Position numbers and translations under genes: made by a program. 33,969 nucleotides of DNA from a virus, in the IMG/VR virus record IMGVR_UViG_3300037156_000294, positions 1 to 33,969 of that record. One strand, 5' to 3'. The notes beneath the pieces are model-generated. The model ran no database searches, was not told the origin of the DNA, and worked only from the letters and a program-made list of their open reading frames with translations. How positions within the stretch are numbered: the stretch's first letter is position 1; every line of letters starts with the position of its first letter. Positions 1 to 33,969 of this stretch are shown here, one piece after another.

Positions 1-31
1 TCGCTGGGGTCTTGCCTTGCGGGTAGTACAT
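1..31 (-). CDS. 5' end of a gene running off the left edge
   Basis: Ten codons (MYYPQGKTPA) are visible before the edge. A strong Shine-Dalgarno sequence, AAAGGAG, lies 6 nt before the ATG, one of the few good ones in this window. A second frame is also open from an ATG at 152 to the edge (about 50 codons, beginning MLCRFLVDD), and it starts soon after the -10 box at 194-199. Either frame could be the real gene. I prefer the short one for its ribosome binding site. No function can be given. Confidence 0.4.
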   Translation of the reverse strand, partial: MYYPQGKTPA

Positions 32-193
32 CACTTTCTCCTTTCAATGAACGGGTTGAGATGCGCTCGGCTCTGTGGTCTACCAATCTAAATCCTAGGA
101 TAGTCGGTACGGGGTTACTGCTGCTGTCATCGACAAGAAACCGACACAACATAGCCTTCCCACCACAGAACTGAACGCACCTCTCTACCAACC

Positions 194-199
194 ATTATA
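194..199 (-). promoter_or_regulatory. Putative -10 box (TATAAT)
   Basis: A perfect TATAAT on the minus strand lies in the gap downstream of the small gene at 238-363. A TTGACA is present but only 8 nt upstream of it, too close for a normal pair, and no clear -35 is seen at 17 nt. If used, transcription would start near 187 and run leftward into the edge gene. Confidence 0.4.
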
Positions 200-237
200 C
201 TACCTGTTGTCAATAGAAATTAGATATATCCACAACA

Positions 238-363
238 CTACGCCTTAGGCGGGGTAAGGAGGTCGCGGAGGTCGAGGAGGAGTTCAAGGATGAACATAGT
301 GGACATGCGTGCTTTTTGGTCTGATTCGTCCCACGCATCTTCTATTTGCTTTCGTGTTCTCAT
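238..363 (-). CDS. Small hypothetical protein (41 aa)
   Basis: Starts MRTRKQIEDAWDESDQ and ends DLLTPPKA. The N-terminal half is charged. The C-terminal half (FILELLLDLRDLL) is rich in Leu and looks like an amphipathic helix. It follows the degenerate leader mini-gene at 377-412 and is the last gene of the chain of small genes before a promoter-containing gap. No family recognised. Its position in the chain and clean start-stop spacing support it. Confidence 0.5.
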   Translation of the reverse strand: MRTRKQIEDAWDESDQKARMSTMFILELLLDLRDLLTPPKA

Positions 364-376
364 ATCATCTATACCA

Positions 377-412
377 TTAGCTTAGTAAGTTCTCCTCCAA
401 GAAGGTGGTCAT
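377..412 (-). CDS. Degenerate copy of the repeated leader mini-gene (11 aa)
   Basis: Encodes MTTFLEENLLS. The first part, TTFLE, and its DNA (ACCACCTTCTTGGAG) match the three better copies at 958-1008, 1595-1642 and 1844-1894, while the 3' part has diverged. It sits in the same context, a few bases after one small gene and just before the next (ATG at 363). Confidence 0.5.
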   Translation of the reverse strand: MTTFLEENLLS

Positions 413-420
413 AGGTGCTA

Positions 421-582
421 TCATAGTGATGTACCCGTTTCCCCGACCGCTTGAGATTTTCTATTCACTGATACTACACTCCACCCAAATGGTAAAATGT
501 AGTAATCAAACATCTTCGTGGGGATACCTTCTATATTCCCATTCCAGTCCTGCACGAGTGTCATTGGTTCATCGGGACTCAT
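421..582 (-). CDS. Small hypothetical protein (53 aa)
   Basis: Starts MSPDEPMTLVQDWNGN and ends TGTSL. Its ATG overlaps the stop of the upstream 125-aa gene in an ATGA arrangement (579-582), the same coupling seen throughout this operon. That is the main reason to believe so short a gene. The composition is soluble and includes several aromatic residues (FDYYILPFGW). No family recognised. It is followed 8 nt later by the degenerate leader mini-gene. Confidence 0.55.
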   Translation of the reverse strand: MSPDEPMTLVQDWNGNIEGIPTKMFDYYILPFGWSVVSVNRKSQAVGETGTSL

Positions 583-956
583 ATTAGTGCAGTGAGAGCT
601 TCACGAACAGCAACAAGTGTCATCGTGCGACTTGAATGGCTTGTTCTTACTATTTCGCCGTCCTTTGTACTGTCTTGAATTAGGAACGACTTCTCTAAGT
701 TATTTATCGTCTCAATACACATCCCCACTGTTCTTTCTCGTTCTTCTTTATGGTGTTTCCTAATAAACAAACCCACTTCCAGCGCAATTGCGTTAGCCAA
801 ATCGGAGTCCATAACTTTCTTCTTATTTTTCTTACTGCACCAACCGCGAGCGATTGCACCGAGCAATAACGCGTCGTTATCTTGACAGGTCGGACATCCA
901 GCACCTTTCGGAGCAGTCCAGCTCGTGCCATCTAATTTACAAGTTTTTGTTTTCAT
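579..956 (-). CDS. Hypothetical Cys-containing protein (125 aa)
   Basis: Not recognised. The N-terminus has four Cys near residues 6-40 (CKLDG, CPTCQ, WCSKK), which suggests a small metal-binding knuckle. It is followed by a helical, charged region (residues 50-100, including HHKEERERT). The ATG lies 1 nt after the stop of the perfect leader mini-gene at 958-1008, so translation is probably coupled to it. The stop overlaps the next ATG. Confidence 0.6.
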   Translation of the reverse strand: MKTKTCKLDGTSWTAPKGAGCPTCQDNDALLLGAIARGWCSKKNKKKVMDSDLANAIALEVGLFIRKHHKEERERTVGMCIETINNLEKSFLIQDSTKDGEIVRTSHSSRTMTLVAVREALTALI

Positions 957-957
957 A

Positions 958-1008
958 CTATTTATTTAATCTATTAACTCTCTCCAAGAAGGTGGTCGGG
1001 GTCTTCAT
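958..1008 (-). CDS. Repeated leader mini-gene, copy 1 (16 aa)
   Basis: Encodes MKTPTTFLERVNRLNK. Its ATG overlaps the stop of the 63-aa gene upstream (ATGA at 1005-1008), and its own TAG ends 1 nt before the ATG of the next gene. The same peptide and nearly the same DNA recur at 1844-1894 and 1595-1642, with a decayed copy at 377-412. Conservation of both frame and position suggests a translated leader or coupling element rather than a free-standing protein. Confidence 0.6.
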   Translation of the reverse strand: MKTPTTFLERVNRLNK

Positions 1009-1196
1009 AGGGATTTCATTCCTCGGAATATATTGTCGTACTTCTTCATTGAACGTATGTGAGTCTCCGAGTCCATCAAGCTCGGCGTGTTTGGTCGGCA
1101 GTAGCAGTACGAGTCTTCGTTCTCGCGTCCCCATTTCTTTGGGTCTAGCATCTTCGTTGCACCACACATCTGACACTGGTATTTTTTAGTAGTCAT
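1005..1196 (-). CDS. Small zinc-ribbon-like protein (63 aa)
   Basis: Starts MTTKKYQCQMCGATKMLDP. It carries CxxC (QCQMCG, near residues 8-11) and CYC (residues 31-33), which could together bind zinc. It is one of several Cys-pair mini-proteins in this phage. The start lies 3 nt after the TAG of the gene at 1200-1397. The stop overlaps leader copy 1. No specific family recognised. Confidence 0.6.
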   Translation of the reverse strand: MTTKKYQCQMCGATKMLDPKKWGRENEDSYCYCRPNTPSLMDSETHIRSMKKYDNIFRGMKSL

Positions 1197-1199
1197 ACG

Positions 1200-1397
1200 C
1201 TAAGTATACGCCCGATGTCGAATAAAGTCAAATAATACGCCATATTTTGGCACTTTCAGTGGCGTACTTCCTAGTCCGTACAGCCAATAGTTGCGAATAC
1301 TTGTCAAACGGTGGCGTAGGTACGTTAGAGATTTGTGCTCGGCATCGTTCCAAACCTCCTGTGCGACCCGTACAGCATCTTTTTCTCGGCGTTTCAT
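1200..1397 (-). CDS. Small hypothetical protein (65 aa)
   Basis: Starts MKRREKDAVRVAQEVWND and is basic and Arg-rich throughout, with a helical N-terminal half. There are no Cys pairs and no membrane segment. Its ATG overlaps the stop of the upstream gene (ATGA at 1394-1397), which supports this start. Function unknown; the basic character would fit nucleic-acid contact, but that is a guess. Confidence 0.55.
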   Translation of the reverse strand: MKRREKDAVRVAQEVWNDAEHKSLTYLRHRLTSIRNYWLYGLGSTPLKVPKYGVLFDFIRHRAYT

Positions 1398-1591
1398 AGT
1401 GGCTTTGTTGACTTAACCCATATAGCGTACAGCCCACAGTCGGCGCACTTAATTTGCATATACTTCTTACTCTTTTCCTCTGCCCACGCTTGCCATTGAA
1501 GATAACCTTCGGGACAGACGGTATGCTTCTTCCAGTTTTCACAATGGTACGGGTCAATGTACTTCTTCGGTGTGTATAGTTTTTTTGTCAT
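1394..1591 (-). CDS. Small Cys/His protein, possible zinc finger (65 aa)
   Basis: Starts MTKKLYTPKKYIDPYHCENW. Cys/His residues appear in two groups: HC and HTVC in the first half, CADC in the second. This is consistent with a small zinc-bound fold. It is rich in Lys, Trp and Tyr. The start follows leader copy 2 (TAG, CGT, then ATG) and the stop overlaps the next gene. No named family recognised. Confidence 0.55.
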   Translation of the reverse strand: MTKKLYTPKKYIDPYHCENWKKHTVCPEGYLQWQAWAEEKSKKYMQIKCADCGLYAIWVKSTKPL

Positions 1592-1594
1592 ACG

Positions 1595-1642
1595 CTATTT
1601 CATTAATCTATTAACTCTCTCCAAGAAGGTGGTTGGGGTCAT
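1595..1642 (-). CDS. Repeated leader mini-gene, copy 2 (15 aa)
   Basis: Encodes MTPTTFLERVNRLMK, one codon shorter at the N-terminus than copies 1 and 3 and with one changed residue near the end. The ATG overlaps the stop of the coiled-coil gene upstream (ATGA at 1639-1642). The peptide ends 3 nt before the next ATG. The core DNA, CCAACCACCTTCTTGGAG, is the same as in copy 3. Confidence 0.6.
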   Translation of the reverse strand: MTPTTFLERVNRLMK

Positions 1643-1842
1643 AGGTCTATAATCATTTTAATCTCGTTCAGCATTTCAGACATCGCGTCATTTTCTTCGC
1701 GTATGCTATCGTTCTCGTCCTGAAGTTCCTCTACATACTTCTTTGAAAGAGCGAGTTCCTTTCTCATCTTGCCCTCGGTGATATAGCCGTGCCGCTCGCC
1801 GCGCCTTACTGCTCGCTTTGTTTTGTTTCGGGGAGTTTTCAT
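1639..1842 (-). CDS. Small coiled-coil protein (67 aa)
   Basis: Residues 1-25 are strongly basic (MKTPRNKTKRAVRRGERHG). Residues 26-67 form an acidic heptad-like helix (YVEELQDENDSIREENDAM), so a short dimeric coiled coil is likely. A basic tail with a coiled coil could be a small nucleic-acid-binding or regulatory protein, but no family is recognised. The start follows leader copy 3 by 1 nt and the stop overlaps leader copy 2. Confidence 0.6.
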   Translation of the reverse strand: MKTPRNKTKRAVRRGERHGYITEGKMRKELALSKKYVEELQDENDSIREENDAMSEMLNEIKMIIDL

Positions 1843-1843
1843 A

Positions 1844-1894
1844 CTATTTATTTAATCTATTAACTCTCTCCAAGAAGGTGGTTGGGGTCTTCAT
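1844..1894 (-). CDS. Repeated leader mini-gene, copy 3 (16 aa)
   Basis: Encodes MKTPTTFLERVNRLNK, identical in protein to copy 1. It begins 4 nt after the stop of the methyltransferase gene and ends 1 nt before the ATG of the coiled-coil gene. The DNA segment CCAACCACCTTCTTGG can fold into a small hairpin (CCAA with TTGG). The GGAGAGAG inside the mini-gene is too far from the next ATG to serve it directly, so re-initiation after the TAG is the simplest model. Confidence 0.6.
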   Translation of the reverse strand: MKTPTTFLERVNRLNK

Positions 1895-1898
1895 AGGG

Positions 1899-2339
1899 TT
1901 ATTTGTTACTTTTAACATACCTGTCGTACATCACTATCGTTCCAGCCGTTGCTACATTGAGTGAAGACACCCCTGCGCTCTCTATTTCAATCACCCGATT
2001 TCCTTTTTGTAGTTCCATAGGAACACCTCGGTCTTCTGCTCCGAGAACATATATCGCTTGTTTTGGATGATTGAGTTCCTGTAACGGCTTTCCTCCTTGC
2101 TCAATAATTACGATATCAGCTTCTGGCGGTTTTGAACTTAGAAAGTCCTCCCACGTTGCATAGTGGAACAGAGGAACGTGTCGTGTACTCTTTAGCGTAT
2201 CAGTCGGTTGATACTTATATCTCTCTCCAATCGTGAATATGAAATCCGCGCCCATTATGTGAGCTGAACGCCAAATCGTACCCATATTGTCGGTGCATTT
2301 TGGCTCGTATATTCCTATTCCGAAGTATCCTTTTTTCAT
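1899..2339 (-). CDS. SpoU/TrmH-family RNA 2'-O-methyltransferase
   Basis: Predicted SPOUT-fold enzyme that transfers a methyl group from S-adenosylmethionine to a ribose 2'-OH of tRNA or rRNA. All three family motifs are visible: motif 1 NMGTIWRSAHIMGAD (N18, G20, R24), motif 2 YVLGAEDRGVP (G100, E102), and motif 3 around ESAGVSSLNVATAG (S126-N128), which forms the knot. At 146 aa it is a minimal catalytic domain without an added RNA-binding domain, like TrmL-type enzymes. The ATG overlaps the stop of the upstream gene (2336-2339). RNA methyltransferases of this type are uncommon phage cargo. The substrate cannot be read from the sequence. Confidence 0.88.
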   Translation of the reverse strand: MKKGYFGIGIYEPKCTDNMGTIWRSAHIMGADFIFTIGERYKYQPTDTLKSTRHVPLFHYATWEDFLSSKPPEADIVIIEQGGKPLQELNHPKQAIYVLGAEDRGVPMELQKGNRVIEIESAGVSSLNVATAGTIVMYDRYVKSNK

Positions 2340-2770
2340 ACCATCTTCTTAACCACTTCCACAGCGGCAGAGATGCCTGCGTTGAAGCCGATACACTCAT
2401 CGCACTCTTCACGAGCATCAAGACCATCGTGGGAAATATCTTTCATAAGCCCCTCCATCTCTTTGACCAAAGTGGAGAGGGTGGTGGAGACAATGTCGCG
2501 GAGGTCTTTCTTCGTCATCGGTCTTACTCCAAATCCATCGTCTGACGGTAGGAATAAAAACTCGCGCTCATTTGTACCTAATAGAACTCTCACTTGCTTC
2601 TCCCACTCAACAGACTGGCTCACGGGCGATTCTTTGGGGTGGATAGGGAGACCACATTTCATATAATCATTTGTAGATGAGCAGATGCCTTTTTTACAAT
2701 CTGCGCACTCCCTTGGCTTCTTGCACTCACAGCACTTCACTTCGCTTGGGGGGTTGGTCATAGGATCCAT
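2336..2770 (-). CDS. Cys-rich hypothetical protein (144 aa)
   Basis: Residues 10-40 hold a dense Cys cluster (CCECKKPRECADCKKGIC), likely one or two zinc knuckles. Residues 55-80 form a mixed strand region. The C-terminal half is helical, with CDEC near the end. The start codon lies only 5 nt after the GATAAT of the promoter-like box at 2776-2788, so the mRNA may begin at or next to the ATG. It is the first gene of the leftmost small-gene segment. No named family recognised. Confidence 0.65.
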   Translation of the reverse strand: MDPMTNPPSEVKCCECKKPRECADCKKGICSSTNDYMKCGLPIHPKESPVSQSVEWEKQVRVLLGTNEREFLFLPSDDGFGVRPMTKKDLRDIVSTTLSTLVKEMEGLMKDISHDGLDAREECDECIGFNAGISAAVEVVKKMV

Positions 2771-2775
2771 ATTAT

Positions 2776-2788
2776 ATTATCGCACGTT
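2776..2788 (-). promoter_or_regulatory. Promoter-like box AACGTGCGATAAT
   Basis: Best-formed copy of the recurring box, read on the minus strand. It resembles an extended -10 (TGC plus GATAAT). There is no convincing -35 at 17-18 nt. The last codons of the upstream nuclease gene (Asn-Val-Arg-stop) are written by the box itself. The ATG of the next gene begins 5 nt after the box. Confidence 0.6.
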
Positions 2789-3163
2789 AGATGTCGAGAC
2801 AGTAACAGTGGATATCTCTTTCGCACGGCTTATTGTAAGGCTTTTGCGCTTGGAGCGGGAACGTTCGAGGAGCCATGTACCTATACTGATAATGTGAAAC
2901 TCACGTCCTATAAAAGCAACGACACATGCCGGGAACTTCCGTAAATAAATATAGTCCGGCTCGCCGGCCTCACCACGAACCCGAATGAGTACGCCTTTGT
3001 CGCTTGTCACTGCCGTTAAATATTCCGCCTGATGATCCGCAAGGGCCGAAAAGGGGATACTGCTCCCCGACGATTGCTTTATTTCATACGCACACGAGTA
3101 TGATGGGTTGGCACGAAGCCAGTGACGAAACTGTAGGGCGCATTTAGATTCCAGCATAGACAC
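2777..3163 (-). CDS. Putative PD-(D/E)XK nuclease, resolvase-like (128 aa)
   Basis: The segment FRHWLRANPSYSCAYEIKQ followed by SIPFSALADHQAEYL (about residues 13-50) fits small phage and archaeal resolvase-like nucleases. The ExK of YEIKQ would be part of the metal site, and the SIPFSAL-DHQ segment resembles the RecU/Hjc region after it. The C-terminus is basic (ERSRSKRKS). A role in resolving recombination or replication intermediates fits its place after the helicase. It overlaps the helicase gene by 20 nt, and its last three codons lie in the promoter-like box. The family assignment is by eye. Confidence 0.55.
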   Translation of the reverse strand: MSMLESKCALQFRHWLRANPSYSCAYEIKQSSGSSIPFSALADHQAEYLTAVTSDKGVLIRVRGEAGEPDYIYLRKFPACVVAFIGREFHIISIGTWLLERSRSKRKSLTISRAKEISTVTVSTSNVR

Positions 3164-4439
3164 GTTCTGAAAAGTCGCACTTGTTTATAAGCGACCGATC
3201 TACCGCTTCGTCTACACCCCCTTTCACCACCAGATTGATGTAGAGGTTCTTCTTGAGGGCGTTAGCACGTAATATCCTCCCTTGAGCTTGCGAGTAGTCC
3301 ACGAAAGAGTAGGTGCGCGAGGCGAAGACCATAACGGGGTATTCAGGAAGCTCCCAGCCGGCAGAGATTTGAGCTTGGGCGATAAAGATACATTGAGATA
3401 CTTTGTTCGCCTCTGCGAGCAATAATCCTCTATCTTTCGTGTCACCTGTGAGGGTGAGGACTTTATATCCCTCGATCTCCAGAGACCTCTTGAGTGCCGC
3501 AATCTGTGCCCGATACTTTGCAAAAATGACCATACGAGGGAATTCTTCAGCAAGTTCTATGATACGCTCTACTTTTTTATTAGGGAATATTTCTCCCTCA
3601 CTGAATTCATCCCCCGCCAACACACCATTTTCAACCTGATGGCGCTTGCCGATACGGACAATGGGTTCCGGATATTCCATAGGGAGCTCCTTGATACGGG
3701 CTTTTTGCGCGGCGGTAAGCTCGATGTGCTCAGTGCGAAACGTCTGGTCTGGCACGTCGAAGAAGTCTTGGAGGCGACCGACATACCCTGTAGCTCTCAC
3801 GTAGTACGCGAGGTCATCTTTCGTCGCCTTATCGCTCTTCGGTACCCATACTTCCCTCCCCGGCATCGGAAGCCGAGAATAAAACTTCTGGCGGAACGCG
3901 AAGAAGTCTTGCATCGAACCATCTCGCTTGCCGAGCAATTTCATTGCCGCCCACACTGTAAACGGTGACTTCATAATCGTCGCAGTCGCCAAATACAATC
4001 GTTCCGGCTTTGTGCGCTCGAGATAGGACTCGAGCGCCTCAAAGAGCTGTGATGCTTTCGGTATCTCCTTCTTATTCCTGTGACGCGTGTTCGGGGTCAC
4101 GCCGAGGACTGTGTGGGCTTCATCGACAATGACCGTATCAAACGCCGGAAGGGTCGCATGGTCGCGGCGGAAGGTTTCTTTTGATATGACAGTCAACCTG
4201 ATAGGTAATCTAGATTCATCTTTAACAAACTTCAAAAACTTCTCTTGAGGAGTTGTAAGATTAAATAATTCTCGCTCCCAATTACCATCTTCTCGCTGAG
4301 TTTTGGGACACACAACAAGAGTGCGACCACGCGCAAGAAGTAACGCAATCCGCGTCTTCCCGCTACCGGTGCCAAGGAACAACCCGCACTTCTTCGGGTC
4401 TTCGTCGATTATTTTCTGTTGGTGGGAGTAGAGATTCAT
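3144..4439 (-). CDS. SF2 DEAH-box (SNF2/RecG-like) helicase
   Basis: Predicted ATP-dependent DNA helicase or translocase of 431 aa. The Walker A motif GTGSGKT is at residues 23-29, the Walker B DEAH at 106-109, motif III as ATAT near 152, and motif VI as QAQGRILR near 385. Both RecA-like domains are therefore present and complete, with no large insertion. It probably acts in phage DNA replication or recombination. The start overlaps the stop of the methyltransferase gene (ATGA at 4436-4439). The downstream nuclease gene overlaps its 3' end, so helicase and nuclease are likely made together. Confidence 0.88.
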   Translation of the reverse strand: MNLYSHQQKIIDEDPKKCGLFLGTGSGKTRIALLLARGRTLVVCPKTQREDGNWERELFNLTTPQEKFLKFVKDESRLPIRLTVISKETFRRDHATLPAFDTVIVDEAHTVLGVTPNTRHRNKKEIPKASQLFEALESYLERTKPERLYLATATIMKSPFTVWAAMKLLGKRDGSMQDFFAFRQKFYSRLPMPGREVWVPKSDKATKDDLAYYVRATGYVGRLQDFFDVPDQTFRTEHIELTAAQKARIKELPMEYPEPIVRIGKRHQVENGVLAGDEFSEGEIFPNKKVERIIELAEEFPRMVIFAKYRAQIAALKRSLEIEGYKVLTLTGDTKDRGLLLAEANKVSQCIFIAQAQISAGWELPEYPVMVFASRTYSFVDYSQAQGRILRANALKKNLYINLVVKGGVDEAVDRSLINKCDFSERVYAGI

Positions 4440-4846
4440 GACCTAAAAATAACAACCATACTAGGAAACGGTGCACTGTTTTTGTGCCCACCGAACTTCA
4501 GTCGGCCTTTGATAAAACGTATTTCTGCTTTGTTGTAGATGTAGTCGTGGAACCAGCGCGTGTCGGTGCGAGCAGGAAGTAATGCTACCGTGAGCTTGCC
4601 CCCCCCGGTTGCACACTTCTTTACCCAGTCACCTATAACACGCCCATAAGGCGGATTGCAGAACACTCGAGCGCCTTTCCAGTCTTGTACGAGTCCATCG
4701 TCTTCTTCAGTATAGAACTTCACGCACTTTGCATTCTCGTTTGTCGCACATGGATCTAGATTGAACTTAAATTCTTTATCGAGTACATCGAAAAACTCTT
4801 GAGGAGTACTCCACTCTACTGTCTCAGATGAGAAGTGGACGTTCAT
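4436..4846 (-). CDS. Phage DNA N6-adenine methyltransferase (Dam-type)
   Basis: At 136 aa with WSTPQEFFDVLDKEF (residues 12-26), LDPCA (30-34) and the catalytic NPPYGR (64-69), this matches the short phage N-6-adenine-methyltransferase family (PF05869). NPPY is the usual adenine-N6 signature. It may modify phage DNA against host restriction. Its ATG overlaps the stop of the exonuclease gene (4843-4846) and its stop overlaps the helicase ATG, so all three are coupled. The target site is not predictable here. Confidence 0.88.
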   Translation of the reverse strand: MNVHFSSETVEWSTPQEFFDVLDKEFKFNLDPCATNENAKCVKFYTEEDDGLVQDWKGARVFCNPPYGRVIGDWVKKCATGGGKLTVALLPARTDTRWFHDYIYNKAEIRFIKGRLKFGGHKNSAPFPSMVVIFRS

Positions 4847-5367
4847 ACCTCCATCAACTTCCTATAAACCGAATAAGCTGTCATCGCCCCGTTCATCCCT
4901 CTGTGCACCTTCGGCTCCGGCGGTATGTTCAGATACGAGCAGACGGTCTTGAGAGCCCAAGATTGCATTTTTGAGTGGGGAATTTTCGACCATGCGAGGG
5001 TCAACAAATCCAAACGATGATAGTGGAATGGATCCTCAATCCCCGTCTTTCTAAAGGCCTCTTGCATGAATGACCAATCAAACGTGACTGAGTATGCCAT
5101 GAAGAGACTCTTCTCTGCTTTCTCTGAGACTATCAACATCGCCTCATGCAATCCTATTGCATCTTTCCAGTCTTCTTTCGAAAAACCATTAACGAAATAT
5201 GCTTTTGGATCCCCATCTTCGGGACGCTCTGGCTTCACTTTAATGTCGACCACATCAAGAATGGTACAAGTGTCCTTATCAAAAAGCACACCACCGATTT
5301 CTATAATTTCATGTTTTGAAGCGTCTAAGCCTGTTGTCTCAAGATCGCATAAAAAGATTCTACTCAT
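4843..5367 (-). CDS. DnaQ-like 3'-5' exonuclease, altered third motif
   Basis: DEDD-superfamily fold of 174 aa. Exo I is CDLETTG (D8, E10) and Exo II is YSVTFDWSFM (D97). The Exo III region reads HRGMNGAMTAY (H155). In active DEDDh enzymes a metal-binding Asp normally lies five residues after this His; here that position is Gly160, and the preceding residue is Asn. The enzyme may be weakened, inactive, or use another acid. No DNA polymerase is seen nearby, so proofreading in trans or DNA degradation are both possible. The start overlaps the 3' end of the HNH gene by 8 nt. Confidence 0.8.
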   Translation of the reverse strand: MSRIFLCDLETTGLDASKHEIIEIGGVLFDKDTCTILDVVDIKVKPERPEDGDPKAYFVNGFSKEDWKDAIGLHEAMLIVSEKAEKSLFMAYSVTFDWSFMQEAFRKTGIEDPFHYHRLDLLTLAWSKIPHSKMQSWALKTVCSYLNIPPEPKVHRGMNGAMTAYSVYRKLMEV

Positions 5368-6031
5368 ATAAGTTATATCCTAGGAATTTTTCCATTTGTT
5401 TCCTAGTATTATTTTTAATTCCATATATTTTATGGAATTCTTTATGGGCTTTTTCACTTAAAGTAATACCATTGTCGATAGCAAAACGGAGTTCAGGAAA
5501 GTCAGCGAAATTTTGAATATGATGGGCAACCAATTTTCCCCCTATTATTCCATATTTTTTACATATAAAATCATCACGCTCTAAGACGGCTTTTCTCCAT
5601 AGATACATTTGACTTGAATTTCGTATTCTCACATTTATAGGACTGATACCACCCTTCCAGTAATGATTCTTTTCACCTATCTGAGCCTCACTAATTTTTT
5701 TCTTACTGGCTTCTGAATGGTGTCCCCAACTTTTTCCTTTATGCCACTCACTATTTTTACGCTTCATTTCAGCAGTTCGTCTTATACCAGTTATTGCTAA
5801 ACGACGTTTTTCAACATGTTCAGGTCTTTGTTTTATTCCTAATCCACTTCCTTTCTTAAAACTTCCGCTCGTTTTAAACCTCTTTCTAGTAAGTCCTAGG
5901 CGCTTGGCTTTTACTTGGATCGCTATGGAAGAACGTTTCGGAAACGATTTCAGAAGAAAACTAATATCACGCTCCCTGTCCCAAAGAGTTCTAAGATTCT
6001 CTTCTTCAGTTTTAGTCCAATTTTTTATCAT
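5360..6031 (-). CDS. HNH homing-type endonuclease with NUMOD3 repeat
   Basis: Residues 4-47 resemble a Myb/SANT-like helix bundle (WTKTEEENLRTLW). Residues 107-127 match a NUMOD3 DNA-contact repeat (SEASKKKISEAQIGEKNHYW). The C-terminal HNH core runs from ERDDFICKKYG to AHHIQNF (H170, H171), DNG (N187) and KAHKEFHKIYG. The first CxxC of the HNH is changed to CKKY. It is noticeably richer in A+T than the genes on either side, which suggests a recent insertion. It overlaps the exonuclease start by 8 nt, so it has landed tightly between essential-looking genes. Confidence 0.82.
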   Translation of the reverse strand: MIKNWTKTEEENLRTLWDRERDISFLLKSFPKRSSIAIQVKAKRLGLTRKRFKTSGSFKKGSGLGIKQRPEHVEKRRLAITGIRRTAEMKRKNSEWHKGKSWGHHSEASKKKISEAQIGEKNHYWKGGISPINVRIRNSSQMYLWRKAVLERDDFICKKYGIIGGKLVAHHIQNFADFPELRFAIDNGITLSEKAHKEFHKIYGIKNNTRKQMEKFLGYNLYE

Positions 6032-6082
6032 ATGTCCTAAGCAAACCAGCCGACGTATTCAGCTGGTCTATTAGATTACGAG

Positions 6083-6322
6083 TTAATCTCGATGTGGGAA
6101 CTTATTCCCGAGTGCGCGCACTTCACTTGCAAGCAATTCAATTGCTCCCATATTAGTAGGAGCAATTCTATCACCGCCCACGGTGCCCACGCCGAGCCGA
6201 TCAGTTGCTTCGGCTAGACGGTGGATTGAACTAGCGATAGAAAGTAATGCATCAGCTACATTCACTTCATCACCCATAGCGTTATGAGTTATGAATGAAG
6301 CGAATATCAGGTCTTTGTCCAT
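6083..6322 (-). CDS. Small hypothetical protein (79 aa)
   Basis: Starts MDKDLIFASFITHNAMG. It is mostly helical, with a regular pattern in residues 22-45 (VADALLSIASSIHRLAEA) that suggests a short amphipathic helix or oligomer contact. No Cys, no membrane segment, no known motif. It begins 3 nt after the stop of the 280-aa gene, so it belongs to the same operon. Confidence 0.6.
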   Translation of the reverse strand: MDKDLIFASFITHNAMGDEVNVADALLSIASSIHRLAEATDRLGVGTVGGDRIAPTNMGAIELLASEVRALGNKFPHRD

Positions 6323-6325
6323 ACT

Positions 6326-7168
6326 CTACTTCTTAAACTCACCTGCTAATTCACCATAGCCAGCAGGAGTTGCTGGTTGCTGCCCCGCATAGAACGACTT
6401 CTCCCGCGCGATGGCATCCTTGATCTCAGTCTGCTTCTCAATCACGATATCGGCCTCCTTATTATTCGTGAGAGGGCGAACCGCTTCGAAACTCATCTGA
6501 TTCCACGAGACAGAGCCGTTCTCCTTACTCTCGCTCGAGAAGTGCGTGAGCACCGCGGGAACTGCCGGACGTGCCTTGCGAGCGTAGTCCATGTACGAGT
6601 ACATAGATGAGCCCCGGATATTGAGCTGCCGAATCTCGTCATCCATGAGCACGTAGAGGATGCGGTTGTCTTCGAGCTTACTCTTCGGTTTGCCCTTCAG
6701 CGACACGCCCGCGTACTCGTCACGGGACTTGAGCTCGGCCGGGGTGCCCCGGTCGATCTCCGCCTTGTCGCGGAACAACGGGATGATTTCATCATCGTTG
6801 TCGTAGACCGGAGACGAAGTGTACGAGCCCGTTGACTCATCGAAATAGCGCAACTGCTTGCGCTGAAATACGATGACACCCTCGATCTCGGTGCCGAGCT
6901 CCTCGGAGGTCCAGACTTGCTTACCTGTCTCGCTGTCGAGTACCGGCTCACCTTCGTCATTCTTCTCTTGCTTCTCGAGCAAGAACGTACCGGCCTCTAT
7001 CAGCACCTTCATCGCCTTTCCTTTGCCCTCGCAAACATCTTGTGCCTTGAACGCAATACGTGGCAGAAGAGCCCTCGTGAATGAGGCCTCTACCGGAAAG
7101 TCCTCCCTGAGCGCTGCAAGCTTCGCTTCGGAGAGCGGAGTCATGAGCGCGGTTGATTTTGTTGCCAT
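6326..7168 (-). CDS. Hypothetical phage protein (280 aa), possibly DNA-binding
   Basis: Starts MATKSTALMTPLSEAKLAAL. Residues 45-150 are rich in predicted beta strands, with segments such as EGVIVFQRKQLRYFD and YTSSPVYDNDDEIIPLF. The C-terminus (residues 225-280) is helical and charged. Placed between a Cas4-like nuclease and an exonuclease and helicase, a single-stranded DNA-binding or recombination role is tempting, but I do not recognise the family. It is the first full gene after the box at 7381-7393 and has a leader of about 210 nt. Confidence 0.65.
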   Translation of the reverse strand: MATKSTALMTPLSEAKLAALREDFPVEASFTRALLPRIAFKAQDVCEGKGKAMKVLIEAGTFLLEKQEKNDEGEPVLDSETGKQVWTSEELGTEIEGVIVFQRKQLRYFDESTGSYTSSPVYDNDDEIIPLFRDKAEIDRGTPAELKSRDEYAGVSLKGKPKSKLEDNRILYVLMDDEIRQLNIRGSSMYSYMDYARKARPAVPAVLTHFSSESKENGSVSWNQMSFEAVRPLTNNKEADIVIEKQTEIKDAIAREKSFYAGQQPATPAGYGELAGEFKK

Positions 7169-7380
7169 AGTTATCTTTCGATTATCTTATTAATTATCTC
7201 AGAGCGACCCTTTGAAATGCTCTGAAGGGGAACCAGTAGATATTCAATGTTTTTAGGCTTTGTTACCCTCTTTCACCATTCTTGATGATGACGACGGTTT
7301 TGAATAAAAATGCCTCTACTGTTATCGGTTATACGTCTAAACCGCTATCCCCCTTCAATGCACTTCTTTCAATAGTGTAG
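7169..7380 (-). other. Long structured leader of the 280-aa gene
   Basis: About 210 nt without a convincing gene lie between the promoter-like box and the ATG at 7168. On the minus strand two small hairpins are visible: CGGTT paired with AACCG across a short loop, and CAGAGC paired with GCTCTG some 40 nt before the ATG. Only an 8-codon mini-frame (MVKEGNKA) is present. This differs from the very short leaders elsewhere, so it may regulate the gene. Confidence 0.35.
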
Positions 7381-7393
7381 ATTATCGCATGTC
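7381..7393 (-). promoter_or_regulatory. Promoter-like box (GACATGCGATAAT)
   Basis: Copy of the recurring AACRTGCGATAAT box with one difference. The stop codon of the upstream zinc-protein gene (Asp-Met-Arg-stop) is formed by the box. No -35 is visible. It would start transcription of the segment from the 280-aa gene to the resolvase-like nuclease. Confidence 0.55.
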
Positions 7394-7588
7394 AGGTAGC
7401 AAGGGGGGCTTGTGGATAGTAACTATGACTAATTCCTTTACATTTCTAAAACGTGTCCAATCTTTCTCTCCAATTGAGTGGATCTGTTCCCCTCCGCACT
7501 TACACCGGCGTGTCACGATAATTGAGAGTCCGCGCTTGCTCGGACCGCCTCGATACTTCCATATATGTTTATGCTCTGCTGTTGACAT
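7382..7588 (-). CDS. Small zinc-ribbon-like protein (68 aa)
   Basis: Starts MSTAEHKHIWKYRGG, at an ATG that overlaps the end of the nuclease gene by 20 nt. A Cys/His set is visible: HKH near the N-terminus, RRCKCGGEQIH in the middle. This suggests one small metal site. The last residues, Asp-Met-Arg, and the stop lie in the promoter-like box. A longer start (101 codons) exists upstream but would overlap the nuclease gene by 119 nt, so the short start is preferred. Function unknown. Confidence 0.6.
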   Translation of the reverse strand: MSTAEHKHIWKYRGGPSKRGLSIIVTRRCKCGGEQIHSIGEKDWTRFRNVKELVIVTIHKPPLLPDMR

Positions 7589-8183
7589 ACATTTGCATGG
7601 CTTTAACTGTTTCTTTGATCCGCACACCGAACTCGAGCACTTGTCGCATCGTGCGCTTGGTGTGAAAGACGCGGACGTCTTTTTCATCTATGAGAGAGAT
7701 AGAAAAGTCATTATTTTGCATTGTAGGGAGCCACAAAATATGTACCTTTACATCCTCCGGCTTGATTTTATACATCATGTACATCATGAAAAGATACATA
7801 GAGATTTGTCCATGCTCATCAGCCTTCTTTTGGCTCCACTCATTCGGACCGCGCTTCCCCGTCTTGTATTCGTACATCGCCGGGCCGCCCGGAAACCGCT
7901 TCGGCTCATAGCTGTCCATGAAGCCGATAAGAGGAATCTTACCAATCGTGCATTCAAGCTTGTACTCGAACTCTTTGTAGCGCGGGACCTGCGGCAAGAA
8001 AAGGGGATCACTCGCCAGACGTTCCCCCACAAGCTTGCCGAACTCCATCTCGGCGCTAGGTACATCCTTTTCTGAAAGGATGTACCTCGAGTACCATTGC
8101 TCGGGATCCCAGGAAAATGAACTCAGCGCGCTCCAGCTCAGGGGGCGTTTTTGAAGGAAAGCAATGATATCGAACTTCTTCAT
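7569..8183 (-). CDS. Cas4/RecB-like PD-(D/E)XK nuclease (204 aa)
   Basis: Predicted DNA exonuclease of the RecB/Cas4 group common in phage recombination modules. Visible features: FGKLVGERL near residues 48-56, LIGFMDSYEP with D90, MYEYKTGK with E105 and K107 (the ExK of the active site), and DEHGQISMYLF with Q126 (a QxxxY-like motif). No terminal Cys cluster is seen, so an iron-sulfur centre is not supported. The start at 8183 is chosen because its ATG overlaps the upstream stop (ATGA at 8180-8183). An ATG at 8222 is also in frame but less likely. Confidence 0.78.
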   Translation of the reverse strand: MKKFDIIAFLQKRPLSWSALSSFSWDPEQWYSRYILSEKDVPSAEMEFGKLVGERLASDPLFLPQVPRYKEFEYKLECTIGKIPLIGFMDSYEPKRFPGGPAMYEYKTGKRGPNEWSQKKADEHGQISMYLFMMYMMYKIKPEDVKVHILWLPTMQNNDFSISLIDEKDVRVFHTKRTMRQVLEFGVRIKETVKAMQMYVNSRA

Positions 8184-8449
8184 GAGAATAAAGAGCGCAC
8201 CCACTCTAGGAACCGCTTCCAATGCGATAGATTTGAGGCAGGCGAGGACTTTGGTGGGGACATGAGTATTGAGGCATTACCGCCAGAGAGAGGGGCTGGA
8301 GCCACATACATACTTGCAGGAGCATGTGCTCTAGTCCTCGCCGCACGACGCATGGACCAATTGAAGCTCGAGAACACGGGGGTATGCTCGCCCCTCTCTT
8401 TCTTCGAAAGGAGTAAACGCGCAAGATGAAGTTTTTGTGAGTGGGTCAT
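8180..8449 (-). CDS. Small basic Ser/Arg-rich protein (89 aa)
   Basis: Starts MTHSQKLHLARLLLSKKERG. It is joined to both neighbours by ATGA overlaps (8446-8449 and 8180-8183), which is strong evidence that this frame rather than the overlapping frames is used. The N-terminal 20 residues look helical. The middle is rich in Ala, Pro, Ser and Arg and probably unstructured. No family recognised. Confidence 0.6.
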   Translation of the reverse strand: MTHSQKLHLARLLLSKKERGEHTPVFSSFNWSMRRAARTRAHAPASMYVAPAPLSGGNASILMSPPKSSPASNLSHWKRFLEWVRSLFS

Positions 8450-9039
8450 ATATTAAATACATTCATCGATCTAACTCGCAACGCCTCCAATCCATGGGCT
8501 TCGAGTTGTCTGATTCTTTCCCGTGTAACTCCCATATGCCTCCCTGTCTCATCGAGAGTATGGGAAATACCATCGTCCAATCCATGCCTGAAACATAAAA
8601 CATTAAATTCCCTCGGGCGAAGAAATCCTCGATCAAGAGCTTTTTGTAGTGTCTTTTTCATTAGTCCAAGTTCGAGTTCTATATGAGGATCAGCAGGAGC
8701 CTCAAGAAGAGGTAACTCAGGAACATCTCCAATCCTCAAATCTGAAGAAGCAATAGTTTTCTCTTTTAAGATATCATCCATCTCACCCCAATTTTTACTG
8801 AATTGAAGAATTTTTTTCGTAAAAATTTCATCAGGATCAACACGGAAAAACTTCGAAATCTTCTCTATCTCATCATCCCAAGGAGCCCGGCGACACTGTT
8901 CAATAAGACTATAACGAGTCGAATTGATTTTCAATTTATCTGCACACTCTTTCTGAGTCAGCCCACGAGTCTCTCGAAGTTGTACGAGGGTAGCCAAATG
9001 CGCACGTATTTTTAAAGTGACTTCAGGTTCTTTTTTCAT
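8446..9039 (-). CDS. XRE helix-turn-helix fused to sigma-70 region 4 (197 aa)
   Basis: Residues about 15-70 are a Cro/CI-type HTH (QLRETRGLTQKECADKL, then INSTRYSLIE). Residues about 145-190 match sigma-70 region 4: LRPREFNVLCFRHGLDD, then HTLDETGRHMGVTRERIRQ and LEALR, the -35-binding helix-turn-helix. Regions 2 and 3 are missing, so it is not a complete sigma factor. It may redirect host RNA polymerase or act as a repressor-activator of phage promoters. The start at 9039 is preferred over 9075 because it overlaps the stop of the 47-aa gene (9036-9039) and has GGAG 8 nt upstream. Confidence 0.85.
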   Translation of the reverse strand: MKKEPEVTLKIRAHLATLVQLRETRGLTQKECADKLKINSTRYSLIEQCRRAPWDDEIEKISKFFRVDPDEIFTKKILQFSKNWGEMDDILKEKTIASSDLRIGDVPELPLLEAPADPHIELELGLMKKTLQKALDRGFLRPREFNVLCFRHGLDDGISHTLDETGRHMGVTRERIRQLEAHGLEALRVRSMNVFNI

Positions 9040-9179
9040 GTTTTTTCTCCATCTAAGCAGGCTTGAAGATAACAAAGTAATGTACGCAATTCTTTAAACC
9101 CAGTATGTCTATCACTCGTTTGAGCGATTTCATACTGGTTCAATAACATCCTCAATTTCTTTATTTGTACAGGAGTCAT
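9036..9179 (-). CDS. Small helical protein (47 aa)
   Basis: Starts MTPVQIKKLRMLLNQYEI and ends LQACLDGEKT. It is almost wholly helical and slightly basic. Both ends are ATGA overlaps (9176-9179 upstream, 9036-9039 with the sigma-like gene), so it is coupled to the regulator and may act with it. No family recognised. Confidence 0.6.
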   Translation of the reverse strand: MTPVQIKKLRMLLNQYEIAQTSDRHTGFKELRTLLCYLQACLDGEKT

Positions 9180-9547
9180 ACCATACAACTATGAATAAGC
9201 TTCCAACACGCTTCGCCGAACGTGAGCGAGGTGTCGGGTGTGGTGTCCGGGCGCAAGGGGCGGGACTCTTCAGTACGTGCCCATGCGACGAGCTCCTCAC
9301 GCTCGCTCCGCTGTATGCGAAGCATGGCGAGGTAGGATACGGTTTCGTAGTAGTTGATGAGGTTGGGGATCATGTTTTCAGTAGGAGTGAATGAGGGCGT
9401 GTCCCAGTCTTCTTGAGGAAGAATCATACGCCCTCGGCTGGAAGTTTCAGATAGTTCTGAAGAACGTGTATGAGGAGTTGAATCAGCAGACACATTGTGC
9501 AGCTTTCTCCCGCGCGTACTTCCAGCCGATGACGTGTGATTTTTCAT
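9176..9547 (-). CDS. Hypothetical Ser/Thr-rich protein (123 aa)
   Basis: Residues 1-45 are low-complexity and rich in Ser, Thr and Arg (MKNHTSSAGSTRGRK), probably disordered. Residues 55-123 are more ordered and helical (NLINYYETVSYLAMLRIQ). It overlaps both neighbours by ATGA. No family recognised. Confidence 0.6.
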   Translation of the reverse strand: MKNHTSSAGSTRGRKLHNVSADSTPHTRSSELSETSSRGRMILPQEDWDTPSFTPTENMIPNLINYYETVSYLAMLRIQRSEREELVAWARTEESRPLRPDTTPDTSLTFGEACWKLIHSCMV

Positions 9548-9735
9548 GATAGTCGTTTTATGGGATTACAGTGATGTGTGTGCCACCAGACCAATTTGTT
9601 GCCACTAGTAACGGTTGCGAAGATAATATTGTAATCGGTGGTGAATGGTTTATCGCAATTAATACATTTGCGTTCCTTGATGTGTTTCAAGTCTGCCGGT
9701 GTCGGCTCTTCGTCATCTACGGATATTATTTCCAC
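9544..9735 (-). CDS. Small zinc-finger-like protein, GTG start (63 aa)
   Basis: Starts GTG-GAA-ATA (MEIISVDDEEPTPADL). Cys and His residues form a likely metal site: KCINCDKPF near residues 23-31 and WHTHHCNP near residues 50-57. The start lies 13 nt after the GATAAT of the box at 9749-9761. The stop overlaps the next ATG. No family recognised. Confidence 0.58.
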   Translation of the reverse strand: MEIISVDDEEPTPADLKHIKERKCINCDKPFTTDYNIIFATVTSGNKLVWWHTHHCNPIKRLS

Positions 9736-9748
9736 TTAAGGAGTATAT

Positions 9749-9761
9749 ATTATCGCATGTT
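9749..9761 (-). promoter_or_regulatory. Promoter-like box AACATGCGATAAT
   Basis: Perfect copy of the recurring box on the minus strand, in the 67-nt gap between the DCL/DUF3223 gene and the zinc-finger-like gene. Unlike at 2776 and 7381, no upstream gene ends in it. This shows the box is kept without coding pressure. Confidence 0.6.
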
Positions 9762-9802
9762 GGATGTAAATCAGGAGGCTGTGGAAAACTCAAGAATGTG
9801 GC

Positions 9803-10387
9803 TTATATCTTAGGTAATTTCTGGTTCGCTTCTTTGGAAATTCCTCGAAGCGTGGCGATAGAGTCATGGAACGCTACAAACGATTCCGCTAATTTTTCAT
9901 CAATAAAAGACACACCAATTCCATCGTGCGCGTACTGGATATCTTTAGGCTTTTTGAATTGCTTCACGATTTGTCTAAAGGTATTTGGAGGCGCGTGATC
10001 TATATGCGCGCTCCAGCGTGTGAGTGCAGAACCATCTATCGGACACGGAAAGGATTCTGGTAATGTTATACGAAATTTTTTTATAGATGGTTCAACCGCC
10101 CGGCGCGCGGCCTTTGAAAAATCGTCCACCTTACGCCCAAAACAGGCATTGAATGAAAAATCGATAAAAGTATTGTCATTACGGTGAATATAAAAGCATC
10201 GCGTGCCATAGTCTCCATTCCCCACAGAAAAATAGTGTACGCCTGTACCAATTTTCTCTTTAACATTCGGATGATTTTGCAGGAGAGCGTAGAGAATATT
10301 GAAATGCTCTTGCGACACACGAGCGCCGAGCTCGTAAGAGTGAAGTATCGCCCGGATGTCGTCAGCTTTATACTCCATATCCATCAT
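9803..10387 (-). CDS. DCL/DUF3223-domain protein (194 aa)
   Basis: Residues 18-90 match the DCL (DUF3223) pattern: YELGARVSQEHFNILYALL, NHPNVKEKIG, then YGTRCFYIHRNDNTFIDFS. The C-terminal half (residues 100-190) contains FPCPIDGSALTRWSAHIDH and looks like a separate alpha/beta part. The domain is found in plant rRNA-processing proteins and in phages; its phage role is unknown to me. It overlaps the helicase gene end by 20 nt. Alternative ATGs at 10384 and 10378 are in frame. Confidence 0.68.
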   Translation of the reverse strand: MMDMEYKADDIRAILHSYELGARVSQEHFNILYALLQNHPNVKEKIGTGVHYFSVGNGDYGTRCFYIHRNDNTFIDFSFNACFGRKVDDFSKAARRAVEPSIKKFRITLPESFPCPIDGSALTRWSAHIDHAPPNTFRQIVKQFKKPKDIQYAHDGIGVSFIDEKLAESFVAFHDSIATLRGISKEANQKLPKI

Positions 10388-11915
10388 CCCATTTCTTCTT
10401 CTGTAGCCCTACATAGTGTCGGAAGTTATCATCACGTATCTGTTTAATCTTTCCTGTCTCTTCTGCAAAACGTGAGAGCTCACGGCGGAAGGTGTGGATG
10501 GAGGGGGAAGGAAGACCTGATTCATCACAAAACTTTCTAAAGCCCCATCCTTGAGTTTCTCCTCGTTGTGAAGCGCCATATAAATCTTCTGATGTAAGTT
10601 TTTCATCATAGTCTGCCAAAAAATCATACTCACGTTCGAGAAAAGCATAGGTGGAATTGTTCTCAAGCGTATTTGCGTGTATATCTTCAGCCGACTGTTC
10701 GTTCATAGAGAACACTCCAGTGAATAATTTGGTACCGGCGATGGCCCAGTTGAGAATACCGGATGCTTCTTTCTCGAGCAGTACTTCTTCATAGCGATCG
10801 ATGCGCTCTACCTCCGGTATCTGGTAGCGGAACGGTATGGAAATCATGCGGTGGCGCATACCCTGCGCATCTTGGAACCGTGGGAGATCGTTACAGGCCA
10901 CAATAAATTTCGTCGTAATTTTGTAGAGGAACGATGGTTTGAACTTTGGATTTACCTCTACAATTCCTTCGGCGCTCATCGACGTGAATCGGGACGAGTC
11001 AATGAATTTGGATGAAATTTCGTCAGCAATGTTTATCTGCTTGCCAATGAGTGAGGTGAGAATAGATGTGTTGTCGCTCGATAATTGTTGCAAAGTGAGC
11101 GTTGAAATATTCTCGAGCCCAATGAGCCCGCCAAGAATCTTTGCTGTTGTCGATTTTCCATTACGTGCCGTCTCACCATAGAGATAAAACACTTTATGTT
11201 TCGGATTTCCATCCATAATACAGTAGCCGAACATTTCTTGGAGCATGAGCGCGGTGGTTTGGTTTCCTTTTGTTATGGTGTCGATGAATTTCAGAAACTC
11301 TGGTGCTTCAGCGGTCGGATCATAATCGTAGGGTACTTGCCCCACTGAGAAATAGTCCGGGGTATGAGGGAGAAGCTCGAATGTCTTCATGTCGAGCAAG
11401 CCGTTACGTAGGTTGAGATACCACTTCCTCTTCTCGATATCTTTATCAGAGAAATGCCTGGAAGGGATTTGAGATAGGCGCGAGACGATGCGGATTTGTG
11501 TATCTTTCACTTTCCGGCTCGAGGTTCGGTGGTCGAAGAGATTGTATCGAGCGAAGCAGTCGTCGATTAAATTGTATACCTGTGCATCATAAAGGGGGAG
11601 ATACACTCCGTCTTTATAAGTATGAAATGTGGAGCTCTCTCCCCGATTGAGAATGACAATATTCGGGTTGTCTGCAATAAATTTCTCGTCTATTTTTGCA
11701 AAAAGTGCATCGCGTTCAGCAGCGCCTCCTGTAAGAGCAATTGAAATTGATTTCGCTTTTGCTCGGGTTGCAATATAGGCGTCGATTTCTTCTTTTGTTA
11801 CGTCGTACTCAGGAAGTAAATCATACAATGATTCGACAGGGGCCTTATCATACACAAGAACGCGCGTAGCTTTTGAATAAAATTTCACCTTCGGTAGTTT
11901 TTCTTTTGTCTTCAT
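10368..11915 (-). CDS. D5/P4-like replicative helicase, SF3 (515 aa)
   Basis: Predicted hexameric replication helicase. The D5 N-terminal part lies around residues 85-215 (KRKWYLNLRNGLLDMKT, DYFSVGQVPYDYDP). The SF3 ATPase follows with Walker A GETARNGKST at 247-256, a B-like segment QINIADEIS, and sensor KFIVACNDLPRF. The C-terminus (about 430-515) resembles a winged helix. With the PrimPol just upstream it forms the classic primase-helicase pair, here as two proteins. The start overlaps the PrimPol stop (ATGA at 11912-11915). Confidence 0.9.
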   Translation of the reverse strand: MKTKEKLPKVKFYSKATRVLVYDKAPVESLYDLLPEYDVTKEEIDAYIATRAKAKSISIALTGGAAERDALFAKIDEKFIADNPNIVILNRGESSTFHTYKDGVYLPLYDAQVYNLIDDCFARYNLFDHRTSSRKVKDTQIRIVSRLSQIPSRHFSDKDIEKRKWYLNLRNGLLDMKTFELLPHTPDYFSVGQVPYDYDPTAEAPEFLKFIDTITKGNQTTALMLQEMFGYCIMDGNPKHKVFYLYGETARNGKSTTAKILGGLIGLENISTLTLQQLSSDNTSILTSLIGKQINIADEISSKFIDSSRFTSMSAEGIVEVNPKFKPSFLYKITTKFIVACNDLPRFQDAQGMRHRMISIPFRYQIPEVERIDRYEEVLLEKEASGILNWAIAGTKLFTGVFSMNEQSAEDIHANTLENNSTYAFLEREYDFLADYDEKLTSEDLYGASQRGETQGWGFRKFCDESGLPSPSIHTFRRELSRFAEETGKIKQIRDDNFRHYVGLQKKKWDDGYGV

Positions 11916-12796
11916 ACAAGGTCGTATACACGCAGATAATTTTCTTTAACCAGATCAACCGCAGCTGCGTGAGGATCACCGCCGTACTTGAGTGCAACAA
12001 GTAGCGAGAATTTGGTATAGCCCTTATTTGGTGTGAGTCCGACGACGCTGGTGGTATAGGGAAAGAATAGATCGTAGCCTTTCCAATTAGTCGAGCCAGA
12101 AATTCCATCACGTTTTCCTGGTCGGCACCAGTATTGAATACCGGAACGGGTGGGTCGGCCGACTGCTTTCCATCCGAGGGATGTGAGTAATTCGCTCCAG
12201 TGGATGAGAGCGTTGAAGATATCGCCGGGCCGTCCCTTCTCTGGATTAGCTACAGGTTGGAATGGAGTGTAGATGGTTGCTTCTTCTTCGGGCTCGAGAG
12301 CTTCGAGGACTTGAATGAGGAGCTCGGTAGGGACTGGGGTGAGTGGTACATCATTGGTTATGGTGTATTTTCCATTAGGAAATGCCGAAGGTGGTGCGAA
12401 GACTATGGCGCCATTTGATTGCACGTCGACTGCATGTAATATGCCGGTGTGTTTTGCTTTCTGGTGATGTGTTGATTTGAGGAGGGGATCATACAAGCAG
12501 TAGAAATGGTATCCGCCGGATGGTGTGCGTATTTCGTACATGCCGAGGTTTTGGAATGGTGTCGGATCGGCACCATTTTTTGTATCGATATCAAATACAA
12601 CGAGATTGGAAATCTCGCCACAGACTATCGCTATATTATCAATTGGGTTTTTAAGCCATTGATTTATTTCTGCCTCACTTGGCTTACGAGTTTGATACTG
12701 TGCCCACTTGGTGAGCACTTTCTTTTCTCTACTTCCAGTAGGAAAAAATGAGTAACCATTTTTCTGATATATATCGAACCATTCTTTTTTGGTCAT
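11912..12796 (-). CDS. PrimPol-type DNA primase/polymerase (294 aa)
   Basis: Archaeo-eukaryotic-type primase domain in about the first 150 residues. Counted from an alternative start at 12805, motif I is VFDIDTKNG (D72, D74), motif II is TPSGGYHFY (94-102), and the third part is DVQSNGAIVFAPPS. The C-terminal half (WCRPGKRDG, GYDLFFPYTT) has the look of the small domain found in many phage primases. I choose the ATG at 12796 (MTKKEWFDIYQ) because it overlaps the HNH stop in ATGA fashion. An ATG at 12805 (MENM) is also possible. Confidence 0.88.
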   Translation of the reverse strand: MTKKEWFDIYQKNGYSFFPTGSREKKVLTKWAQYQTRKPSEAEINQWLKNPIDNIAIVCGEISNLVVFDIDTKNGADPTPFQNLGMYEIRTPSGGYHFYCLYDPLLKSTHHQKAKHTGILHAVDVQSNGAIVFAPPSAFPNGKYTITNDVPLTPVPTELLIQVLEALEPEEEATIYTPFQPVANPEKGRPGDIFNALIHWSELLTSLGWKAVGRPTRSGIQYWCRPGKRDGISGSTNWKGYDLFFPYTTSVVGLTPNKGYTKFSLLVALKYGGDPHAAAVDLVKENYLRVYDLV

Positions 12797-13281
12797 ATTT
12801 TCCATTTTTTGAAAGTAATAATGTCAGAAATAATAGAATGACCGACTCCAAATTTATCAGCTAATTCTTGCTGAGTAATTTTCTGTGTCGTATATAGTTT
12901 TCTAATTTCCGCTACTTTTATCCACGTCAATTTTGCACCTCCCATTTTTTCTCCGCGATAATCGACATAGTTATTACTCAAGAATCCACGCCCTCTTTTT
13001 TCTCTATCATTTACGTTATCTTTAGGAGTACCTAAATAAAGATGATCAGGATTAACACATAATGGATTATCGCATGTGTGACATACGAATTTATCATCAT
13101 CTATGAATCCATTAGCAAGATAAAATGCGTAACGATTAGCTCGTACATTATTCATTTTTCTTCCAATAGAAAATGCCCCATACCCTTTACTTAGGCATGC
13201 AGTCCAATTCCAACACTCACCGCTCTTGTCTATTTTTTTATTAAAACGATCTACGACGTCAGGATCTAAAGAATATTGCAT
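12793..13281 (-). CDS. HNH homing endonuclease with C-terminal HTH (162 aa)
   Basis: HNH_3-type core: CWNW (residues 23-26), RANRYAFYLANG (47-58), VCHTCDNPLCVNPDHL (66-81), LGTPKDN (83-89). The C-terminal 45 residues form a helix-turn-helix (AEIRKLYTTQKITQQELADK) that probably helps recognise DNA. It is A+T-rich and overlaps the primase start by 4-13 nt. A perfect copy of the promoter-like box (13066-13078) lies inside the codons for the CHTCDN motif and may be chance. Confidence 0.85.
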   Translation of the reverse strand: MQYSLDPDVVDRFNKKIDKSGECWNWTACLSKGYGAFSIGRKMNNVRANRYAFYLANGFIDDDKFVCHTCDNPLCVNPDHLYLGTPKDNVNDREKRGRGFLSNNYVDYRGEKMGGAKLTWIKVAEIRKLYTTQKITQQELADKFGVGHSIISDIITFKKWKI

Positions 13282-13359
13282 GGTGTTTCTGTATTCATAG
13301 ATAGAACTATAGCATTTCTGTAAACACCATCATCATTGCACCTGTTGATAACGATAGGG

Positions 13360-13365
13360 TATAAT
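13360..13365 (+). promoter_or_regulatory. Promoter -10 of a short plus-strand RNA
   Basis: TATAAT at 13360-13365, with TTGCAC at 13336-13341 as a partial -35 (18-nt spacer). It faces right, against the surrounding minus-strand genes. Predicted start of transcription is near 13372. Confidence 0.4.
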
Positions 13366-13371
13366 TTAATG

Positions 13372-13445
13372 GCAGGGTGTAAACCTTGTATTCAGAAAGA
13401 AGCCGCCAGTTTTGTAGCGATGCTATGAAAAAGTGCGGTTTTTTT
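13372..13445 (+). ncRNA. Putative short antisense RNA, about 75 nt
   Basis: The region lies between a consensus -10 and a hairpin followed by seven T. It is opposite the leader of the minus-strand replication segment, so an RNA made here would be antisense to that leader. A 19-codon frame (MAGCKPCIQKEAASFVAML, ATG at 13369) overlaps it and ends in the hairpin, so a leader-peptide attenuator is an alternative. No known RNA family is recognised. Confidence 0.4.
13403..13445 (+). terminator. Intrinsic terminator
   Basis: Stem CCGC (13403-13406) with GCGG (13435-13438), an inner TTTT/AAAA stem, and a tip TAGC-GAT-GCTA, followed by TTTTTTT at 13439-13445. The U-tract is on the plus strand only. 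Confidence 0.6.
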
Positions 13446-13450
13446 CTTTG

Positions 13451-13507
13451 TTTATCGCATGTTGTTTTCACGTGAAACCATTTTCCGCCAGCAGTTTATC
13501 GCACGTT
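13451..13507 (-). promoter_or_regulatory. Two promoter-like boxes (GATAAA variants)
   Basis: AACATGCGATAAA at 13451-13463 and AACGTGCGATAAA at 13495-13507, both on the minus strand and 44 bp apart. Both differ from the usual box at the last base. They lie upstream of the HNH-primase-helicase segment and are its best promoter candidates. They could also be paired binding sites near a replication origin. Confidence 0.45.
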
Positions 13508-13561
13508 AAAAATGAAAATGGCTTAGGTACGCCGTTTCGTGGTGCCGTCATGCCAGCCAGT

Positions 13562-13680
13562 AGGGGGGGGGTAGAAGTATATATAGGGGGTATCATATAG
13601 AATATGGGTATATACAATACCCTATATAATTATAATTATCTTTTTATATATATCTGGCAATCTGGCAATAAGGCTTATAT
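13562..13680. other. A+T-rich segment, possible origin region
   Basis: A run of nine G (13563-13571) is followed by about 90 bp that is very rich in A+T, containing a small palindrome (GGGTAT-ATACA-ATACCC) and then two tandem TCTGGCAA units near 13654-13670. No gene is supported here. A+T-rich DNA with short repeats next to replication genes would fit an origin, but no initiator-binding site is recognised. Confidence 0.25.
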
Positions 13681-13747
13681 ACACTCTTATTTGTTGCCAA
13701 ATGCAGAAAATGAGTGATGGCGTGCCAGCGTTTTTGCTGGCGAACGC

Positions 13748-13828
13748 AAAAACCCCCTATCGCGCTCATGAGTTGCACATTCCAGAGGGAATAGACCTTA
13801 TTCGGGTCCTCACGAGCGCGATAGGGGG
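13748..13828 (-). terminator. Terminator with a branched apical loop
   Basis: A 19-bp stem with one mismatch (13810-13828 with 13753-13771, GC-rich) is followed on the minus strand by five U. It lies 36 nt downstream of the gene at 13864-14448 and probably ends that transcript. The roughly 38-nt loop holds two more hairpins: ATTCC-AGAG-GGAAT (13779-13792) and GACC-GGTC (13794-13808). The whole forms a three-way junction, unusually elaborate for a terminator. Confidence 0.65.
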
Positions 13829-13863
13829 CTCTTAATACGAATTTAGTCGTGCGTATAAACTTG

Positions 13864-14448
13864 CTACCTTGTGTTATACGGCACCTCCTCCTCAAAATAC
13901 CTCACGCCCGGGACCTCCTTGCCGGCTTTCATAGCACCACGTATAGCGACCTCATTGGCTACCACATACTCAATTGGTACCAATTTCAGGTCTACTACCT
14001 CAAACTTCTGCACTTTCCTAAACGATACTGATCCTTGGCTTGTTGCAACGCGCGACTCCGGCGTCTCCACAGCATCCATCTTATTCAGTGCCGTCTCCAT
14101 TGTTAGATTGCCTCGGCCCTCCTTAACACGCGCTGCTATCGCATCCTTTGCCTCCTGCTCTTGTTTACGGGCAAGAGTCTGGTATTGAGTCATTTTAAGC
14201 CTCAAAGCGTCTATAGAGGCTTTTAGAGGCTTCTTAAACGGTGCCCAGCGCTCGCGCTCGCGCTTGATGATGGCTTGTGCCGGAGCTGTGATAGTGTCCT
14301 CCTCAAGTTCGATGGAATCAAGCGTTTGGTTCAGCTTGCTCAATAGTAAAACGCCTTCAGGGAGGGTTATCTTTGTGAGATTTAATTCATCTGCTTGGCG
14401 GATGAATGAAGCAGCACTTTTTTGTATGGTGATTTCTTTTGTGGCCAT
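13864..14448 (-). CDS. Phage coiled-coil protein of unknown function (194 aa)
   Basis: Residues 30-115 are strongly helical and charged (AIIKRERERWAPFKKPL, KMTQYQTLARKQEQEAK). The C-terminal 50 residues carry a pattern I know from many phage proteins: FRKVQKFEVVDLKLVP, then YVVANEVAIRGAMKAG and GVRYFEEEV. Such proteins often sit in early phage operons beside recombination genes, but I cannot name a function. The gene lies between a branched terminator and a repeat-bearing gap. Confidence 0.65.
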   Translation of the reverse strand: MATKEITIQKSAASFIRQADELNLTKITLPEGVLLLSKLNQTLDSIELEEDTITAPAQAIIKRERERWAPFKKPLKASIDALRLKMTQYQTLARKQEQEAKDAIAARVKEGRGNLTMETALNKMDAVETPESRVATSQGSVSFRKVQKFEVVDLKLVPIEYVVANEVAIRGAMKAGKEVPGVRYFEEEVPYNTR

Positions 14449-14570
14449 ATAGGATTTTTGTTAGCGAATTATAAATTTGCCGTCGCTTTTGCGTTAGTTG
14501 GGGTGGATTTTACATTCGAGTTTTTGACGTATTTGCTCGTGTGCTATTGGTGTATCCGACTTTGTTCGGG

Positions 14571-14638
14571 TACACGTTGCAGGACGTGAGCGGGGATCGT
14601 TGCAGTCTTATTGCTATACATGTTGCAGAACGTGAGCG
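14571..14638. repeat. Pair of 22-bp direct repeats
   Basis: Copies at 14571-14592 and 14617-14638 differ at two positions (shared core GTTGCAG-ACGTGAGCG). They lie in the 202-nt gap upstream of the coiled-coil gene. That gap holds only a 25-codon mini-frame (MYSNKTATIPAHVLQ) on the minus strand, which reads through part of the repeats. They could be operators for the gene to the left. Confidence 0.45.
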
Positions 14639-14650
14639 CGGGGGTATAAC

Positions 14651-14674
14651 AAAAAACCGATATTGCGGTTTTTT
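14651..14674. terminator. Bidirectional intrinsic terminator
   Basis: Perfect 9-bp stem AAAAAACCG with CGGTTTTTT and a 6-nt loop, giving a U-run in both directions. On the minus strand it would stop transcripts arriving from the clamp-like gene across the HNH gene. On the plus strand it lies just before the HNH promoter. Confidence 0.7.
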
Positions 14675-14698
14675 TACATAATGGCGTAAAATAACCGT

Positions 14699-15055
14699 AT
14701 GAAAACTTGTATAGATTGTGGTATTGAGTTCTCTCCTGCTGGTAGAAATCAGAAGTATTGCGGTAGCCGTGCTAGTAAGGTTGGATGTTCTTTTAAGCAT
14801 ATTGATGATTTCAGAAATCCCTCTACAGGGCGAAGAATAAGGTATGGTCATCGCGGGTTTATTGATTCCACAAGCGTGTGCCGTATATGTGATACGAAGG
14901 AATATTTAACAATAAATCATATAGTACCTAGAATTGCCGGAGGATCTAATCGTTTTGATAACCTAGAAGTATTGTGTAAATCATGCAATACAAAGGAATA
15001 TCATAGAATTAGAAAAGAGGCGTGGATTTTATACTATAAGACTAAAGTAAATTAA
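14699..15055 (+). CDS. Plus-strand HNH endonuclease (118 aa)
   Basis: N-terminal zinc part C4, C7, C21 (KTCIDCGIEF, NQKYCGSR). The HNH core has CRIC (61-64), INHIVPRIAGGSNRFDN (H74, N88) and LCKSC (92-96). It is a free-standing HNH nuclease inserted in the opposite direction to its neighbours and A+T-rich. TAAAAT at 14687-14692 lies 6 nt before the ATG, so it may have its own leaderless promoter after the terminator. A homing role is likely but not shown. Confidence 0.82.
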   Translation: MKTCIDCGIEFSPAGRNQKYCGSRASKVGCSFKHIDDFRNPSTGRRIRYGHRGFIDSTSVCRICDTKEYLTINHIVPRIAGGSNRFDNLEVLCKSCNTKEYHRIRKEAWILYYKTKVN

Positions 15056-15059
15056 TCTG

Positions 15060-15129
15060 CACGCGCCTATACGCGTGGGGTCGCTTTCGCTTCCCGATCT
15101 TGCGCCTTATCGTGAGGGATAGGGCGCAA
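15060..15129. other. Two hairpins between convergent genes
   Basis: CACGCG-CGCGTG with a 6-nt loop (15060-15077), then a 12-bp stem with one G-T pair (15100-15111 with 15118-15129). Neither has a clear U-tract. They lie between the convergent ends of the plus-strand HNH gene and the minus-strand Cys-rich gene and may protect 3' ends. Confidence 0.4.
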
Positions 15130-15138
15130 GGCGGAGGG

Positions 15139-15303
15139 CTAAAACGGGATATCGCAAGGACGCACGTCTGTACTATTTTGAGTGTGGTACGCGCGACAAT
15201 CGCGGCAGTAGTGCATTTCTAGCGTTCTTGCTGTTTTGTCGCCGGACGTGAGCGCGGTATCGTGCTTTATAAGTTGCTTCATAGCGGTTTCGTGGGAGTA
15301 CAT
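15139..15303 (-). CDS. Small Cys/His protein (54 aa)
   Basis: Starts MYSHETAMKQLIKHDTALTS. CRDC with nearby His (HYCRDCRAYH, residues 31-40) and a later Cys give a possible zinc site. It begins 7 nt after the stop of the clamp-like gene. It belongs to the group of Cys-pair mini-proteins in this phage. Function unknown. Confidence 0.55.
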   Translation of the reverse strand: MYSHETAMKQLIKHDTALTSGDKTARTLEMHYCRDCRAYHTQNSTDVRPCDIPF

Positions 15304-15310
15304 GGGGTTA

Positions 15311-15862
15311 TTATTTAACGCAAGGTGCTACTAAGGCGCGCGCCTCATGATCCTGTCCGGTTGCGCGCATCTCGATAAAACGTGTACCAATACTATCGCC
15401 CTTAGGAATCCGGAGTGTGATTTTTCCAAAGTCGTTAAGCTTTGAAAGCGCAAGCGCAACGCTTGCGAGGTATGCACCGTTTATTTTTATCTCGATAACG
15501 TTCTTATCCGCGAGGCTTTCATTCTCGAATAGGCTTTCATACTTTGGGTACTGATCTGCTGTTACTCCTCTGTCTTCGAGGTACGTGGCAGTGATCGCGC
15601 CCTTATCCGTAGTGGTAAGATTGCGTTTGGCGTCAATATCGCCGGAGGTTTTTACCTTTGCGCGGATAATATCCTTGGCGCGGTACAGTTGCGGCTTATC
15701 GAAGTAAGTAGCTGCCGCGCCAACGTACTTGATTTCTACTAGCCGGAACGAATCAGTGGCAACTGTAGTGATGCCGTTATGGTGTATACACGAGAGTTCC
15801 GGGCGGATTTCACTAGTGCTAGCGAATTGTGCGACTGATGCCTGAAGTTTTGAGATTCTCAT
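15311..15862 (-). CDS. Shortened beta-clamp-like (DnaN-like) protein (183 aa)
   Basis: The segment NGITTVATDSFRLVEIK (residues 29-45) matches the signature of DNA sliding clamps, where a strand is followed by ATDG/S-x-RL. The end, RALVAPCVK, matches the C-terminal strand that lines the clamp (normally ending near ALIMPM). Full bacterial clamps have three domains and about 370 residues; this has room for about one and a half, so it might form a ring from more subunits or bind host polymerase. Assignment is by motif only. Confidence 0.6.
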   Translation of the reverse strand: MRISKLQASVAQFASTSEIRPELSCIHHNGITTVATDSFRLVEIKYVGAAATYFDKPQLYRAKDIIRAKVKTSGDIDAKRNLTTTDKGAITATYLEDRGVTADQYPKYESLFENESLADKNVIEIKINGAYLASVALALSKLNDFGKITLRIPKGDSIGTRFIEMRATGQDHEARALVAPCVK

Positions 15863-15866
15863 AGTG

Positions 15867-15992
15867 TTAGTTGTTAGTCTGCTGATAAAACGCTTCCGGC
15901 CTTTCTGATGGTGATGCGGTTGATACTAGTGCGAAGTATGCTACTGCGAGAAACGCGAGCATAGCGAGAAATGCGGGGAGTTCTTTTGTCAT
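15867..15992 (-). CDS. Small single-pass membrane protein (41 aa)
   Basis: Residues 6-27 are a continuous hydrophobic helix (PAFLAMLAFLAVAYFALVS), followed by a short polar tail ending YQQTNN. Its ATG overlaps the stop of the gene upstream (15989-15992). It could be a small inner-membrane effector, but nothing identifies its role. Confidence 0.55.
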   Translation of the reverse strand: MTKELPAFLAMLAFLAVAYFALVSTASPSERPEAFYQQTNN

Positions 15993-16117
15993 AGAGTGTT
16001 AGCGGCAGTTATATAGTCGTGTAAGTAGCGGCCGATAGATACTGCTTCGTCAAAACTCTTTCCACACACTTCCTGTAGATAGTCCTCAAATCCGGCTGTT
16101 AGTTTTTTGTTGTCCAT
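15989..16117 (-). CDS. Small acidic protein (42 aa)
   Basis: Starts MDNKKLTAGFEDYLQEVC and ends HDYITAANTL. Probably helical. It is the first gene of the leftward transcript starting at the box at 16167-16179, with about 40 nt of leader. It is coupled by ATGA to the membrane mini-protein. No family recognised. Confidence 0.5.
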   Translation of the reverse strand: MDNKKLTAGFEDYLQEVCGKSFDEAVSIGRYLHDYITAANTL

Positions 16118-16166
16118 ACCTTGTGCAATTAGGTATCGCGCTAAATTGGCGATATCATTACTCTAT

Positions 16167-16179
16167 ATTATCGCATGAT
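16167..16179 (-). promoter_or_regulatory. Leftward promoter-like box (ATCATGCGATAAT)
   Basis: Copy of the recurring box with a changed first part, on the minus strand. It is placed to drive the leftmost-reading transcript of the divergent region. No good -35 (TTACTC at 18 nt). Confidence 0.55.
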
Positions 16180-16206
16180 AGAAGTAAAGGAGTAAAACAG
16201 AATGAT

Positions 16207-16235
16207 TTGACAAAACTGGGGATAGCATATATAAT
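16207..16235 (+). promoter_or_regulatory. Consensus sigma-70 promoter P1 for the late genes
   Basis: Perfect TTGACA (16207-16212), 17-nt spacer, perfect TATAAT (16230-16235). Start of transcription is expected near 16242. It is the strongest promoter in the window and faces the packaging and capsid genes. Confidence 0.85.
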
Positions 16236-16314
16236 ATATGAGGATATACGCCATATAATATGCAAGGTAGATAAAGGTATATAAAGGTAGATTTCAATAC
16301 TAACAGCACGCGCG

Positions 16315-16343
16315 TTGATATACGTACGATAATGCTATATAGT
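16315..16343 (+). promoter_or_regulatory. Sigma-70 promoter P2, likely leaderless
   Basis: TTGATA (16315-16320), 17-nt spacer, TATAGT (16338-16343). Only 7 nt separate the -10 from the ATG at 16351, so transcription would start at or next to the start codon. A GATAAT (16328-16333) also lies in the spacer. Confidence 0.7.
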
Positions 16344-16350
16344 GCGCAAT

Positions 16351-16521
16351 ATGTCCGCTAAAAGCCAAGCCGCCGCGCTAGTACGTACCGGTGATACAAA
16401 AGAAAAGCGCGCCGAGCGCATGCGAGCCGTTGCACGCGCGCGGTGGGATAAGTCCACACTAGCCGAGCGCCAGCGATCCGCACGTGTGATGAATGAGGCA
16501 CGCAAAAAGAAATATGCTTGA
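16351..16521 (+). CDS. Small basic protein (56 aa)
   Basis: Starts MSAKSQAAALVRTGDTKEKR. It is rich in Arg, Lys and Ala and helical throughout, including RMRAVARARWDKSTLAERQR. The likely role is DNA binding or interaction with the packaging complex, but this is a guess from composition and place. It is the first late gene after P1 and P2. The next gene starts inside its last codons (ATGCTTGA). Confidence 0.6.
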   Translation: MSAKSQAAALVRTGDTKEKRAERMRAVARARWDKSTLAERQRSARVMNEARKKKYA

Positions 16522-16729
16522 TACTCTTAAATCATTGGTACAATCACCCCGTGCGATATTTTCACGCGCCTCTAATGACAGTGTAGTGTCAAGTAAATCA
16601 GAAAAACCTGATCCTGCGACTGTTTTAGCGTCAATGAATAGAAAGTATCGCCGAGGATTTAAACGCGAGCACGGGATATTTTTGCGCGGTTCTAACGTGC
16701 CGGTTGTTAATGCGTCTATAGGAGAATGA
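16514..16729 (+). CDS. Small basic protein (71 aa)
   Basis: Starts MLDTLKSLVQSPRAIFSRAS. The middle is polar and Ser-rich. The C-terminal part is basic (MNRKYRRGFKREHG). The start at 16514 is chosen because it overlaps the previous stop by 8 nt; an ATG at 16493 would overlap more. The stop overlaps the next ATG (16726-16729). No family recognised. Confidence 0.55.
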   Translation: MLDTLKSLVQSPRAIFSRASNDSVVSSKSEKPDPATVLASMNRKYRRGFKREHGIFLRGSNVPVVNASIGE

Positions 16730-17313
16730 ACAATGAAAACGTCAAAATGTCCGTCCAGCCTAGTCCTGCGCTCACGTCCGGCGAGGTTGTACGGCGTAGA
16801 AATCAGACAGCCCTAGCCGTTGAAGCGCGCAAAGCCCGCGCATATGTCCGGCAAAAGTCTGAGGTGCAAGTTGCAAAACAAGTAAAGAAACTACAGCTCG
16901 CACAAGCTGAAACAGTTGCGCGCGCAATGGTATTGCCGGCGGTTGGGCTCACGTTTATATATAAGAAGACTCAATACAAAAATGAGAAAGGGAAAGCCCT
17001 GCGGCAAGAAACGGTGCGCGTTGAAGATCCGAATGAGATACTAACGGCGCTGAACGCCATAAACGATAATGGCGGAGTTGTTGATAATGATGAAAGCGAG
17101 CATGTGTATTACTACATCACGACAAAGGAGCCCGACTATCGCGCCGGTGAAGCGATATTAAATCGTGCCATTGGAAAAGTTGCCGAGAAAGTTGATACCA
17201 CTGTCAATGTGCAATTCTCCCTGCGTGGCCTTGCACGAATCCGGCAAGGTTTGCCCGAGCTTGCGCCGATGCCGGTAGAGGTACGTGTTATAGATATGCC
17301 TAAAAATGAATGA
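16726..17313 (+). CDS. Putative terminase small subunit (195 aa)
   Basis: Residues 1-65 are helical and basic (RNQTALAVEARKARAYV, VAKQVKKLQLAQAETV). A strand pair follows at 70-135. A helical end carries GEAILNRAIGKVAEKVD, which resembles the RAxGKPxxxVD segment common in phage small-terminase and DUF5681-like proteins. Its place one gene before the large terminase is the main argument. Medium confidence only. Confidence 0.45.
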   Translation: MNNENVKMSVQPSPALTSGEVVRRRNQTALAVEARKARAYVRQKSEVQVAKQVKKLQLAQAETVARAMVLPAVGLTFIYKKTQYKNEKGKALRQETVRVEDPNEILTALNAINDNGGVVDNDESEHVYYYITTKEPDYRAGEAILNRAIGKVAEKVDTTVNVQFSLRGLARIRQGLPELAPMPVEVRVIDMPKNE

Positions 17314-17314
17314 A

Positions 17315-17350
17315 GTGCGCACAATATATAACTGGCGCACTTGCGATAAT
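17315..17350 (+). promoter_or_regulatory. Inverted repeat and promoter-like box
   Basis: GTGCGC (17315-17320) and GCGCAC (17335-17340) flank 14 A+T-rich bases, directly followed by TTGCGATAAT (17341-17350), a variant of the recurring box on the plus strand. About 98 nt separate it from the large terminase ATG. An operator overlapping a promoter is a reasonable reading. Confidence 0.45.
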
Positions 17351-17448
17351 ATAGCGAGTATATACGCCACTGTTTGCGCTTTTGCCCTTGACACGTTTTT
17401 CAAATTACAACACACGCGCTATACGTGCCCTAGTAAATACGCCATATT

Positions 17449-19065
17449 ATGAGCGCCGGAATCCGCAACACGACGAAGCAAATGGACGGGTACGAGTATC
17501 AGCGTATGACTAATAGCCCTATGTACTGGGTGCGCCAGACGTTTGCCCTTATGCCTCAGCCAGTGCGACCGGAGTATGCAGCACGCTTGCGCTGCGGCTT
17601 GCTATTGCGCGGCAAGGACTGGGATAAGTTCTGTGCGAGCGTAAACTCAAATTGGTTTGACCCGTACGAAGTCGGTCGCCATCTCACATGGCAACAGACC
17701 TTAGTCCTTTATGGAGTTGAGAAAGCTCTCCGGGGGGAGTGCTCTCCGAGAATTTCAGTTGTGTCAGGACACGGCATAGGTAAGTCAATGATTGTTGCAA
17801 TATTAATTCTATGGTTCCTCTTCACGCATATCGAAAGTCAAGTAGCATGTACTTCACCTGGTGCTGAACAAATGTACGACGTGCTCTGGAAAGAGTTAAA
17901 GAAATGGATTGACCTCATGCCAGAAAATTTTAAAAATTTATATATTTGGGAGTCCACGCACATTCGTATGACTGAAGCTCCACAGACATGGTTTGCGAGA
18001 GCTAAAACTTCCTCAAAGGAAAACACAGAAGCACTTGCAGGTATTCACGCCGAATGGGTTCTCGTCGTTGCTGACGAAGCATCCGGGGTTGAGGAGCCAA
18101 TTTTTGAAACCATGGATGGCTCACTTACCGGAGAAAATTTTCTAGTTTTTCTTATCGGAAACGGCACGAGAGCGGAAGGATATTTCTACGACAGTCAGCA
18201 CAAAAAAGATATGGCGCGTTGGCAAACGTATTCATTTAGCGCAGTCGATTCCCCGAGAGTTTCTGCAAAATCGGTCAGCGATTGGAAGAACAAGTACGGC
18301 GACGATTCTGTGCAGTATAAAATTCGTGTGCTCGGAGAGTTCCCGGATGAAGGTGTGATGGATGATGCAGGGTATGTGCAACTGTTCAATGAGACGGATA
18401 TTCATATCGTTCCCGCAGACCGTACTTGGCGACCAGTACCACGAGTGCATGGTGCCTTAGACCCGAGCGGTGAAGGACAAGATTCGAGTGAATGGGCAGT
18501 ACGTGACCGAGTGCGAGCCGCTGTGGTCGCTTCAGAAAAGAAATCAACTCCTGCCGGCTTAGCGCAAACGTCCCTCACAATTTGTGACACCTACCGCATC
18601 GACCCCTACAATTTTGTTGTTGATGCTTTCGGTGCTGGGCATTCAGTTGGTCAGGAGATTGCTATAGCGACTGCTGCACTCGGACCTAATAAGCCAGTGT
18701 GGCGCGTGCGAACTTTAAATACCGGCGAACCCTGTGAAGATGAAAACGATCGTCTTCTCTACATCAATACGAGAGCCATGCTCTACTACCGGATGCTTCT
18801 GTGGGCACGTTCTGGAGGCGAGTTTATGGACTCGCCCGGACTCAAGGATGAACTCTTGAGTATCAAGTTTAAGAGAACCGGATCTGGAAGAATTCAAATA
18901 ATGGATAAGGTGTCGATGAAGAAGCTTGGCCACCGCAGCCCTAACAAAGCTGACGCCCTTTCGCAAACTTTTCTTTCACTCGATGAAATTGTCATATCGG
19001 ATTACCAGAAGGAGAAACAAGAAAGAGCGAAGTTAACATCGGTTGACCTACATGACCCAGTATAG
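17449..19065 (+). CDS. Terminase large subunit (538 aa)
   Basis: DNA packaging motor and headful or site-specific nuclease. The ATPase has Walker A SGHGIGKS (106-113) and Walker B VLVVADEA (204-211). The RuvC-like nuclease has acidic residues at GALDPSGEGQD (D338), VVDAFGAG (D392) and SPNKADALSQTF (D502). Length is normal for the family. The portal gene follows directly. No Shine-Dalgarno sequence is seen before the ATG. Confidence 0.92.
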   Translation: MSAGIRNTTKQMDGYEYQRMTNSPMYWVRQTFALMPQPVRPEYAARLRCGLLLRGKDWDKFCASVNSNWFDPYEVGRHLTWQQTLVLYGVEKALRGECSPRISVVSGHGIGKSMIVAILILWFLFTHIESQVACTSPGAEQMYDVLWKELKKWIDLMPENFKNLYIWESTHIRMTEAPQTWFARAKTSSKENTEALAGIHAEWVLVVADEASGVEEPIFETMDGSLTGENFLVFLIGNGTRAEGYFYDSQHKKDMARWQTYSFSAVDSPRVSAKSVSDWKNKYGDDSVQYKIRVLGEFPDEGVMDDAGYVQLFNETDIHIVPADRTWRPVPRVHGALDPSGEGQDSSEWAVRDRVRAAVVASEKKSTPAGLAQTSLTICDTYRIDPYNFVVDAFGAGHSVGQEIAIATAALGPNKPVWRVRTLNTGEPCEDENDRLLYINTRAMLYYRMLLWARSGGEFMDSPGLKDELLSIKFKRTGSGRIQIMDKVSMKKLGHRSPNKADALSQTFLSLDEIVISDYQKEKQERAKLTSVDLHDPV

Positions 19066-19074
19066 TGGTATAAT
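19066..19074 (+). promoter_or_regulatory. Extended -10 TGGTATAAT before the portal gene
   Basis: Perfect TGnTATAAT motif at 19066-19074, starting just after the terminase stop. Ten nt separate it from the portal ATG at 19085, leaving a leader of about 4 nt. No matching -35 at 17 nt. Confidence 0.6.
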
Positions 19075-19084
19075 GTAAAACAAT

Positions 19085-21235
19085 ATGCCACCTGCAATCC
19101 TCGCCGGATCAAATACCCTCCACCCCAACTCGGAGCACACGACTCCCATTCCACAGATTGAATATTCCCCCGCAGCAAAAACTCTCATCAACGCCCGCCG
19201 GCAACGAATGATCGCCGCACGTGACATGCGAGACTCACCAAGAGCAGAGTTCGACGACATGTCATTTCTTCAGGCATATGAGAAGGCTAAGCGCGCGGAT
19301 GACCAATACGTAGCCCCTCGTAAGAACGCACAGGACACGTCTATCAACACCGGTACGATACGTGATAAGGACACGTCTCTCGTCGAGTACGCGGCCAAGT
19401 ACACGTTCGAGCCCATCGCTCAAGTCTTCGACGAGGATGACAACATGTACGAGGACCTTGCGGATGCTGGCGAAGACCTTGTGCGTAAGTCTCTGACGCT
19501 CGAGCAATTCCAAGCGAAAGCGAAACTCATATACCGTAGCATGATAACCTTCGGGGTCGCAATGGTAGAAGACCAATGGGTCGAGCGGTGGACGACAGAG
19601 AAGACGTTTGGTAAGACAGCATCACTCGGTTCCACGCAAGCCACCTGGACGGAACGCAAGGTAAAACAATATGACGGTTGCCAAGCAAAACTGTGGGACC
19701 TCCGCAAGATTTACTTCGGGGACATTCGAAAGTTTTTCCTCAACGGGCCGCAAGGTCAGCCGTACATGTTTACGGTCGAGTATGAGAGCTATGATGTGGT
19801 CAAGACATGGTTCGGGGATTGGGATCGTTTTATATACGTTCCCACATATGTGAACTACACGCCCGAGCTCGCAACACCCTCTACCTTCACGTCCGGCTGG
19901 ACTTTACGGCCTATCACGAATAATTACGTGGAGATTGTCCGGTACTACGATCCCGTCGCCAACGAATACGCATTGACTCTGAACGGTATCGACATGTTGC
20001 CGATCATGGATACCACGACCACAGCCAATGGAATCCAAAAGACTCTTGTTTCAGGATTCCCGCTTACACAAATCTCTCCTTCAGGTGCGATACCATTTGC
20101 CAAATACGACTTCGAACCGATGCACGACTTCGCCTACAGCAAGGGACAGCCATCAAAGATGCGGGTGATGGCGGATGTGGAGAACATGTGGATAAAGTTG
20201 CTTATCGGCATGATGAAGCAGAAGGCGAAGCCGACGATGGGGAACAAGAGTGGCAGGAACTTTGGGGACGAAGTGACAGACCCGGGTACTATCATCAATG
20301 AGATTCGTGATGGTGATCTCTTCCCGGTACTGCCGAACTTCCAGGGGGCTTCCGCACAAGACTTCTCATTCTACTCACTCATCAAGAAGGAGCTCGACAA
20401 GAACTCTGTGGAATCCTCCTTCCAGGGTATTGATAATACGCAGCAAGCGGATACGGCAACGGGTGAAATGAATTCGATGAAGGCACAAAGCCTCAAGGTA
20501 GCCGCTTTGTTCGATGGCATCGTGTTCGGCAATCAGCAATTGTTCTGGCTCCGCACCTATAACATCGCGCGGAACTGGACGAAACCGATTGATTCAGAAA
20601 TCGATACTCTCACTCAGGGTATCCAGATGAAGTACCGGACCATCAGTATGCCTACCGAGACGTCCGGTGGGAATACGGCAACAAAAAAGATAATCTTCAG
20701 CAAAAACACCCCCAAACGTCCTAAGGGTAAGGCTACACTTGATGATTCAATGGATGTGCATCAGAAGGAAATCGACTATGCGAAGGAGAATGGCGGGAAG
20801 GAGATACGTTTGGTGACGATTCACCCAGAACTTTTTGCAGAAATGAATCTCATGTGGTTCTACACGTGTGTGCCGATTGCTGGTGACAATGATCCGATGG
20901 GGTATATGCTCTTTACTAAGAAGATTCAGGATGCGATTGCCATGTTCGGGCCGGACTCCATGAATGTGAAGAAGTTGAAGCACCGTTTTGCAGCAGTCTC
21001 CGGAGAGGATTTTGATGTATTTTTTCTTAACGAACAAGATTTAGCGCAGAAACAGCAGGAAACGCAGGCTGCACAAACGGGAGCACCGAACGCACCAGCT
21101 CCTGCGAATCCTTCCTTACTCAATCCGGGGAATCCAGGGGTCATGGATACCAAGGGAGGTCAGAGTCATACAATGGGTAATGCGGTAAAAGGTAAAAATC
21201 CTGCCGCACCAATGGCAGCATCATTTATGCGATAA
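19085..21235 (+). CDS. Portal protein (716 aa)
   Basis: Predicted dodecameric head-to-tail connector. Evidence is place (right after the large terminase), length in the range of large podovirus-type portals, and portal-like segments: SLVEYAAKYTFEPIAQ, KLIYRSMITFGVAMVE, YFGDIRKFFLNGP, and a Gln/Ala/Pro-rich C-terminal tail (QQETQAAQTGAPNAPAPA). The last codons, Met-Arg-stop, lie in the promoter-like box at 21224-21236, and the next gene starts 7 nt later. Confidence 0.78.
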   Translation: MPPAILAGSNTLHPNSEHTTPIPQIEYSPAAKTLINARRQRMIAARDMRDSPRAEFDDMSFLQAYEKAKRADDQYVAPRKNAQDTSINTGTIRDKDTSLVEYAAKYTFEPIAQVFDEDDNMYEDLADAGEDLVRKSLTLEQFQAKAKLIYRSMITFGVAMVEDQWVERWTTEKTFGKTASLGSTQATWTERKVKQYDGCQAKLWDLRKIYFGDIRKFFLNGPQGQPYMFTVEYESYDVVKTWFGDWDRFIYVPTYVNYTPELATPSTFTSGWTLRPITNNYVEIVRYYDPVANEYALTLNGIDMLPIMDTTTTANGIQKTLVSGFPLTQISPSGAIPFAKYDFEPMHDFAYSKGQPSKMRVMADVENMWIKLLIGMMKQKAKPTMGNKSGRNFGDEVTDPGTIINEIRDGDLFPVLPNFQGASAQDFSFYSLIKKELDKNSVESSFQGIDNTQQADTATGEMNSMKAQSLKVAALFDGIVFGNQQLFWLRTYNIARNWTKPIDSEIDTLTQGIQMKYRTISMPTETSGGNTATKKIIFSKNTPKRPKGKATLDDSMDVHQKEIDYAKENGGKEIRLVTIHPELFAEMNLMWFYTCVPIAGDNDPMGYMLFTKKIQDAIAMFGPDSMNVKKLKHRFAAVSGEDFDVFFLNEQDLAQKQQETQAAQTGAPNAPAPANPSLLNPGNPGVMDTKGGQSHTMGNAVKGKNPAAPMAASFMR

Positions 21236-21236
21236 T
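21224..21236 (+). promoter_or_regulatory. Promoter-like box (TTTATGCGATAAT)
   Basis: Plus-strand copy of the recurring box overlapping the portal stop codon. Its GATAAT ends 6 nt before the ATG at 21243, the same spacing as at 2770 and 33251. Confidence 0.55.
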
Positions 21237-21242
21237 TAAACT

Positions 21243-21692
21243 ATGTGGGTCGACATATTCTTTAAAAAGGAACGAGCACGTCTTGCAGAACGTGAGCAAC
21301 ACATCGACAACGAGGTGAATCAGCGCGTAGCGCAAGTACTCGCACAGCAAGACCCCTTCGAACCTCTCCTCAAGGATTTCCACGGCATCTTTAGCGAGGA
21401 ACATGAGCGTGTAGAGGATCCGTTGGATGAGAGAGGGCAGATTTCGATGCGTTTGTGGGCATATCAAAACTCCGATAGTCCAGCATTCAAGCGAATGACC
21501 GAATGGATAATGAACACGACCGGAAACGAGACACTCAAGCGTGCTGCAGTAACTCCCGAGCGCATTCTCTACGGGCGTGCGCAGATATCCGGCATGATTC
21601 TATTCGTACGTGAGGTAAAACGCCTCTCCGAGGCGTATAAGGACATGTTGCAGAAGCCGGGCGAGTTCGATGCCTCAACCCCCTTGGAGTGA
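21243..21692 (+). CDS. Hypothetical helical virion-region protein (149 aa)
   Basis: Starts MWVDIFFKKERARLAEREQH. The N-terminus is a charged coiled-coil-like helix (residues 8-35). The rest is helical with no motif I know. Residues 75-90 read SPAFKRMTEWIMNTTG. It lies between portal and putative scaffold, so a head-assembly or connector role is possible. No Shine-Dalgarno sequence; possibly leaderless. Confidence 0.65.
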   Translation: MWVDIFFKKERARLAEREQHIDNEVNQRVAQVLAQQDPFEPLLKDFHGIFSEEHERVEDPLDERGQISMRLWAYQNSDSPAFKRMTEWIMNTTGNETLKRAAVTPERILYGRAQISGMILFVREVKRLSEAYKDMLQKPGEFDASTPLE

Positions 21693-21708
21693 GGTTATTA
21701 ACACCATC

Positions 21709-21738
21709 AGCGTGCGATAATTACTAACGTGCGATAGT
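21709..21738 (+). promoter_or_regulatory. Tandem pair of promoter-like boxes
   Basis: CAGCGTGCGATAAT (13-base box 21709-21721) and AACGTGCGATAGT (21726-21738), 17 bp from one box start to the next. Both are in a noncoding gap of 57 nt. The second ends 11 nt before the ATG at 21750. Confidence 0.6.
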
Positions 21739-21749
21739 ATGAATACTAT

Positions 21750-22367
21750 ATGAAAATGATACAAGATGACGGTTCGGAAATCGACGTGTTCACGGCGGAT
21801 GAGGTTAGCGCGCGCGAGGTAGCAGCTGCAGAAGCGGCTACTGGCAAATTGAAACCTGACCTTGATAAGTCAGCAGCAGAGGTAACACGTCTCGAGACAC
21901 TTTTGAAGAATCGAGCGCAAGACTTCGCAGCGTTTCGCACCCTGTCTGAGGAACAGGTGGCGAAACTTGATGAGAAGGATCGCATCATTTATGAGAACCA
22001 GGTACAGCTTAAGAATGCTACAGACCAGCGTATCGCTGATGCGGCTGCAGCGCAGAAGGTCGTAATAACGAACGCTATCAAGGCGAAGGCGGGAGACAAT
22101 GCGAAACTCGTCGAACGCATGACGGAGATGTACGACCTCATTGGGGTCAAGGCGGAGACGCCAGAACAAATTGAAGCGAAGGTGCTAATGACTCTTGGTG
22201 CTATTGGTACTGCAACACCTGACCTCGTTGCAAGTGTGAATGGTTTCTCCGGCGGTTCCTATGCACCTCCAGTCGTTCCGGGGAATGATGGAAAATCATT
22301 TGCGGATACCGAACAAGGCAAGGCCGGCGCGAGTGAGCTTGGACTTACGTTAGAAGCTAAGAAATAA
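21750..22367 (+). CDS. Putative capsid scaffolding protein (205 aa)
   Basis: Starts MKMIQDDGSEIDVFTADEV. Residues 20-115 form a long acidic coiled coil (SAAEVTRLETLLKNRAQD, LSEEQVAKLDEKDRII). The C-terminus is flexible and Gly-rich (GFSGGSYAPPVVPGND). This architecture and the place between portal and capsid genes are typical of scaffolding proteins, which shape the prohead and then leave. Sequence alone cannot prove it. Confidence 0.55.
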   Translation: MKMIQDDGSEIDVFTADEVSAREVAAAEAATGKLKPDLDKSAAEVTRLETLLKNRAQDFAAFRTLSEEQVAKLDEKDRIIYENQVQLKNATDQRIADAAAAQKVVITNAIKAKAGDNAKLVERMTEMYDLIGVKAETPEQIEAKVLMTLGAIGTATPDLVASVNGFSGGSYAPPVVPGNDGKSFADTEQGKAGASELGLTLEAKK

Positions 22368-22370
22368 TAT

Positions 22371-22532
22371 ATGGATAAAATAATTTCGGCAGCGATTCTT
22401 CTTATTGTCGCGTATCTCATTCTCACATTCCTTGTTCCATTTCTTTCGGGAGTATGGGCGACGATTGCGAATATCGTTGTGGTCATTGGTGCGATCGTTG
22501 GGTTGATGAAGATAGTCGGGATGTGGTTTTAA
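22371..22532 (+). CDS. Small membrane protein with two helices (53 aa)
   Basis: MDKIISA is followed by a hydrophobic helix (residues 8-25, LLIVAYLILTFLVPF) and a second one (residues 30-50, IANIVVVIGAIVGLM). Two-helix small membrane proteins are often holins, but the position inside the head operon is unusual for one. The ATG follows the scaffold stop by 3 nt (TAA-TAT-ATG), without a Shine-Dalgarno sequence. Confidence 0.6.
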   Translation: MDKIISAAILLIVAYLILTFLVPFLSGVWATIANIVVVIGAIVGLMKIVGMWF

Positions 22533-22549
22533 TCATTAAATAATATCGT

Positions 22550-23185
22550 ATGGATGAAGAAAAAAAGACAGTAGAAGTCCCCGTTGCAGATTTCGTAAAG
22601 TTGCAGGAGACGCTTGCAGCACTTGAGAAGAAGAGTGTTGATCAGGAAGCAGAGACAGCAGGTCTTCGTCAACTGATGGAGGATGGTAAGGGTGCCGAGG
22701 TATCAGGGGATGGGAAGCTTCGTGAGAAGAAATCGTACGAGCCAAAGTTCCGTACCGTCCGGATACGAAAGTATCCGATGGCCGGAAAGTTCGATGACCT
22801 TGGCTACGTTGTTGGTTGGACCAATCGTGGTGCATTTCAAGAAGTCGACAAGTCAGGGGTTACTCCACAGTATGTCGATATGATTGAGGTATTCTTTCTC
22901 GGTCATGAGAAGAATGCTGAAGGGAAACTTCAGGCAGAAAAGATTCGTTTGCTTGACCTCTTGAACAAGGGCGAACAGGTGCATTGTAAAATCGTCAATC
23001 TAAAGCGTGATGATAAAAAGGTTCCTACTGGTGAGGAAATTAACGTCACCACATGGGATCCGCAGCATGGTCTTGTGGCAACGGGTGATATCATTGATGG
23101 ATGGGTCGGGTTCTCGGATCTCACCTATACCATTGAGATTCCTGGTAAGGGGCAGGTCGAAATCGACGCACTTTACTGCAATTAA
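22550..23185 (+). CDS. Hypothetical virion-region protein (211 aa)
   Basis: Starts MDEEKKTVEVPVADFVKLQE. Residues 8-50 are a coiled coil. Residues 60-211 are beta-rich, with Trp and Tyr (GYVVGWTNRGAFQEVD, GWVGFSDLTYTIEIPG). The fold could be an OB-like or beta-barrel domain joined to a helical oligomer. Conserved place among head genes suggests a structural role. No family recognised. Confidence 0.65.
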   Translation: MDEEKKTVEVPVADFVKLQETLAALEKKSVDQEAETAGLRQLMEDGKGAEVSGDGKLREKKSYEPKFRTVRIRKYPMAGKFDDLGYVVGWTNRGAFQEVDKSGVTPQYVDMIEVFFLGHEKNAEGKLQAEKIRLLDLLNKGEQVHCKIVNLKRDDKKVPTGEEINVTTWDPQHGLVATGDIIDGWVGFSDLTYTIEIPGKGQVEIDALYCN

Positions 23186-23203
23186 AAAAATAATCAATTT
23201 ATT

Positions 23204-23608
23204 ATGGATCAAGAAAACGTAGTGCCTGAGGAAACGATTACTTCTACCGCTGAGACAGTTGAAGAGGCTCTTGAAGGTTCTGATACTACGCCTGAAGAGG
23301 TGAAAGAAGTTCCTGCTGAGACAATCACTGAATCAGAAGCGGCAGAAGCCGAGGCTGGTGCGATAACTCGTGAGGAAGCAGTTGCAGCAGGCATCGATGT
23401 TGACACTGTTGAGGCAGAGGCCACAGAGGCTGAAGTGGTGCCGGATGCAGAGGAAGTCCCCGTACTCATGTTCGCTGGACAAGTGGTAGTAGCTGATGGT
23501 GTACGTACCGTTGGTGAAAAAGAAGTACATCACCTGACTCTCTCAGATGGTTCAGAGATTGATGCATCTGACGAAGAGTACACAGCCGCAGTCGAAGCTT
23601 CTAAATAA
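23204..23608 (+). CDS. Highly acidic protein (134 aa)
   Basis: Residues 1-85 are dominated by Glu, Ala, Thr and Val with very few basic residues (VEEALEGSDTTPEEV, EAEATEAEVVPDAEE) and are probably disordered. Residues 86-134 form a small ordered end (VLMFAGQVVVADGVRT, HHLTLSDGSEID). Very acidic proteins occur in phage assembly and as DNA mimics; neither role can be assigned here. Confidence 0.6.
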   Translation: MDQENVVPEETITSTAETVEEALEGSDTTPEEVKEVPAETITESEAAEAEAGAITREEAVAAGIDVDTVEAEATEAEVVPDAEEVPVLMFAGQVVVADGVRTVGEKEVHHLTLSDGSEIDASDEEYTAAVEASK

Positions 23609-23609
23609 T

Positions 23610-24260
23610 ATGGACGCAGACGTAGCCCGTGACGAGAAATGTATCCCGGTCGCTCGTGCGATTCTTTCTGAGATGCCAACAACGCTTTTGGCGGATAATA
23701 TTGATCCGCTTGTATTGTCTATTCTTCAAAAAGCACTCGACACGGATATGAATATAACAACGGAAGCACAGTACGTGTTTCAACTTCTTCTTGGTGGATT
23801 CTCCGGACTGAATACAACGCTTCATGCGCTTGCTCTTGAGCCAGTAGACGAAGTCCGTTACACAACCATCAGCAATAAGATTCTCCAGATTCTCGCTGAT
23901 TCCAATGTACGTCTTACAGGCGTGAAGGCAGACGAGGTTGAAGCTGATTGGGCAAGCGCTAAGGTTCAGTTACAGGAATTGTTTACGGATGAGAAGCTCA
24001 CGAAGATTGACCTCGATTATATCGTCGAGAAGATTTTTACCGCAGTGACGGTCGTGAATAATAAGGTATCTGAGAACCTCGCAAGCAGTACCTCGCGTGC
24101 TGAGGCGAAAGTCTTCGGCCTCACTTCCATGGATGAGATAACCGTGAAGCACGTGAATGATGTGCTTGTGAATGACGTGAGTGTGATGTTCTCTGAACCG
24201 AAGTTACCAGATGGTTCAGCAACACCACCAGCGGGTGATAGTAGTGCAACGCCGCAATAG
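23610..24260 (+). CDS. Hypothetical virion-region protein (216 aa)
   Basis: Starts MDADVARDEKCIPVARAIL at 23610, with TAA-T-ATG spacing to the previous gene; a longer frame from 23547 would overlap it. It is helical over most of its length (TEAQYVFQLLLGGFSG, YIVEKIFTAVTVVNNK). The end is a short flexible Pro/Ser/Thr tail. It is the last gene before the structured intergenic region and small RNA. Confidence 0.65.
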   Translation: MDADVARDEKCIPVARAILSEMPTTLLADNIDPLVLSILQKALDTDMNITTEAQYVFQLLLGGFSGLNTTLHALALEPVDEVRYTTISNKILQILADSNVRLTGVKADEVEADWASAKVQLQELFTDEKLTKIDLDYIVEKIFTAVTVVNNKVSENLASSTSRAEAKVFGLTSMDEITVKHVNDVLVNDVSVMFSEPKLPDGSATPPAGDSSATPQ

Positions 24261-24295
24261 TTCATGGCTGAGATAGAGGGTAAACGCCTTTAGCC

Positions 24296-24363
24296 GAGTA
24301 GAGCAGGTGGTTGGCTACTCTCGTGCGACTCCTAATGACTCCCCCACGGGGGGAGTCGAGTCG
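24296..24363. other. Nested hairpins downstream of the 216-aa gene
   Basis: GAGTAG with CTACTC (24296-24301, 24315-24320), then a two-part stem: CGACTC (24326-24331) with GAGTCG (24358-24363) enclosing a 9-bp stem GACTCCCCC/GGGGGAGTC with a 3-nt loop (24337-24357). Only a weak T-rich stretch follows (TTATTAAC). It may block nucleases or slow polymerase at the end of the upstream transcript. Confidence 0.5.
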
Positions 24364-24380
24364 TTATTAACACCTTTCTA

Positions 24381-24409
24381 TAGACATCGTTCACACATTT
24401 TGATATAGT
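24381..24409 (+). promoter_or_regulatory. Strong promoter of the small RNA
   Basis: TAGACA (24381-24386, five of six consensus), a 17-nt spacer, and extended -10 TGATATAGT (TATAGT at 24404-24409). Predicted start near 24416. Confidence 0.7.
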
Positions 24410-24415
24410 GTTACT

Positions 24416-24536
24416 ACGCATGGGAAAATCCTCCCGCGCAAGTTCTGGAAACGGAATAAGGATTACCCCCCAAAATCGCTGATGGATCCAGCGCAACAAA
24501 GACTCCAGGGAGGAACGCTGTAATGCGTTCTTTTTT
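24416..24536 (+). ncRNA. Putative structured small RNA or capsid-operon leader
   Basis: About 120 nt between a strong promoter and an intrinsic terminator, with no convincing reading frame. Predicted parts: TTCTG-GAAA-CGGAA hairpin with a GNRA tetraloop (24443-24456), CGCTG/CAGCG hairpin (24477-24493), and two mutually exclusive pairings of the same 5' segment: AATCCT with AGGATT (24427-24432, 24459-24464) or TCCTCCC with GGGAGGA (24429-24435, 24508-24514). The second would take two bases from the terminator stem, so a switch is conceivable. I recognise no known RNA family. Confidence 0.6.
24513..24536 (+). terminator. Intrinsic terminator
   Basis: Stem GAACGC/GCGTTC (24513-24518, 24525-24530), loop TGTAAT, then six T (24531-24536). 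It lies 30 nt before the next gene, so it must be leaky or regulated if the capsid genes are read from upstream. Confidence 0.8.
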
Positions 24537-24566
24537 GTGCATCTATCAAATTAACTTAATAACTAT

Positions 24567-25007
24567 ATGTCACTCTATCGTTCTTCTGGTACCGCAAATC
24601 TTCAGCTCCTTCCAGGCGCTGCTTCGACTGTGCTTACCGCAAACTCCCTCGTCACTGTGACGGCGGGTGCACTCGCGCTCGTTTCGAGCGCGGGCAACTA
24701 TGGCATGGGCCTCTGTATGGAGACTCGTGCTACGACTGACGCTGACTATGCGACGGCACGTGGCGTGCTTGTCGACATGATTGGTGAAGGTGATGTCGTC
24801 TTCTGCGATAACGTCACTGGAACCTTGACTGCTGCAATGATCGGCCAGTTCTTCAAGATGTCCTCGACGGCAGGTGTAGTCATCGACGCAGGTACTGCAA
24901 CGGATACGCCGGCTGCTGCGCTCATCTGGGTCTGCGTTGGATTCATTTCCGCAACGCAGGGTTACTTCGTTCTCTCAGGCCGCAAGATTGCGCGCCCTGC
25001 CGCTTAA
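24567..25007 (+). CDS. Putative capsid decoration protein (146 aa)
   Basis: Starts MSLYRSSGTANLQLLPGAAS. It is beta-rich, with many Ala, Gly and Thr residues and few charged ones. Small proteins of this style immediately before the major capsid gene are commonly head decoration or stabilisation proteins that sit on the outer shell. That is inferred from place and composition, not from a diagnostic motif. Confidence 0.5.
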   Translation: MSLYRSSGTANLQLLPGAASTVLTANSLVTVTAGALALVSSAGNYGMGLCMETRATTDADYATARGVLVDMIGEGDVVFCDNVTGTLTAAMIGQFFKMSSTAGVVIDAGTATDTPAAALIWVCVGFISATQGYFVLSGRKIARPAA

Positions 25008-25020
25008 TCTTCCTTAATAT

Positions 25021-26070
25021 ATGGCTAATAACTCATATTCCGCGACTAATCCGCAAAATCAGGGCACGTTCCTCAACACAGTTACCTTCCCTGAACTTAC
25101 GGACCTCGTGAACCGTAACTTCGAGACTGTCGGTGGTCTTATCGTCCCAGCAGCAAAGCAGCTCTACATCACTGAATCGATGGGAGCGAATGAGGGTGAG
25201 CTTAAACTCATCCAGGAATTCGATTACACGACGTATGCTAAGGCTAAGCCACAAGGTGTGGATGCTAAGAAGGCAGCGTTCGGTATCGGGTACTACATCA
25301 CCGTTCGCGTCAAGCGCATCGGTATTGAGTCAGAAATCACGTTCGAAATGCGTCGCTTCAACAAGAAGACCGAGGTTATGGCAGCTATCACTGCTCTCCC
25401 TCACTTCTGCCCGCAGCGCGTAGACCTCGATCTTACCCATCGCTTCACGTTCGCGTCTTCGACCGCGTATACGGACATGGACGGCAACTCTGTGGACCTC
25501 ACCGTTGGTGACGGCCTCGCACTTGCTTCCGCTGTTCACACGCTCAAGTTCTCGTCGACCACGTACAGCAACCGTATTACGGGCGATCCTTTGTTCTCAA
25601 AGGGTGCTCTTGAGGCGGCTGAGCTTCTCACCACGACCGACATTCTGTCGAACTTCGGTGAGCGGCGCGTGATGGACTTCAATCGCATCGTCACGGGTAA
25701 CAACCCAACGGTGGTGAATGCGGTCAAGCAGTTCCTCCGTTCGACTTCTGACAATACGCAGAATAACCCTGGCGTAGTCAACGTGAATCAGGACAAGTAT
25801 CAGCACGTGATACTCCCGATGCTCGCAACGACTGCGGTAGGTGCTACGGATTCGACGAAAAAGAACTACTGGTTCCTCGCGGCCGTCGGTGCTGGCCTTC
25901 GCGGATTCCAGGCGTACTTCATCGAATGGGAGCCGGCGAACATGATCCCGTCAACGTCAGGAAATGGTATGGATGTCCACAAGGATATCTGGTACTTCAA
26001 TGTACGCCAGTCCTACAACATCGGTATCGTGTCTGGTCGTGGGCTTATCTGTTCTCTGCCGACGTCTTAA
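25021..26070 (+). CDS. Major capsid protein (349 aa)
   Basis: Starts MANNSYSATNPQNQGTFLNT. Size, place, alpha/beta composition and the segments YYITVRVKRIGIESEITFE (likely E-loop or P-domain strands) and RRVMDFNRIVTGNNP fit an HK97-fold capsid subunit. Codons here use common C-ending forms more than in early genes, consistent with high expression. No N-terminal delta domain is evident, which agrees with a separate scaffold gene. Confidence 0.75.
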   Translation: MANNSYSATNPQNQGTFLNTVTFPELTDLVNRNFETVGGLIVPAAKQLYITESMGANEGELKLIQEFDYTTYAKAKPQGVDAKKAAFGIGYYITVRVKRIGIESEITFEMRRFNKKTEVMAAITALPHFCPQRVDLDLTHRFTFASSTAYTDMDGNSVDLTVGDGLALASAVHTLKFSSTTYSNRITGDPLFSKGALEAAELLTTTDILSNFGERRVMDFNRIVTGNNPTVVNAVKQFLRSTSDNTQNNPGVVNVNQDKYQHVILPMLATTAVGATDSTKKNYWFLAAVGAGLRGFQAYFIEWEPANMIPSTSGNGMDVHKDIWYFNVRQSYNIGIVSGRGLICSLPTS

Positions 26071-26078
26071 TAGACGTT

Positions 26079-26200
26079 ACTCAAACCCTTCGGGGTTGAG
26101 TCGGGCACTTGTAATTCGAGTGCCGGTCTCAGCTCCGAAACCCGGAACTGATTATTCAAAGGCTTAGATTGATGCAGAGCGAAAGCTCTCTAAGGAGGTG
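26079..26200 (+). promoter_or_regulatory. Four hairpins and a perfect Shine-Dalgarno after the capsid gene
   Basis: Hairpins at 26079-26101 (TTCG tetraloop), 26104-26124 (GGCACT/AGTGCC), 26131-26149 (TCCG/CGGA) and 26176-26189 (AGAGC-GAAA-GCTCT), then TAAGGAGGTG at 26191-26200, complementary to the 16S rRNA 3' end. None of the hairpins has a U-tract, so they are more likely RNA-stabilising or translation-control structures than terminators. The next ATG in the long frame is 30 nt after the Shine-Dalgarno. Confidence 0.55.
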
Positions 26201-26229
26201 GTGGATCTAGTGACCTTAACAAAACACTT

Positions 26230-27174
26230 ATGTATCCAAATAAGGAATCCGGGCTCGGTTCAAAGATGGCGAATGCTCTCTTTGACAACGCGATGTTCAA
26301 CAATGCTACAACTGGTCGCGTATTTATTGTAGCGAAGTCGGGTATCACGAATGAAAGTGAAATCAAGGCTATTTATGGGAATACCTATTCTGATGGTACT
26401 CCGGTTATTTACACGACGCTTACACTCGCGCTCGCATCGTGTGTAGCAAGTCGTGGCGACCTTATCCTCGTCGCTCCGGGCCATACAGAAACCATCGTTG
26501 GTGCTGCTGGCGTATCAGTAGCGACTGCAGGTGTGACGATTGTGGGTCTTGGTAAGGGTGCTCTTCGTCCGATGTATACGTTTACGACCTCTGCTGCGGC
26601 TAGTTTCGATGTTAGCGCAGCAAGTGTGACGGTACGCAATCTTCTGTTTGTCTGTGGTATCGACAACCAGACGGCAGTCAACAATGTGACGGCAACGGAC
26701 GTAACATTCGACCAGTGCGAATGGACCATCAGCAATGGTACCGTCGGTGCCGCTCTTGGTATCCTCACGGCCGCGACGGCGACTCGTTTGACCGTTTCGA
26801 ATAGTCGCTTCATTGGTCCGGCGACGAACGCCGGTACGACGTGTGCGGCGGCAATTCAGCATGAATCAGGTGTTGATTATCAGATCGTGAATAACTACTT
26901 TGCAGGCAAGATGACTCAGGCCATCAAGAATGTCGCTACGGTCCTTCGTGGTGTCATTGATAACAACAAGTTTGTTATAGGTACTGGCACGGTAGCTATT
27001 ACGATGGCGGCGGCTTCAACCCCATTTATTACGAATAATCGTATGAATGTGGCTTCAGGTACGACCCCGATTACGGCTGCGGCGGGCTTTGTGGCTGGCA
27101 ACATCTACTCAGCAGCAGCTGGCGTTACATCTACTGGTCAGACCGCTTCAACGGCAACGGTTTCTACTCTTTAG
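26230..27174 (+). CDS. Beta-helix virion protein (314 aa)
   Basis: Residues 70-290 show repeating short strands with Asn, Val and Gly turns (GVSVATAGVTIVGLG, VTVRNLLFVCGID, RLTVSNSRFIGPAT, GVIDNNKFVIGTGTV), typical of a right-handed parallel beta-helix as in tail spikes and pectate-lyase-like proteins. A structural or receptor-binding role is likely. Start uncertain: ATG 26230 (MYPNKESG) or ATG 26266 (MANALFDNAMF), the latter beginning like the capsid gene. Confidence 0.65.
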   Translation: MYPNKESGLGSKMANALFDNAMFNNATTGRVFIVAKSGITNESEIKAIYGNTYSDGTPVIYTTLTLALASCVASRGDLILVAPGHTETIVGAAGVSVATAGVTIVGLGKGALRPMYTFTTSAAASFDVSAASVTVRNLLFVCGIDNQTAVNNVTATDVTFDQCEWTISNGTVGAALGILTAATATRLTVSNSRFIGPATNAGTTCAAAIQHESGVDYQIVNNYFAGKMTQAIKNVATVLRGVIDNNKFVIGTGTVAITMAAASTPFITNNRMNVASGTTPITAAAGFVAGNIYSAAAGVTSTGQTASTATVSTL

Positions 27175-27183
27175 TTCTTCCTC

Positions 27184-27214
27184 CCGGCTCATTACCTCGA
27201 CCCTAGTGAGCCGG
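27184..27214. other. Intergenic hairpin
   Basis: Perfect 8-bp stem CCGGCTCA (27184-27191) with TGAGCCGG (27207-27214), loop 15 nt, no U-tract. It separates the beta-helix gene from the next gene and may stabilise the upstream message. Confidence 0.5.
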
Positions 27215-27242
27215 ATTGGGCGAATTAATAAAAACCTTCATT

Positions 27243-27899
27243 ATGAATCCACAAAAACAAGAAGTAACACTCTACGATGCAGTCACCCCAGTGGCAGTGA
27301 CTTCTTCAACGGACGCCACACCGATTGTGGTTACGGCAACAGCTCACGGTCTTGCGACTGGAGATCGAGTAGCTATCTATGGTCATACGACGAACGTAGC
27401 GGCTAACGGTATCTTCACTATTATAAAGACTACTGCTAACGCATTCTCACTCACCGACGAGTTTACAGGAGCAAGTGTGGCTGGTTCAGGAGCCGGTGCG
27501 GGCGCTGGCGGGGTCATGGTAAAGGCTCCCCCTGTTCTTCTTGTTTCAGATTTCCGAAATATCATCCTCCAGGTCGGTACGTCAGGTACGGCGACAACGA
27601 CTCTCAAGATCGCTGGGTCTACGGGTAAGGCAGCGTCCTCATATGGCACGAGTCCTCGGTACGATTATCCGAACATGGGTGGCACAGTGTCTTCCTCAAA
27701 TCCGTATACATTCCTTCAGCTCATCAACCTCGACACCGCAGCAGCCATTAATGGCGCAACAGGCATCGTGGTCGGTGGGGCTGACATCAACAATCAATAC
27801 GAGGTGAATATCAATGCGATGAAGTATCTAACGGTGATTCCAGTCTCATGGTCAGCAGGATCTATTACGGTCAAGGCATTGATGAATACAGCGGTATAG
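27243..27899 (+). CDS. Beta-rich virion protein (218 aa)
   Basis: Starts MNPQKQEVTLYDAVTPVAV at 27243 (an ATG at 27216 is also in frame). Residues 25-75 (ATAHGLATGDRVAIYGHTT, NGIFTIIKTTANAFSL) match a short fold found in phage tail and structural proteins. A Gly/Ala linker (VAGSGAGAGAGG) follows, then a second beta-rich domain. It is probably a structural protein of head or tail. No start ribosome site is visible. Confidence 0.6.
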   Translation: MNPQKQEVTLYDAVTPVAVTSSTDATPIVVTATAHGLATGDRVAIYGHTTNVAANGIFTIIKTTANAFSLTDEFTGASVAGSGAGAGAGGVMVKAPPVLLVSDFRNIILQVGTSGTATTTLKIAGSTGKAASSYGTSPRYDYPNMGGTVSSSNPYTFLQLINLDTAAAINGATGIVVGGADINNQYEVNINAMKYLTVIPVSWSAGSITVKALMNTAV

Positions 27900-27900
27900 T

Positions 27901-29070
27901 ATGAAAAAAAACTTTCTCTCTGTTTTGTTTCTAGGAGCAATTATCTTCTTGGGAACGCACTCACCAGTCCAAGGCGCACGCACTCAAGGGGGTTCAGGTA
28001 GTGGGACAGTGACTTCTGTAGATACAGACACCACCCTCACGGGTGGGACGATTACAACATCGGGAACTCTCGGACTAAATCTCGCTACAGCAAATAAGTG
28101 GACAGCACCTATCAACCTCGCTTCAGGAGTTTTAGGGTATCAAATGGAAGGGAAACTCCTCGCCTACGCCTCCTCAACGAATCAAGACACCATATTTGGA
28201 CTGGGTGCGGGAGGACAGAATGCGACGACGAGTGCGACAGTAACAGGCAATACTGCAATAGGATATTTTGCAATGAACGCGGCGGCAGTAACAGGTTCTG
28301 CTAATACAGCGGTTGGATTTAATGCTCTCAAACTTCTTACGACTGCTTCTGGAATTGGTGGCAATACAGCCGTTGGCGGCTCTGCTGGTGCAAAAATAAC
28401 GACTGGCTATCAAAACACTTCTTTCGGTCAAGGTAGTCTCCAAACTCTTGTGAGTGGTACTTGGAACACTGCCTTTGGAGTTTCCGCTCTCAATTCCACA
28501 ACAGGCAATCACAATACGGGACTTGGAACCCTAGCTGGAGCAAATATAAGTTCGGGAAGTGCCAACATTATTATTGGTTCTTACGCAAATGCCCCAGTCG
28601 CAGGAAACAGCAACCAACTCAACATAGGCAACGTACTTTACGGTACAGGTGTTTATGGAACAAACATCTCCTCCTCCTACCCCACCGCCAACGGCAACAT
28701 AGGCATAGGAACAACGACCCCGTGGGGCAAACTCACACTTAATCTCAACTCTGCTGATACTAACCTCAACGCCTTTCTCATCGCCTCTTCCACTGCAACG
28801 GCAACGACTACGCTATTCTCAATAGATAATGTTGGTAATGCCTATCACGCAGGCAACGTCGGCATCGGGACGACAACAACACGCGTTTCACTCTCTGTTG
28901 TTCAAGCGCCTATCGGTGATGGTACTATTGCAACTACCACTATCCAGATAGGTAATATCTCTACAACTACTTCAAAAAGTAGTATCCAAATGAACAACAC
29001 TGCTGGTGCTGCAGAGTGTCTCTATATCGTCGGGACGACAATCACAGTCACGGCGGGTACATGTAATTAA
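27901..29070 (+). CDS. Secreted fibre-like protein with YadA-head and GIGTTTP repeats (389 aa)
   Basis: Residues 1-26 are a Sec signal peptide (KKNFLSVLFLGAIIFLG core, likely cut after VQGA). Residues 100-240 contain repeats of the trimeric-adhesin head type (NTAIGYFAMNAAAVTG, NTAVGFNALKLL, NTSFGQGSLQTL). Residues 255-330 carry GNIGIGTTTP and GNVGIGTTTT with IASSTATATTTLF between them. Export of a phage protein in this style suggests display on the host surface or an acquired host gene. It starts 1 nt after the previous stop, inside the structural operon. Confidence 0.75.
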   Translation: MKKNFLSVLFLGAIIFLGTHSPVQGARTQGGSGSGTVTSVDTDTTLTGGTITTSGTLGLNLATANKWTAPINLASGVLGYQMEGKLLAYASSTNQDTIFGLGAGGQNATTSATVTGNTAIGYFAMNAAAVTGSANTAVGFNALKLLTTASGIGGNTAVGGSAGAKITTGYQNTSFGQGSLQTLVSGTWNTAFGVSALNSTTGNHNTGLGTLAGANISSGSANIIIGSYANAPVAGNSNQLNIGNVLYGTGVYGTNISSSYPTANGNIGIGTTTPWGKLTLNLNSADTNLNAFLIASSTATATTTLFSIDNVGNAYHAGNVGIGTTTTRVSLSVVQAPIGDGTIATTTIQIGNISTTTSKSSIQMNNTAGAAECLYIVGTTITVTAGTCN

Positions 29071-29076
29071 ACTACC

Positions 29077-29943
29077 ATGAGACGAATCCAATCGACAGCG
29101 CAAGATCCGGATGTCGAGGAATCTCGAGCAGAACTCGAACATCTGGAAGGTAAAAAGAATACCGCGCAGGTAGACGTGCTTGCTATTGCCGCTAATAAGA
29201 AACAGCTTGAGGCTGACTTCGAGGAAGTCAAACAACGTCTTGATGCTCAAATCGAGGCTAAGAAAGAAGAACTTGAAAGCATAACTAACGCCTCTGCTAA
29301 GTATCTTCATGAGATAGCTTCTTTCAAAAGGATAGCTGATAGTGCTCGAGACAAGGCGATTGCAGAACGTGAGCAGGCAGAGAAAGTCTTTGAGATAGTG
29401 AAAGCATCTGTTGCCGGCCAGACAGTCAAAAAGGAAAGTCTCGATGAGGTAATAAAATCGCTCACGTCTATCGAGCATCGATTGCGCTCATCTATCGCAC
29501 ATCTTGCACCGCAAGAGCGTACTTTCGAGGTAAAGAAAGTAAAACTCTTTAAGGAAGTCGTTGATCTCGAAGACAAGATAGCTACTCTCATGGCTAGTCA
29601 CGGGCAAGTACATAGTGCGCACAATGAAGAGAAGAGGGCTCATGAATCGATGGTAGCCTCAAAAGAGGTGGTACAAAAAGAAATCGCTGATTTAAAGGAG
29701 TCCTTAGCATCTCAGTCCCGGCTTCTTTCTGCTGGCGGGAACGAGCTGGTAGACATTCAAAAGAAGCGCGCAGAACATGAAGCAGAAATGCAGAAACGCG
29801 AGAGTGCGGCAAATGCTCGTATGAAGAATGCAGCTATGCTCGAGCAGGCGGTTAATGTGAAGCTTGAGAAATTGAAAGAGGCGGAAGCCGAATTCACCAC
29901 GAGCCACTTGGCTCGGATGGGCTACAAATCCATAGCACCTTAA
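29077..29943 (+). CDS. Long coiled-coil protein (288 aa)
   Basis: Almost wholly helical with heptad pattern from about residue 15 to 275 (KKQLEADFEEVKQRLDAQI, LSAGGNELVDIQKKRAEHE). It has no enzyme motif, no membrane segment and no signal peptide. In this place it could be a tail or fibre assembly chaperone or an internal structural protein. ATG follows the previous stop by 6 nt. Confidence 0.65.
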   Translation: MRRIQSTAQDPDVEESRAELEHLEGKKNTAQVDVLAIAANKKQLEADFEEVKQRLDAQIEAKKEELESITNASAKYLHEIASFKRIADSARDKAIAEREQAEKVFEIVKASVAGQTVKKESLDEVIKSLTSIEHRLRSSIAHLAPQERTFEVKKVKLFKEVVDLEDKIATLMASHGQVHSAHNEEKRAHESMVASKEVVQKEIADLKESLASQSRLLSAGGNELVDIQKKRAEHEAEMQKRESAANARMKNAAMLEQAVNVKLEKLKEAEAEFTTSHLARMGYKSIAP

Positions 29944-29944
29944 T

Positions 29945-30316
29945 ATGTCTCGCACTGGCCTCGCAACAATCAAGATACGAAATAATGGAACTCCGCTCGG
30001 TGTGATCGGGTTCAGTGTGATTGATTTGACTGGTTCACTCTCTGCAACGGATGCTGGAAATAATATCGCTACAATGACCGGATCAGGTGGAGGTACGGGT
30101 ACAAATGTAGCAACTGAAACACTTACAGCAACTCAGTCCGGGACTAGCATTACGCTTGATCTCACTGCTCTGGCTCACACTTTCGTGGCCGTTGAGGTAG
30201 TGTGGAGAAACGGTCAGGCACTTACCCCGATCTCTTCATGGTCACTCGTAGGAAGCACGGTGACAGTTGTTAATGCCGATGCGGGAGACGTGTATCTCGT
30301 GCAGTATACTTATTAA
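29945..30316 (+). CDS. Small beta-rich virion protein (123 aa)
   Basis: Starts MSRTGLATIKIRNNGTPLG. Residues 55-123 (TATQSGTSITLDLTALAHT, FVAVEVVWRNGQAL, VVNADAGDVYLVQYTY) resemble the C-terminal beta domain of phage tail and adaptor proteins. It starts 1 nt after the coiled-coil stop and ends 1 nt before the next gene (TAA-T-ATG at both ends), so it is tightly coupled. Confidence 0.6.
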   Translation: MSRTGLATIKIRNNGTPLGVIGFSVIDLTGSLSATDAGNNIATMTGSGGGTGTNVATETLTATQSGTSITLDLTALAHTFVAVEVVWRNGQALTPISSWSLVGSTVTVVNADAGDVYLVQYTY

Positions 30317-30317
30317 T

Positions 30318-32408
30318 ATGAAAAAATTCCTCCTCATTCTTGCCTCGCTTCTCCTTCCTCTCACGGCTTCGGCTCAAGTATTCGGACTGAATCAGATTGC
30401 TTCTTCTACACAAGCAGTACCTTATTTCGGGGTCTTGATGGGAGATGGTTTTGGAAATCATAAGGCGACAGCATCTTCTTCACCTACAGTGGCATCGATC
30501 ACGGCTACTTCTACAACACGTGCTTCATCATTTCAGCAAGCCTCCACCACACAACTCACCACCACAGGTTCAACGTATCTGGCGACACTCGGAGGCAACG
30601 TTGGCATCGGGACGACCTCTCCAACCCTTCCTCTCTCCGTCACTGCGGTGTCAGGGAACTCCGCATACTTCGCCGGCAACGTCGGTATCGGCACCAATAA
30701 TCCTGGGAGCAAGCTTGAAGTAAATGGTGATATCAAGATCTCCAGCGGCTCAGGAGGGAAGTTGATATTCGCTGATGGCACGACGCTCTCCACCAACTCA
30801 GTCACCGGCAGTGCTGGTCTCACGAGCTGGGGAGACATTAATATGCAGACTGGCGGACAGATTTCCTTCCAGACTGGCAACGGTACCGCCACTTCTTCGA
30901 AGATGATCGTGAGTAATGCAGGCAACGTCGGCATTAGCCAGGCAAGTCCGAACTACCTCTTGGACTTAGGGAATACTCTTGGGGACAAACTCGCAGTATA
31001 TGCGAACGGGGCAAATACTATATATGGATTCGGCATTGCGACAAACAGACTGTATGTGAAAACGAATAATATCGAGATGGCGACATTCAATAGTACTGGG
31101 AACATGGGTCTCGGCACCACCTCGCCGTACGCTCAGCTCTCCATCTCGAATTCCGCAACGACGGCAGCAAACATCCCTCTCTTTGCTATCGCTTCGACCA
31201 CTGGCGGCACATCAACTTCGACCCTCATGACCGTGCTGGCGAATGGGTTTGTGGGAATCGGGACATCGACGCCAACATCGCTTCTGCATATAAATGGCAT
31301 CGATCCAGTGCTCACTATTCAAAACAATCGTCAGGCCGCAGTAGGAAATACCAGCGGCATCTTGCTCAAGGGCACTCTTTCGACTGGCGCGGACGCATTT
31401 ATGGGGAGAATACGAGGAGTGCAGCAATCGACGAGTGCAAACACAGGTGACGTTAACATCTTGACCTACAACAGCGGTTCACTCGGCGAAGTGGCTCGCT
31501 TCACTAGCGGCGGCAACGTCGGCATCGGCACCACGACGCCTTCGATGCCCCTCGACGTCAGCTCTACAAACGCAAATCTTGTCCACCTTGAGAGGAGTAG
31601 CGTAGACGTGGGACAGATAACGGCAAGCAACAACGATCTTGAATTTGGCGCAAACACGAACAATATGCGCTTCACAGTTACATCGGGCAAAGTATATAGC
31701 TTTGCTAGCGGCAACGTCGGCATCGGCACGTCGACTCCGGATGGGAAATTGAACGTAAATGGAGGTAGTGCCTGGACAACTGCAAGCTGGATAAAGAGTC
31801 TTCGTATTGATGGTCTTGGCAGTCTTGAGTTTGGCGGCGGCTCAGCCTCAGCCAAATATGGTCTTGGCAGTTCGGCTGGGTCATTCTATTTGTTCGACAC
31901 CACAGCAGAGGATGGAAGTTCCGTTCCTAACTATCGGCTGGTTGTTAATGGAGGAAATATCGGCATCGGGACGACTTCGCCAGCGTACAAATTGGATGTG
32001 AACGGGGATTTCAGGGTGGGAGTTGCGGGAGCAACGGCGAATAGTCTCTATGTTAATTCAACAACAGGCAACGTCGGCATCGGGACGACGAGTCCGGCAC
32101 AAGCACTGACTGTTGCGGGAGGTCTTGGATTCTATGGAACAATTCCCTTTCTCAGCTCTTGCGGAACATCACCTGCGATAACAAAGGGAAGTACTGATTC
32201 TGCGGGGGAGCTGACTCAAGGAACAATCTCAACAGGCTGTACCATCACATTTGCTGTTGCGAAAACAAACACCCCATTCTGCACAGTGACTGACCAAGCG
32301 GGACTTGTGTTCTCATATGTAACCTCTGCCTCGGCAATTACGGTCACCAACATCGGAGCACTCAGTAGTACTAAGATGAATTACACCTGTATTGCTAACA
32401 ATAATTGA
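30318..32408 (+). CDS. Secreted GNVGIGTT-repeat fibre-like protein (696 aa)
   Basis: MKKFLLILASLLLPLTASAQ is a clear signal peptide with likely cleavage after ASA. Nine units of the GNVGIGTTSP type follow across the protein (for example GNVGIGTTTPSMPLDV), separated by beta-rich spacers with Ser/Thr-rich stretches. The last 95 residues form a separate end domain with four Cys (SCGTSPAIT, GCTITF, FCTV, CIANNN). Similar repeats are known from Parcubacteria surface proteins and phage fibres. The start at 30318 gives the signal peptide; an in-frame ATG at 30267 lies inside the previous gene. Confidence 0.78.
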   Translation: MKKFLLILASLLLPLTASAQVFGLNQIASSTQAVPYFGVLMGDGFGNHKATASSSPTVASITATSTTRASSFQQASTTQLTTTGSTYLATLGGNVGIGTTSPTLPLSVTAVSGNSAYFAGNVGIGTNNPGSKLEVNGDIKISSGSGGKLIFADGTTLSTNSVTGSAGLTSWGDINMQTGGQISFQTGNGTATSSKMIVSNAGNVGISQASPNYLLDLGNTLGDKLAVYANGANTIYGFGIATNRLYVKTNNIEMATFNSTGNMGLGTTSPYAQLSISNSATTAANIPLFAIASTTGGTSTSTLMTVLANGFVGIGTSTPTSLLHINGIDPVLTIQNNRQAAVGNTSGILLKGTLSTGADAFMGRIRGVQQSTSANTGDVNILTYNSGSLGEVARFTSGGNVGIGTTTPSMPLDVSSTNANLVHLERSSVDVGQITASNNDLEFGANTNNMRFTVTSGKVYSFASGNVGIGTSTPDGKLNVNGGSAWTTASWIKSLRIDGLGSLEFGGGSASAKYGLGSSAGSFYLFDTTAEDGSSVPNYRLVVNGGNIGIGTTSPAYKLDVNGDFRVGVAGATANSLYVNSTTGNVGIGTTSPAQALTVAGGLGFYGTIPFLSSCGTSPAITKGSTDSAGELTQGTISTGCTITFAVAKTNTPFCTVTDQAGLVFSYVTSASAITVTNIGALSSTKMNYTCIANNN
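30594..32096 (+). repeat. Dispersed DNA repeat encoding GNVGIGT
   Basis: GGCAACGTCGGCATCGG and close variants occur about nine times in this gene, several identical over 17 or more bases (for example near 31510, 31711 and 32067), and again near 28692 and 28854 in the other signal-peptide gene. Such near-identical units could recombine and change repeat number within or between the two genes. Confidence 0.6.
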
Positions 32409-32411
32409 CAT

Positions 32412-32828
32412 ATGGACATCAACCTTGCAAAACAAACAATAGAATCAGCAATCAAATCCCGCACCGATGAACTCGCAACACTCATTCTTGCGCAAAGTAT
32501 CCTCACCGACACCTACAAGGCCGAGTTTACTGCAAAAGATACGGCGACAGCAGAAGCGGATGCTAAGAGCGCGGAACTGAACGCAGAGAAGGTAAAGACT
32601 GCCACACTTACTTCAGAGAAAGAAGCTCTTGCGGTCGCCTACAACAACGCCCTCACAGAAAAAGACACTCTCATCACAGAATCAGTAGCGAAAGATAAGA
32701 CGATAGAAGACTTGCAGTCGCAGGTAGCCGAAGCAACCGCAACAATCACCACTCTGCAAACAGTTCCCGCAGACCCTATCCAGCCTGTAGCAGAGCCAGT
32801 CACCCCCACTGTGCCAGTAGAACCGTAG
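32412..32828 (+). CDS. Coiled-coil protein with Pro-rich tail (138 aa)
   Basis: Residues 5-115 are helical with heptad pattern (KQTIESAIKSRTDELATL, EKEALAVAYNNALTEKD). The last 25 residues are Pro/Val-rich (VPADPIQPVAEPVTPTVP), an extended linker or anchor. It follows the fibre-like gene by 3 nt and may be its oligomerisation or assembly partner, which is inference from place only. Confidence 0.6.
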   Translation: MDINLAKQTIESAIKSRTDELATLILAQSILTDTYKAEFTAKDTATAEADAKSAELNAEKVKTATLTSEKEALAVAYNNALTEKDTLITESVAKDKTIEDLQSQVAEATATITTLQTVPADPIQPVAEPVTPTVPVEP

Positions 32829-32830
32829 AT

Positions 32831-33214
32831 ATGGAACCCGCCACCCTTACACTCCTCATCAACGTGATCGCCACTCCGGTGTTGGTGCTTATTACCATGG
32901 GGGTACGCAACTCCTTCGACAAAGACAAGCGACAGGAGAAGCGGGAGGATGGGTTTATTGAAGAGCTTAGGAAACGCGTCGACATGGTGGAGAAGGAGCT
33001 GCGCGAAGTGCGGGTCGAGCTGAAAAATCGTGATGCGGAATATATCGAGCTCTATAAAAAGTACACTACCCTTAAGGCCCAATACGAAGTCTTGGAGGTA
33101 GATAACGCGAGCCTTAAAAGAGAGTACGACGCCCTTAAATTAGAAATGGATACAATGAAGAACGACATCAAGGCATCGGCATTAAAGATGTCTGATAAAA
33201 TGCAAGAGCTATGA
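32831..33214 (+). CDS. Membrane-anchored coiled-coil protein (127 aa)
   Basis: Residues 4-24 are hydrophobic (ATLTLLINVIATPVLVLITM), one membrane helix. Residues 30-125 are a charged coiled coil (EELRKRVDMVEKELREVRV, NDIKASALKMSDKMQEL). This shape recalls small holin- or spanin-like membrane proteins, but no diagnostic motif supports either. It starts 2 nt after the previous stop. Confidence 0.58.
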   Translation: MEPATLTLLINVIATPVLVLITMGVRNSFDKDKRQEKREDGFIEELRKRVDMVEKELREVRVELKNRDAEYIELYKKYTTLKAQYEVLEVDNASLKREYDALKLEMDTMKNDIKASALKMSDKMQEL

Positions 33215-33235
33215 ACAAGGGCAAACAGAAGGTAA

Positions 33236-33244
33236 TGGTATAAT
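33236..33244 (+). promoter_or_regulatory. Extended -10 TGGTATAAT before the last gene
   Basis: Identical to the motif before the portal gene. TATAAT (33239-33244) ends 6 nt before the ATG at 33251, so an RNA starting the usual distance downstream would begin at the ATG. No -35 is visible. Confidence 0.6.
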
Positions 33245-33250
33245 ACACAT

Positions 33251-33969
33251 ATGCTCACCGTCACCCTATCTCAGCTTAAGAGCGACATCGCAGGAAAGAT
33301 GAAGGGTACCTCCATCAGAGAGGTAAAAGATTTCTATGGTACTGCAGCAAGTGCTGCAAACCGTATGCTCTCACGTATTGATACAGAGGAGACACGCCGC
33401 ACCGCAACTCTTGCGACCCCTTTCTGGGACAATGTGAATGACTATGCTCTCGCGACCGACTATAAGGGAATGATTGATATTCGCCCGCAGGCTAATCGGG
33501 TGGATCAGCCGGGACTCTCTCATTACGGTCAAACAACGACCAGACAGTTCAACGAGCGCCTTGATCCTAACTCGTTCTCTATCCGCTGGAATAATATGGT
33601 ACGCACGCTTCGGGCTCAGCGTCTCCCTTCCGGCAATGTAGTGACGATTGATGCTTTTGATAGTGCGACCGGGAATGGTACCTGGACATCTGAAGTAGAT
33701 GCTTCAGGACTCTATAGTGAGCCTCTCAATTATGTCGAGGGAAACGGTTCGCTCGGGTTTAATCTCTCAGGAAGTACAGGGGCTGGGGATATCGTAAACT
33801 CTACCGGTGCTGTTACGGACCTTTCACTCCTGCGTTACGAAGATGCTTCGATGCTTTTCTTTTACATCCCCGTTGGTACCTCGGCACGCTTCACCAGTTT
33901 CTCTCTTCGACGTGGATCGAGTGCAAGTGCATATATCTCACAGACGGTTACGACTAAGGCAGACGGCAC
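33251..33969 (+). CDS. Virion-region protein, cut by the right edge (at least 239 aa)
   Basis: Starts MLTVTLSQLKSDIAGKMKGT and stays open to the edge (239 codons plus 2 nt). Residues 1-60 are helical. Residues 130-230 look like a beta-sandwich of the jelly-roll or carbohydrate-binding type (VVTIDAFDSATGNGTW, GNGSLGFNLSGSTGAGD, MLFFYIPVGTSARFT). A tail or baseplate protein is plausible. It probably starts on a leaderless mRNA from the -10 just upstream. Confidence 0.7.
   Translation, partial: MLTVTLSQLKSDIAGKMKGTSIREVKDFYGTAASAANRMLSRIDTEETRRTATLATPFWDNVNDYALATDYKGMIDIRPQANRVDQPGLSHYGQTTTRQFNERLDPNSFSIRWNNMVRTLRAQRLPSGNVVTIDAFDSATGNGTWTSEVDASGLYSEPLNYVEGNGSLGFNLSGSTGAGDIVNSTGAVTDLSLLRYEDASMLFFYIPVGTSARFTSFSLRRGSSASAYISQTVTTKADG

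Follow-up and report, generated by a model that had tools for sequence, protein, structure and literature searches.

In bicistronic expression designs, a synthetic leader cistron with its stop codon beside the next start delivers ribosomes to the second gene, and a strong Shine-Dalgarno sequence lies inside the leader, near the second start. A natural case of a short border ORF is ORF-11 of the class 1 integron attI1, which couples cassettes lacking initiation signals, and in which the encoded peptide matters little (PMC8876359). Coupling through ATGA, in which stop and start overlap at -4 nt, is found across many prokaryotes (PMC6728339, PMC12548453), and is most efficient at spacings of -4 to +3 nt, declining by 30-40 nt (PMC12548453). 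Cluster K mycobacteriophages carry SAS and ESAS, short asymmetric repeats that are mostly in one orientation and are kept before different gene families; the SAS is a sequence of 13 nt, GGGATAGGAGCCC, that closely precedes the start, and its description mentions no mini-ORF (PMC3203893). The intergenic repeats of halovirus HF2 turned out to be promoters (PMC8707807). No phage element comparable to the one analyzed here was described in the open-licence papers that we searched.

We analyzed IMG/VR virus record IMGVR_UViG_3300037156_000294 (33,969 bases, referred to as a whole as the window), in which a mini-ORF is repeated between the small genes of an accessory operon. By analogy, the element appears to be best read as working like ORF-11 while being unrelated to it and not a member of its class: as in the case of ORF-11 and ORF-17 of attI1 and the short ORFs of attC, a border ORF would act by termination and re-initiation, which we infer here for the phage element. 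However, ORF-11 is single, stands at the head of the array and has a Shine-Dalgarno sequence of its own, whereas the phage mini-ORFs have none before them, are entered through ATGA and occupy several joins. No integron integrase was found among the genes scanned, which were a part of the full gene sets. In layout, the element resembles the cluster K SAS, as repeats lie at gene starts and are kept while the genes differ, but it comprises a mini-ORF from the start through the body and often up to the stop, and its sequence does not resemble the SAS. Membership in that family was rejected, as the core of the element lies ~16-27 nt before most of the following starts. In contrast to the bicistronic designs, GGAG is ~16-27 nt off in most copies, and is well placed only ahead of an inner ATG in a fused copy of one of the phages (G1, see below). 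In ordinary ATGA coupling two genes overlap directly, whereas the element is an extra mini-cistron, repeated and shared, that spans a gap. The HF2 repeats likewise lie between viral genes, but they bear promoters, and the element has no conserved promoter pattern.

Accessory Operon and Its Element Copies

The operon occupies positions 2770 to 238 of the window. Its features are given below from the first gene to the last; G1 and G2 are the two other phages in which the element was found.

2773..2797, minus strand: promoter-like repeat CTAACGTGCGATAATATA directly before gene X, the putative operon promoter
2336..2770, minus strand: gene X, first gene of the operon; it probably starts at the second ATG (2761), as does its G2 counterpart (MTNP...)
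1899..2339, minus strand: cargo gene, SpoU-family RNA methylase (2'-O-methylase), 146 aa (Pfam PF00588, E=1.5e-20)
1844..1894, minus strand: element copy W4, mini-ORF MKTPTTFLERVNRLNK and stop; core at 1868-1882
1639..1842, minus strand: 67-aa gene, MKTPRNKTKRAVRRGERHGY..., common to G1
1595..1642, minus strand: element copy W3, mini-ORF MTPTTFLERVNRLMK and stop; core at 1619-1633
1394..1591, minus strand: cargo gene past copy W3, 65 aa, Cys-containing, no confident family
1200..1397, minus strand: cargo gene, 65 aa, ATGA-coupled to the preceding gene
1005..1196, minus strand: cargo gene, 63 aa, MTTKKYQCQMCGATK...
958..1008, minus strand: element copy W2, mini-ORF MKTPTTFLERVNRLNK and stop; core at 982-996
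579..956, minus strand: cargo gene past copy W2, 125 aa, no known family
421..582, minus strand: cargo gene, 53 aa, ATGA-coupled
377..424, minus strand: element copy W1, mini-ORF MIAPMTTFLEENLLS and stop, 15 codons; core at 395-409
238..363, minus strand: last cargo gene of the operon, past copy W1, 41 aa

The joins of the operon are ATGA overlaps or gaps of a few nucleotides, except at the four element sites, where the gaps are 47-57 nt. A search of the window DNA found the 15-nt core, ACCACCTTCTTGGAG, exactly at these four places on the minus strand, while every other site in the window had at least 2 mismatches to it, and the count of near matches was equalled in none of the dinucleotide shuffles of the window (0/100). 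Each core sits within a mini-ORF of 15-16 codons. Clearly, the repeated mini-gene that an initial annotation had recognized at 958-1008, 1844-1894 and 1595-1642 is real, as it can be read in the DNA of the minus strand, has an exact core, and is not reproduced by shuffling; the strand is an addition to that annotation, which named none. The copy at 377-412, which the same annotation regarded as decayed, proved to be intact: the interval covers the part from an inner ATG to the stop (MTTFLEENLLS and stop) of a mini-ORF of 15 codons that starts with the ATG at 424 (377-424).

The annotated geometry, with a start at the upstream stop and an end 1-13 nt before the next start, was confirmed. The entry spacing is -4 nt in three copies and +4 nt in copy W4, and the exit spacings are +1, +1, +3 and +13 nt. 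Copy W4 begins 4 nt past the end of the SpoU-like methylase gene and ends 1 nt ahead of the start of the 67-aa gene. The start of copy W3 is in an ATGA shared with the stop codon of the 67-aa gene, and its end is 3 nt ahead of the next start; copy W2 is joined by an ATGA overlap to gene 1005-1196 and ends 1 nt ahead of gene 579-956. Copy W1 is again entered through ATGA, its ATG at 424 lying over the stop codon of gene 421-582, and its exit of +13 nt is bridged by MV and MI, each followed by a stop, which form a gapless path to the next start, the ATG at 363 (MI being read directly from the sequence). The N-termini of the window mini-ORFs vary by whole codons (MKTP-, MTP-, M-). Copies W2 and W4 differ by one synonymous change (CCG/CCA) in the mini-ORF, and, being 98% identical over 64 nt, are recent duplicates of one another.

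Carriers of the Element and Replacement of Cargo Genes

A scan of viral contigs with the 15-mer ACCACCTTCTTGGAG gave 83 matches, mostly by chance inside other sequence. When the surroundings of the matches were read, the element context was recognized beyond the window only in the two following contigs:

IMGVR_UViG_3300050139_000157, 18,872 nt: carrier G1 (L018), four element copies
IMGVR_UViG_3300038829_000037, 38,064 nt: carrier G2 (L086), one element copy

Together with the four copies of the window this makes nine copies in three phages, all of them in the same orientation relative to the genes (9/9). Neither a 23-mer query nor the synonymous-codon patterns of the element revealed further carriers. 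An 18-mer of the element had three matches in genome contigs, all by chance, a blastn search of phage and plasmid collections returned weak matches only and no carrier, and a search of Rfam gave no match. The helicase relatives L005 and L006 do not contain the element, and a query with the primase did not find relatives. Among the collections searched, the carriers are thus only these three phages, and no half-decayed copies were present in the examined sequence of their genomes.

Proteins common to the three phages are very few (the 67-aa gene product in the window and G1, parts of gene X, and HNH-type endonucleases), and their terminases match different families. The genes that follow the element copies in the three phages are not homologous, so the mini-gene is kept while the following gene changes, the point that the initial annotation had proposed to check. 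The two other phages also exclude a unique recent duplication as the whole explanation of the repeat, although the pair W2 and W4 did arise by recent duplication.

The clearest boundary of homology is at the 67-aa gene, whose versions in the window and G1 are identical in 96% of amino acids and 90% of DNA. The match between 1615-1844 of the window and 17538-17766 of G1 (90% DNA identity) spans this gene and the element behind it; one of its edges is at the start codon of the 67-aa gene and the other is within the element. The junction of copy W3 is the same as that at 17541-17555 of G1, and past the shared element the window continues with the 65-aa Cys-containing gene, and G1 with a short membrane-protein-like ORF. 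Similarly, positions 391-415 of the window equal 17141-17165 of G1 over 25 nt, and the flanking genes differ on both sides. Recombination at the element can be inferred from the one clear boundary at the 67-aa gene and from the replacement of cargo. The tail of copy W3 has 1 difference to that of G2 and 2 differences to the tails of W2 and W4, a weak hint of exchange.

Gene X of the three phages, which is otherwise diverged, contains a DNA patch of 26-32 nt, GAATCGCCCGTGAGCCAGTCTGTTGA (2599-2639 in the window, 14304-14329 in L018, and 4751-4776 in L086), suggesting mosaicism inside genes too.

Conservation of the Element and RNA Structure

The core was invariant in all aligned copies (9/9), third codon positions included, in carriers that had themselves been found via the exact 15-mer; variants did not emerge either when these genomes were searched with looser criteria or in the synonymous-codon scans. 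In contrast to the core, the tail of the element is variable among the nine copies, with mostly amino-acid-changing substitutions. An invariant core without synonymous variation and a tail in which amino acids are altered argue that conservation concerns the DNA or RNA sequence and the geometry of reading, rather than a functional peptide.

In two copies there is no free mini-ORF: one forms the N-terminus of a 77-aa ORF of G1 (MTTFLEETMKDKLLKEF...), and the other forms the end of a 41-aa ORF. In one copy of nine, that of G1 with the core at 17541-17555, the ATG is out of frame through a 1-nt difference, and this copy continues in frame into another open stretch (TTFLERELRKETVRNTLWF...). The out-of-frame copy is bridged anew by ORFs of 31 and 16 codons, chained to the next mini-ORF. 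As one copy is re-bridged in this way and two are fused, what is conserved would be the DNA core and a chain of coupled ORFs, and not a fixed free peptide. The initial annotation had named free breaking of the frame in relatives as evidence against its reading; a broken frame was seen at one copy, yet even there the chain is closed by other mini-ORFs.

RNA folding of seven junctions yielded one that was better than its shuffles (z -2.25), and the consensus fold of the junctions had 3 invariant pairs and no covariation. A leader-peptide attenuator was rejected, as alternative RNA structures near the downstream start were not supported; the lack of RNA structure and the variable peptide tail together speak against attenuation by a leader peptide.

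Stop-Start Chain and Shine-Dalgarno Usage

We assessed the bridging of gaps of 20 nt or more, counting a gap as bridged when ORFs running from ATG to stop crossed it in steps of -8 to +6 nt. By this measure, all long gaps in the accessory operons of the three phages were bridged (8/8, compared with ~0.85 expected from shuffled gap sequences), although these gaps are not independent, as 7/8 hold element copies and there are about five distinct arrangements, which weakens the contrast. Elsewhere in the three genomes, 3/18 same-strand gaps of 20-120 nt were bridged compared with 1.26 expected. Shuffled gaps are bridged fairly frequently (0.006-0.27 per gap). All eight accessory-operon gaps have the geometry of a coupling cistron, with a start near the upstream stop and a stop near the downstream start, and the mini-ORFs convert gaps of roughly 40-57 nt into steps that are mostly within -4 to +3 nt. 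One of the bridges is the 41-aa ORF that ends with the element. Moreover, the G1 gap at 17768-17803 is bridged by a mini-ORF of unrelated sequence (MNPRLPDVRDKG and stop). Judged from this unrelated bridge and from the re-bridged frame-broken copy, it appears to be the chain that is under selection.

Shine-Dalgarno words before starts did not exceed the background in the three genomes (0.16/0.21, 0.28/0.27 and 0.13/0.20), and the upstream regions are AT-rich in all three. By inspection, no Shine-Dalgarno sequence was found ahead of the mini-ORF starts, and entry into the mini-ORFs would therefore need re-initiation.

Probable Coupling Mini-Cistron and Alternative Explanations

On balance, the element is probably a cis-acting, portable translational-coupling mini-cistron located between the small accessory genes of a long co-transcribed operon. 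A ribosome would end the upstream gene at the TGA that overlaps the ATG of the mini-ORF (ATGA), re-initiate on the mini-ORF without a Shine-Dalgarno site, translate its 12-16 codons and stop 1-6 nt ahead of the next ATG, or overlapping it, and the downstream gene would be re-initiated via the AU-rich tail. The mini-ORF would thereby take ribosomes over a gap of ~50 nt. The constant core would provide short shared DNA at gene borders, and accessory genes could be swapped between dissimilar phages with the coupling retained. Translation of the mini-ORF, re-initiation and coupling are what the arrangement of stops and starts points to, although the element may instead act without being translated. 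The initial annotation, which offered a translated leader that controls or couples translation or, alternatively, a recombination cassette, is partly supported by these data: both coupling and recombination find support and do not exclude each other, whereas control by a leader peptide does not, as no RNA structure was found.

The alternative that survives best, although we regard it as rather unlikely, is a neutral or recombinational homology patch, or a favoured nuclease target, that marks gene borders and in which the mini-ORF is incidental. Such a patch would be in line with the identity of the core at the DNA level and its lack of synonymous variation, with the fusion of two copies into longer ORFs and with the closeness of the W3 tail to G2, and also with other short DNA patches (26-33 nt) within gene X of all three phages and with HNH-type endonucleases, which are encoded by 3/3 of them. 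However, it does not explain why the layout from upstream stop to downstream start is found in a single orientation in nearly every copy, or why the G1 gap at 17768-17803 is filled likewise by unrelated sequence, and half-decayed copies were not found in the examined sequence of the three genomes.

It is still less probable that the core is bound by a transcription or translation factor, e.g., the sigma-like protein encoded at 8446-9039, with each cargo gene having its own initiation. The position just before gene starts, the AT-rich tail and TTGGAG as a possible -35 box would fit a promoter or start signal, the window phage encodes a protein with HTH and sigma-70 region 4, and the HF2 repeats set a precedent (PMC8707807). 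Nevertheless, when the aligned copies were inspected by eye, no -10 sequence common to them was present downstream of TTGGAG at the proper spacing, and a promoter-bearing intergenic repeat was rejected, as there is no conserved -35/-10 pair at constant spacing. In addition, all copies are within operons right behind a stop and none is at an operon head, the sigma-like protein has no blastp match in G1 or G2, and the evident promoter-like motif of the phage differs in sequence. That the mini-ORFs are remnants of genes that began with MTTFLE... and formed one family, their 5' ends having survived while the bodies were deleted or replaced, is least plausible of all, as the 77-aa ORF of G1 and the open stretch in frame with its frame-shifted copy, which might suggest it, have nothing in common outside the element and so reveal no parent gene, a synonymous-codon scan found no intact parent, and repeated ending 1-6 nt before the next start would not be expected.

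Returning to the coupling mini-cistron, we tentatively consider a bolder version of it, less likely than the coupling itself, in which the element is an integrase-free counterpart of attI and ORF-11 in Shine-Dalgarno-free phages, with one sequence acting both as the homology for swapping accessory genes among unrelated phages and as the coding linker that keeps arrivals coupled. Small accessory genes pass freely among phages, and one that lands in a gapless, Shine-Dalgarno-free operon still needs to be translated; if true, the proposed linker would explain how expression survives such swapping. A portable mini-cistron would also tag recently exchanged accessory genes by sequence and would be a natural counterpart to synthetic leader cistrons. 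Length cut-offs in gene callers miss such mini-ORFs.

Other Features of the Three Phages

The promoter-like repeat CTAACGTGCGATAATATA closely precedes several genes of the window (at 2773-2797, 9746-9770, 16164-16188 and 7378-7402 on the minus strand, and at ~21727 on the plus strand) and was not found in G1 or G2. It lies so near to 2770 that the mRNA could be nearly leaderless. Behind the accessory operon, the three phages have promoter-like sequences and ~150-250 nt of non-coding DNA followed by a gene with a strong Shine-Dalgarno sequence (1-240 of the window on the minus strand, ~4030-4330 of L122 and ~15990-16330 of L120). The motif CCACAGAGCCGAG in this region is common to the window and G2, in a weak alignment, and the non-coding stretch is possibly a non-coding RNA or a structured leader.

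The protein encoded at 8446-9039 of the window (minus strand) combines HTH_3 at its N-terminus with sigma-70 region 4, and may be a phage sigma-like regulator. The cargo gene of G1 at 13350-13840 of L018 (minus strand) encodes YdcK-type beta-solenoid repeats (SGNAWV...), a repeat type that also occurs in hypothetical proteins of other phages. At 28691-32095 of the window, a 31-nt repeat that encodes GNVGIGTTSP-like peptides occurs 11 times across large late genes; it is also found in G1 and G2, and the copies are probably tail-fibre repeats.
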